A stretch of DNA of 44,329 nt from Streptomyces sp. SM1 (GTDB lineage Bacteria > Actinomycetota > Actinomycetes > Streptomycetales > Streptomycetaceae). Below, piece by piece: positions 1-44,329 of this stretch (within the stretch, counting starts at the first letter, position 1; the number at the start of each line of letters is the position of its first letter). Position numbers and translations under genes: made by a program. The stretch is from contig NZ_NEUB01000802.1 of NCBI RefSeq assembly GCF_002910825.1, positions 1 to 44,329 of the forward strand, read 5' to 3'. The notes beneath the pieces are model-generated. The model ran no database searches. It was given only the letters and a program-made list of their open reading frames with translations, and had not been told where the DNA came from.

Positions 1-56
1 TAATGGTGGAGTCGGGTATTGGAACTCACCGAATGCCTAGCCCTCACGGGCTGAGA

Positions 57-536
57 TCACGTGTAGAAGAAGAAGCGGTCGAACCAGCTCCTGGCGTGAG
101 AGCGGAGCTCCAACGCGCCGTCGTAGTCGGCCCAAGTCAAGTGTTCGGGGACGGTGACGTATCCGAGTTCGCTGAGTATCCCGATGAGACGGCTGAGGTC
201 GGTGGAATCGAGCAGGTAACTGGTCTCCTCCTCGTCGTAGCTCATGGGGTTGCCGAGAGTGACGATAGCCAGATCACCGAAGTTGCTGACGATTACCGTG
301 ATGAAGTCGGCACTCGCTGTGGCCGCGACGGGGATAGTGATCCTTCCGTGGTAGCTGGCCTCCTGAACGTCCCGTTCGACAGTGCAGGTGCAGGCGAACT
401 CCCTGTCGATGTCGGCAGCAAGCTTGTTGAACCGCGTTCGGGTAGCAGATCGGTCGAAGTTGCGCGGGAACTCCGCGTCTCCGGAGGTGTCGAGCTTCCT
501 CAGGAGGGTCCAAAGGTGCTGCTGGTCGGTGGTCAT
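57..536 (-). CDS. Hypothetical protein, last gene of recombinase operon
   Basis: This encodes a 159-aa protein of unknown function. I chose the ATG at 536 because it overlaps the stop of the upstream zinc-ribbon gene as ATGA, the pattern of translational coupling; an in-frame start at 626 would lie inside that gene. The protein is soluble and acidic, with no signal peptide or membrane segment. The middle (about residues 55-100) is rich in beta-strand-like sequence and the C-terminus is aromatic (WFDRFFFYT). I recognise no family. Its place at the end of the recombinase operon suggests it belongs to the element, either as an accessory transposition factor or as the first cargo gene. Confidence 0.75.
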   Translation of the reverse strand: MTTDQQHLWTLLRKLDTSGDAEFPRNFDRSATRTRFNKLAADIDREFACTCTVERDVQEASYHGRITIPVAATASADFITVIVSNFGDLAIVTLGNPMSYDEEETSYLLDSTDLSRLIGILSELGYVTVPEHLTWADYDGALELRSHARSWFDRFFFYT

Positions 537-2974
537 CGTCCGTTCCTGATCGGGTCGGGTTGGCTGTTCCGGCGGCTGACCTCGGCTGCGTAGGCGCCCC
601 AGTCTCCGGCGGCGGCTCGTTGCCATTTGACGGCGACGGTGATGTCGATGCCGAGAGTGCGGGCGAGGACCGCGGCGGGCAGCTCGGTGGCGAGTTGGAA
701 CAGGGCAGTTGAGCGGGTCTCGGCGAGCCGGATGCCGAGTTTGCGGAGTCGTTCGCCCATGGCCCAGACGCTGATCGGGCGCCCGGGCTGACCGCCGGGG
801 AAGAGCCAGGGGGAATCCGTCCGGGCGAGAACGGCATGGCTGCGGCGGACCGCGACCTGGTGGAGGGCGAGTTCAGCGACGGGTGCGGGCAGCTCGACGG
901 GGACGGCGCCGAGGCGGAGATGGACGGCTCCGTCGGTCTCCTCGATGTGGTCGACGGTGAGACGGGAGATCGCCGCGGGCCACTGGGCATAGAGGAGCAA
1001 CAGCAGGCCGGCGAATCGGTCTTCGGACTTGAGGGTGTCGTCGTGCAGCAGACGGCGAGCGGTGGCCCAGCGGGCCTCGTCGTCCATTGCCTGGGACGGG
1101 CCGTTCCATCGGACGGCCGGGAAGCTGAGATCGCGGGCGATCTTCTGGGCGAGAGCCCAGCGCACGAAGTGGCCCGCCTCCCGGCGGTGACGGACATCGT
1201 CGCTGGTCATCCAGCGTTCGAGGTCGGCCTGACGGCAGGTCACAAGTGTCAGGCCCTGGACCTCGATCCAGTTGAGGAGATGGATGGCTGCCCGCAGATG
1301 CTGGCGGACGACGGTGAGCTGGGTGTGCGTGATGTCGTTGCCGCGGCTGCGGCGGCGGAGCCGTCGCAGGAGATGCCAGGTCGCGTACCGGTGCAGGATT
1401 TTCCGTCCCTCGGCAGTGGCGTGGGAGGTGACGAGATCGTTCACGTGCCGTTCCAGGCGGACCATCTGCTCGTCCCGCTGGGGCAGCGTGCCGGTGGCCA
1501 CGAGCACGCTGCGGAGGTGCTCGACGACCTTGCCCGCCGGGAGTTCGTCCAGGGCCTCGTGTGTCAGGGGCCGATGGCCGGAGCCGAGATCGGACAGGAC
1601 GGTGGAGACGATGCCACCGGCCAGCCAGCGCATCGCCGTGCCGACCCGTTCCGTCTTGGCCAGGGCGTCGTTGAGGGCCTGCAGCTTCGGGGGTATGGAG
1701 CCCGAGTCGTCGGCGAGAAGCTCGTGGAGCCGCTGCTTGAGAATGCAACGACGACATGGCCCCGGTGAACGCAGCCGCTCGGCCTGCCCGCAGGTGGGGC
1801 AGGGGTGCCAGAGCTCGGCGTCCGGCTTGGTGCAGGGGCCGCAGACCGGAGCGTCCGCGGTGCCGGAATGGATGCCACGGACGCGTCCGCAGGTGGTGCA
1901 GCGGGCTTGGCGCTGGAAGCAGCCGCGACAGCGGGGCAGGCCGGTGAGCTTCGAGTGGTTGCCGGGAGCGGTGAGGCCGCAGATGGAGCAGACCAGGACC
2001 GGCAGGGGGCAGCAGTTGGGGCAGAGCGGGCCCTCGGCGGTGCGCGTGTGTACTCGCCGCCGTTCCTTGCATCCGATGCAGACCTCGGCGTTCGCAGGGT
2101 CGGTGACCAGGCAGTTCGGACACAGCGGTCGCCCTTGCTCGTCGCGGGTGGCCGGCTCGCGTCGGGCTCCGCAGCGTACGCATTCTTCGATGCGGGACTT
2201 GGCGATGCAGTTGCGGCAGACCCGCTGCCCGTCGAGCGGCTTGTCGATGCGAACCACTCGGTGGCAACGAGGGCAGGACGGCCGGACGATCCCGGCGACA
2301 CCGGCCTCGTGCAGAAGGTCGATGAACCTCAAGATGGCGCGGTGCGGGGCGATATGGGCCTCGCCGGTCAGCAGGCGGGGGTTCTCCTCCAGGGCCCAGA
2401 CCACTCGCTGGCGATAGTGGGGACGGTGGGGCGCCGACCGGCGCAGAGCCTCGGCGACCACGTCGGGGTCGGCGCCCGGGGCGATCGTGTTGATCACCGT
2501 GTGGACGACCGTGGCCGGGTCGCGGTCATCGTGGTCGGGACACATCGAACAGCGGGGCAGGCCCTTGCGGTCCCGGAAGGTGACGCGCCGGGTGTTGCCG
2601 CAGGCGGCGCACTCGGTGGTCTCCTTGATGCAGACCGAGCAGTACCAGTCCTGGCCCTGCCGCTGGAGGCTTCGCAGCCCCTTCCCACAGTCCGCGCAGA
2701 CCGGTGGCGAGATCGCCGAGGCGCCGGCCCTGCGAAGGGCGATGAGGAGATCGCCGACGGCCCGTGGCGCCGGGGACCGGCCATCGGTCAGAGCGGCGGG
2801 GCGCGTCGCCAGGAACTTGGCCAGGTTCCGTGACTTCGCGCGGCCGCCCGCGATCGCGGTGACCACGGTCCGGATGGTCTCGGAGCCGAGTTCGCTCTCG
2901 GCATCCGCGACCAGGTCCGTGATCAGGCCGATCGGGTCCGTGACGGAGCGGTCGAGAGAGCCGGTGGTAGTCAC
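533..2974 (-). CDS. Zinc-ribbon array fused to degenerate tyrosine-recombinase-like domain
   Basis: This 813-aa protein starts at an ATG overlapping the stop of the HTH gene (ATGA). Residues about 93-400 hold 16 CxxC motifs (CADC, CSVC, CAAC, CSMC, CPRC, CRNC and ten more), enough for about eight zinc ribbons. Residues about 455-800 are helical and look like a tyrosine-recombinase core-binding plus catalytic domain: an arginine in SRLTVDHI fits box I, and a segment with LFPGG and a following helix pair fits box II. The HxxR motif and nucleophilic tyrosine are absent there (the tyrosine position reads VKWQRAA), so it is probably not an active recombinase. I infer a structural or DNA-targeting subunit for the three active recombinases. 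The fold call for the C-terminal half is by pattern only. Confidence 0.75.
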   Translation of the reverse strand: MTTTGSLDRSVTDPIGLITDLVADAESELGSETIRTVVTAIAGGRAKSRNLAKFLATRPAALTDGRSPAPRAVGDLLIALRRAGASAISPPVCADCGKGLRSLQRQGQDWYCSVCIKETTECAACGNTRRVTFRDRKGLPRCSMCPDHDDRDPATVVHTVINTIAPGADPDVVAEALRRSAPHRPHYRQRVVWALEENPRLLTGEAHIAPHRAILRFIDLLHEAGVAGIVRPSCPRCHRVVRIDKPLDGQRVCRNCIAKSRIEECVRCGARREPATRDEQGRPLCPNCLVTDPANAEVCIGCKERRRVHTRTAEGPLCPNCCPLPVLVCSICGLTAPGNHSKLTGLPRCRGCFQRQARCTTCGRVRGIHSGTADAPVCGPCTKPDAELWHPCPTCGQAERLRSPGPCRRCILKQRLHELLADDSGSIPPKLQALNDALAKTERVGTAMRWLAGGIVSTVLSDLGSGHRPLTHEALDELPAGKVVEHLRSVLVATGTLPQRDEQMVRLERHVNDLVTSHATAEGRKILHRYATWHLLRRLRRRSRGNDITHTQLTVVRQHLRAAIHLLNWIEVQGLTLVTCRQADLERWMTSDDVRHRREAGHFVRWALAQKIARDLSFPAVRWNGPSQAMDDEARWATARRLLHDDTLKSEDRFAGLLLLLYAQWPAAISRLTVDHIEETDGAVHLRLGAVPVELPAPVAELALHQVAVRRSHAVLARTDSPWLFPGGQPGRPISVWAMGERLRKLGIRLAETRSTALFQLATELPAAVLARTLGIDITVAVKWQRAAAGDWGAYAAEVSRRNSQPDPIRNGR

Positions 2975-3321
2975 GGCCGGTCAATACCCTTGATCCGGGC
3001 TCGCTTTGGCCGCAGTCCGCCGAGCCCTTCCGTGTCGGGGGCCGTGCCGCCGGCGGCGGCCTTCTTCGGCTTCTTCACGGCTCCGGCCACCGCTATGGGC
3101 TCGATGAGGTCGTCCATGGTGCAGTCCAGGATGTCGAGCAGGGCCATGAGGATCTTCAGGCTCAGTCGCTCCGGTCGCTCGACGACGAGCCGGTAGACCT
3201 GGCTGGAGGACAGCGTGATACCGCGCTCGGCGAGCGGCGGGATGAGGTCGGTGGTGGAGAACATCCCGCGGTCGGCCATGACTTTGCGCAGGTGCCAGTG
3301 GTAATCAAGCTTGGCGGCCAT
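2971..3321 (-). CDS. Small Cro/C1-type HTH protein
   Basis: This encodes a 116-aa protein. Residues about 20-75 contain a helix-turn-helix of the Cro/C1 class (TTDLIPPLAERG, then SSSQVYRLV, then LKILMALLDILD and a short DDLI turn). The tail after residue 80 is basic and Ala/Lys/Arg-rich (KKPKKAAAGG), which could bind DNA non-specifically. The start lies 16 bp after the third recombinase, and the stop overlaps the zinc-ribbon gene as ATGA, so it sits in the middle of the operon. It may repress the operon or act as a recombination directionality factor, as small HTH proteins in integrative elements do. The function is inferred from fold and context. Confidence 0.85.
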   Translation of the reverse strand: MAAKLDYHWHLRKVMADRGMFSTTDLIPPLAERGITLSSSQVYRLVVERPERLSLKILMALLDILDCTMDDLIEPIAVAGAVKKPKKAAAGGTAPDTEGLGGLRPKRARIKGIDRP

Positions 3322-3337
3322 CGCCGGGTCCCTCCTG

Positions 3338-4441
3338 TCAGACCCCGGTGAACGCCGGGGCCAGTGCCTTGTGCAGGGAAGTGTTCATGAAGTCGTCGCT
3401 GACGTGCGTGTAGATGGCCAGGGAGCTGTCGCTCTCGTGGCCGACCTGCTGCTGGATGAAGCGGCGGTCCACCCCGTCCTCGGTCAGATGCGTGACGTAC
3501 GAATGCCGCAAGGAGTGCGGGACCAGCTCTTTCGGCAGGCCCAGGGCGTCGCGGTATGCCTCGAACCGGTCGTTGATCGAGCCGGGCCGCAGGCGTCCAC
3601 CACGTTCGGTGATCCACAGAGCGGGGTGGTCGGGGAATCCGAAGCGCGGACGGACGTTCTCGACGTAGTCGGCAACTGCCTCGACGGCCCAGTCCATCAC
3701 CGACAAGACGTTCCGGCGCCGGGGCGGCTGGCCCTTCTTGGCCTTGCCGTAGCGGACGTTGAGCGTGCCGTACCGGCCGAACTGCCGGGCCTGCGGGTTG
3801 CGCCCGAAGTCGACCACGTCGAGCTTGGAGGTCTCGGTCCGGCGAAGTCCCCACCCGTAGATCACCTTGAAGAGGGTGGCGTCACGGTAGGCCGCCAGGG
3901 CGCCCTTGCGTCTCGCCCGCAGGGCTCGTTCGACTTGGTCGTCGGCGTAGTCGAGGAAGAGCTGCAGCTGTTCCCGGGTGAAGGGCTTGGCCTCCGGGTC
4001 GCCCTCGTAATCGTTGAGGTGGGCAATGGTGTTCCACTCGTGACAGACCGCCACCGGGAAGGTGCCGAAGGCTTCCTCGCAGGCAGGGCCCCATCCGTAG
4101 CGGCTATCGATGAGGAACTCGCTGAACAGCCGCACGGTGCCCTGGTAGCTGCGGATCGTCGACGGTGCCAGGTGCTTCTCACTGGTCAATGAGACCGACC
4201 ACTCGTCCACGTGGGCCGGCGTCCACTGCCACGGGTAGTCGTTCGCGAACTCCAGGAACCGGCGTATGAGTCGTTCCCGCGGATCGATCGTGTCGTCCTT
4301 CAACCCCCGCGACTTCTGCTGAGCACGCCAGCCCCTCAGCATCGCGTCGAACATCGCGTCCTCAGGACGCAGTTGGACCACCCCGGAGACGAGCTCCAGT
4401 TGAGCCGCCCCGGCCAGGGCCACCTTGCGCTGATGCACCAC
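3338..4441 (-). CDS. Tyrosine recombinase (third of the trio)
   Basis: This 367-aa site-specific recombinase has an intact active site. Residues about 30-145 form the SAM-like core-binding domain. The catalytic domain shows R200 (GLRRTE), a basic beta-hairpin with K235/K236, H309-x-x-R312 (HSLR), H335 (GHES) and nucleophile Y344 (AIYTHV). The start is the first of two GTG codons at 4441, preceded by a possible Shine-Dalgarno AAGGGA that lies in a perfect hairpin arm. The family cuts and rejoins DNA through a 3'-phosphotyrosine. It is 65 bp downstream of the 703-aa recombinase and 16 bp upstream of the HTH gene. It probably acts with the other two recombinases on the element ends. Confidence 0.93.
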   Translation of the reverse strand: MVHQRKVALAGAAQLELVSGVVQLRPEDAMFDAMLRGWRAQQKSRGLKDDTIDPRERLIRRFLEFANDYPWQWTPAHVDEWSVSLTSEKHLAPSTIRSYQGTVRLFSEFLIDSRYGWGPACEEAFGTFPVAVCHEWNTIAHLNDYEGDPEAKPFTREQLQLFLDYADDQVERALRARRKGALAAYRDATLFKVIYGWGLRRTETSKLDVVDFGRNPQARQFGRYGTLNVRYGKAKKGQPPRRRNVLSVMDWAVEAVADYVENVRPRFGFPDHPALWITERGGRLRPGSINDRFEAYRDALGLPKELVPHSLRHSYVTHLTEDGVDRRFIQQQVGHESDSSLAIYTHVSDDFMNTSLHKALAPAFTGV

Positions 4442-4449
4442 TCCAGACC

Positions 4450-4486
4450 ATCCCTTCTGGAGGGAGGATCATGCATCAGAAGGGAT
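4450..4486 (-). promoter_or_regulatory. Inverted repeat that could mask the RBS of the third recombinase
   Basis: The 65-bp gap between two recombinase genes holds a perfect 10-bp inverted repeat: ATCCCTTCTG at 4450-4459 and CAGAAGGGAT at 4477-4486, with a 17-nt spacer. A second dyad overlaps it: CTGATGCA at 4430-4437 and TGCATCAG at 4472-4479. In the minus-strand transcript the purine-rich AAGGGA that could serve as Shine-Dalgarno for the gene starting at 4441 is in one hairpin arm and its complement is in the other. The pair could act as a translational switch or as an operator for the HTH protein encoded downstream. Confidence 0.55.
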
Positions 4487-4506
4487 ACGATCGGCAACAT
4501 GCCTGG

Positions 4507-6618
4507 TCAGGCAGCTAGGTCGTAGTAGCCTCGGAGTCCTTCAAGCTCTCGCCGTGACCTGGCGACCTGCGACTTCTCGCCCGTCTGATGCAATTCCCGA
4601 GGGTTGTAGTAACCCATCGTGGTGTCCACCGAACGGTGATCCATCAGATCGCGCAGTACGTCGGGGCGCACCCCCGCGTCGGCGTGGCGTTGTGCGTAGG
4701 AGTGCCGGAACGCATACGGAAAGACTCCCGCGGTGTCGTAGGGCATCGGGGCGCCGTCGCGATCGAGGTTCCCTGAGTGGAGGGGCGGCAGGGCGTCGAC
4801 CCAGGCTCGGATCGCCCTGGCCAAGTTGCCGGATACCAGGTGCGGCACGCCGGTATCGGCGGAGATCGCCGGAAACAGATAGGTACGGCTGCGGGGCGGC
4901 AGGTCCAGGTGCTCGCGCCGCCGGATCCAGCGCTGGATCGCACTGGCGGTGTCGGTGGTGATCGGCAGGCGGCGGCGGTAGCGCTTCTTCTTGTGGTTGT
5001 CCCAGATCAGCGTGACGTCGTCGCCGTCGATCTCCAGGTAGCTGGCCTTGAGCGAGCACACCTCGATGGGGCGGCGCCCGGTGTCACGTAGCACCACGTA
5101 AGCGGTCTGGAACATCAGTTGCACATCGGCGGGTGCCATCTGGCCGTAAGGGAAGCCGACACCGAGAGTGTTCACGTGCGCGTCGAGCTGAGCGATGACC
5201 GGCTCAGGGATGGCCTTGCCGGCCTCCCCGTCGTCGCGTTCCTCGGTGGGGATCATGTGCGACTGGTGGCGGGCGAAACCGCCGGCCAACTCCTCCAGCA
5301 GCCCGGCCTTGCGGCCGAAGTCCAGCAGCTGGAAGAACTTCGTCAAAAGGTCACGGCGGACGGTGAAGGCGTAGCGTTCGCCGTCCGGTTTGCGGGCGTC
5401 CTTGAATGCATCGACCACCGCATCCATGTCGGCGAACGTCAGACCGGCCGGGTCATGCCCGCCGCCCGGGCGCGTGTGCAGCGCCACCGAGGCACGCAGG
5501 CAAGAGTCCAGGGTGCGGCGGAGCACAAACGTGTCCGGGTCCATGGCCCGTGCCCACTCCAGCGTCGCGTGGCGCAGCCACGGCTGGGCGATCTTCGTGA
5601 AGTCGATCGTGCCCTGGTTGTAGCGGCGTCCGGAGCGGCTGTAGCGCGAGGCCAGCTTGGCGCTGACTGCGTCCCACACCTCGCCGTCGCGCGGGCCGTG
5701 CCCCAGGGCCTGCTCGTATCCGGCCCTTGTGTGCCGGAAGAACTCCTTGACGTGCGCACGGGTGTTGTTCGACGCCCGCTCCACCAGTACCAAAGCGTCC
5801 GCCCGGTCGATAAGCAGCAGACTCTCGATGCCTACAAGCGTGCGCGCCATGTGGCGTACGCACTGTGTGTCCAGCTTCGCGCCGCGCGCATCACGCTGCT
5901 GCAGCGCGTACAAGAACTCCAAGCGCACCAGCTCGCCGAGAGGGCGCAGCGAGAACTGATGCTGCAGCAAGAACGGGATCTGTCCCTCCGCCCAGAACGC
6001 TGCGTCCGACCCCGCCTCCCCACGCCGGGCGGCCGCCGCCCGAGCCCGGTGATGGTACGCGCACAGAATCCGACGCGGCGCCGCCGCACTGCCGCACCCC
6101 GGCACCGCGCAGGCAGGGACCTGGTCCTCGATAGGCACCACGGACTCCGCCGCCCAAGCTGTGAGCTCCGCACCGGTGAAGGTCAGCTGCCCGGAGTGCT
6201 TGCGCCAGCCCTGGTAGTGGACGATGCACAGCCCCCGCGAGGAGGCCGGGTAGCCGCAACGGCGCCCCGCGCGCTGAACCGCGCAGCGAGCCGGATCCTG
6301 CCCGCCGGCGACGGCCAAACGCGCCGGAACATAGACGGCGGCGAACTCCTCAGCCGACTGGCCGCCGGCCTTCATCTGCTGGGCGCACCGAAAGCAGAAG
6401 CTGTTGGTGTGCACCACCGTGGAACAGGCCAGGGTCCGGCAGGAGTAGGCGCGGGTGCGCGGGTTGTCCACATCGCCGGTGAACAGCAGCGACTGCCCGT
6501 CCCACTCCCCAGGCCGCCAGTCGGCCTCAACGGCGCTGCGCAGCCAGCGTTTCCACGCCTGCAGATCGATGCCCTCCGGGCCGCTCGCGACCGGCTCCGG
6601 GACGACGGCCAGCGTCAT
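4507..6618 (-). CDS. Large tyrosine recombinase with N-terminal cysteine clusters (TnpB-like)
   Basis: This 703-aa protein has an N-terminal region of Cys/His clusters (C60, C65, C75, C78; C112, C121, C131, H134; C170, C175, C186, H189), then a long helical region, then a recombinase catalytic domain. Visible active-site residues are R516 (TGRRPIE), lysines 543-545, R638 in YAFRHSY, H661 (MDHRS) and Y670 or Y671 (MGYYNP). The first histidine of HxxR is replaced by Y635. Size and order, directly after a ~390-aa recombinase with ATGA overlap at 6615-6618, match TnpB of Tn554-type elements, as known from that family. It is probably the second subunit of the transposition complex. Confidence 0.88.
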   Translation of the reverse strand: MTLAVVPEPVASGPEGIDLQAWKRWLRSAVEADWRPGEWDGQSLLFTGDVDNPRTRAYSCRTLACSTVVHTNSFCFRCAQQMKAGGQSAEEFAAVYVPARLAVAGGQDPARCAVQRAGRRCGYPASSRGLCIVHYQGWRKHSGQLTFTGAELTAWAAESVVPIEDQVPACAVPGCGSAAAPRRILCAYHHRARAAAARRGEAGSDAAFWAEGQIPFLLQHQFSLRPLGELVRLEFLYALQQRDARGAKLDTQCVRHMARTLVGIESLLLIDRADALVLVERASNNTRAHVKEFFRHTRAGYEQALGHGPRDGEVWDAVSAKLASRYSRSGRRYNQGTIDFTKIAQPWLRHATLEWARAMDPDTFVLRRTLDSCLRASVALHTRPGGGHDPAGLTFADMDAVVDAFKDARKPDGERYAFTVRRDLLTKFFQLLDFGRKAGLLEELAGGFARHQSHMIPTEERDDGEAGKAIPEPVIAQLDAHVNTLGVGFPYGQMAPADVQLMFQTAYVVLRDTGRRPIEVCSLKASYLEIDGDDVTLIWDNHKKKRYRRRLPITTDTASAIQRWIRRREHLDLPPRSRTYLFPAISADTGVPHLVSGNLARAIRAWVDALPPLHSGNLDRDGAPMPYDTAGVFPYAFRHSYAQRHADAGVRPDVLRDLMDHRSVDTTMGYYNPRELHQTGEKSQVARSRRELEGLRGYYDLAA

Positions 6619-7781
6619 GCCTGAACCTTCCGGCCGGCTGCGACCCGCGTCACGGCGTCCCGAAGCTCCTCATCACCGGCGTGCAGATACACATCCAGTG
6701 ACGACGCCGAGGCGTGGCCGAGGAGCCGCTGCACCACATCGCGGTCGACGCCCGCGCGGATCCAGCGGGTGGCCGCGGAATGCCGCAACATGTGCGGGCG
6801 GGCCTCGAACCCCACCCGCCGCGCGAGCCGGTCCAACATGTCCTTCGCGGCCACATACGTCATCGGCCGGCCCCGCCGCCCCGCATACAGGTTCACGAAC
6901 ACGCTGTCGCTGTCCACCTCACCCGGCAACTGCGCGGCCCGCTCATGCAGGTACTCCGCGTACCCGTCGACCAGGTCCTCGGTCACCGGGATCCACCGCG
7001 AGAAACGGGACTTGGCCAGCGCCCCGTTGGTATTCAGCCTGCGCCGAACATGCACGTGCGGCCCCGCCACCTGGCAGCCCAGCATCGAGGAGTTCGACAG
7101 CAAGTGCATGTCCTGCCGGTGCAGCCCCAACGCCTCACCGATCCGCATCCCGGTGCAGGCCAGCAGCGACACCAAGAAGCGGTCCCGGCCCCGAACGGCG
7201 GCCGCCCGGAGCTGTTGGATCTGCTCATCCGACAGCCACTGCGGGCCTTCCACCGCTGCGGCATACTTCAGCATCCGTGCCCGGACGTTGCGGAACTGGC
7301 CCTGTTCCCCCGGGTCGAATCCAGACGGCAGATACACGAGATACCGCGGCTCCGTCAACGACGCCGCCACCTCGACCGGCACCCAGCCCTGCCGGCTCCC
7401 GAACCGCAGGAACTCGCACACCGCAGTCATCACCGCGTTCGCCGTCGCCTCGGTACGAAACCGGGGCACTCCGCCGCCGTCACGCCCACGCGTCGGCAGC
7501 GGCTCCGCCACCAGCCATCGCAGGAACCGAGCCAGATCAAGCAGCCCCGGGCGGGCCCAGTCCACACCACTCGCCTCGCACCACGACAGGTAAACCGCCA
7601 CACGGCCGGCGTACATCCGCTCGGTGTTCGACGACCGGCCCCGCGCCCGCAGCCCCGCCAAGAACGCACACGACTCCTCGTGCAGCGAGAACCCACCATC
7701 CACAACAACCCAGGCTATGGACCCATCCACCGGCCTCAGCGCCCTCTCGGCGCGATACCCACCCATCATGATCACGAACAT
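6615..7781 (-). CDS. Tyrosine recombinase (TnpA-like), first gene of the element operon
   Basis: This 388-aa recombinase has all catalytic residues: R213 (TGMRIGE), K257 in the beta-hairpin, H330-x-x-R333 (HMLR), H356 (LLGHAS) and Y365 (DVYLHAG). Residues about 35-145 form the core-binding domain. The start is the ATG at 7781; a second in-frame ATG follows a few codons later (MFVIMM), so the true start may be slightly downstream. It is the first gene after the element's right end, about 90 bp from the junction with the ABC exporter gene, and overlaps the next recombinase as ATGA. By position and size it matches TnpA of Tn554-type transposons. Confidence 0.93.
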   Translation of the reverse strand: MFVIMMGGYRAERALRPVDGSIAWVVVDGGFSLHEESCAFLAGLRARGRSSNTERMYAGRVAVYLSWCEASGVDWARPGLLDLARFLRWLVAEPLPTRGRDGGGVPRFRTEATANAVMTAVCEFLRFGSRQGWVPVEVAASLTEPRYLVYLPSGFDPGEQGQFRNVRARMLKYAAAVEGPQWLSDEQIQQLRAAAVRGRDRFLVSLLACTGMRIGEALGLHRQDMHLLSNSSMLGCQVAGPHVHVRRRLNTNGALAKSRFSRWIPVTEDLVDGYAEYLHERAAQLPGEVDSDSVFVNLYAGRRGRPMTYVAAKDMLDRLARRVGFEARPHMLRHSAATRWIRAGVDRDVVQRLLGHASASSLDVYLHAGDEELRDAVTRVAAGRKVQA

Positions 7782-7877
7782 ACCTAACGTCCCTACAACT
7801 CTCGGATACTTCTCACGAGGCAGACGGTCAGGGTCAAGGACTCATGTCCCTGCCGGACTGCAGGAGCTATAGATATC
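7782..7877. other. Right terminus of the transposon and junction with the exporter gene
   Basis: This 96-bp stretch lies between the first recombinase start and the exporter codons for LD. It should contain the element end, recombinase-binding sites and the operon promoter. It has a small dyad GGACTCATGTCC (7838-7849) inside a looser CAGGG...CCCTG arrangement, and a closely spaced ggtcagggtca repeat. The junction itself is at or next to the palindromic hexamer GATATC (7872-7877). I see no long terminal inverted repeat, as expected for tyrosine-recombinase transposons. Confidence 0.5.
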
Positions 7878-9563
7878 GAGGGCCGCGGTCGGTTCGTCCA
7901 GGACGAGCAGTCCGGCCGGCCGATGGAAGGCGCGGGCGAGCGCGATCCTCTGCCACTGTCCGCCGGACAGTTCCTGCCCACCCCACCACTCCTTGGCCAG
8001 CAGGGTGTTCAGCCCGCTGCGCAACCCGTCGATGACCTCGTCGGCGCCTGCGGCTTGCGCCGCGGCGAGCACTGCGGCGTCCCCTTGCTCGGTGGCCTGG
8101 CCGAGGGTGATGTTCTCTCTCGCCGACAGAGGCCAGCACGCGTAGGACTGCGGTACGACGGCGACACGCTTCCAGGTGGCATGCGCGTCCAACTCCCGGG
8201 TGTCGGTTCCGTCCCAGGAGACGGCTCCCTGATCGGGCAGGTACAGAGCCGACAGGATCTTGCTCAGGGTGGTCTTGCCGGAGCCGTTCTCGCCCACCAG
8301 CGCGACGACTTCGCCGCGCCGGACCTCCAAGGAGACGTCGTCGAGGGCGGGCCGGTCGGCGCTGGGGTACTGGAAGGTGATGTTCTCGGCGCGTACGACG
8401 GTGGGGGCGGCCGGCGTCTGAGAGCCGCGGTCGATGCGATGCCCGCCGGCTTCGTCGATGAAGTCCGCCCAGTCGTCCAAGTACATTCCGGTGCGGAAGA
8501 GTTGGGCCCCGTAGCCGACGATCCCGTCCAGCCCCGCGCTGACCCGGCCCAGTGCGAGGAACGCGGTGCCGACGGCGGCGACCGAGATCTGCCCGGCGAA
8601 CACCAGTAGCGCTAGGGCCACCCACACCACCGCGTGGGCGAGTCCTCCCGCAACCCCGCCCAGCAGGGAGATCCTGGCCGAGCGCCAGGTGGCCTGGTCG
8701 GTGGTCCTGTCGATCCGCGCCCCGGCCGTGCGGTACTTGTCGAGCAGGAACGACGCCATGGTGCCGGAGCGGACCTGGTCGGCGGTCTGCTTGTCGACCA
8801 TGTACCAGCGCAGCATGCCCAGCAGCCGCCGGTCTTTCGTCGTGGCGAGCGAGGCGATGTAGCTGATGCGCGCCGCCCGCACGCTGGCCACGCCCTTCGG
8901 CAGGGCCGCCAAGAGGAGCAGAGGCAGAAGGATCGGGTGCACGGCGGTCAGGACAAACGCCGAGGCGATCAGCGATGCCGATGCGGCGAGGATGTACTGG
9001 GCTTCGGTGAGGAGGTCCCTGGAGACCTCCACTCCGCGGTCGGCCGCGTCCCAACGGTCGTTGTATCCGGGGTTGTCGTACGCGGCGAGTTCCGCCTTGG
9101 TCGCCGCGTCGAGGAGCTCGAGTTCGGCCTCCCGGGCGATACGCGGGGCCAGCCGGGCCGACAGCGCGGTGGAGGCGATGCCCAGCAGGGCGCGCAGACC
9201 GATGGCCCCCGACAGAACGGCAAGGGAAGGTACGGCGGAGCGGAGCTGATCGCCGCTGATGTGCTGCGAGGCGATCAGCGGCTTGATAACCCCGGTGGTG
9301 GCCATCAGCCCGAACGCTTCCAGCACCCCCGAGAGGAGCTGCACGCCCAGCAGGGCGATGACCGCAGCGCGGTCGACCTGCCAGCCCAGTGCGAGGGACC
9401 GGCGGATCAGTTGGGGCAGGCGTCGGGCCATCGCACGGGTCGTGATCGCGTTGGCGGCCTCGATACGGCGGTCGCCGGGGATGACGAACTTCAGTTCCTC
9501 ATCCGAGACCTCCGCCTCGCCGGTCGGCGCGGTTGTCGCGGTGGGCTTCGGGATGGTTGTCAT
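7842..9563 (-). pseudogene. ABC exporter (TMD-NBD), 3' end removed by transposon insertion
   Basis: This reads as a fused transmembrane/ATPase half-exporter of 573 aa. An N-terminal six-helix membrane domain spans about residues 60-370, followed by the ATPase domain with Walker A GENGSGKTT, Q-loop region VVPQSYACW, signature LSGGQWQRIALARA and Walker B LLVLDEPTAALD. After the D-loop the sequence turns into IYSSCSPAGT and stops. Normal family members continue for about 60-70 residues with the H-loop switch histidine, which is missing, so ATP hydrolysis should be lost. The start ATG at 9563 overlaps the preceding micro-ORF as ATGA. Its last ten codons come from the transposon. It was probably the exporter for whatever the upstream kinases and micro-ORFs make. 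Confidence 0.88.
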
Positions 9564-9667
9564 CGGCTCCAGCCCTCCGCCGACACGCGGTGGCCGGCCG
9601 GGGAGGGCGTGCGGAGTCCCAGCGGATCACGCTGTTCGCGGATGAGTACCAGGTGCGGACCGATCAC
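9560..9667 (-). CDS. Micro-ORF of 35 aa immediately before the exporter
   Basis: This short frame starts with GTG at 9667, overlapping the stop of the preceding micro-ORF (GTGA), and ends with TGA overlapping the exporter start (ATGA). An alternative in-frame TTG start at 9682 has a better Shine-Dalgarno (GGGGGA, 4 nt upstream) and would add five residues (LAYQT). The N-terminal part is hydrophobic (IGPHLVLIREQ) and the C-terminal part basic with Trp near the end (EGWSR). The frame stays open a little further upstream and looks protein-like. I recognise no family. Exact fit between two coupled genes is the main evidence that it is translated. It could be a precursor peptide, a leader controlling exporter translation, or a small accessory protein. 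Confidence 0.5.
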   Translation of the reverse strand: MIGPHLVLIREQRDPLGLRTPSPAGHRVSAEGWSR

Positions 9668-9768
9668 GGTTTGATACGCCAAGACGTCCCCCAGTGTGCC
9701 GTTGGTGGTTGAGGCTGTCGCTCGTCAGCCGTTTCGTTCAGCGCGGTCGGAAGGTGCTGGATGGTCAC
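9664..9768 (-). CDS. Micro-ORF of 34 aa after the second kinase, possible peptide precursor
   Basis: This starts with GTG at 9768 overlapping the kinase stop (GTGA) and ends with TGA overlapping the next micro-ORF start. The N-terminal half is polar and acidic (LNETADERQPQPP). The last 11 residues are aromatic and basic with two Trp and one Ser/Thr pair (AHWGTSWRIKP). Third-position GC is lower than in the neighbouring genes, as is common for short peptide precursors. A leader-then-short-core arrangement would fit a modified peptide, but no precursor family was recognised. Context (two kinases upstream, an exporter downstream) is the reason to consider it. Confidence 0.5.
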   Translation of the reverse strand: MTIQHLPTALNETADERQPQPPTAHWGTSWRIKP

Positions 9769-10811
9769 GACGTGCCTCCGCTCGCCTCAAGGCCGTTGAG
9801 CTCGTCTTCGAGGTCCTCAAGGTCACTGAGCAGGCGGCGGATGGCGATCTGGCGCTCGCGCCAGTGCCGTTTCAGGTCCGCCTCCGCATCCCCCGGCAGG
9901 TCGTACTCGGCGGTGGTGGCGCCGTAGAAGCTGAACAGCATGTACAGCAGCGCGATCCGGGCGCATGCCCGCACCTCCCGCATCGGGAGGCTGGGGTGCT
10001 CCGAGCGGTAGGCCCTGACCATCGCCAGGGCGCATGCGGCCCACTCGGTGCTGGTGGCGACGGTGCGCGGGTCGAACGCCGCCCGCCCCAACTCCCAGGC
10101 CGGCATCGCGCTCGCGCAGCGGAAGTCGATGACGCCGGTGACTGCGTCGGCGAGGGTGATCAGGTTGGTGCGGCTGAGATCCGCATGCAGTGCCTGTTCC
10201 GCCAGGGTCTCGGGCAGATGTTCCCGCAACTGGTGGACGTGGGCCCGCAGGTCCTCACGCCGCTGGTCGAGATCGACGCGCAGTTGGTCGAGACGGTCGT
10301 GGCCTTGGCTCGTGGCTCTGGCCAGCACTGCGTCGCATTTCGCTGCGGCGTCCTCGACGGGCTCGGTCCGCCAGCGGGTCTGCTGCACGCGCTGCGGCAG
10401 CGGGTACGCGGCGAGCGCACGGTGCATGCGTCCCATGACGACGCCGATGTGCTCGGCGAGGGGGACCGTCATCGCCGAGGGGTTCACCCGTCCGGGAGCC
10501 TCGTCGACCACGGCCCATGCGCTGCCTCCCGCGATAGTGACGAGGTTGTCGTTGGCGTCGGGCCACACCCGCGGAACGGGGAGCTTCGCGGCCCGGCAGT
10601 ATTCCGACATGTCCCACGCGTTGCGCGCCTCGTCCAGGTCGGCCATCGAGGGGTACTGCTTGACGTACAGCCGCAGCCCGTCGTCCGTCAGGACTCGCCG
10701 GTTGATGGTGTCCGTGCCCATGTGCACCGGTTCGACGATGTCGACGACCAGCCCGTACCGGTCTTCCAGCACGTCAGCGGTCAACGTCTCGCCCCAGCCT
10801 GTTTCGTCCAT
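9765..10811 (-). CDS. APH-fold phosphotransferase/kinase 2
   Basis: This encodes a 348-aa protein of the aminoglycoside phosphotransferase superfamily. The start is ATG 10811 (MDETGWGETL), 5 bp after the stop of the 58-aa micro-ORF; the frame is open further upstream only inside that micro-ORF. Visible motifs are an N-lobe lysine in LYVKQY, the catalytic loop HADLSRTNLI and the Mg-binding motif VIDFR. The C-terminus is a long charged helix (LLSDLEDLEDELNGLE). The family phosphorylates aminoglycosides, choline, homoserine or peptide side chains. The substrate cannot be told from sequence. Coupling to an exporter and short ORFs suggests a biosynthetic or self-protection role rather than primary metabolism. 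Confidence 0.85.
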   Translation of the reverse strand: MDETGWGETLTADVLEDRYGLVVDIVEPVHMGTDTINRRVLTDDGLRLYVKQYPSMADLDEARNAWDMSEYCRAAKLPVPRVWPDANDNLVTIAGGSAWAVVDEAPGRVNPSAMTVPLAEHIGVVMGRMHRALAAYPLPQRVQQTRWRTEPVEDAAAKCDAVLARATSQGHDRLDQLRVDLDQRREDLRAHVHQLREHLPETLAEQALHADLSRTNLITLADAVTGVIDFRCASAMPAWELGRAAFDPRTVATSTEWAACALAMVRAYRSEHPSLPMREVRACARIALLYMLFSFYGATTAEYDLPGDAEADLKRHWRERQIAIRRLLSDLEDLEDELNGLEASGGTS

Positions 10812-10816
10812 ACAGA

Positions 10817-10993
10817 TCACCGACCTTCGTGTGCGGAGGGACGGCATGCCGTGAGGAGGGTGAAGGCGTTGTCCTCCGTGGGCACTTGCCTGTCGACGAA
10901 GGGGGTGAGGGTGTTGGTGACGGTCAGTTCGAAGTCATCGCGACGAACGCCGAACAGGTGCGGAGCCTCGGAGGTTCGAGCGAAGACGTTCAC
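10817..10993 (-). CDS. Micro-ORF of 58 aa between the two kinases
   Basis: This frame starts with GTG at 10993 overlapping the stop of kinase 1 (GTGA) and ends 5 bp before the ATG of kinase 2. The protein begins VNVFARTSEAPHLFGVRRDD and has a Ser/Thr-rich C-terminal half (LTVTNTLTP, then NAFTLLTAC) with a single Cys near the end. No family was recognised. Thr/Cys-rich ends and flanking kinase genes resemble precursor peptides of kinase-modified lanthipeptides or thioamitides, where an APH-like kinase acts with a HopA1-like partner, but no HopA1-type gene is visible here. It could also be a small structural subunit of the kinases. Confidence 0.6.
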   Translation of the reverse strand: MNVFARTSEAPHLFGVRRDDFELTVTNTLTPFVDRQVPTEDNAFTLLTACRPSAHEGR

Positions 10994-11883
10994 GTACGCC
11001 ACCCACCCCACACCCGCTGGCGGGTCTCCAGGCGCAGGTTCTCCAGCATGATGTGCGCCTCGTCGACCAGGCCGACGTCGCGGTGCTTGATCCCCCAGTT
11101 CAGCGAGTCCAGGGCGTCCAGTGCCCCGTACGCCCGGCATGCGACAAGTTCCTCCGTGGTAAGGGGGCGGCCGTATCCGTAGTGGAAGGCGGCGTTGAGG
11201 TCGGGGCGGTGGCTCAGGATCCGGTAGCGCAGCCGGCTCAGGTCCCGGTAGGCGGCGGACCGTAGCTCGGCCCTTTCGAAGTCGATGACCCGCAGCCGCT
11301 GTTCGGTCTCGTCCCACATCCAGTTCTTGGGCATGTAGTCGCCGTGCTGGAATACCTGGGGCAGGCTCGGAGGAGCTTCCTCGGCGAGCGTGCGCACCAT
11401 CGCGAGGTCGTGCTCCGGTGCATACGCCGCCGTACGGTCCAGCAGTTGGGCGACCGCCTCGTCCCACGCCTCCCCCGTTGCTTCCGGCGTCGGCTCGTCG
11501 GCTGCCGCGGTGTGGAACCGGGCGAGCAGTTCGCCAGCCTGCTCGTAGGCCGCCCGTTCCTGCTCGGCCGGCAGACGCAGCGTGTCGAGACCGCGTCCGG
11601 GCACGGCGGTGACCACGACAGTGCGCGCCTGCGTGTCCGCGGCGACCAGCTCGGGTGCACGGCCGGCGCCCATGGCCACGGTCCACTTCTGGTACACGGT
11701 CACCTCGCGGTGGTGGAGCTTCGGGCCGGCATGGAGCTTCCCGAACCACCTCGCGCCGTCAGGCCCGTTGAGTTCCCAGACGGAAGGCCGGATGTCGCCG
11801 GGCCTGGGGTGCTCGGCGACCACCGTGTACGTGTCGGTCACCGACTCCACCAGGTGGTGGAGTGCGCTGGGCATGTCGGTCAC
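10990..11883 (-). CDS. APH-fold phosphotransferase/kinase 1
   Basis: This encodes a 297-aa protein starting with GTG at 11883 (a GGAAGGG Shine-Dalgarno lies upstream). Motifs of the APH/choline-kinase superfamily are clear: K49 in WFGKL, the catalytic loop H180-G-D182-xxxx-N187 (HGDYMPKNW) and D201 in VIDFERAE. The remainder is helical as in the family. It overlaps the micro-ORFs on both sides by 4 bp, so translation is probably coupled from the LuxR-type regulator through to the exporter. It is only distantly similar to kinase 2 by eye, so the pair is not a recent duplication. The substrate is unknown. Confidence 0.88.
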   Translation of the reverse strand: MTDMPSALHHLVESVTDTYTVVAEHPRPGDIRPSVWELNGPDGARWFGKLHAGPKLHHREVTVYQKWTVAMGAGRAPELVAADTQARTVVVTAVPGRGLDTLRLPAEQERAAYEQAGELLARFHTAAADEPTPEATGEAWDEAVAQLLDRTAAYAPEHDLAMVRTLAEEAPPSLPQVFQHGDYMPKNWMWDETEQRLRVIDFERAELRSAAYRDLSRLRYRILSHRPDLNAAFHYGYGRPLTTEELVACRAYGALDALDSLNWGIKHRDVGLVDEAHIMLENLRLETRQRVWGGWRT

Positions 11884-12011
11884 GGTGCGCCCTTCCGCTC
11901 GCCGAGCCCTCCGACCGCGCCACCATGGGTGACGAGTCGGATGCGCTCAGTGTCCTGTTGTGGGTGGGTAGCTTGCCAGTGGGCACTGACAGTGCGGGCT
12001 GAGCTGGTCAT
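11880..12011 (-). CDS. Micro-ORF of 43 aa between regulator and kinase 1
   Basis: The ATG at 12011 overlaps the stop of the LuxR-type gene (ATGA) and the TGA overlaps the GTG start of kinase 1. The exact fit at both ends is the evidence for translation. The peptide has a polar N-terminus with SAHWQATHPQQD and a Gly-rich tail (THGGAVGGLGERKGAP). No family was recognised. A competing frame covers the same bases but does not fit the flanking start and stop. It could be a precursor peptide or simply a coupling leader for kinase 1. Confidence 0.5.
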   Translation of the reverse strand: MTSSARTVSAHWQATHPQQDTERIRLVTHGGAVGGLGERKGAP

Positions 12012-12505
12012 CTGGGGGTGGGAACGCGGAGGACGGTCCCGGAGGCCATCTCGGCCAGGGACTCGTCGAGCACCTCACAGCTCCAGCCGAGCGTCACAAG
12101 GTGCGGGTCGTTCTCGGCCTTGACGCGCTCCCGCAGGTCCCTGACCCGCGCCAGCGCGCTGTCACGGCTGATGCGGGCCCGGTCCGCGAACTCCTGTGAC
12201 GTCGCACCGGTCGCGACCATCCGCCAGGTCTCGATCTCCGTTTCCGAGAAGGCCTCCGGGAAGGCGGCCGTCTCGGGACGCTGAAGTTGCCCGGTGACGA
12301 AGCAGGCGTGGACGACGGCGGCCCGGCCTCTCACGCCGAGCTTCTGTCCGCAGTGCTTCAGCTGCACGTTGATCGTGCCGACGGTGATCGACAGCTCGGA
12401 GGCGATCGCGTGGGTGCTCTCGCCCTCCGCGACCTTCTGGGCGATCCGAAGCTGTGCGGGTGTCAGCGGAAGCGTTGCGGGCGGGCGGGTCGGGCGGGCA
12501 CTCAC
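12008..12505 (-). CDS. LuxR-type regulator with two HTH segments, no sensor domain
   Basis: This 165-aa protein starts with GTG at 12505 (AAAGGA about 9 nt upstream); the frame is open further upstream only inside the preceding ligase gene. Residues about 13-66 show a LuxR-like HTH (LTPAQLRIAQKVAEG, then AIASELSITVGTINVQLK). A second, more divergent HTH-like segment follows at about 82-135 (FSETEIETWRMVATG, then FADRARISRDSALARVR). There is no receiver, PAS or ATPase domain, so it is a stand-alone DNA-binding protein. It lies 31 bp after the glutamine-synthetase-like gene and overlaps the next micro-ORF, so it is probably the operon's own regulator. Confidence 0.8.
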   Translation of the reverse strand: MSARPTRPPATLPLTPAQLRIAQKVAEGESTHAIASELSITVGTINVQLKHCGQKLGVRGRAAVVHACFVTGQLQRPETAAFPEAFSETEIETWRMVATGATSQEFADRARISRDSALARVRDLRERVKAENDPHLVTLGWSCEVLDESLAEMASGTVLRVPTPR

Positions 12506-12536
12506 GGTTGTGCGTCCTTTCGGTGAGGCGGGCTTG

Positions 12537-13967
12537 TCAGGCGCGAGCCAGCCATCGCTGCCGCTCGGTGTCGGTGACGAGGCACTCGTCGTGGGCGAGT
12601 TCCAGGCGGGCGAGATGGGCATAGTGCTCGAACACCCCGGCGCCGAAGGCTTCCTGCGCGAAGACGCTGTTCTGGAAGGCGGTCAGAGCCGGTCCGAGGG
12701 CGGGTGGCACGGGGATTCCGCCTGCGCGGTAGGCGTTGCCGGTCGCTTCGGGACCAAGGGTGAGCTTCCGCTCGAGACCGTGGTCGATGGCCGCCAGTAC
12801 CGCCGACAGCGCCAGGTACGGGTTGGCGTCCGCACCCGGCACACGGATCTCCAGGTGCAGCCCTTCACCGCGGCCGACGACGCGGACCGCGCAGGTGCGG
12901 TTGTCGCGGCCCCAGGTGAACGTGGTGGGCGCGAACGAGCCGGTCGTGAACCGCTTGTAGGAGTTGACGTTGGGCGCGTAGAACGGTCCCAACTCGGGCA
13001 GGACGGCGAGCAGACCCGCGATGGCGTGCTGACCGGTCTGGGATAGTCCGTACTCGCTGCCGGGCTCGTTGAGTTGGCTGATGGCCTTCGACCACAGCGA
13101 CACGTGCAGGTGCAGGCCGTTGGCTCGGTCGGTTTCCGGGGCCGCCATGAACGTGGGAGCCAGACCGGCGCGCAGACCCAGGGTGCGCACGGCGTGCTTG
13201 AAGAGTGGGTGCCGGTCGCAGGCGGTGAGCGCGCCCCCGTACGGGAAGGTCACCTCGACCTGGCCGGGACCGGCCTCGGTCTTGATCGCTTCCACGGGCA
13301 TCCCGGCGCCGGCGGGCGCCCGCTGAAGACGGCGCAGGAACCGGTCGGATACGGGGTCGTGATCGAGGGCGTAGTCCAGGTTCGCCGTCGTCAACGGCCG
13401 CAGGCCCTGATAGTTGGCCTGTTCCGCGTCCTCGTACGTGCCCCTGTAGAGGACGAACTCGGTTTCGATCCCCGCCTTGGGGTGCAGACCGTGCCGCGAC
13501 AGTCGGGTCAGCTGCTGGTGGAGGATCTGGCGGGGTGCGATGTCGATCGGCGTTCCGTCGTGGTGGACGGCATCGCCGAGTACGACAACGGTGCGTGGCA
13601 GCCACGGCACGACGCTCAGAGTCGACAGGGCCGGTTGCACGGACAGGTCCTGGTAGCCGGTCTCCCACGAGGTCAGGGCGAAGCCGTCCGCCGGGCTCAT
13701 GTCGATGTCGGTGGCCAGGACGTAGGCGCACACCTCGGCGCCGTGATGCGCGACGCGCTTGAGGAAGTGGTCCGCGTCGTAACGCTTCCCCTTCAGCCTC
13801 CCCTGCAGATCGGGGACGGCGAGCAGCACTGTGTCGATGGCACCTGCCTTGACGAGGTTCCGCAGGTCGGACAGGGAGAAGGCCTTCTCGGAGCGCCCGC
13901 CGTGCTCGGGGACGGACGCGGCAGCCAGGCGTGCCACGGTGCCGTTGCCGCTCGTGGTTCTCGTCAT
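12537..13967 (-). CDS. Glutamine-synthetase-like gamma-glutamyl-amine ligase
   Basis: This encodes a 476-aa glutamine synthetase superfamily protein starting at ATG 13967, which overlaps the permease stop as TGATG. Family landmarks are the metal-binding GIETEF, GQVEVTFPYG, NGLHLHVSLW, the ATP/substrate loop RDNRTCAVRVVGRGE and LEIRVPGADANPYLA. The N-terminal beta-grasp domain is present. It lacks the long adenylylation loop region of GSI-beta glutamine synthetases as far as I can see, and is closer to the PuuA/GlnA3/GlnA4 type that joins glutamate to polyamines or ethanolamine. Tight coupling to an amine/amino-acid permease supports uptake and gamma-glutamylation of an amine. The exact substrate is not determined. 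Confidence 0.85.
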   Translation of the reverse strand: MTRTTSGNGTVARLAAASVPEHGGRSEKAFSLSDLRNLVKAGAIDTVLLAVPDLQGRLKGKRYDADHFLKRVAHHGAEVCAYVLATDIDMSPADGFALTSWETGYQDLSVQPALSTLSVVPWLPRTVVVLGDAVHHDGTPIDIAPRQILHQQLTRLSRHGLHPKAGIETEFVLYRGTYEDAEQANYQGLRPLTTANLDYALDHDPVSDRFLRRLQRAPAGAGMPVEAIKTEAGPGQVEVTFPYGGALTACDRHPLFKHAVRTLGLRAGLAPTFMAAPETDRANGLHLHVSLWSKAISQLNEPGSEYGLSQTGQHAIAGLLAVLPELGPFYAPNVNSYKRFTTGSFAPTTFTWGRDNRTCAVRVVGRGEGLHLEIRVPGADANPYLALSAVLAAIDHGLERKLTLGPEATGNAYRAGGIPVPPALGPALTAFQNSVFAQEAFGAGVFEHYAHLARLELAHDECLVTDTERQRWLARA

Positions 13968-15496
13968 CAGACGACCTCGTTTTCGTACGTGGCCGCCGAG
14001 CGGTCGAAGGTCTGGGCCGGCACTTCGTACGAGCTGCCCTGCTTCCGCCACCACGCCCATGCCAGCGCGAGGACGACGAGCAGAGCGATCGGCGCATAGT
14101 TGAAGGTCTCCACTGACACCAGGCCACCGTCGGCGGGGCGCGTCTGCGGCAGACAGAACAGCACCGTCACGAACACCACCCAGACAACGGCGATCGTGCC
14201 GACGGCCACGCCCCAGTTGCCGAGGTTCCAGGGGCCTGGCCGGAAGCGGTCCCGGTTCTTGATGCGCAGGTAGATCGGGATCGCGTACGCCGGGGTGATG
14301 CCGACCACGTTGATACTGGTGATCGCCGCGTACGCGACCGGGCTGTACAGGCTCGGCAGGGCCAGCACGGCGGCGCACACGACCGCCAGGAGCACGGCCA
14401 TGCGCGGAGTGCCGGTACGGCGGTCGACCTGCCGCCACAGGTGCGAGCCCGGCAGCGCCCCGTCACGCGAGAACGCGAACACCATCCGGCTGGCCGCGGC
14501 GGTCTCGGCATTGCCACAGCACAACTGCGCGATGATCACCATCAGGAGAAGTGCCTTCGCCCCCGCCACGCCCAGGGCATCCAGGAAGATCTGCGCCGGC
14601 GGCACCCCCATCGCCGTGCCGACGGTGCCCGCGTAGTCCTGGATCGCGAACGTGAGCCCGGCCAGCAGGACGAACCCGGCCAGCCACGACCAGCCGATCG
14701 CGTGGATGATCCCGCGGGATGCGGACACCTGCGCGTCGGTGGTCTCCTCCGACAGGTGCGCGGAGGCGTCGTAACCACAGAACGTGTACTGGGCCAGCAG
14801 CAGACCGAGCACCGCCGCGTAGAGGGGGCTCCAGCCGGTGTTGTTGACGAACTCACCGAACACGAAGTCCGAGGACTGGTGGTGGGAGGGGACAATCGCC
14901 AGAGCGCCGACGATCACCGTGACGCCGCCGAGGTGCCACCAGACGCTGATGCTGTTGAGGATGCTGACCAGCCGGACCCCGAACAGGTTCAGAGCGAGGT
15001 GCAGAGCGAGGATGCACAGGAAGATCACCATGATCTTGCCCGGCGTCGGCACGAACCCCCACTGCAGGTTGAACAGGGCACCCGTGAACAGCGCGGCCCC
15101 GTAGTCGATGCCGGCGATCGCCCCGAGCAGGCCCAGCAGATTCAGCCAGCCCGTGTACCAGCCCCACTTTCGGCCACCGAGCTGCTCCGCCTGGTAGTAC
15201 AAGGCTCCCGAGGTCGGATAAGCGGAGGTCACCTCGGCGAGGGCGGCGCCGATGAACATCACCATGGCACCGACGACGAGCCAGCCCCAAAGCATCACCG
15301 ACGGGCCGCCGGTGTTCAGGCCGAAGCCGTACAGGGTCATACAGCCGGACAGGACGCTGATGACGCTGAAGGAGATCGCGAAGTTTCCGAACGGCCCCAT
15401 GCGCCGGGTCAGCACGGGCTCGTAACCCAGCTCCCGCAGGTACGCGTCATCGGACTTCCGGGACGACGCACGGTGGTTCGGACTCAAGCGAGACAC
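13967..15496 (-). CDS. APC-superfamily amino-acid/amine permease
   Basis: This encodes a 509-aa integral membrane protein with about 12 hydrophobic segments. The start is GTG 15496 with a GGAGG Shine-Dalgarno. The first helix region reads FAISFSVISVLSGCMTLYGF, with the unwound-helix Gly/Ser pattern typical of the APC family. Later segments include a Tyr/Ala/Glu-rich SAYPTSGALYYQAEQLG motif common to GABA/ethanolamine-type permeases. It is cotranscribed with the gamma-glutamyl ligase (TGATG), so it probably imports that enzyme's amine or amino-acid substrate in symport with a cation. The exact ligand is not visible. Confidence 0.9.
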   Translation of the reverse strand: MSRLSPNHRASSRKSDDAYLRELGYEPVLTRRMGPFGNFAISFSVISVLSGCMTLYGFGLNTGGPSVMLWGWLVVGAMVMFIGAALAEVTSAYPTSGALYYQAEQLGGRKWGWYTGWLNLLGLLGAIAGIDYGAALFTGALFNLQWGFVPTPGKIMVIFLCILALHLALNLFGVRLVSILNSISVWWHLGGVTVIVGALAIVPSHHQSSDFVFGEFVNNTGWSPLYAAVLGLLLAQYTFCGYDASAHLSEETTDAQVSASRGIIHAIGWSWLAGFVLLAGLTFAIQDYAGTVGTAMGVPPAQIFLDALGVAGAKALLLMVIIAQLCCGNAETAAASRMVFAFSRDGALPGSHLWRQVDRRTGTPRMAVLLAVVCAAVLALPSLYSPVAYAAITSINVVGITPAYAIPIYLRIKNRDRFRPGPWNLGNWGVAVGTIAVVWVVFVTVLFCLPQTRPADGGLVSVETFNYAPIALLVVLALAWAWWRKQGSSYEVPAQTFDRSAATYENEVV

Positions 15497-15572
15497 AGGT
15501 CAGCCTCCAAGCTCAAAAAGAAACGAATGGACAGGTTCATGCCAATGCGACTTCATGGGCAGCGGATTCCGC

Positions 15573-16577
15573 TCATGGGTGCGGCCCGGCGCGCGGCCTA
15601 CGGGTACGGGCGTAGGAGAGGGACTCGGCGCGCGCTCGAAGGAGCAGCGCCTCACCCGGGTCTGGCCCAACGGCCCCTTCATGCACTGACGCCCACGGCT
15701 CGCGGGCCACGTACGGGCCCATCGCCTCGAACACCTCGGCGGCTTCCAGATACTGGTGGCCGGCCCACAACGCGTAGGCAAGAAGGCTCAGGTCAGCCAC
15801 TGAGCGCTGCTTGCCGTGCGTCTTGTGGAACCAGTCGTGGAAGGCGGTCAGCGTGTAGCCGAGCGTCGACTCCTGCGCCCACTGCCGCCGCCACAGCGGG
15901 TCGGCGCGCGATCGCCGTCGCTGCTCGATCTGCGCATACGCGGGGAGAAGCGGCAGAGACGATCCGACAGGCCGCTGAGAGGCGACGGACCGACCGAAGT
16001 CGACAACCGCGGCCAGGGAGGCACCCGGCGGGCCATCCAGGGAGAGCATGAACTGCAGCACCCGGTGGTACGCCTCCCGGTTGCACGGATCACGCCGGTT
16101 GACCTCGTACAACAGCCCCCACGGACCGCTGGGCAGCATCGGCTCGCCGGGATTCACGCGGTGTTCCTGGCGCAGCTGCCGGGTATCGATCTGCGCCAGA
16201 GCCAGGAGGCACACCCACGGCACGGGATCATGCGGCGCGCGACGAGCCGCCAGCAGCGCATCACGCCGAGCCCGAACCTCCAACTCCAGCGTCTGTGGAT
16301 GCTGTTGCCTGTGCGCGCGCAGCGCCCGCTCGACGGCAACGCGGGCACCCATCAACTGCGCGTCGTAGCTGCCGGGCTCTTCGTCGAGCCACACGCCCAC
16401 CACGTCCGACCGGGCGGCTGCCACCGCCAGCAGCTGGGTGCGTGACGTTCGCAGGGCCCAATGCGTGGCCGTGGCCAGCAGCAGTTGTCGTGCCGTTCTC
16501 CAGCGGCCGGCCTGCAACTCGACCAAGGCCACGCCCAGGTCGTCGTCGTGCCCGGCGGGGTGGTACACGAGGCGCAT
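15573..16577 (-). CDS. Hypothetical helical-repeat protein
   Basis: This encodes a 334-aa soluble protein, starting at ATG 16577 with a GGGGGA Shine-Dalgarno. It is almost wholly alpha-helical, with repeated A/L/W-containing helices (QAGRWRTARQLLLATATHWA, then LSLLAYALWAGHQYLEAAEVFEAM) that look like TPR-type units. Two large blocks in the middle (VPWVCLLALAQI and EAYHRVLQFMLSL) resemble proteins described in Streptomyces as conserved hypothetical. No catalytic motif was found. It lies 76 bp upstream of the permease on the same strand and might be cotranscribed with it. The function is unknown. Confidence 0.75.
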   Translation of the reverse strand: MRLVYHPAGHDDDLGVALVELQAGRWRTARQLLLATATHWALRTSRTQLLAVAAARSDVVGVWLDEEPGSYDAQLMGARVAVERALRAHRQQHPQTLELEVRARRDALLAARRAPHDPVPWVCLLALAQIDTRQLRQEHRVNPGEPMLPSGPWGLLYEVNRRDPCNREAYHRVLQFMLSLDGPPGASLAAVVDFGRSVASQRPVGSSLPLLPAYAQIEQRRRSRADPLWRRQWAQESTLGYTLTAFHDWFHKTHGKQRSVADLSLLAYALWAGHQYLEAAEVFEAMGPYVAREPWASVHEGAVGPDPGEALLLRARAESLSYARTRRPRAGPHP

Positions 16578-16796
16578 CAGAGTCCCCCGCCGTGAACGGG
16601 ACGGTGGCGGAACGCGAGTTCGAGGCCGCCCGTCCGGCGTGTTCGAACGGTGCGAGGTGGTGTCGTGCGCTCGGGGTTGAAGGTCAATGTCATCGGGGGC
16701 CTCAGGCGAGTTGGGGGGGGTGGGGCCGCGAAGTTGGTGGGTGCACCGCCGTCGGGAGGCGAGGCGGTGGCCGACTCGGGCACCGAGTCGAGCGGC
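16578..16796. other. Intergenic region, no gene seen
   Basis: There are 219 bp between the helical-repeat gene and the small membrane protein, both on the minus strand. It includes a G-run (GTTGGGGGGGGTGG near 16709-16722). I see no convincing start/RBS combination. It should hold the promoter for the 16577 gene and perhaps a terminator for the gene ending at 16797. Confidence 0.4.
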
Positions 16797-16991
16797 CTAG
16801 AAACGAACCTGGCCGATCATGTCCGCGATGCTGGTCATGAACCGGTTGATGCTCGGGGCCATCGACGTGCTCGACAGGAAGAACCCGAAGAGCACGCAGA
16901 CGATCGCGGGTCCGGGTTTCACGGACTTGCTGCGGATCAGAACGACCACGACGATGCCGAGCAACAGCACGAACGAGATGCTCAGAGCCAT
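16797..16991 (-). CDS. Small two-helix membrane protein
   Basis: This encodes about 64 aa from ATG 16991. The frame is open upstream to 17156 but that part is Arg/Pro-rich and overlaps the next gene. Helix 1 is LSISFVLLLGIVVVVLI, followed by a basic RSKSVKPG loop and helix 2 (AIVCVLFGFFL), then STSMAPSINRFMTSIADMIG, an amphipathic tail. Small proteins of this layout occur in Streptomyces plasmid and integrative-element regions; the exact role is unknown. The Shine-Dalgarno (GGAGG) is about 12 nt from the ATG, so a nearby alternative start is possible. Confidence 0.65.
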   Translation of the reverse strand: MALSISFVLLLGIVVVVLIRSKSVKPGPAIVCVLFGFFLSSTSMAPSINRFMTSIADMIGQVRF

Positions 16992-17086
16992 CAGGAGGCC
17001 GTTTCCTCCGCAGATCCCCGTCGCTCCCTGCGAGCCTGGCTCAGCGCGCGGCGCAGAGCATCGGCCCGGGTCAACAATCGCGGGGC

Positions 17087-17431
17087 TTAGGGGAAGACGT
17101 GCCAGTGCATCCCCGGAGGTGTCGTGCTCTCGGCGGACGGCACGACGACGTGGCACTTCTGCCCCAACGCAACGGTCCCCGGCTCCTCCCAGCGGGCCGC
17201 GGTGCCCACCGGAACCAGGAAGTACAGCCGGGGCTCCGGACCCTCGTGGTCCAGGATCACAGGGCCTACTGGTTCGTCACCCTCGCCGAGGATCTCGATC
17301 GCGCGCTGGCCCACGGCCTCCACGGCGCGTACGGCATCCCACCACTCGCCGACCGAGCACAGCTCCGGCTCCTCGCCGATGGGCATCCAGCGCGGCGGAA
17401 CCGCGCGAGCTGCGGGATTGTCGTCGGACAT
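17087..17431 (-). CDS. Hypothetical protein of 114 aa
   Basis: This encodes a 114-aa soluble, acidic protein starting at ATG 17431. It is mixed alpha/beta with a C-terminal beta-rich half (RLYFLVPVG, CHVVVPSAE) and ends in GMHWHVFP. I recognise no family; similar short proteins are common beside XRE regulators in Streptomyces. A hairpin that contains its Shine-Dalgarno (17441-17464) and a 15-bp palindrome 62 bp upstream (17493-17507) indicate regulated expression. The XRE gene just upstream on the same strand (17541-18779) is the obvious candidate regulator. Confidence 0.7.
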   Translation of the reverse strand: MSDDNPAARAVPPRWMPIGEEPELCSVGEWWDAVRAVEAVGQRAIEILGEGDEPVGPVILDHEGPEPRLYFLVPVGTAARWEEPGTVALGQKCHVVVPSAESTTPPGMHWHVFP

Positions 17432-17440
17432 GGAAAAGGC

Positions 17441-17464
17441 CTCCTCACCACTGGGTGTGAGGAG
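17441..17464 (-). promoter_or_regulatory. Hairpin containing the RBS of the 17431 gene
   Basis: CTCCTCAC at 17441-17448 and GTGAGGAG at 17457-17464 form a perfect 8-bp stem with an 8-nt loop. On the minus-strand transcript the arm nearest the start codon carries GTGAGGAG, the Shine-Dalgarno for ATG 17431, about 9 nt upstream. Folding would hide the ribosome site, so translation could be controlled by structure opening. Confidence 0.5.
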
Positions 17465-17492
17465 ACCATTCCATTCAGCAAGCTATTGTGCG

Positions 17493-17507
17493 CGGACAGA
17501 CTGTCCG
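17493..17507. promoter_or_regulatory. 15-bp palindromic operator candidate, copy 1
   Basis: CGGACAGACTGTCCG, nearly perfectly symmetric. It is 62 bp upstream of the ATG of the minus-strand gene 17087-17431. Three near-identical copies occur at 19031, 22681 and 36500, all in non-coding DNA next to regulator genes. Confidence 0.65.
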
Positions 17508-17540
17508 TGGGGTTCGCTCACCAAAGCCCTTGACACAAGC

Positions 17541-18779
17541 TCAGGTTGTGCTAAGTCCCGTCCAACTGCCGAACGCAGACAGCTCGTTGGAAGGATGGGC
17601 GTCCATCCTGAGCAGCGCCGCAGTCGTCTCGCGGACGGACGGGTGGAACCGCGTGTGGTTCGGCGCGACCTTCCGCGCGCGCTTGAGATCCACGAAGGCA
17701 CCGGGCCGATCGCCCACAGCGAGCTTCGCGGAGGCCACGTCGATGAAGTGGTGGCTCGACCGTTCGCCGACGGTCGTACTGGGCGGCGCCCATTCGCCGC
17801 CGGAAACCGGAGACCATTCGGTGAGGCGGGCGAGAGCCTGCTCGGTGTCACCCATGTCGATCATCGCGTGCACCTCGTGGATGCGGATGTTCGTCGGGCC
17901 GAACGACATCTCGTAGGCCAGGGAGTCGCGGTTGCCTGCCATGCCCGCGACCTGCTCCGCCTCCCGGAGGTAGTCGTCGGCGCGATCGGAGTTGTTCTCA
18001 CGGGCTTCGAGAACGGCCAGCTTCAGCAACAGCGCGCCGTCGACGGCAAGCGCGTCCTGCGTGAAGGAGCGTTCCGGCTGGAACCGTTCCAGCTCGGTCC
18101 GCAGCGCGAGGAGCTTGCGACGTGCCGGCGAGTACGCGCCCTGGCGGAGCATCGCTCCCGCGACGAGGTAACCGGCCGTGAACTGCATCAGGGGGTCGCC
18201 GGAGCGGTCGGCCGCCCAACGGACGCGTTCCAACGCCGTGTTCGACAGGTCGTGGTGACCCATCTTGTGGGCCAGAGAGTTCACGGCACGATAGGCGCGC
18301 GCCAGGTGCCAGAACGCCTTGCTCTGGTCGCCGTTGCCGCCGCCAAGGGCTACGTGCGTCAACTCGGTGATGATCGGCGGCAGCAGGGGGCCCATCGGCG
18401 CGTAGCGGGCGTCACGGCGCAGGGCCGCCACCTGGTCGACTTCCGAGGCGAGCACGGGAAGCGCACGGGGTGCGATCTCCAAGTCGTCGGGGCTGTCGTA
18501 GCAGAGCAGGAGGCGGCGAAGTTCAGGGATGACGGCGTGGACGCCGTCTTCGGCTTCCGGCTCACCGTAGTAAGGCTGGCCGGTCAGGACCTCGGGGCCG
18601 AAGCGCAGCGCCTTCGCGAGTGCCAGCACCAGCGACGGTGAAGCCTTCCGTGCGCCGGACTCCAACTTCTGCACGTAGCTCGGGGAGACTGCGACCTTCT
18701 GTGCCAGTTGAGCAGCAGACAGCTTCCGTGTCCTGCGTGCTGTACGGAGACGATCTCCCAGCGTCAGGTTTTCACTCAT
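17541..18779 (-). CDS. XRE-family regulator with helical-repeat sensor domain
   Basis: This encodes 412 aa from ATG 18779 (MSENLTLG); the frame is open further upstream but the HTH alignment and AAGGGA site favour this start. Residues about 8-60 are a Cro/C1-type HTH (LRTARRTRKLSAAQLAQKVA, then SPSYVQKLESGARKASPSLV). The remainder is a TPR-like helical solenoid (for example FWHLARAYRAVNSLAHKMG and PGAFVDLKRARKVAP). This HTH-plus-repeat layout is frequent in Streptomyces and often pairs with RsbW-like ATPases or small proteins. The palindrome at 19031-19045 lies about 250 bp upstream of its start, suggesting autoregulation. A ligand, if any, is unknown. Confidence 0.87.
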   Translation of the reverse strand: MSENLTLGDRLRTARRTRKLSAAQLAQKVAVSPSYVQKLESGARKASPSLVLALAKALRFGPEVLTGQPYYGEPEAEDGVHAVIPELRRLLLCYDSPDDLEIAPRALPVLASEVDQVAALRRDARYAPMGPLLPPIITELTHVALGGGNGDQSKAFWHLARAYRAVNSLAHKMGHHDLSNTALERVRWAADRSGDPLMQFTAGYLVAGAMLRQGAYSPARRKLLALRTELERFQPERSFTQDALAVDGALLLKLAVLEARENNSDRADDYLREAEQVAGMAGNRDSLAYEMSFGPTNIRIHEVHAMIDMGDTEQALARLTEWSPVSGGEWAPPSTTVGERSSHHFIDVASAKLAVGDRPGAFVDLKRARKVAPNHTRFHPSVRETTAALLRMDAHPSNELSAFGSWTGLSTT

Positions 18780-19194
18780 CGGTGGATCTGTCCCTTCGCG
18801 ATGGAGCACTCGCCTCAGGGTACGGAAAACACCCCAACTCGCGCCCCTGGTCACCAAGTGTTAACGGAGCTGGCAGCGGGGCGCCCATGGGGTGAAGCCC
18901 TTTGGTATCGCGCCCGAGACCTCCAGCACAATTTGAGGAACTTACATAAACGCGGGCAAGGGGGAGGAAAATGGTCCAGATTTGAGTGCCATTGCGACTC
19001 GGTCGTCAAGGGCTGGGGAACAATTGCTTACGGACAGATTGTCCGCGCCTCTCTTCGACTGCTGCGATCAACAGGCCGTATCCCGTTACGGACAGTGGTC
19101 ACGCATTTCGCGCGACGGGACTACCTGAGCGTGTTTGCTCATTCTCACGTGAAGTACGGCACCCGTGCTATCTCGTGCAAGGGAGGAGGCGAGA
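18780..19194. other. Long regulatory region with lower GC and operator copy 2
   Basis: These 415 bp lie upstream of the XRE gene and of a possible short plus-strand gene. Parts are distinctly AT-richer than the surroundings (for example AATTTGAGGAACTTACATAAA near 18931-18951). It contains the palindrome at 19031-19045 and a half-site CGGACAGTGGTC near 19089. I see no further gene. Confidence 0.5.
19031..19045. promoter_or_regulatory. 15-bp palindromic operator candidate, copy 2
   Basis: CGGACAGATTGTCCG. It is 252 bp upstream of the XRE start at 18779 and 150 bp upstream of the possible plus-strand start at 19195. It is the same palindrome as copies at 17493, 22681 and 36500. Confidence 0.65.
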
Positions 19195-19458
19195 GTGGCT
19201 GAGACTGGATGCCGGTACGCCACGCGTCTCCACAGCAGCCGACTCCGCACCGAGCGCTACCTCGGCGAATCCGCGCGCGTGCTCGTCGCCGTCCACGATC
19301 ACGACCTTGTCGTCACACGAGGGCGTCACTCCGGAGGGCCGAAAGTGAGTAGTGGCACGTCATACAGTTCAGGGTTTCGAGGCCGGGTCATGGACGGTGA
19401 GATCACTTCAACGACGAAGAGCTCGCTGAGGAACTGGACCTTGGCGCTCAGGAGGTGA
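19195..19458 (+). CDS. Possible small protein of 87 aa
   Basis: A GTG at 19195 is preceded by a strong Shine-Dalgarno (GGGAGGAG about 6 nt upstream). The frame encodes 87 residues beginning VAETGCRYATRLHSSRL, with a short hydrophobic stretch ARVLVAVHDHDLVV. Its 3' part overlaps the PPC-domain gene on the opposite strand by more than 130 bp, which lowers confidence; the true protein might be shorter or absent. No family was recognised. The palindrome 150 bp upstream could regulate it. Confidence 0.35.
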   Translation: MAETGCRYATRLHSSRLRTERYLGESARVLVAVHDHDLVVTRGRHSGGPKVSSGTSYSSGFRGRVMDGEITSTTKSSLRNWTLALRR

Positions 19459-19793
19459 CTGGTACGGCCGTCGGCCGACTGTGCCTTCAGCCCGGCGGAG
19501 ACGTGGATGTGCGGCAGGATGCCTCCCGTCTCGGGATCGTGGGCGATTGTCCCAGCACCGAAGGCTTCGACGTTGGTGACATACGTCTTGGCCCAGACCG
19601 GGGCGTCCGGGTCTTCGAGCTTCTCGCAGGCGCCAACGATCTCGGCTTCGGCGAACGCACCGATGAACGAGGGAATGTAGCCCTGCCGCACTCCTTGGTC
19701 ACGGCAGAACGCGGAGAGCGCGTCGAAGAAGTCCTCGCCGTGGTCGAAGGTGACGCCGAACGTCCGGCCGGTGGTCAGTTCATGGGCACGCAT
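19326..19793 (-). CDS. PPC/DUF296-domain protein
   Basis: This encodes a 155-aa protein starting at ATG 19793 (GAGAGGA 5 nt upstream). It matches the plants-and-prokaryotes-conserved (PPC, DUF296) domain: GRTFGVTFDHGEDFFDALSA at the start, the GYIPSFIGAFAEAEI strand-turn, and the signature ILPHIHVSAGL with paired histidines near residue 95, then LFVVEVISP. In plants the domain joins AT-hooks; bacterial stand-alone versions form trimers of uncertain role. It lies 33 bp upstream of nothing on its 5' side and shares direction with the asparaginase gene behind it, so the two may be cotranscribed. Confidence 0.85.
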   Translation of the reverse strand: MRAHELTTGRTFGVTFDHGEDFFDALSAFCRDQGVRQGYIPSFIGAFAEAEIVGACEKLEDPDAPVWAKTYVTNVEAFGAGTIAHDPETGGILPHIHVSAGLKAQSADGRTSHLLSAKVQFLSELFVVEVISPSMTRPRNPELYDVPLLTFGPPE

Positions 19794-19826
19794 GCGGGTC
19801 CTCTCGGGCGTGGCTGACGTGCGGAA

Positions 19827-20825
19827 TCAGCGCGCGAAAACGGCGAACTGCTCAGCGATGCTCTCGCGGGCCACGTCCTGGGCGAGCAACGCCTGGAGCA
19901 GGAGGCGGGCCTGGTACGGGCCGAGGTCGCCGGCCGGGATGAGCCCCCGGCTGATCAGGTCCTTCTCCGACCCGGGGAATCCGTATGTTCCGGTCAGGAC
20001 CGGGCCGTTGCCGATGCGCGAGGCGAGGACCACGGGAATGCGTACGGCGAGCCGTTCGAGGCTCTCGACGAGTCGCTGAGGGACGTGTCCCACGCCGAAG
20101 GCGGCGACGACGAGCCCGTCGCACTGGCCGGACCAGGCTTCGAGCAGCGTGCCGTCGTCGCCGAGGCTGACCGTGTAAAGGCCCACGCGTGTGTCACGGA
20201 CGGCCGGTGCCAGGGGAACGAGTCGTTCGGGCAGCGGGGAGGCCAGCCGTACCCGGTCCTCCGTGATCCGGCCGATGGGTCCGGCGCCGGGTGACGCGAA
20301 GGCGGCAGGGCTGGTGGTGTGGGCCTTGCGGACATGCCGTGCCGCGTGGATCTCGTCATTTAGGACGACCAGCACCCCGGCTCCACGCAGTTGCGGGTCG
20401 GCTGCCGCGACGACGGCCGCGTACAGGTTGGCCGGTCCGTCAGGGCCGGCCATGGTGGGGTTGCGCATGGCACCGGTAACGATGACCGGCTGGTTGTGAC
20501 CGTGGCGGAGGCCGAGGAAGAACGCCGTCTCCTCAATGGTGTCGGTGCCCTGTGTGATCACGATCCCGTCGACGTCGCCGCCGTCGAGGACCTTGTCGAT
20601 CTCGGTGCCGAGCTCCGTGAGGTCGTCGAAGGTGAGCGAGGCACCGGGCACCCGGCGGAAGTCGTGCACGCGCAGGTCGATGCCGTGGCCATCCAGGCCG
20701 GGGACAGCCGCCAGAAGGTCATGGGCGGAGAGAGCCGGCACGACTCCTCCGGTCGCCGGGTCGGTGGTCATGGCGATGGTGCCGCCGAGAGAGTAGACAG
20801 CCACCGTTCGTGTCACGCCTGCCAT
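19827..20825 (-). CDS. L-asparaginase family enzyme
   Basis: This encodes 332 aa starting at ATG 20825. The two asparaginase signatures are present: GGTIAM near residue 14 with the nucleophilic Thr, and ITQGTDTIEETAFFL near residue 90 with the second Thr/Asp pair. VTGAMRN and the C-terminal GTYGFPGSEKDL also fit. There is no signal peptide, so it acts in the cytoplasm, hydrolysing L-asparagine to aspartate and ammonia (some members prefer glutamine or other amides). It ends 33 bp before the PPC-domain gene on the same strand. The link to neighbours is unclear. Confidence 0.92.
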   Translation of the reverse strand: MAGVTRTVAVYSLGGTIAMTTDPATGGVVPALSAHDLLAAVPGLDGHGIDLRVHDFRRVPGASLTFDDLTELGTEIDKVLDGGDVDGIVITQGTDTIEETAFFLGLRHGHNQPVIVTGAMRNPTMAGPDGPANLYAAVVAAADPQLRGAGVLVVLNDEIHAARHVRKAHTTSPAAFASPGAGPIGRITEDRVRLASPLPERLVPLAPAVRDTRVGLYTVSLGDDGTLLEAWSGQCDGLVVAAFGVGHVPQRLVESLERLAVRIPVVLASRIGNGPVLTGTYGFPGSEKDLISRGLIPAGDLGPYQARLLLQALLAQDVARESIAEQFAVFAR

Positions 20826-20888
20826 CGCCCCAACTTCCGATCTACGCAGCCTGGTTGGATCTCGTCCTCGGAGATCTTTCCGTGCAGG

Positions 20889-22433
20889 CTATCGGGTCGC
20901 TCCCACAGGGGCACCGGCCTCGGACCGCAACTCAGCCGCCACGTACGCGCAGGCCCGGTCCAAGGCATCAAGGCTGAGATGGCGGCTTCGTGGCCGGGCA
21001 AGGCCGGTGGTTCCCACAGCGGCAAGCTGTCCACAGCGGTGCGTCAACCACGCTCGGTCAAGGCCGAGATAGTCCGAAGTCGCCGCCAAGCGCTCCCCGG
21101 AGGTCGATCCCATGGTGACGCTATGTGCTCGCGCGTGGCCCGTGATGCCCGCGAAGGCCCGCAGGGATCGCGCCCCGGAAGTCAGAGCGGTCTGGGGCGC
21201 GGATTCAGCGCGTACCCAGGTCGCTATGGCGGCCCGGTGACCAGGAACAAGCGCGAAGCCCTCCGTCTGCTGCAGGTCCGCCTCGTCGGTCACCCAGGTC
21301 GTGATGCCGTACGACTCCATCAGCGCGATCGCGAGGAACAGCAACACGCGCTCGTACATGGGCGAGGCGGCGACCTCTTGGTGGGGAACGCAGAAGGCTC
21401 GTCCAACGCCGTCGTGTGCTCGCGCGGGAGCCATCAACTCGAGGTAGCGGTGCTTGTGCTCGAAGAGCAGCCAGGTCGCGGCTTCCTCCCCTCGCTGTTC
21501 GCGGGTCCAGAAGACCGGATCGCCGGCCAGCTGGTCGCGCTGGTCGAGGATGAACCGGGCGCATGCCCGCGAGCCGACGAGCATCTGGGAGCCGTCGGTA
21601 AGCCCGTCGAGAGTGACCGACTGACGGCCAACTCCTGACAAGTCCTGTGATGCAAGGTCCAGCTCTCCGTAAAGCGCCGCGTCGTCGCCAAGGATGGCGG
21701 AGTCGAACCCTGCCGCAGCCCAGAGGATCCCCAAGGTGAAGTCGTCGAACTCGTAGGCCATGGGAATGGCGAAAGGCATTCCGGCTTCGTCACGGACGCC
21801 CCCGCGCGCGTCCGTGACGAAGTACCGCTGTGTCCCGTCTCCGCTGTGGCGCACGACGAGCAGGGCCCTGAGCGGCATCCGACTCCATGCCTCGGCCTCC
21901 CCGCTCGACGCGAGAAGCAGAGCGCCGCCCTGTAAGGAGGCGACTGGCCCTGTCAGCGTGGGAAGCGCCGTAGGCGGCAGGTTCCGCCCGGCGGGCAGAA
22001 GGAGCTGCCCGTGTCCATCAGGAAGCGTCAGGTGGTTGCCCGAGCTGTCCGCCATCGACGACGGCCGGTCGACGTCGGGTAACGGTCCCATGAGGCCGTC
22101 AGGCACTCCAAGGGCCTCGCTCCACTGTGCGAGCTGGCGACGGTCGCGGATCTTCTTCCGGCCTCGCTCCAGCCGGCTCACTTCGGCTTGGTCGATGTTG
22201 ACGAGCCGGGCGACCGCTGCCTGTGAGAGGCCGGTGTGTTGCCGGAAGAGCCGCACGACCACACCGAGATCCCAGGCACGGATCGCCGCCACGACTGCGG
22301 GTTCCACCCAGAACTCACGTCCGACTCGGGGTGCTGCACCACCCCCCTGGCAGGGCCCACACCGCGGTCCTACGTTGAATCGGCTGAGCGTCGCACGGCA
22401 CACCGAACAGTGCCGTTCCACCCCGCGAGCCAT
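20889..22433 (-). CDS. XRE-family regulator with N-terminal zinc knuckle
   Basis: This encodes 514 aa from ATG 22433. Residues 9-28 contain two CxxC pairs (C9, C12, C25, C28), a small zinc knuckle. Residues about 57-105 are a Cro/C1 HTH (LFRQHTGLSQAAVARLVNID, then QAEVSRLERGRKKI). The long remainder, which mentions GALLLASSGEAEAW and a Trp-rich region, is probably a sensor domain. Proteins of this layout are common Streptomyces regulators of unknown signal. The palindrome at 22681-22695 is 248 bp upstream, almost the same distance as for the XRE gene at 18779. The gene is divergent from the four-gene set starting at 22904. Confidence 0.85.
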   Translation of the reverse strand: MARGVERHCSVCRATLSRFNVGPRCGPCQGGGAAPRVGREFWVEPAVVAAIRAWDLGVVVRLFRQHTGLSQAAVARLVNIDQAEVSRLERGRKKIRDRRQLAQWSEALGVPDGLMGPLPDVDRPSSMADSSGNHLTLPDGHGQLLLPAGRNLPPTALPTLTGPVASLQGGALLLASSGEAEAWSRMPLRALLVVRHSGDGTQRYFVTDARGGVRDEAGMPFAIPMAYEFDDFTLGILWAAAGFDSAILGDDAALYGELDLASQDLSGVGRQSVTLDGLTDGSQMLVGSRACARFILDQRDQLAGDPVFWTREQRGEEAATWLLFEHKHRYLELMAPARAHDGVGRAFCVPHQEVAASPMYERVLLFLAIALMESYGITTWVTDEADLQQTEGFALVPGHRAAIATWVRAESAPQTALTSGARSLRAFAGITGHARAHSVTMGSTSGERLAATSDYLGLDRAWLTHRCGQLAAVGTTGLARPRSRHLSLDALDRACAYVAAELRSEAGAPVGATR

Positions 22434-22903
22434 CCCGGTCTCACCCCTAGGTGATCAGGCGTATCCCCCAGCTGCCGAACTTTTCACAGGACTACTTTGC
22501 CGCGCCGGCCGATCACCCAAACACGGCGGCGGAAGCTCGGTAGCAAGGTGGCCGGTCCCTTGAAAGCCCTTCTTCGGGTTCCTGAACCGACCCCTCAACT
22601 GCACTACGAATCCGCACAGTTGGTTCGCCGCCCCTAGCACAACATGCTGATCCGTCAACTCTCCTCGCTCCGGAAACCTGCGGACAACCTGTCCGCTCAC
22701 GATGTGTGCGAACTGGAAGGGTCTTCACCACGAGATGCCGGTCATCCGAGCGCCCAGACCAGATCGGTCGGCGCAGCCGCGCGGGGCCCGCCAAGTCTCC
22801 GCGATCAACTGCACGGCGGGTGCCAACCGGCCTTGGGAGTCAGTCCCGAGGGATTCCCGGCACACGTTCCAAGACCACTTCCGCCAGACGAGAGGAGTTC
22901 AGC
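22434..22903. other. Divergent intergenic region with operator copy 3
   Basis: These 470 bp separate the XRE gene (minus) from the four-gene cassette (plus). Apart from the palindrome at 22681-22695, it holds no gene I can support. The plus-strand frame is open upstream of 22904 but the strong AGAGGAG site immediately before GTG 22904 favours the later start. Confidence 0.5.
22681..22695. promoter_or_regulatory. 15-bp palindromic operator candidate, copy 3
   Basis: CGGACAACCTGTCCG. It lies between the divergent XRE gene (start 22433) and the cassette starting at 22904, so one bound regulator could control both directions. It matches the copies at 17493, 19031 and 36500 in its outer half-sites. 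Confidence 0.6.
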
Positions 22904-23320
22904 GTGACCGCTGTCCAGACCCCCGAGAGGACCGAGCTGGGCAAGTTCTTCCAGGTTTCGGTCCGGCAGTTCGACGCCGGCCAGGTCGCGCCCGAGATGT
23001 TCTCGGCCGCCATCGACGCCGAGTGGCACCAGCTCCTGGGCAAGCCCGAGTACGCGGAGTTCTGCGCGCAGAGCGCCGGCCGGCTGATCAACCACGTGGA
23101 GAACACCGGCTACGGCCGGATCTCCTGGGTCGACGCCTACGTGGAGATGTTCGGCCCGCTGCCCGAGGTGTGGTTCACCGGCGCGGACGGGGTGCTCGAC
23201 GAGCGGGCCATGGCGCGCTACCGCGAGACCGGCGAGGTGTGGGCGGAGTGGGACTGCAGCCCCATCCCGGGCGACGGCGGCGACGTCGCACCGAAGATCT
23301 CGGCACTCGCGGCCGGATGA
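22904..23320 (+). CDS. Hypothetical protein of 138 aa, first gene of overlapping cassette
   Basis: This starts with GTG 22904 (AGAGGAG 8 nt upstream). The protein is mostly helical (FFQVSVRQFDAGQVAPEMFS, then WHQLLGKPEYAEFCAQSAGR) with a more extended C-terminus containing WDCSPIPGDGGDVAPK. There is no signal peptide or membrane helix. I recognise no family. Its stop overlaps the next gene as ATGA. Because it precedes a kinase-like protein and an acetyltransferase in one overlapping set, it could be a substrate or scaffold, with the Cys-containing tail a conceivable modification site; that is speculation. Confidence 0.75.
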   Translation: MTAVQTPERTELGKFFQVSVRQFDAGQVAPEMFSAAIDAEWHQLLGKPEYAEFCAQSAGRLINHVENTGYGRISWVDAYVEMFGPLPEVWFTGADGVLDERAMARYRETGEVWAEWDCSPIPGDGGDVAPKISALAAG

Positions 23321-24009
23321 CGACCGGCCCTCTGACCGGAGCGTCCTGGTCCCGTGCCAGGGCGCTCCGCCTGGTCGAGGCACGTACCACGGCTCCGCGG
23401 ACCGTGGACATCACGGGCTACCTCGACCGTGTGTCCGCGCACTGCCCCTACCTCGTGCCTTCCCTTCGACACGGTCTGACGGCCTGGACGGTGTACGAGA
23501 TCGCAAGCAGCGATCCCGAGTCCGTGGAAGCTGGTCTGTTCCATGCGGGAGTGCAGGCCGCGGAGTGGGTTCGTCCACTCGCGACTCGCCCGAGAGGCGC
23601 TCTCGTTTGTGAGAACGTCGTCATCCTGGGGGACATCCAAGGAGTCGAACACCGTGAGTTGATGGCGTGGCCGCACTGGGCGCTGAAGAACCTGTACGGC
23701 CCTGTCGGTGTCATGTTCGGGAAGTTCCAGGGAGGCGAGCAGCGGCTCGACAGAGCAAGCCGCCCGATCCCGCCTCCCCCGTGTTCGTTCCTCCCTGTTC
23801 GCCCCGCCGTGAGAGCCCGCGACCCGCAGTTTCTGAAGGACACCCCTGATCTCGCGGATGCTCTCTCGGTCGCGGTAGACGATGGGAGCGATGTCCTCGA
23901 GCGAATCCCACACGATTGGCAGGCGGTAAAGGCATGGTCGCGTTCCCTCCCTGTCCACCCGAAGCCCTCGCAGCCGCGGAAGCCGCCTGCGGCGGCACTG
24001 TCGACCTGA
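23317..24009 (+). CDS. Hypothetical protein, possibly DUF6875-like
   Basis: This encodes 230 aa from ATG 23317 (ATGA overlap). It has an early Cys-Pro-Tyr motif (HCPYLVPSLR), a central NVVILGDIQG strand, then YGPVGVMFGKFQGGE, a Pro-rich IPPPPCSFLPVRPAV segment and DPQFLKDTPDLADAL. The order MFGKF, Pro-rich strand, Arg, DxxFL resembles from memory the DUF6875 family; I hold this at low confidence. No catalytic role is known to me. Its last 75 bp overlap the kinase-like gene, longer than the other overlaps here, so the kinase start may lie further downstream. Confidence 0.7.
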   Translation: MTTGPLTGASWSRARALRLVEARTTAPRTVDITGYLDRVSAHCPYLVPSLRHGLTAWTVYEIASSDPESVEAGLFHAGVQAAEWVRPLATRPRGALVCENVVILGDIQGVEHRELMAWPHWALKNLYGPVGVMFGKFQGGEQRLDRASRPIPPPPCSFLPVRPAVRARDPQFLKDTPDLADALSVAVDDGSDVLERIPHDWQAVKAWSRSLPVHPKPSQPRKPPAAALST

Positions 24010-24785
24010 AGGAGCTGACCAACCGGCGTGGCTCCGCAGTCTGGAAGGCCGCCGGCCCCGAGGGCACGGTCGCGGTGAAAATCGGATACGACAACGGTGT
24101 GGCAGCCACGCTGCGAGAGGCAACCACCATGGTGTCCATGGGCGTTGCCGAATACGAGGCGATCTCCGGTTCGTACGACGGCGGCTCGTGGCTCGTCACG
24201 CCCTGGTTCACCGGCCCCTCCACCTGGGCGGTCTTCACCCCCGCTCGCGAGGGCACTAGCGGACGTGAGGCCGCTCTCCGAGGTGGCGCTGACCTGTGCC
24301 GGTCAGTCGCCGACCTGCACGCCTCCGGATGGATCCACGCCGACCTCCAGCCTTCCCACGGCATCCACACCCCGGCGGGCGTCCGCCTGATCGACTTCGC
24401 CTGGTCCTGGCACGAGGGCGAGGAGCCGGTCAGCGGCTTCAGCGGTGGCATCGTGCATCTCATGGCGCCGGAACTCGCTGCCGCCGTCGCACGCGGAGAC
24501 GGTCCGGTGACGCCGACGCGCGCAAGCGACACGTACGCCCTCGCCGGTGTCCTGTGGACGTGCGCCTCGGGAGGCTGGCCGCTCGACTACAAGGCCGCGG
24601 GTATCGACCGGAAGGCCGCGGGCCCGGACGGGGTTCGAGACGCGATCGCCACTGGCCGTCTGCCGTTCGCACCGGCCGTGTGGCCCGAGCTCCAGGACGC
24701 CCTCCGGCCCGCGCTCGCTGCCGTACCCGAGGACAGGCCCACGGCCGGCGAGCTGGCGGAGCTCCTGCTCAAGGTCGAGCCGTGA
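23934..24785 (+). CDS. Degenerate eukaryotic-type protein-kinase-like protein
   Basis: This encodes 283 aa from ATG 23934. It keeps the protein-kinase fold order: VAVKIGY with the N-lobe Lys, a catalytic loop reading HADLQPSHGI (canonical HRDLKPxN; the Asn is lost), DFAWSW in place of DFG, an APE-like MAPEL, and the C-lobe DTYALAGVLWT. The altered catalytic-loop and DFG motifs suggest weak activity, an unusual substrate, or a pseudokinase. There is no membrane anchor or PASTA repeat. It overlaps the upstream gene by 75 bp and the downstream GNAT gene by GTGA. It probably works with its cassette partners. Confidence 0.85.
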   Translation: MVAFPPCPPEALAAAEAACGGTVDLKELTNRRGSAVWKAAGPEGTVAVKIGYDNGVAATLREATTMVSMGVAEYEAISGSYDGGSWLVTPWFTGPSTWAVFTPAREGTSGREAALRGGADLCRSVADLHASGWIHADLQPSHGIHTPAGVRLIDFAWSWHEGEEPVSGFSGGIVHLMAPELAAAVARGDGPVTPTRASDTYALAGVLWTCASGGWPLDYKAAGIDRKAAGPDGVRDAIATGRLPFAPAVWPELQDALRPALAAVPEDRPTAGELAELLLKVEP

Positions 24786-25306
24786 TCTCGCTCCGCGAGG
24801 TGACCCTGACCGACGCACCAGCGGTCCGCCGCATCTACAGCGCCGCTTCCGTGAGGTACCTGCCGCGAGCGCCCCTGACCGCTGAGAGCGCTGCCGCTTG
24901 GGTGACCGATCGCATCGCCGAGAGTCGTGCGACGCCGCGGATGCTGTACTGCTTCGGCATCGATCACGCTGACGACCTGGTCGGCGTGATCAAGCTACGC
25001 CGCGCCCGTACCTCGGCGGCGCTCAGCTACATCCTTCGAGACGACGCATGGGGTCACGGGTACGCCACCACGGCGGTGGCGCTCGTGCTCGACTTCGCCT
25101 CCACCACGCTCGGCCTGGCCTCCGTTGACGCCAAGCACCACCCCGACAACCACGCTTCCGGGCGGGTGCTGATCGAGTCCGGGTTCACCCGCACCGGCCG
25201 CTCCGCGGAGGCCATCACGTACATGAGGAACCTCGCCCCGGGGGCCAGGAGCACGGTCCCCATGCGCGAACGCCTGTCGGACGGGGCGACGACAGCACGC
25301 TCATAA
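24782..25306 (+). CDS. GNAT-family N-acetyltransferase
   Basis: This encodes 174 aa from GTG 24782, overlapping the kinase-like stop (GTGA). The GNAT fold is clear: an N-terminal LREVTLTDAPAVRRI strand-helix, then VGVIKLR, and the acetyl-CoA-binding signature DDAWGHGYATTAVALVL, then NHASGRVLIESGFTRTG. This is closest to the RimJ/RimL type that acetylates protein N-termini or small amines. As the last gene of the cassette it could modify the product or protein handled by the upstream genes. Confidence 0.9.
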   Translation: MISLREVTLTDAPAVRRIYSAASVRYLPRAPLTAESAAAWVTDRIAESRATPRMLYCFGIDHADDLVGVIKLRRARTSAALSYILRDDAWGHGYATTAVALVLDFASTTLGLASVDAKHHPDNHASGRVLIESGFTRTGRSAEAITYMRNLAPGARSTVPMRERLSDGATTARS

Positions 25307-25905
25307 ACACTCATAAGCAGGAGGGCTGTTCACCGTCATTGTGGAGTGCGGGCCGACCGCGCGTGCTCCGCATCTCGCGGTGGCTCCCCATGGAGGTGAA
25401 GCCGTGCGTAGGCAAGGGACCACGTCTGGCAAGGGCCGGATGATGACCTTGACGCTCAACACCAGGCAGTCCACAAGGACGCCTCGGCTCCGGTGCTCTC
25501 TGGCGGCCGAACCGGTCGCTGCCGGCGTGGCACGCCGCACCGTCCACCGCTGCTTCAGCGGCTGGCCGGGCCCGGACGCCGTCAAGGACGACGGCCTGGT
25601 CACAGGCCGAACTCGTCGCCGACGCCGATAGAACCACAGGGGACTCCGGCGCGACGGGGTGAAGCCTGGTAGGCCGATGACGATGTCGTCGTCGAAGTGA
25701 CTGACCAGGCTGTCGCCGACCCCCGCTGAGGGACACCGGCGAAATCTCCGAGGCCGACCGAAACCTGCTCCTGGTTGCGCTCACCGGGCACGGCGGCTAC
25801 ATGCCGACCCTGCCGAACGCCGCTGAGCTCGTCGCACTTCTCGCCACACCTGCTGTGTGGCACAGCCATGCCAACTTTCGTTCACATTGTGAGGAATGAG
25901 GCATT
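25307..25905. other. 600-bp region of degenerate coding-like sequence
   Basis: No intact gene is visible. Two patches look like decayed coding DNA on the plus strand: one around 25520-25630 reads GVARRTVHRCFSGWPGPD, reminiscent of an HTH end, and one around 25725-25870 reads ISEADRNLLLVALTGHGGYM, out of frame with the first. The promoter of the carbohydrate operon should lie near the 3' end (before ATG 25906), where GC drops (TTTCGTTCACATTGTGAGGA). Confidence 0.4.
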
Positions 25906-26910
25906 ATGAGTACCTCTTTACGGAGGCACGGCCCGGATTCGAACCGGGCCCCCTTCCGCCGCGTGGTCGTCACCGGCGGCTCTGGATTCGTCGGTTCACA
26001 CCTGTGCGATCTGCTGCTCGACAGCGGTGTCGAGGTGGTGTGCGTGGACAACTTCCTTACGGGCACGGAGGACAACGTCGTACACCGTCAGCTGGACGAC
26101 CGGTTCGAGTTGATGGTCCACGACGTCACCGACCCGATCCCGATACCCGGGGAAGTCGATCTCGTACTCCACCTCGCCTCGCCGGCCTCTCCGCAGGACT
26201 ACCTGCGTCTGCCGGTCCAGACGCTTCAGGCCGGTTCCCTGGGAACCTTCAGCGCCTTGGAGTTGGCCAGAGAGAAGAAGGCCCGCTTCGTGCTCGCCTC
26301 CACCTCCGAGGTGTACGGCGACCCGCTGGAGCACCCTCAGCGGGAGTCCTACTGGGGCAACGTCAACCCGGTGGGGCCGCGCAGCGTGTACGACGAGGCG
26401 AAGAGGTTCGCGGAGGCGGCGACCACCGCCTACCGCGCCGAGCACGGTGTCGACACCGCGATCGTACGGATCTTCAACACGTTCGGGCCGCGGATGCGCG
26501 CGGAGGACGGGCGAGCGGTACCGAACTTCATCCGCCAGGCGCTGGCGGGCGAGCCACTGACCGTCACCGGCGACGGCTCGCAGACGCGGTCCCTGTGCTA
26601 CGTCGGCGACACGGTCAGGGGCATCCTCGCCGTCGCTGCGGGCAGCCACCCCGGCCCCGTCAACCTGGGCAATCCCACCGAGACCACGGTCTTGGAACTC
26701 GCACACCTGGTGCGTGAACTGACTGGCTCCGCCGCGCCCGTCGAGTTCGTCGACCGCCCGGTCGACGACCCGGAGCGCCGCAGACCCGACATCGCCCTCG
26801 CCTGGGAGCAGTTCGGCTGGAAGCCCGAGACCGATCCCCGCAAGGGCCTGAGCACCACCATCGACTGGTTCGCTGCGCAGCTCAACGACACCGCAGTGAG
26901 GGAACGATGA
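25906..26910 (+). CDS. UDP-glucuronate decarboxylase-like SDR, first gene of carbohydrate operon
   Basis: This encodes 334 aa from ATG 25906 (GAGG close upstream). It is an extended short-chain dehydrogenase: NAD-binding GGSGFVG at residues 24-30, HLASPASP near 89-96, STSEVYGDP at 132-140, and the catalytic Y162-xxx-K166. The blocks [11 protein letters not shown] and YDEAKR are typical of UDP-xylose synthase (UDP-glucuronate decarboxylase) rather than GalE or RmlB. The first about 18 residues are an unusual Arg/Pro tail that covers a tRNA-like palindrome (25930-25950). The likely product is UDP-xylose or a related pentose donor for the glycosyltransferases behind it. The stop overlaps the next gene (ATGA). 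Confidence 0.9.
25930..25950. repeat. Perfect 7-bp hairpin with tRNA T-arm consensus
   Basis: The plus strand reads GGCCCGG-ATTCGAA-CCGGGCC; the minus strand contains GGTTCGAATCC, the T-loop/B-box consensus of tRNA genes. No anticodon arm or acceptor stem accompanies it, so it is not a tRNA gene. It lies inside the first codons of the SDR gene and could be the remnant of a tRNA 3' end or chance. Confidence 0.45.
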
Positions 26911-27620
26911 CGCGTCACGCACCACGAATGACGGAGTCCGCCGAGGCCCTGTCGCACAGGCAGCAGCTCGGCGACGGGTTCCTCCAGGACTTCCGTGCGG
27001 ACGGCTACGCGTTCTTATCCCAGAAGATCGCGGGAGAGTCCCTCGAAGCCCTCCGCACGGAGGCTGATGCCCTGATCCGGCGCTTCACCCAGGACGGGTT
27101 CCGCTCGGACGACTACTGGCACTTCACCCCCGCGGGCACGGACGCGCCCGTTCTCTACCGCATCCACAACCTGGAGAACCAGGGCTCCCCGGCGGCGACA
27201 CGCCTCTACGCCGACGACAGCCCTCTGCACCCGATGGCCGTCGCCATCCTCGGCGGGCCCGTACGCGCCACCGCCTGCGCCATGATCGTCAAGCTGCCGG
27301 GAGTGGCCGCTCCAGTGCCCTGGCATCGTGACCGGACCAATGTTCCTCCGCACACCGTGTGCAACCTCAGCGTCTTCCTCGACGACTCCGACGTGGGCAA
27401 CGGATGCCTTGAGTTCGTGCCGGGCTCCCACCTGACGCCCGACGCGGAAGAGGCCGAGGCGCTCCAGGTGCGGGGTCCGGTCCGCGCCCTCCCGCTCTCG
27501 GCCGGTGACATCGCCGTACACGACGTACGTATCGCCCACGCCTCGCGCCGCAACACCTCCCCGAGGATCCGCCGCAGCATCGTCATCGAGTTCGCCCCCG
27601 CCGACCGGGAGCTGCCGTGA
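26907..27620 (+). CDS. Phytanoyl-CoA-hydroxylase-family Fe(II)/2-oxoglutarate oxygenase
   Basis: This encodes 237 aa from ATG 26907 (ATGA overlap). The iron-binding facial triad is visible: H140-x-D142 in PWHRDRTN and a distal H211 in IAHASRRN, followed by a 2-oxoglutarate-binding Arg around 220-223 (PRIRRS). LEFVPGSHL is typical of the PhyH family. Members hydroxylate, halogenate or cyclise small molecules, and in orthosomycin and hygromycin B pathways they form orthoester bonds between sugars. Being embedded in a glycosyltransferase operon, it probably oxidises a sugar or oligosaccharide. The exact reaction is not shown by sequence. Confidence 0.9.
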
Positions 27621-28660
27621 CCATCCCCAACCCCACTGGCGAGAGTGCCAGGGTGCGGGTGGCCACCATCACGGTGGGCACCAACGAGTCCCGTTGGCTG
27701 GAGCCTTGCTTCGCCACGCTCCTGGACAGCGACGTCCCCGGGATCGACCTGACGGTCTGGTACGTGGACAACGACTCCTACGACGGCAGCACGGCCTTCG
27801 TAAAGGACCGTTTTCCCGAGGTGCGGGTCATCCAGAACGAGAGCAACGTCGGCTTCGCCCGCGCCAACAACATCGGCATGCGCGCGGCCCTCGCCGACGG
27901 CGCCGACTACGTCTTCCTCGTCAACCCGGACACCCAGACCCCGAAGTCGCTGGTGCGCGACCTGGCCGAGTTCATGGAGACCTGGACCGACTACGGCGTG
28001 GTCGGCCCCATGCAGTACGAGTACGACGAGTCGGGCAGCACCGCTTTGGGCGCGTACAACGACTGGTCGAAGTCCGCTCTGCGCTGGGGCGAGCAGCACG
28101 CCTTCGCCGGCGACTGGCCGAACCACCCCTCGCCGGCCAGCCCACCCGAAGGCCGGGCCCCGAACACCCTGGAGCACGCGTACGTCCAGGGCTCCGCCTT
28201 CTTCGTACGTGCCGCGCTGCTGCGCACCGTCGGACTCCTCGACGAGGTCTTCCACACGTACTACGAGGAGACCGACCTGTGCCGCCGCACCCGCTGGGCC
28301 GGATGGCGCGTCGCGCTCCTGCTCGACGTCGGCATACAGCACTTCGGCGGTGGGGGAACGGCTGGCAGCAGCTATCGGCGCGTCCAGATGCGCCGCAACC
28401 GCTACTACTACCTCCTCACCGACATCGACTGGCGCCCGCTGCCCATGCTGAGCCTGGCGTCCCGGTGGCTGAGGGACGATCTGCGCGGACGTGGCGTGGG
28501 CGGAGTGACCACCTGGTGGCGCGGGACCTGGGAAACCGCGAAAGCCGTGTGCTGGCTCGTGCGCCGCGCACCTCTGATCCGGGCCCGGCGACGTGCCCAC
28601 CGCCGGCTCGGCTCGCCGACGGGCAGCCACGCTCAACCGCAGGCAAGGGGTGCGCAATGA
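27617..28660 (+). CDS. GT2-family glycosyltransferase
   Basis: This encodes 347 aa from GTG 27617 (GTGA overlap). The GT-A fold core shows VWYVDNDSYDGS, NVGFARANNIG (nucleotide pocket) and a DxD-like VNPDTQTP, then YYEETDLCRRTRWAG containing the acceptor-side ED motif. This pattern resembles rhamnosyl-type GT2 enzymes. A basic, moderately hydrophobic C-terminal tail (WLVRRAPLIRARRRAHRR) might associate with the membrane surface. It acts in the cytoplasm on a nucleotide-sugar donor, possibly the pentose made by the first gene. Confidence 0.92.
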   Translation: MTIPNPTGESARVRVATITVGTNESRWLEPCFATLLDSDVPGIDLTVWYVDNDSYDGSTAFVKDRFPEVRVIQNESNVGFARANNIGMRAALADGADYVFLVNPDTQTPKSLVRDLAEFMETWTDYGVVGPMQYEYDESGSTALGAYNDWSKSALRWGEQHAFAGDWPNHPSPASPPEGRAPNTLEHAYVQGSAFFVRAALLRTVGLLDEVFHTYYEETDLCRRTRWAGWRVALLLDVGIQHFGGGGTAGSSYRRVQMRRNRYYYLLTDIDWRPLPMLSLASRWLRDDLRGRGVGGVTTWWRGTWETAKAVCWLVRRAPLIRARRRAHRRLGSPTGSHAQPQARGAQ

Positions 28661-29712
28661 CCACACCCCGGATTCTGTTCGCCGGCGTCTTCCACTGGAA
28701 CGCGGGCTCCAGCCACATGATCGCCGAGTACGCCCGGGTCGCCTCGACATCCGGATGCGAGGTCGGCGTCTCAAGCCAACTGTCGCGCCTGGACGGCACG
28801 GTGAACGGCCACCTGCCTCTCGTGGACGACATCAGCTGGGCCACCCACCTGGTCCTCGTCTTCGAGAGCAGGCAGTTCCTCTCGCCCGAGCAGCGTGAAC
28901 TCTGCGAGGCCGTGCCGCTGCAGCGGCGCATCATCATCGATCCCGACGGCCACTGGGGCCCGTACGTCACCGCCGGCGCGGACGACAACGCGGGTGCCGA
29001 CACCATCGAGTCCTGGCACAAGCTGTATGCCGACCTCAGCGATCTGATCCTGCAGCCGCGCATGAACGAACGCCTCCCCGACGGGGCCGAGTTCTTCAGC
29101 TACTTCGGAATGCCGGACATCCACCGGCTCGCCAGCGACCTCCCGCACCCGCGGGCACTGCCGTACGAGCTGCAGTACGTCGGCGCGAACTGGTGGCGCT
29201 GGAGCGAGATGACCAGCCTCATCCGGGCCGCAGCCGACGCCCAGCCGCCGATCCGACGCATCCGCGTGTGCGGACGCTGGTGGACCGGCGACCCGCACCC
29301 CGACCACCAGACGGCCACCACCAACGTGCCCGGCTGGATGCGGGATCACGGTGTCGAGGTGGCGCCACCCGTTCCGTTCGGGCACGTGGTCTCCACCATG
29401 TCCCAGGCGGCGATCACGCCGGTACTGGCTCGTCCGCTGCTCTCGCGGATGGAGCTGCTGACCCCCCGCATGTTCGAAACCCTCGCCTCGGGCAGCATCC
29501 CCGCGCTCTGGCCGGACCTGGGCTACCTGTCCGCGCTCTACGGCGACGACGTGGAGCTCTTTCTGCTCGACGACGATCCGGCCCACAGCCTCGCCCGGAT
29601 GATCCGTGAGCCGATCCGGTACCGCGAGCGGCTGGCGACCATCCAGCGCCGAGTACACGAACGCTTCAACTACCGCGCGGTTCTGGCGGAACTCATCCGG
29701 TTCACCCGATGA
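28657..29712 (+). CDS. CgeB/GT-B-like glycosyltransferase
   Basis: This encodes 351 aa from ATG 28657 (ATGA overlap). It begins with a Rossmann-like ILFAGVFHWNAGS and ends with a C-terminal lobe containing MFETLASGSIPALWP, a motif like that of CgeB/YkvP-type glycosyltransferases (MFEALACG). The mid-region has ELQYVGANWWRW, followed by RIRVCGRWWTGD. The donor and acceptor are unknown. It overlaps the pyruvyltransferase gene start. Assignment as a glycosyltransferase rests on the C-terminal motif and context. Confidence 0.75.
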   Translation: MTTPRILFAGVFHWNAGSSHMIAEYARVASTSGCEVGVSSQLSRLDGTVNGHLPLVDDISWATHLVLVFESRQFLSPEQRELCEAVPLQRRIIIDPDGHWGPYVTAGADDNAGADTIESWHKLYADLSDLILQPRMNERLPDGAEFFSYFGMPDIHRLASDLPHPRALPYELQYVGANWWRWSEMTSLIRAAADAQPPIRRIRVCGRWWTGDPHPDHQTATTNVPGWMRDHGVEVAPPVPFGHVVSTMSQAAITPVLARPLLSRMELLTPRMFETLASGSIPALWPDLGYLSALYGDDVELFLLDDDPAHSLARMIREPIRYRERLATIQRRVHERFNYRAVLAELIRFTR

Positions 29713-29729
29713 TCCCTGAGAGGTCTGCT

Positions 29730-30941
29730 GTGTCCAACGTCCTGATCACCGGCATCACCAGCTGTGAGAGTCGCGGCGTCGAGGCCCTGGCCCGCTCCAT
29801 CATCGAGCAGCTGAACACCGAAGGCCCCGGGGGAGGCGACAACGTCACCGTTCTCACCCAGACCCCGGTGCTCGACGCGGAATCCCTCGCCCCCACCAGC
29901 GCCCGTTGCGTGGCCGACCCGTTCGTCGTCTCCCGCTCCTGGCAGCAGATGCGCCCCCAGGAGAGCCCCGCCGAACTGGCCGAACGCCGCGAACAGCTCC
30001 TCGCCCAAACCGATCTGGTCATCGCGACCGGGGGCGACCTGCATACCTCGGACTACGGGGTCTCCACGCCGTACCTCCGGGTCCTCACCGCCGCGCAACA
30101 GCGGGACATCCCGACGGCCATGATCGGCCAGTCCGTCGGCCCCTTCGACGACCCGGCCGATGCCGAGGCATGGCTCGCGGTCGCCACCCGGTGCGATCTC
30201 CTCACCGTCCGGGAGAGCGTCTCCCTCGACTACCTCGTGGGCAAGCTCGGCCTTCCCGAACACCGTGTGCGGCTGTCCTCCGACCCCGCCTTCCTGCTGC
30301 CAGCCGCTACCGGCGAGCGAACAGCGGCCGTGCTCGGGCCTCTGGGGCTCGCCCCCGAAGACCCCTACCTCTGCCTCGCCCCCAGCCAGGGCATCACCCG
30401 CTTCAGCACCCTGGAGGAGTCCCAGCACGCGGCAGCACTGACGCGACTCGCCACCTCCCTCGTCCGCACCCGGAGGATGCCGGTCGTCCTCATCCCGCAC
30501 TGCCACGACTCCCGCCCGCACAACGACGACCGGATCCTCGCCGCCCGAATCGCCGAAGCGGCCGACATGCCCGAGGTCATGGCGCTGCCGGGCGCGCTAA
30601 CGGCATCCGACTACAAGGGCGTGCTGTCACAGGCCGAACTCGTCATCTCCGAGCGCCTGCACGCCGCGATCGGCGCACTGTCCGGCGGCGCCCCGGCAAT
30701 TGCGATCGGCCACTCGCACAAGTTCAACGGGGTGCTCGCCGAAACCTACGGTCACACGGTCGACGTCGACGGCATCCACGCGGACGTCCGCGCTTTCACC
30801 CAGGACACCACGGTCATCGGCCGGCTCATCAACGACACCGACGCGACCGCACTGCGCACCACCCTGCGGCAGCGGCTCCCGCTGATCACGGACCGCGCCC
30901 GCAGCGACTTCGCTCAGATCAACGAGCTCCTCGGAGCCTGA
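29730..30941 (+). CDS. Polysaccharide pyruvyltransferase-family protein
   Basis: This encodes about 403 aa. I prefer GTG 29730 (GAGAGG 6 nt upstream), giving SNVLITGITSCESRG; ATG 29709, which overlaps the previous stop, is the alternative. Family features are NVLITGI at the N-terminus, SSDPAFLLP, the LAPSQGITRF strand and the C-terminal SERLHAAIGALSGGAPAIAI with HKFNG. The family transfers pyruvate from PEP to form ketals on sugars (CsaB, WcaK), though some members act as sulfite reductase-like partners or glycosyltransferase-like enzymes. Together with the other genes it suggests pyruvylation or a related transfer on a glycan. Confidence 0.85.
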   Translation: MSNVLITGITSCESRGVEALARSIIEQLNTEGPGGGDNVTVLTQTPVLDAESLAPTSARCVADPFVVSRSWQQMRPQESPAELAERREQLLAQTDLVIATGGDLHTSDYGVSTPYLRVLTAAQQRDIPTAMIGQSVGPFDDPADAEAWLAVATRCDLLTVRESVSLDYLVGKLGLPEHRVRLSSDPAFLLPAATGERTAAVLGPLGLAPEDPYLCLAPSQGITRFSTLEESQHAAALTRLATSLVRTRRMPVVLIPHCHDSRPHNDDRILAARIAEAADMPEVMALPGALTASDYKGVLSQAELVISERLHAAIGALSGGAPAIAIGHSHKFNGVLAETYGHTVDVDGIHADVRAFTQDTTVIGRLINDTDATALRTTLRQRLPLITDRARSDFAQINELLGA

Positions 30942-31049
30942 ACCACCAGTCGCACAGGCGGTCCGCCTGCCCGCACCGCATCGCGCACGACCCGCTGCGG
31001 CCCAGTCCAGGGCCGCGGCGGGACCCACTCACGCCAAGGGAGACACGCC
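30942..31049 (+). other. Only long gap in the carbohydrate operon, with a hairpin
   Basis: These 108 bp contain a small hairpin CAGGCG-GTC-CGCCTG (30955-30969) shortly after the pyruvyltransferase stop and an AAGGGAG Shine-Dalgarno before ATG 31050. Every other junction in the operon overlaps. The gap could hold an attenuator or a second promoter that gives separate control of the last five genes. Confidence 0.5.
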
Positions 31050-32072
31050 ATGCCCACACATCTGGTGACCGGCGGCGCCGGCTTCATCGGGTCCCACCTT
31101 GCCGCGTCCTTGATCGAGCGCGGCGACGACGTCGTCGTCCTGGACAACCTCGACGGCGGCAAGACCGAGAACGTGCCCGCCGGCGCGACCCTCGTCGTCG
31201 ACTCGGTCGCCGACCAGGCCACGGTCGCCGAACTCTTCGCCTCTTACCGCTTCGACGGTGTCTACCACCTGGCCGCCTTCGCCGCCGAAGGCATCAGCCA
31301 CGCAGTCAAGCGCCACAACTACTCCGTCAACCTGCTCGGCAGCATCAACCTGATCAACGCCTCGCTGGCCGCCAAGGTCAGGTTCTTCGGCTTCGCCTCG
31401 TCGGTCGCCGTGTACGGCCACGGACACGTCCCCATGCGCGAGGACGAGCGGCCCGTCCCCGCCGACAGCTACGGCAACGCGAAACTCGCCGTGGAGCGCG
31501 AACTCGCCGTCACCATGCAGCTGCAGGGCCTGCCGTACTTCGCCCTGCGCATGCACAACGTCTACGGCGAGCGGCAGAACATGGGCGACCCGTACCGCAA
31601 CGCCGTCGCCATCTTCCTCAACCAGATCATGCGCGACGAGCCGATCAGCGTGTACGGAGACGGCAGCCAGATCCGCGCTTTCACCTACGCCCCGGACATC
31701 GTCGGCACCTTCCTCGCCGCGGCCGACCAGCCAGCCGCCTGGAACCAGGTCTTCAACGTCGGCTCCTCACACACGAGCACCGTGCTGGACATGGCGCACG
31801 CCGTGCGCACCGCCATGGGCGTACCCGACCACCCCATCAAGCACCTGGCTGCCCGCGACGAGGTCCACGCCGCGTACACCGACAACAGCCTCGCCTGTAG
31901 AACGCTCGGCGACTGGGCCGACACCCCGCTCGCCGAAGGTCTGCGACGCACTGCGGCCTGGGCCCGTGAACACGGCCCCGTGGAACCCGCCACCTCCCTC
32001 AGTATCGAGAACGACACCGCGGACAAGCCCGAGTGGTTCACCTGGGCCGCCGGACGGGCGGCCACGTCATGA
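31050..32072 (+). CDS. NAD-dependent sugar epimerase/dehydratase
   Basis: This encodes 340 aa from ATG 31050. It is an extended SDR with NAD-binding GGAGFIG (residues 8-14), FDGVYHLAAFAAEG, the catalytic SS at 117-118 and Y141-xxx-K145 (YGNAK). It is of GalE/WbpP-like type by the HNYSVNLLGSINLI and MHNVYGERQN blocks and probably epimerises a UDP-sugar at C4. With the first gene it would supply two different nucleotide sugars. The C-terminal 25 residues (ENDTADKPEWFTWAAG) extend past the usual fold. The stop overlaps the HAD gene (ATGA). Confidence 0.9.
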   Translation: MPTHLVTGGAGFIGSHLAASLIERGDDVVVLDNLDGGKTENVPAGATLVVDSVADQATVAELFASYRFDGVYHLAAFAAEGISHAVKRHNYSVNLLGSINLINASLAAKVRFFGFASSVAVYGHGHVPMREDERPVPADSYGNAKLAVERELAVTMQLQGLPYFALRMHNVYGERQNMGDPYRNAVAIFLNQIMRDEPISVYGDGSQIRAFTYAPDIVGTFLAAADQPAAWNQVFNVGSSHTSTVLDMAHAVRTAMGVPDHPIKHLAARDEVHAAYTDNSLACRTLGDWADTPLAEGLRRTAAWAREHGPVEPATSLSIENDTADKPEWFTWAAGRAATS

Positions 32073-32824
32073 CGCGCCGCACCCTGGCCGTCGACGTCGG
32101 CGGCGTCCTCTACTACGACGAGCCCTTCGACCTCGCCTGGCTCCAGGGCGTCTGGGAGCTCACGCGCGCGGACGATCCCGCCTTCACCATGGACGCCTTC
32201 CTCCAGGCCACGCACGACTTCTACCAGGGACGCGCGCCCGGATCGCCCCCGCCCAGCCTGTTCCCGCCCAACGGCACGAAGAGCTGGCGGGGCGTCCGCG
32301 AGCGCTGGACCTCGTTGGTCCAGCCCGTTCCCGGAGCCGTCGACGCCCTCAGCCACCTCGCCGAGGAGTACGACGTGTGCATCGTCGCCAACCAGCCCCC
32401 GGAATGCCTCGCCGCCCTGCGTACCCTCGGAATCGAGCAGCAAGTCCAACTCGTCGCGCTCGACTCCCTCGTCGGCTACGCCAAACCCGACCCCCGCCTC
32501 TTCAAGTGGGCCATGGACCGGCTGAACTGGAAGCCGGAACACACCATGGTCATCGGCGACCGGCCCGACCACGACGCCGCACCTGCACTCGCTCTCGGCT
32601 GCTCGGCAGCGATCGTCCACGTCGAAAGCGGCTGGAGCGCGCCCGCTGGGGTCGCTCCCGAGATCGTGACCGCCTACCGAGAGCTGAAAATCCAACACGT
32701 CCACACAACCGAGGGAAGCACGAGCCACTGGGCCATCGCCGCCCTCGGAGACCTGACCAATGTGCTGCGGACCATCAGCCACCAAGGGCACAGCCCACGC
32801 CCCCGCCAGGAGGTGCGCCCATGA
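32069..32824 (+). CDS. HAD-superfamily hydrolase
   Basis: This encodes 251 aa from ATG 32069 (ATGA overlap). HAD motifs are motif I as AVDVGGVLYYDE (nucleophile Asp in DVGG), motif II as IVANQPP (Ala-Asn rather than Ser/Thr-Asn), Lys in YAKPDPRLF and motif IV in IGDRPDHDAAPAL. The cap region (AFLQATHDFYQGRAPG) is helical. The unusual motif II might change substrate choice. It probably removes phosphate from a sugar phosphate or an oligosaccharide intermediate. Confidence 0.88.
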   Translation: MTRRTLAVDVGGVLYYDEPFDLAWLQGVWELTRADDPAFTMDAFLQATHDFYQGRAPGSPPPSLFPPNGTKSWRGVRERWTSLVQPVPGAVDALSHLAEEYDVCIVANQPPECLAALRTLGIEQQVQLVALDSLVGYAKPDPRLFKWAMDRLNWKPEHTMVIGDRPDHDAAPALALGCSAAIVHVESGWSAPAGVAPEIVTAYRELKIQHVHTTEGSTSHWAIAALGDLTNVLRTISHQGHSPRPRQEVRP

Positions 32825-33720
32825 CCCTCGGCGCCGACTTACCTCTCACCATCGTCATCTGCAGCAACCGCCCCGACAGCCTGCCGGCAGCTGTCACCCG
32901 CACGGCCCCGACCATGGGCCTCAGGGACCGGCTCCTGGTCATCGCGGACATGCCCGCCCAGCACCTACCCACGCTGCCCACAGACGCCTCGCCGCCTCCG
33001 TCCCGCATCCGCGTCATCTGCAACGAGGGGAACCAGGGACTCGCCCACAGCCGCAACAAGGCCATGAAGGAGGCCACGACGCAGCACGTCGTCTTCCTCG
33101 ACGACGACATCGTCCCCACCGCCGAGGCACTGACCCGCATACGCGAAGCCCTGACCGCCGGCGCACACGTCACCGGGACGAGGATCACTGCCCACCTTCA
33201 AGGGCGCCGCCGCCCGTGGTTCCTCACCTCGGGACAGCTGCACTACCTCGGCTCCCACGCGCCGGCCCAGCCGGCGTCGATCTGGGGCGGCAGTTTCGCC
33301 ATCGACGTCGAGCACGCCCGCTTGCTGGGAGTCGGCTTCGACGAGCGCCTCGGCCGGATCGGCGGCTCCCTCATCTCCGCCGAGGACACCACCTTCGTAC
33401 GGGAGATGACCGCGTGCGGTGCCACCGCGACGATCCTGCACGACGCCGAGGTGCAACACCTGATCCCTGCCCACCGGTTGACCCTGTCCTACCTGCTGCG
33501 CCGCGCCTTATGGCAGGGCCGCAGCGAAGCACGGCGTAACGACGCACGGCGAGGCATCGCCAAGGAATGGAACCGCAACCGCTCGGGAGACGGCACCCGT
33601 CCGATGCGCGCCGCCCTCGCCCTGCTCTACACCGCCAGCGTTCTTCTAGGAGTGTGTCGGGAGGCCATCACACGGAGCCGGGCCAGCGCCGCCGACGCCG
33701 AAACCAGGAGCGATCGATGA
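32821..33720 (+). CDS. GT2-family glycosyltransferase
   Basis: This encodes 299 aa from ATG 32821 (ATGA overlap). GT-A features: TIVICSNRPDSL near the N-terminus, NQGLAHSRNKAM, the DxD motif FLDDDIVP (about residues 97-104) and WGGSFAIDVEHARLLG. A late segment has SAEDTTFVREMTACG, the ED motif that binds the acceptor. The C-terminus is basic with a hydrophobic AALALLYTASVLLG stretch that might anchor it weakly. It differs clearly from the GT2 enzyme at 27617. Confidence 0.9.
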   Translation: MTLGADLPLTIVICSNRPDSLPAAVTRTAPTMGLRDRLLVIADMPAQHLPTLPTDASPPPSRIRVICNEGNQGLAHSRNKAMKEATTQHVVFLDDDIVPTAEALTRIREALTAGAHVTGTRITAHLQGRRRPWFLTSGQLHYLGSHAPAQPASIWGGSFAIDVEHARLLGVGFDERLGRIGGSLISAEDTTFVREMTACGATATILHDAEVQHLIPAHRLTLSYLLRRALWQGRSEARRNDARRGIAKEWNRNRSGDGTRPMRAALALLYTASVLLGVCREAITRSRASAADAETRSDR

Positions 33721-34718
33721 AGGCAGCCATGGTCATTCCGCCCTACCGGTACGGTGCCGACCCCAGCCAGTGGATCACCGTGCCGCCCCAGGGCTACGGC
33801 GGCATCCAGTGGGTCGTCGCCACGCTCATGGACGGGCTGCTGGAGGCCGGGTGCGAGATCCTCCTCCTCGGAGCTCCAGGAAGCCCGGTCCAGGACGGCG
33901 TCACGGTGTCCGACGCAGTGGAGACGGCCGATATCCACGCCGCCATCGAAGCCTTCGGCCCGGACATCGTCCACGACCACTCGAACACCGCCGCGCTGCC
34001 AGCCAGCAACCACAGACCCACGGTGAGCACACACCACCTCAACAGCGTGCCGGAGCTCCAGACCAACGGCGTCTACCTCTCCCGCGCGCAACGCACTGCC
34101 GCGGGATCGGTCTCCGCGCCGGTGATCCGGCTACCGGTCAACCCCGCGCGCTGTCAGTTCCAGGAGGTGAAGGACGACTATCTCCTTTTCCTTGGCCGGG
34201 TCTCCGCGCACAAGGGCGTGCGCGAGGCGGCGGCGTTCGCGCGCGCCGCCGGCGTGCCGCTGAGGGTCGCCGGACCGGCCTGGGAGAAGGACTACCTGGA
34301 CGCGCTGCTGGCCGACTTCCCGCACACCGTCCGCTATGTGGGCGAGGTCGGCGGCAGCGCCCGTACCCGGCTGATCGCACGCGCCCGAGCGCAACTCGTG
34401 CTGTCCCAGCCGTGGGGAGGACCGTTCGGCGGACGATGGATCGAGCCCGGCGCCACCGTGGTCTCGGAGGCCGCCGCCAGCGGCACCCCGGTGATCGCCA
34501 CGGACAACGGATGCCTGCCGGAGATCGTCCCCGGCGTCGGTACGGTGCTGCCGATCGGAGGGGAGATCACACCCGGCGACGCGAAGGGAGTGCTGGCGTC
34601 GCTTCCCACGGCCCAGGTCGTGCGCGAAACAGCGGTGGACCGATGGGGCCACCACACCATCGCCCGCCAGTACCTGGCGGTCTACAAGAGAGCGGTCAGC
34701 GGCGAGGTCTGGACGTGA
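33717..34718 (+). CDS. GT4-family glycosyltransferase, last gene of the operon
   Basis: This encodes 333 aa from ATG 33717 (ATGA overlap). It is a GT-B retaining glycosyltransferase: PPQGYGGIQWVV near the N-terminus, IVHDHSNTAALPAS, FLGRVSAHKG (start of the C-terminal Rossmann domain) and the E-x7-E motif in SEAAASGTPVIATDNGCLPE. The first Glu of that motif acts in catalysis in the family. The stop lies 10 bp from the stop of the convergent methyltransferase gene, inside a hairpin terminator. Confidence 0.92.
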   Translation: MKAAMVIPPYRYGADPSQWITVPPQGYGGIQWVVATLMDGLLEAGCEILLLGAPGSPVQDGVTVSDAVETADIHAAIEAFGPDIVHDHSNTAALPASNHRPTVSTHHLNSVPELQTNGVYLSRAQRTAAGSVSAPVIRLPVNPARCQFQEVKDDYLLFLGRVSAHKGVREAAAFARAAGVPLRVAGPAWEKDYLDALLADFPHTVRYVGEVGGSARTRLIARARAQLVLSQPWGGPFGGRWIEPGATVVSEAAASGTPVIATDNGCLPEIVPGVGTVLPIGGEITPGDAKGVLASLPTAQVVRETAVDRWGHHTIARQYLAVYKRAVSGEVWT

Positions 34719-34733
34719 CCTCGGAAGGTCACG
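34714..34733. terminator. Bidirectional hairpin between convergent genes
   Basis: CGTGACCT-CGGA-AGGTCACG, a perfect 8-bp stem with a 4-nt loop. It spans both stop codons (GT4 on plus, methyltransferase on minus). There is no U-tract, as is usual for Streptomyces terminators. Confidence 0.6.
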
Positions 34734-35559
34734 CCTTACGCTGCTTCGCCAGACGCTGACGGCGCGCTTCGTAGAGAACGACGGAGGCGGCGTTCGACGC
34801 GTTCAGGGAGCTGGCCGAGCCCGTCATCGGAATGCTGATCACGTGGTCACAGAGCTCTCGCCAGGCCGAGCTGAGGCCGGCGGTCTCATTGCCGATGAGC
34901 AGTAGAACCGGCTGGGTCAGATCGAATTCCGAGACCTCGGCATCGCCGTCCTCGTCCGTGCCGACGACGGCAACCGGCCGCCCCTGAGCGCGTTCCTTCT
35001 CCAGCCACTCCATGACCTCGTGGTGCGACTGGCTCCGCACCACGGGCACGGCGAAGAACGATCCCGTGGAGGCACGTACCGACTTGGGGTCGTAGGGGTC
35101 CGCGGCGTGCCCCGTTACGATGAGCCCGCTCGCGCCGAAGGCGTCGGCCGATCGCACGATGCTTCCGATGTTGCCGGGCTGCGTCGGCCGGTCGAAGACC
35201 AGGCCGAGGAAGTCATCGTGGACCTTGATCCGCGACAGGCTGTCCGGTGCCATCTCGACCACTGCCAGGACCTCCGCGGCCCCGTCGGCCTTCTCGCTGA
35301 GCTCGGCGAGCAACTGCGGCGCCATCGCGACGCGCTCGGCGCCGACACCGCGCAGTAGATCCTCGGCCCATCGGGAGAGCGGGCGGCTGGCATCGTAGAG
35401 CAGGGACCGAACGGTCCAGCCGTGCTCCACCGCCATCGTGATCGGCCGCACGCCCTGAACGAGGAACTCCTTGGCACGCCCTCGCTTGGTGCGGTTGTTG
35501 AGCAGCGTCTGCAGCTGCTGGAAACGGGCATTGCGGGTCGTGATCCGCTGCACTGCCAC
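34729..35559 (-). CDS. SpoU/TrmH-family RNA 2'-O-methyltransferase, AviRb-like
   Basis: This encodes 276 aa from GTG 35559 (GGAGG 4 nt upstream; GTG 35553, 6 bp later, is an alternative). Residues 1-110 form an L30e-like substrate-binding domain. The SPOUT knot motifs follow: motif I FDRPTQPGNIGSIVRSADAF with the catalytic Arg, motif II LLLIGNETAGLSSAW and motif III IPMTGSASSLNASNAA. Recalling the sequence of AviRb (23S rRNA U2479 methyltransferase, avilamycin resistance), the blocks RNARFQQ, AVEHGW and YDPKSVR look much alike; this is memory, not an alignment. Related housekeeping TrmH proteins exist in all Streptomyces, so resistance is a hypothesis supported by position beside the carbohydrate operon. 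Confidence 0.88.
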   Translation of the reverse strand: MAVQRITTRNARFQQLQTLLNNRTKRGRAKEFLVQGVRPITMAVEHGWTVRSLLYDASRPLSRWAEDLLRGVGAERVAMAPQLLAELSEKADGAAEVLAVVEMAPDSLSRIKVHDDFLGLVFDRPTQPGNIGSIVRSADAFGASGLIVTGHAADPYDPKSVRASTGSFFAVPVVRSQSHHEVMEWLEKERAQGRPVAVVGTDEDGDAEVSEFDLTQPVLLLIGNETAGLSSAWRELCDHVISIPMTGSASSLNASNAASVVLYEARRQRLAKQRKA

Positions 35560-35866
35560 CCGTCCTCCAAGCCGAAGATGATCGTTGCGAACCCAGTTGT
35601 CCCAGGCGTAACACGGCACCGGGCACCCAGCAGGTTACACGGACTGGATCGTGACTGTACGTGTCCATCCGTTGTGCAGGCGTCTCGGCTTCGGGCGGCA
35701 GCGCAGACGAGGTCGCCCTGTTGGCGACGGCTACGACCTCGCCGGGAACGACCAGCTGACTTCCAACGGCTTCTCTACGACCGGACCATCCCTCAACCCG
35801 CGTGCAGTTCGGCCACGAGCCGTTCCGTCTCGAGGTCGCCGGGGACGGCCGCTTGGGATCACAGCC
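35560..35866. other. Intergenic region, no gene seen
   Basis: This 307-bp region lies upstream of the methyltransferase (minus) and downstream of the ATPase gene (minus). I see no supported gene. The promoter of the methyltransferase should be near 35580-35640. Short open frames on both strands lack ribosome sites. Confidence 0.4.
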
Positions 35867-36433
35867 TCATGCAGCCTGATGTCGCTTCCCAGCAGTTGCT
35901 GCGCCGAACGACGACTGCGAGTCGGCCGGCAAGGCCCTACGAGCGTCACACTCGGTTCGTCGGACGGCAGCGTCACCCACGTGAGGTGAAGGCAGTGCAT
36001 CCGCACGGTAGTCGCCCGTGTCCTCGGCCCAGGGCTCCGACGTGATCTCGAACCATGTCGTCTTGCCCGAGGGTTCCGGTTGCATCCCCCAGTCGGCCGC
36101 CAAGGCGCTCACGAGCAGGAGGCCCCGACCGTTTTCGTCGTTCGGCCCTGCCTCAACACTTCTTGGCAACGATGCATCCGTGTCCGTGACTTCGACGCGA
36201 AGCCGCTCGTCGGCCCGCGTCACGGAGACGTCGCACGGAGCGTCTGTGTAAAGGACAGCGTTGGCGATCACCTCGCCGGCCAGCAACTCGACGGTCTCCA
36301 GTGTCTGGTCCGACAGCGGAAGCCCCAGATCCCGGGCTAGCGAAACAACTTGGCGGCGTGCGGCCGGGACAGCGTCGACAGCAGCCGCAACCGTGAATCC
36401 GTACGTCGGACGTTCGGGACTGCGACGCGCCAT
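35867..36433 (-). CDS. RsbW-like ATP-binding protein (anti-sigma-factor type)
   Basis: This encodes 188 aa from ATG 36433 (AGGTGAGG about 8 nt upstream); the frame is open further upstream without a start signal. It is a GHKL ATPase domain: N-box LAGEVIANAVLYTDAP (Glu, Asn), G1 VEVTDTDASLP, and G2 ENGRGLLLVSALA with the Gly-rich lid. These are features of RsbW/SpoIIAB kinases that bind sigma factors or their antagonists. In Streptomyces such proteins often neighbour XRE regulators. The C-terminal 60 residues are not part of the domain and look low-complexity. The palindrome 67 bp upstream (36500-36514) suggests control by an XRE protein. Confidence 0.87.
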   Translation of the reverse strand: MARRSPERPTYGFTVAAAVDAVPAARRQVVSLARDLGLPLSDQTLETVELLAGEVIANAVLYTDAPCDVSVTRADERLRVEVTDTDASLPRSVEAGPNDENGRGLLLVSALAADWGMQPEPSGKTTWFEITSEPWAEDTGDYRADALPSPHVGDAAVRRTECDARRALPADSQSSFGAATAGKRHQAA

Positions 36434-36499
36434 GACGACAACCTCACCTGGTAGTGGCCTCAGTGACAAAGAAGCCTTCCACCCGACAAGGGCTGTGGG

Positions 36500-36514
36500 A
36501 GGACAGTCTGTCCG
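36500..36514. promoter_or_regulatory. 15-bp palindromic operator candidate, copy 4
   Basis: AGGACAGTCTGTCCG. It lies 67 bp upstream of the ATPase start at 36433, close to the 62 bp seen for copy 1 and the gene at 17431. Confidence 0.65.
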
Positions 36515-36918
36515 TAGGCACGCCCGGCAAGACGCCTTGACGCTTCGACGTGTTGTGGTACGGGTCGGCTTCTGTTGAGGCCGCGAACACCGGAAACACA
36601 CGTCGCGTAGACCGTACCCCTCCGCACCTCACCTCAGACCACCACTCTTGGAGGCCGTGGACGAGGAGTAATGCGCCATCACGCTCGTGCACTGTCCGGC
36701 GCAGCTATCCCCTGTCCGTATAGCGGCTGAATCGGGCGCCCTTGACGGTCGTCCCCACAGGCGGGCCTCGCGGACCGGTTGGAGGGACTTGACTGTGTGG
36801 GCAGTCAGGAAGAACGGTGAGCGGGTCGTCGAGTACGCCTCGCAGCTGCAGGACCAGGCCAGGGCGATCATAGGCGTCGCCCTGCGCCGGCAAGCGGCGC
36901 TTTGGGATGCGAGCGCTT
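36515..36918. other. Region between ATPase and excisionase-like genes
   Basis: About 400 bp. It includes a half-site CTGTCCG near 36712 and a possible truncated gene on plus: GTG 36795, preceded by GGAGGG, begins WAVRKNGERVVEYASQLQDQ and reads on into the excisionase-like region as low-complexity. It could be the 5' fragment of a host gene cut by the integrative module; I do not annotate it as a complete gene. Confidence 0.35.
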
Positions 36919-37203
36919 CTACGCACACAGGCTGTGCTGCTCGCCGGCGGCTTCGGGACCGCCGTCCGGCTGCTGGCGCTCCAGCCCGAGCAGCCTCAGC
37001 AGGTCGGCAGTCACTACTCGGTAGGCATTGCCGAGCCGCAGCACCTTGACGGGGTACCCCCCTTGCTTGGCGAGCCCGTATCCGGTGGAGCGGCCGATCA
37101 TCAGCGCCCGGTTCGCGGTGTCGAGGTCGATGACCGCCGGAAGAGCGAGCAGCTCGTCACTCGTCAGCCCTCGCACTTCACGGGAAGAAGCGGGTGCCTT
37201 CAC
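36919..37203 (-). CDS. Excisionase/AlpA-like HTH protein
   Basis: This encodes 94 aa from GTG 37203 with GGAGGG 4 nt upstream. A winged-HTH (MerR/Xis type) is visible: LPAVIDLDTANRALMIGRST, then GYGLAKQGGYPVKVLRLGNA, then YRVVTADLLRLLGLE. Proteins of this kind bend DNA for excision by the partner integrase or act as helix-turn-helix regulators. It is divergent from the XRE and integrase genes. The tail after residue 75 is disordered. Confidence 0.8.
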   Translation of the reverse strand: MKAPASSREVRGLTSDELLALPAVIDLDTANRALMIGRSTGYGLAKQGGYPVKVLRLGNAYRVVTADLLRLLGLERQQPDGGPEAAGEQHSLCA

Positions 37204-37259
37204 GATGCCCTCCTGATGCCTTCAGGTGCCGCAATGTCGGGCCCAGATGTATCACGTAG

Positions 37260-37293
37260 TTGCCGCTGCACTTTCCATCGCCTTAAAGTGCAG
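37260..37293 (+). promoter_or_regulatory. Leaderless promoter with embedded operator
   Basis: A -35 TTGCCG (37260-37265) and -10 TTAAAG (37283-37288) are separated by 17 bp. The -10 is 7 nt before ATG 37296, so the transcript should start at or next to the start codon. An inverted repeat CTGCACTTT (37266-37274) and AAAGTGCAG (37285-37293), 10-nt spacer, fills the promoter spacer and covers the -10, so a bound repressor would block it. Confidence 0.65.
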
Positions 37294-37295
37294 CC

Positions 37296-37955
37296 ATGAA
37301 ACCCGATCACTGGCCAGCGGCGTTCACCGCCCGGATCGCCCAAGAGATGCGCGAGGCGCGCAAGGCCGCCGGCCTCACCATGGGCGAGGTCGCCCAGGGG
37401 TGTGCCGACCGCGGACTGACGGAAATCACCGAGCAGTCCGTGAAGAACCTGGAGTCCGGCCGTAAGGCGAGCATGACCATCGCCGACTTCGTCGTGCTGG
37501 CTGACGTCCTTAGCGTTCCGCCCGTGACCCTCCTCTTTCCGCTCGGTTCCTCCGCCACGGTGGAGGTCCTGCCGGGACGGGAGGTGTCCACCTGGGACGC
37601 GCTCGCGTGGTTTACCGGCGAGACACCCATGGACCAGCCCGCCCCCGAGGGCACCGCCCGCGATGTCCTCGACGTCTTCCGCAGCCACGGTGATCTGGTG
37701 GCTGCGGCGGCAGTATCCACTGCCCTGGCCAAGGAGCGACGGCGTGCGGCGAGCACCACCTTGGACCGGGCTCGCAGAGCCACGCTCCTGCAGCGCGCCG
37801 AGGGTTACGAGGAGCACGCCTTCGAGGACTGCCAGGAGCTGCGTGCCTTCCGAGCCCGGATGCGTGCGCGATCCCTCGTGCCTCCGGCCCTTCCCGACGA
37901 GCTTGCCTTCGTCGACCAGCCCGAAATAGAGACTCAGGTAGAGGACAGCGAGTGA
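37296..37955 (+). CDS. XRE-family regulator of the integrative module
   Basis: This encodes 219 aa from ATG 37296. Residues about 15-72 are a Cro/C1 HTH (AQEMREARKAAGLTMGEVAQ, then ITEQSVKNLESGRKASMTIA). The following region, including WDALAWFTGETP and the helical ATLLQRAEGYEEHAFEDCQE, is of unknown function. There is no Shine-Dalgarno, consistent with a leaderless transcript. The operator overlapping its promoter suggests it represses itself and the downstream integrase (GTGA overlap), as prophage-type or AICE-type repressors do. Confidence 0.88.
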   Translation: MKPDHWPAAFTARIAQEMREARKAAGLTMGEVAQGCADRGLTEITEQSVKNLESGRKASMTIADFVVLADVLSVPPVTLLFPLGSSATVEVLPGREVSTWDALAWFTGETPMDQPAPEGTARDVLDVFRSHGDLVAAAAVSTALAKERRRAASTTLDRARRATLLQRAEGYEEHAFEDCQELRAFRARMRARSLVPPALPDELAFVDQPEIETQVEDSE

Positions 37956-39565
37956 AGAACGGCACCATCACCCGGCGGTGCCGGTGCACTGATCCCGCGA
38001 CCGGCAAGGACTACGGGGCCTCATGCCCCAAGCTCAAGTCGCGGCGACACGGCGTCTGGAGTGTGTTCCAGGAGCTGGATCCTGCTCAGGACGGCCGCCG
38101 TCGCCGGTTCCGTCGCGGCGGCTTCGAAAGCTCGGCCAAGGCCCAGGAAGAGCTGGACAAGGTCCGCGCTCTCATGGCCATACCCGAGGAGGACGACGCC
38201 TGGGGCAAGACCCAGATCAGCGACCTCATCGAGAGCTGCCTCAAGGAGAAGGAGCCGCTTCCGGACTACGACGAGACCCGTCGCCGCTTCCAGACCGGGC
38301 AGACCCTCAACTCCAAGACCACCGTCGCCGAGTGGCTCGACACCTGGCTCGCCGGACGCAAACGCCTGCGTCGCGGCGGGGCGGCGCGCTACGAGTGCGA
38401 CATCCGCGTCCATCTCAAGCCGCACCTGGGCCACCTGCGGCTGGACAAGCTCCGCGTGCACCACATCAACACGATGTTCGACGCGATCAACGAGCGCAAC
38501 ATCGAGATCCAGGAGCAGAACGCCCAGCGGCGCGCGGTGCGCGACGAACTCAAGGCGACGCCGTGGAAGGGCGCTGAGAACCGGGCTCGTCGCAAGTGGC
38601 TGCAGGCGCAGCTCGACGCCATGCCACCGTTCCGGCGCATCACCGGCCTCAACACCCAGCCGCATATCCGCGACACCCTGCGGGCCGCGCTGAACGTCGC
38701 TATCGCCCAGCAGGTGATGCCCGCCTTCAACCCGGCCGCCCACGTCGAGTTGCTGCCCGGAACCAAGCCGAAGGCCCTCATCTGGACCGACGAGCGGATC
38801 GCCCACTGGCAGGAGACCGGCGAGAAGCCCTCCCCGGTCATGGTCTGGACACCCGAGCAGACCGGCCAGTTCCTCGACTTCGTCGCCGAGGACCGGCTGT
38901 ATCCGCTGTGGCGGCTCATCGCCTTCCGGGGAACACGACGCGGCGAGGCTTGCGGCGTCCGCTGGGTGGATCACTCGGCCGCCGCGCAGTCCCTGGCCAT
39001 CGCCATCCAACTCGTCCAGGACGGCTGGGAGATCCATGAAGGTGCCCCCAAAACCGACAGCGGCATCCGTCTGATCGCCCTCGACGACGAGACGCATCAG
39101 GTCCTGCTCAGGCACAAGGCCGGCCAGGAGCAGGAACGGGAGGCGTGGGGCGATGGCTGGCAGGACACCGGCCGCATCTTCACCCAGGAGGACGGTTCCC
39201 TTCTCCACCCCGGCAAGGTCTCCGACCTCTTCGAGCGTCTGGTCGCCGCTGCCGGTCTGCCTCCGATACGGCTCCACGACCTGCGCCATGTCTCCGCGAC
39301 GCTCATGCTCGCGGCCGGAGTCGACATCAAGGTCGTCTCCGAGACCCTCGGGCACTCGGACACCCGTATCACCCGCGACATCTACCAGGCTGTCCTGGAC
39401 GACCTCGCCCGCGACGCCGCCGAGAAGGTCGTGCAACTCGTGCCTCGGGCGCGGAAGCCCCTCACAGTGGTCAAGGACACCGAGGCTGCGGCCCCCAGCC
39501 GCAGGCCGAGGATGACTCCGCCCCGGAAGACCAAGAGGGTGTCGACGGAGGAGCGCTCCGCCTGA
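37952..39565 (+). CDS. Tyrosine-type integrase
   Basis: This encodes 537 aa from GTG 37952 (GTGA overlap). The catalytic residues are present: R329 (GTRRGEA), K367, H442-x-x-R445 (HDLRH), H468 (LGHSD) and Y478 (DIYQAV). An N-terminal Cys-rich segment (C10, C12, C25) and an arm/core-binding region precede the catalytic domain, with an insertion of about 90 residues between 180 and 270 that is longer than usual. It is of the kind used by actinomycete integrative elements to insert at tRNA or other attB sites. No attachment site was identified next to it. Confidence 0.93.
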   Translation: MKNGTITRRCRCTDPATGKDYGASCPKLKSRRHGVWSVFQELDPAQDGRRRRFRRGGFESSAKAQEELDKVRALMAIPEEDDAWGKTQISDLIESCLKEKEPLPDYDETRRRFQTGQTLNSKTTVAEWLDTWLAGRKRLRRGGAARYECDIRVHLKPHLGHLRLDKLRVHHINTMFDAINERNIEIQEQNAQRRAVRDELKATPWKGAENRARRKWLQAQLDAMPPFRRITGLNTQPHIRDTLRAALNVAIAQQVMPAFNPAAHVELLPGTKPKALIWTDERIAHWQETGEKPSPVMVWTPEQTGQFLDFVAEDRLYPLWRLIAFRGTRRGEACGVRWVDHSAAAQSLAIAIQLVQDGWEIHEGAPKTDSGIRLIALDDETHQVLLRHKAGQEQEREAWGDGWQDTGRIFTQEDGSLLHPGKVSDLFERLVAAAGLPPIRLHDLRHVSATLMLAAGVDIKVVSETLGHSDTRITRDIYQAVLDDLARDAAEKVVQLVPRARKPLTVVKDTEAAAPSRRPRMTPPRKTKRVSTEERSA

Positions 39566-39579
39566 GTGAGCGATGAAGA

Positions 39580-39614
39580 GGAGCCCCGGTCAGCTCGAAT
39601 CTGACCGGGGCTCC
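39580..39614. terminator. Strong hairpin terminator after the integrase
   Basis: GGAGCCCCGGTCAG at 39580-39593 pairs with CTGACCGGGGCTCC at 39601-39614: a 14-bp perfect stem with a 7-nt loop. It lies between the convergent integrase and the 840-aa gene and should stop transcription from both sides. Confidence 0.85.
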
Positions 39615-39668
39615 GGCATGTTGCCGCGACGGTACCGAGACCGTCTAGTGGTCCATTCGCTGGGCCGG

Positions 39669-42191
39669 TCAGACCTGCAGGATCAGCGCTTCTACCTGTT
39701 CGAGCGTCGTCACGCTGGCCTGGGCCGCGGCCCGGACCTTCGTCAGCTTCTCCATCCACTCGATCCGCTGCTCGGGCGGGAGCGCGTCCTCTCCGAGCTG
39801 TACTCGCAGGCGGTGCGCCTCCTCGAAATCCGTCATCAGGTTGTGGGCGGAATCCACGGCCTGCTGGTAGCCGCCCTCGACGAGTTCCACACGGGCGGGC
39901 AGCTCCCGGCGCAGCGCGGCCAGCTGGTCGTGCGGGTCTGCAGGTGGAGCGCCGTGCGCGGTGGTGGCAGTGGGATTCGTGCTGGTTCCGGCCGTGGGGG
40001 AAGTGTTGGTGCTTCCGGGGCCGCCAGGGGCCGGGTGACCGAGTTCCACCGGGAAGGTCTCGTCGAACCATGCCTTGTCTGCGACGTAGTGGGTGGGCCG
40101 GCCCTCGGTGTCAGGAGCAATCACCATCCCCGCGGTGATCGGCGTCCGGCCCTCAAGCCAGTGCTGCTCGCCGTAACAGATCAGAGACTTACCGTCTTCC
40201 GCCTCGGGCGGCTGTGTTGCGTCTGGGTACTCCACCACGGCCTTCGCGAACGCGAGGAGAAGGGCCCGGCTGACGCCCGGGGCGCTGGTTGCCGTGTACG
40301 CCAGGGTGAGGGCGGCGAGGGCGCTCTTGGGGGTGCGCCGCACACCCTTGCGACCGTCGCCTGCCTCGCTGCCCTGGCCAGCGGTGATGAACGGCTGCGG
40401 AGCGTGGATCAGCGCTGGTGCCATGCGCTGAACGAGGGCGGCCCAGGCGGTCGCGTCGCCGGCCTCTGCCCCGAGGAGGAGCACTTTGAGCGACCGCGGG
40501 TCCTGCCCGGCGCCCTTCGCGGTCTCCGGGACGCCGAAGAATCCGAGGGCGGAGAGGATGTTGCCCCGGTGCAGGAACAGCTGGGCGATGGCGGCGGACC
40601 ACAGGCGGGTGCGTGCCTCTGCCGTCCTCGCCTTGGTCTGGCTCCACGCCGGCTCCTGCAGCGTCCCCCTGACAATCGGCCAGAAGCGCCCCGTGTCCCG
40701 GACGGTGCGAGCGTTCGTCCGCTTCGGGGCCTCGGGCGGGATCTCGGGGAACACGAGCGCGGTGATAGCGCGAACCGCGATGTCGCGGAGCACAGCCGCT
40801 GAGACGTCGTCGCCCGCAGGCACGAGCGGCACCAGCGGGTCGAGCGGCCCATTGGCAGTCAACGCGTCGCGCACCCCGGCCAAGTCGAGGAGATCCGCGC
40901 CTCGCGCGTCGGGGAACGCCTCGGCGAGCGCGTCCGCGAGGAGCGATTCCCTGGCGTAGGCGTCGACGAGCGTCGCGAACAGGGCGATCAGGCGCGCATC
41001 CTCGTCGTAGGGCTGGATGCCGCGCAGGTGGTCGTTGACGTTCAGCGTCCGCAGGACGTGCTCCAGCGCCGCCGGCTTGGTGCAGCCGATCACGATCTCC
41101 GCGGAGACCGTGGCGATCTTCCCGGCCCGGACCGACGGGTCGGTCGCCTCCGTCTCCGGCTTGGCGGCGGCCTCGTTGAGCCGGTCGGAGAGCCTGTTCA
41201 GGATCTCCCGCTGACTCAGCAGCAGCAGCTCGGGATCGGCCTTCTTGCCCTTCGGCATGGGCAGGAGGGACTGGGGCATCCCCGTGACCAGGTGTTCCGG
41301 ACGCACACGGAAGATGTTGAGACGGGCCAGTGCACGGTTGTTCCCGGTCACGGCGGCCAGCCGCCACAGCTTCGACACCGTGCCGTCGGGGCGGGTGATC
41401 TGCCACTGCTGCAGGACGTTCATGCCCTTGGAAAGCTGGCCTGCGTCCACGAGGGACTCGGCCAGGTCGTAGCCGCGTGTCTTCCCAGCGCGCTCCAGAT
41501 TCTCGGCGGCGTACCGCTGCATGTGGACGGCCACGTCGTACGGCTGCTCGGCGAGGGTGAGCGCTGCCTTCGGCTCCCCGTCCTCCTCCGCCGCCCGGAC
41601 CACAGGACGCGGCCGCCGGCCACCGAGGGCGGTGAGGAGAGCCTGGCGCTCGCCTTCCAGTTCCCCGACATGGCGCTCAGCGTCCTTATGCTTCTGCGTG
41701 GCTGCCGCCAGGGCCTGCGCGGCGTATGTGTCGTCACCGGCCGCGCGGCGGCAGCTTTCCCGCTCCTTCTCAGCGGTCTTCGCGGTCTTCCTGGCTTCAT
41801 GCAGCGCCAGCTCGGCGGCGATGAGGTCCTTGACGCGCTGGCTGGCCTCAGCAACGGGCGGAGACCAGCAGCTGACGGTGCGGTCGTTGAGGTCCCACGG
41901 GACCACCGCAGCACCATGGACGTCACACATCAGCAGGAGCACCTGCTCCTCGCCAGCCTGCACCAGACGGTAAGCGGAGGGCTTGAGCACCTTCTTGTTG
42001 CTCCGGCTGGCGATCAGGCCCTTGATCTCGGTGTCCGGAAGAGCGGTGGCCAGCCCCTCGGTGATCGCCTGCCGGGGAGGGGGTACGACCCCGTGTTCCG
42101 CGCAGGTGTTCTCGATGGCGTCCGCGAGGTTACGGCCCCAGGCGTCGGTGCCGATGCGTGGGAAAATGCCGTCAGGTCGTTTCGCGACCAT
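39669..42191 (-). CDS. Unrecognised 840-aa protein
   Basis: This starts at ATG 42191 (GGAAGGA 8 nt upstream); the frame is open further upstream but that part is low-complexity. Residues about 120-200 are a charged coiled coil (ALHEARKTAKTAEKERESCR). Central regions (LIALFATLVDAYARESLLAD and ITALVFPEIPPEAPKRT) are helical, followed by a Pro/Thr/Gly-rich linker (STNTSPTAGTSTNPTATTAH) and a second helical C-terminal segment ending VTTLEQVEALILQV. The N-terminal SNKKVLKPSAYRLV region vaguely resembles ParB-type HTHs. No signal or membrane segment was seen. It could be a partition, replication or mobilisation protein; I cannot assign it. Confidence 0.75.
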   Translation of the reverse strand: MVAKRPDGIFPRIGTDAWGRNLADAIENTCAEHGVVPPPRQAITEGLATALPDTEIKGLIASRSNKKVLKPSAYRLVQAGEEQVLLLMCDVHGAAVVPWDLNDRTVSCWSPPVAEASQRVKDLIAAELALHEARKTAKTAEKERESCRRAAGDDTYAAQALAAATQKHKDAERHVGELEGERQALLTALGGRRPRPVVRAAEEDGEPKAALTLAEQPYDVAVHMQRYAAENLERAGKTRGYDLAESLVDAGQLSKGMNVLQQWQITRPDGTVSKLWRLAAVTGNNRALARLNIFRVRPEHLVTGMPQSLLPMPKGKKADPELLLLSQREILNRLSDRLNEAAAKPETEATDPSVRAGKIATVSAEIVIGCTKPAALEHVLRTLNVNDHLRGIQPYDEDARLIALFATLVDAYARESLLADALAEAFPDARGADLLDLAGVRDALTANGPLDPLVPLVPAGDDVSAAVLRDIAVRAITALVFPEIPPEAPKRTNARTVRDTGRFWPIVRGTLQEPAWSQTKARTAEARTRLWSAAIAQLFLHRGNILSALGFFGVPETAKGAGQDPRSLKVLLLGAEAGDATAWAALVQRMAPALIHAPQPFITAGQGSEAGDGRKGVRRTPKSALAALTLAYTATSAPGVSRALLLAFAKAVVEYPDATQPPEAEDGKSLICYGEQHWLEGRTPITAGMVIAPDTEGRPTHYVADKAWFDETFPVELGHPAPGGPGSTNTSPTAGTSTNPTATTAHGAPPADPHDQLAALRRELPARVELVEGGYQQAVDSAHNLMTDFEEAHRLRVQLGEDALPPEQRIEWMEKLTKVRAAAQASVTTLEQVEALILQV

Positions 42192-42632
42192 GAGGTTGTC
42201 CTTCCACCCGGGGTGTGCCGGGCGAACACAGAAGCTCCCGTCTCTCGGGAGCGTGTCACGCGCCCGAGCGCCGAAGCCTCGTGCTGGCGAGGAACGGGCC
42301 AACACCCTGCAGAAGGGAGTGCGGCGGTCCTCGCCCCGTACGGCCCACCTGCCAACGCCCGAAGAACGATCAGCCCCAACAACGCCTCGGTGGCGTCTGG
42401 ACGTCTCGCAGCTTGCTCCTGCTCCGCCGACGGCGGCATGAGGCGGACGCCGGTGATGAGCCACCGACGTGCACAACGGAATCTGCCACCCGCTCCCGCG
42501 CAATGCCGAACTAGGACGGCGGAGTTCATTAGATCAGGTGAACCAACAACCAACCGGGCCGCCCGCAGGTCGATTTGAGGTAAAGCACGATGACAACGAA
42601 GCAGCGTCAACTGGCAAGCCGGGCTATGCGGT
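42192..42632. other. Upstream region of the 840-aa gene and a cut-off reading frame
   Basis: The 5' part carries the 840-aa gene's promoter region. From GTG 42539 a plus-strand frame reads VNQQPTGPPAGRFEVKHDDN and continues to the IS110-family element, where its frame seems to resume on the far side. Before 42539 I see nothing I can support. Confidence 0.4.
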
Positions 42633-44167
42633 TCTGACCGGAGAACTCGACGGTCAGGTGGGTATGGCGAGGTAGCCCCTGGGCTCTGGTGGGTCCGGGG
42701 CTGCTGGTCGTGCTGGCGGTGGTGTGTCAGGCGCCTGCCGGGGTGAGGGTGACGTCGTGGCCCAGGGCGGTGAGCTGGCGGACGAGGTCGCGGGTTTTGC
42801 GGGTCGGGTCGAGGTTCTTGGTGTGCCAGTCGGGGCCGAGGTCGCGGTAGCGGGCGGTGGGGTCGTTCATGAGGTGCCAGACCGTGACCAGGATGGAGCG
42901 GGCGACGGCGACCAGGGCCTTGAGGTGGCCTCGTCGTTTGACGATGCGGCGGTAGCGGGCGCCGAGGAAGGTGTCGGTGCGGGCCGCGGAGACGGCGGCT
43001 TCGCCGAGTGCTCCGCGCAGCCAGGGGTTGCCTTTGCCCGCGGGCCCGGAGGTGTTCTTCGGGCCGGACTGGAAGGTGCGGGGGGACAGGCGTGCCCAGG
43101 AGGCCAGGTGGCCGGCGGTGGGGAACACGCTCATGTCGGTGCCGATCTCGGCGAGGATGACCTGGGCCGTGGCGGGCCCGACGCCGGGGATCTCGTCCAG
43201 GCGCTCGATGTCGGTCAGCGGCATCAGCATGCCCTGGCCGGGCCGGCCGTCGTCCCTGTCACCGTCCTGGTCGCCGGGGGTCGTGGAGAGTTCGCCGAGA
43301 CGGGTGGTGATGCGGGCGGTGAGCTTGTCGATCTGCAGGGTGAGGTAGTCGACGGTGTCCAGCAGCATCCGCAGCATGAACGCGTGGTGTTCCTCGAACC
43401 CGCCGGCCAGTGCCTCTTGAAGCTCGGCGGGAGAAGCCTTGATGGTGCCGTGTGCGAGGCCCGCCAGGGCTCTGGGACTGCGTTCGCCCGCGATCAGTGC
43501 TTCGAGCATCGCCCGCCCGGAGACCCCGAAGATGTCGGAGATCACCGAGGACAGTTTGATCTGCGTGTCCTCCAGGAGTTTCTCCGCGCGCTGTTTGTGC
43601 CGGGTGCGCTCGTGGGTGAGGACCGCGCGGGAGCGGGTCAGGTCCCGCAGTTCGCGCACCGGCTTCGGGGCACGAACGAGGCCCTCAGCATGCCGCGTTC
43701 GGCCAGCTTGGCCAGCCACACCGAATCGAGCTTGTCGGTCTTCGGGCGGCCGGGGACGTTCTTCACGTCACGCGCGTTGACCAGCCAGCACTCCAGCCCC
43801 CGCGACTCCAGGAGAAAGAAGAAGGGCTTCCAGTACGTCGAGGTGGCCTCCATCACGACCCGGGTGATGCCCTGGCATATCAGGTGGTCCGCGAGGTCCA
43901 GGATGGCGCCGCTGGTCGCGGCCACGTGCCACACCCGCTGCACTCTCCGGCCGGGCTTTTCCTCGTGTGGGACCCGGGTGCACACCATCCCGGACGCCTT
44001 GGCGATATCGATCGCCGCGACCCGCTCCACCAACTCCGGGCCCTGCTCGCTCTCCTCGGCAACCGTCTCTGCCACGGGCGAGTGCCCCTTTCGATCGTTC
44101 CGTTCGTGCCGTCCGTACAAGGCGGCGCCCGCCCCAAGGGGCCACGGGGGAAACGAAATCTGACCGG
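42633..44167 (-). mobile_element. IS110-family insertion sequence
   Basis: The element contains a frameshifted IS110-type transposase on the minus strand (42727-44075). A 9-bp sequence TCTGACCGG occurs at both 42633-42641 and 44159-44167, 1526 bp apart, a size typical of IS110 elements, and may mark the ends or the split target. IS110 elements lack long inverted repeats. The 5' non-coding end of these elements normally encodes a bridge RNA; here that would lie between 44076 and the right end. If the repeat marks the ends, the space (about 90 bp) is short for it, so the boundary is uncertain. Confidence 0.6.
42727..44075 (-). pseudogene. IS110-family transposase split by a frameshift
   Basis: The N-terminal part (GTG 44075, AAAGGGG upstream) has the DEDD RuvC-like domain: AAIDIAK (Asp), VMEATSTYW (Glu) and KTDKLDSVWLA (two Asp). 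The C-terminal part has the Transposase_20 domain with IPGVGPATAQVILAEIG and the Ser-containing PKNTSGPAGKGNPWLRGAL. The frame changes at a CCCC run (43667-43670): one extra C would restore FVPPKPVRELRDL, so the copy has a 1-bp deletion, a sequencing error, or a -1 slippage site. IS110 enzymes are not known to need frameshifting. The transposase is probably inactive as it stands. Confidence 0.85.
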
Positions 44168-44329
44168 CGTGCTCTACGGCAACAAGGCAAGGCCCCGCAG
44201 CGGCCCCTGCACCAGACTGACCTGCGGGCTTGGTGTCCCAACGAGCTACCGGAGTCGGCGAGCGGGCGCCGCGATCATGTTTTCACGCCGGCAAGGCGTT
44301 CCCCGACAGGGACCAGAAGGACTGACCTG
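44168..44329. other. Right flank of the insertion sequence
   Basis: The plus strand has an open frame (VLYGNKARPRSGPCTRLTCG) to the window end that would join the frame cut off at 42633 if one copy of TCTGACCGG were removed. No complete gene is visible. Confidence 0.4.

Follow-up and report, generated by a model that had tools for sequence, protein, structure and literature searches.

Do six adjoining genes at one end of a Streptomyces contig, three of them encoding tyrosine recombinases, form a single transposon, or has one mobile element come to rest inside another? The question is raised by a stretch of 44,329 nucleotides from Streptomyces sp. SM1 (contig NZ_NEUB01000802.1), hereafter called the window, whose first 7,877 positions carry, according to a preliminary description, a six-gene transposon. 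The block was proposed to be an expanded relative of the Tn554 and RIT elements in which a helix-turn-helix (HTH) and a zinc-ribbon (ZnR) protein replace or supplement TnpC, and possibly an undescribed type. The gene block itself was confirmed: six open reading frames (ORFs) follow one another on the minus strand, either overlapping or separated by short gaps, and the Phage_integrase family was found in all three recombinases (Table 1). Neither the 813-aa ZnR nor the 159-aa product of the gene at 57-536 had a match in Pfam or NCBIfam, and the latter had none in PADLOC.

Table 1. Features of the gene block, of the inserted element and of its host gene (window positions unless a contig is named).
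Feature	Position	Strand	Remarks
TnpA-like recombinase of host element (388 aa)	6615-7781	-	PF00589 E 1e-28; outside 1-4605 repeat
703-aa recombinase ORF (chimera)	4507-6618	-	Pfam Phage_integrase E 1.2e-11
Interrupted host gene, N-terminal 671 residues, Tn554 TnpB-like recombinase	4606..6618	-	PF00589
rec, catalytic-type tyrosine recombinase of element (367 aa)	3338-4441	-	PF00589 E 5.3e-22; XerD/XerA relatives in PDB
HTH, Cro/C1-type helix-turn-helix protein (116 aa)	2971-3321	-	HTH_26 PF13443 E 1.8e-15
ZnR, zinc-ribbon protein (813 aa)	533-2974	-	CxxC pairs, predicted recombinase fold
Cargo gene (159 aa, no family)	57-536	-	Content of this position varies among copies
Mobile element rec-HTH-ZnR-cargo	1..4605	-	Left end 4605, right end 1; 100% identical repeat
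Element left end, in-frame 32-residue replacement tail of interrupted recombinase	4507..4605	-	
Left inverted-repeat core TCGGGAATTG	4591..4600	-	
Right inverted-repeat core TCGGGTATTG	12..21	+	
6-bp spacer kept at right end, CCATTA on element strand	1..6	+	
Target 6 bp TACTAC, active-site Tyr codon and next codon of interrupted recombinase	4606..4611	-	
Natural C-terminus of the host recombinase of the 703-aa gene	contig C597, L010:1647-2153	-	

A separate element within the gene block

When window positions 1-7900 were searched against the whole genome (8.06 Mb, 1057 contigs), positions 1-4605 were recovered at 100% identity not only in the window contig but also at an end of each of three others, C849, C621 and C597. 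The sequence continues past the 4605 end in the window contig and in C849, and past the 1 end in C621 and C597; these four contig ends, two for each end of the element, imply two copies of a 4605-bp unit. Positions 4606-7900 are not repeated in this genome, in which only three weak partial matches were found besides. Sharp element ends were also seen in relatives. The boundary between positions 4605 and 4606 falls inside the 703-aa gene, one codon after that of the active-site tyrosine, and this ORF is therefore a chimera of 671 host recombinase residues and a 32-residue tail encoded by the element.

At the window junction, the host gene reads ...DHRSVDTTMGYY up to the boundary and then enters the element-encoded tail NPRELHQTGEKSQVARSRRELEGLRGYYDLAA and its stop codon. 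On the other side of the element, in contig C597, the host frame resumes with KVSLERKRAAV..., and extends over 168 residues; after it comes, in the position of TnpC, a gene for a DUF6262 protein. The annotation of a Streptomyces coelicoflavus plasmid displays an equal layout, namely a recombinase, a 700-aa recombinase with the tail, the element and, later, DUF6262; taken together, the DUF6262 gene and this layout identify the two large recombinases as parts of a Tn554-like host element. The other copy lies at the equivalent place in the recombinase of a sibling element, whose gene it cuts between ...GHSHASTTAIYM and GVSNEYRNN... (C849 and C621). The pairing of contigs across each copy (window with C597, C849 with C621) is based on sequence comparisons and not on reads.

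From these comparisons, we regard positions 1-4605 as a separate element and assign the two upstream recombinases to the Tn554-like host. The shared strand and the short gaps or overlaps would suit one expanded Tn554- or RIT-like transposon with three recombinases, a reading that we consider extremely improbable: it is refuted by the four contig junctions, since only 1-4605 recurs as a unit; elsewhere rec-HTH-ZnR follows many different recombinase genes; and the second copy in the genome is flanked by the sibling element and not by this TnpA/TnpB pair.

Several neighbouring features were recorded. The ABC transporter gene at window 7842-9563, near the start of the Tn554-like host element, ends right after its Walker B/D-loop motif (DEPTAALD), and a paralogue on contig C621 continues past this break; it would seem that the host element, too, is lodged in a conserved ATPase motif. 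Siblings of the rec-HTH-ZnR element (L064-L081) encode a recombinase about 50% identical to rec, and those inspected further possess an HTH and a ZnR-like gene of their own; many of them display a left end with TTGCATC-GATGC, and they are themselves targets of the rec-HTH-ZnR element (C849/C621, L042 and L044). The window also holds adjoining ORFs for a glycosyltransferase-like protein and a polysaccharide pyruvyl transferase (27505-30941) and, at its far end, another tyrosine recombinase ORF (37952-39565, PF00589 E 5.5e-15).

Element ends, spacer and empty sites

The inverted repeats comprise the first 16 nt of the element and the 16 nt preceding its last 6, with TCGGGAATTG and TCGGGTATTG as the cores of the SM1 element. 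Over 60 copies, the two cores agree at a mean of 8.2 of 10 positions when the spacer is set to 6, and at 5.25 or fewer for any other spacer tested from 0 to 12. The last 6 nt of the right end are CCATTA in 43 of these 60 copies and close variants in most others. In copy L097, a right end is followed directly by a left end, as the joint of a circle would read, and no full second copy lies upstream.

Two empty sites reveal the outcome of insertion. In genome G003 (L080), the flanks of the SM1 element are found identical letter for letter over 45 + 45 nt, with ATG and GGA directly joined, and genome G142 (L067) carries the empty site of copy L042 of genome G089. No bases are gained or lost between the empty and the occupied state.

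Insertion at the active-site codon of recombinase genes

Copies of the element were compared at their left junctions after the removal of six repeats and of nine copies lacking a left flank. The resulting 96 junctions consist of 95 distinct ones and L119, a further repeat (L171) having been removed; nine loci in which the alignment thresholds recovered no left end (L058, L059, L060, L063 and L068, which are of intermediate identity, and L136, L138, L160 and L161) enter no count. Recombinase genes are interrupted at the active-site tyrosine in 75 of the 96, of which 69 are in frame after the codon following Tyr and six are shifted by 4 nt. The count rule had given 67 in-frame cases and six recombinases in which the joint follows after 4 more nt; L170, which has the motif LGHAQLETTKAVY and is in frame, was then moved from the shifted to the in-frame class, and L179 (LGHRDVETTKEHY, an annotated integrase) and L144 (YLGHREPSSTYWYL) were added to the in-frame and shifted groups, respectively. 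The in-frame class is therefore made of 67 profile and 2 motif assignments, and the shifted class of 5 and 1 more. When two consecutive Tyr codons are available (L053, L135, L146 and L148), the second one is used. In the shifted group (L124, L129, L134, L144, L156 and L183), the joint lies 10 nt after the start of the Tyr codon, still within recombinase genes.

The remaining 21 junctions involve four ISL3 transposases (two by Pfam, two by resemblance), three 2'-5' RNA ligases with L052 as a possible fourth, two ATP-dependent DNA ligases and one gene (L181) that we take, by resemblance, to be an IS3-like transposase. Two others adjoin a right end or a right-end-like sequence, and eight were left unassigned (L103, L106, L119, L139, L140, L162, L163 and L168); among these, L119 has a left end with no recombinase frame before it and was counted outside the recombinase classes. 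A TAY codon was noted near the joint in the RNA ligase targets (L055, L056, L115 and L052), the DNA ligase targets (L141 and L143) and the transposase targets (ISL3, L101, L114, L127 and L131; IS3-like, L181).

The identification of the targets was assessed in several ways. Pfam alone recognizes PF00589 in 43 of 71 target pieces at E<=1e-3, and in 8 of 10 further pieces at E<=0.01. A local profile recognizes 56 of the 71, partly by construction as it was seeded from 42 of them; applied to 193 window ORFs as a control, it produced one clear match, a real recombinase. In 58 of 59 cases, the joined frame is uninterrupted near the joint. A less biased sample was assembled from 392 same-genus genomes by the DNA pattern of the left end only: the pattern occurred in 22 genomes (SM1 included) at 30 places, the reversed pattern at none, and, with the four SM1 contig ends taken as two copies, recombinase genes account for 25 of 28 insertions. 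Three members of this sample were assigned by motif together with identity to another copy (L165 to L158, L167 to L135 and L171 to L169), and the three insertions outside recombinase genes are L162, L163 and L168. Seven plasmid copies, among 15 listed matches, comprise five in-frame insertions in recombinases, the shifted L183 and the IS3-like L181.

Could this distribution reflect survival rather than choice? Insertion might be widespread, with copies in recombinase genes persisting since these are located in dispensable mobile DNA. The targets are indeed genes of mobile-element type, and those outside the recombinases include transposases. This alternative, which we judge very unlikely, does not account for one exact codon boundary across genes of many recombinase subfamilies, the six bases adjoining the left end being TAY-NNN in all 67 in-frame profile hits. 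Given that the SM1 genome holds just 25 PF00589 matches in 8.06 Mb, four of which are the rec of the element, the odds of an exact landing by chance are very small, by our estimate roughly one in several hundred thousand.

A position-weight model built on target DNA (49 of 62 sites kept) was abandoned. It placed many recombinase sites high and several true sites very low; since recombinase sites had served to train it and the loci scanned were rich in recombinases, nothing was drawn from its ranks.

Fate of the interrupted recombinase

The tail supplied by the element invites comparison with phages that integrate at the 3' ends of tRNA genes, where insertion restores the gene. Insertion would likewise be restorative if the new C-terminal tail allowed the host recombinase to work on and to carry the element along. 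It is consistent with such an outcome that at 69 of 96 junctions the reading frame continues into the element, that a tail of 32 codons occurs in 53 of the 85 left ends examined and that, in these 53 ends, picked for their open tail, pN/pS amounts to 0.78 in the tail frame as opposed to 1.02 and 1.05 in the other frames. On the other hand, codons 16-32 are poorly conserved (pN/pS 0.85), tail length varies among copies from 15 to 45 residues and six junctions are shifted by 4 nt. Moreover, the conserved first 15 codons overlap with the inverted repeat, whose function as DNA could alone explain their conservation. Protein constraint on the 32-codon tail appears weak, and a restored, working recombinase seems to us somewhat unlikely. 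We lean toward the view that a host recombinase whose natural C-terminus has been swapped for the tail would be disarmed or at least altered.

The zinc-ribbon protein as candidate target selector

If rec-HTH-ZnR elements choose their sites, which protein makes the choice? ZnR carries many CxxC pairs between residues 93 and 410, with invariant cysteine columns in 31 relatives. Its AF2 model (pLDDT 81.3) has tyrosine recombinases as top fold matches, the predicted recombinase fold covering residues ~520-798. A ZnR profile matched that of diverse target recombinases (probability 95.3, E 2.3e-8) and showed no match to the rec of the element itself (probability 0.1). The positions of the catalytic arginines align with other residues or with a gap, and the fold is predicted to be catalytically dead.

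The similarity of targets between copies follows ZnR. The partial correlation with target similarity reaches 0.312 for ZnR given rec (permutation p 0.0005), against -0.085 for rec given ZnR (p 0.97), and the value for ZnR is 0.317 (p 0.0005) in the 58 recombinase-target copies only. Copies with a rec ~87-93% identical to that of the window and a ZnR only ~48% or ~82% identical mostly target different recombinase subfamilies. As target similarity tracks ZnR and not rec, and as the predicted fold is that of a dead recombinase, ZnR is likely the target selector.

As a rule, the core sites of a tyrosine recombinase are bound by the enzyme itself, and the catalytic rec could for this reason be the protein that recognizes the target. 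Two copies, L047 and L166, share a target recombinase kind despite ZnR proteins of different clusters, and the six junctions shifted by 4 nt belong to copies with a more divergent rec, where rec was compared. Recognition by rec is nevertheless unlikely in our judgement, in view of the partial correlations and of the near-identical rec proteins that accompany divergent ZnR proteins and mostly different targets.

Among the copies with non-recombinase targets that were compared, ZnR forms separate clusters in L127/L131, in L056 and in L055/L115, and not in L181.

Distribution and copy structure

A threshold of E<=1e-60 yielded relatives of rec in 38 of 150 same-genus genomes, a figure that takes in distant siblings and SM1 itself. 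Among named genomes (80 kept of 114), they occur in Streptomyces, Kitasatospora, Actinacidiphila, Actinomadura, Nocardia, Rhodococcus and Kribbella, as well as in Actinoplanes relatives, Pseudonocardiaceae, Acidimicrobiaceae metagenome-assembled genomes (MAGs) and one Acidobacteria MAG. At the DNA level, 184 of 72,556 plasmid records matched, 15 of them over 80% of the query. No match to the element was found in 50,697 phage records; five IMG/VR stretches were matched by the left-end pattern, and no alignment of these to the element end exceeded the threshold.

HTH is present in 83 and ZnR in 81 of the 85 other copies, in constant order behind rec. The idea that HTH and zinc-ribbon proteins accompany the recombinase of a mobile element is thereby borne out, and the search for the block in other genomes recovered rec-HTH-ZnR at many loci, behind many different recombinase genes. 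This element does not stand at one fixed place, an objection anticipated in the preliminary description. The gene at 57-536 fared differently from its neighbours: only two of the 85 other copies (L097 and L113) hold relatives of it, and it represents variable cargo. The gene content at this position differs from copy to copy, cargo ranging from 0 to 5 kb, and nine copies have just 11-44 bp after ZnR. Ten cargo genes compared with Pfam were assorted single genes, with one weak caspase match in PADLOC. No phage or conjugation families were found in these ten, and the core of the element consists of three genes.

Two further observations concern copy structure. The contigs of L084, L107 and L111 consist of one element only, as expected of a collapsed multi-copy repeat or of a circle. 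In L062 and L063, the rec gene matches in separated pieces, which suggests elements within elements.

Comparison with known systems

The Tn554 family (TnpA-TnpB-TnpC) also comprises tyrosine-recombinase transposons, and the interrupted host element is of this kind; unlike them, the element at 1-4605 has no adjacent TnpA/TnpB pair with a TnpC-type partner, and Tn554 targets radC, a different site. The element differs from prophages and integrative conjugative elements by its three-gene core, its 0-5 kb of cargo and the lack of phage and conjugation families in the ten cargo genes scanned. Tn5053 and Tn402 are DDE-type transposons that insert at the res sites of resolvases and not in a coding active site. 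Known as 'res site hunters', they target the recombination locus of other elements, according to the abstract of PMC7765201.

The strand-biased circularizing integrative elements (SEs) resemble the present element in geometry. As portrayed in part of PMC10214605, they carry an intA-tfp-intB-srap gene set and imperfect inverted ends around a 6-bp spacer, and they insert without net target duplication, the target 6 bp adjoining the left motif. Both are tyrosine-recombinase elements with a non-catalytic recombinase-fold partner, a predicted one in the case of ZnR (PMC10214605, in the passages available), and the inverted C/C' motifs with a 6-bp spacer at the joined ends are shared by the present element, as the comparison of 60 copies shows. 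In contrast to the IntA, IntB, Tfp and Srap set of SEs, the core is rec-HTH-ZnR with one catalytic-type recombinase, Tfp and Srap being compared by description only. The spacer of SEs is described there as a footprint of the last site, whereas the one kept here is nearly constant (CCATTA in 43 of 60). The HTH and zinc-ribbon partner, the mainly actinobacterial distribution and the preference for recombinase active-site codons also differ from SEs as described in those passages.

GInts (ginABCD) are, in the sections of PMC5385486 consulted, site-specific multi-protein tyrosine-recombinase elements that share the variable cargo, and some of their insertions change the C-terminus of the target gene. 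Their targets there are ABC transporter, ssb and ribonucleotide reductase genes, and they are set apart by the description of their gene set, three recombinase-like proteins and a small protein (PMC5385486). Passages of PMC3414803 depict RIT elements as tyrosine-recombinase elements of ~3.5 kb, one in a transposase gene and another in radC, with three overlapping recombinases that have possible catalytic motifs, unlike the single catalytic-type recombinase here; these passages mention no targeting of recombinase genes. The nearest kinds are SEs, GInts, RIT and Tn554, each of which fails at least one tested feature or is set apart by description, and the targeting habit is unusual. Among the titles and abstract openings listed by searches of open-licence PMC text, none concerns an element targeting recombinase active sites; judged from this literature, the suggestion of an undescribed type seems to hold for the rec-HTH-ZnR element.

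Proposed mechanism and implications

The observations establish a repeat unit with defined ends, inverted repeats around a 6-bp spacer, the target position and two empty sites, and from them a course of events can be proposed. The element would circularize, its two ends enclosing the 6-bp spacer CCATTA, and rec would make the cuts. The circle would then be joined to the target by this recombinase without duplication; the exchanged target 6 bp, the Tyr codon and the next one, would remain on the left side, and CCATTA would stay with the element on the right side. ZnR, as a putative non-catalytic recombinase-fold protein with zinc ribbons, would select the recombinase subfamily, and HTH may be an accessory factor. 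With good confidence, we propose that the element, which sits mostly one codon past the catalytic Tyr codon, is moved as a circle and joined by rec, without duplication, at a site picked by ZnR.

A broader interpretation is offered tentatively, at a little less than even confidence. The elements may constitute a class of hyperparasitic transposons in which a dedicated zinc-ribbon pseudo-recombinase reads the DNA of GH-x4-TT-x2-Y, the active-site motif best conserved throughout an entire enzyme family, hunting competing mobile elements and rewriting the C-termini of their recombinases; exchange of the selector would redirect them to further conserved sites, as in transposases and ligases.

If true, a mobile element would habitually reside in the active site of enzymes by which others of its kind are moved, with parallels in the inteins and group I introns lodged in conserved motifs and in the res-site hunters. 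It would also offer, in nature, a case where the target of a tyrosine recombinase may be set by a second protein that is itself non-catalytic, a property long wished for in genome engineering. Natural pairs of copies, with near-equal recombinases, different ZnR proteins and mostly different target classes, make this selector role directly testable.
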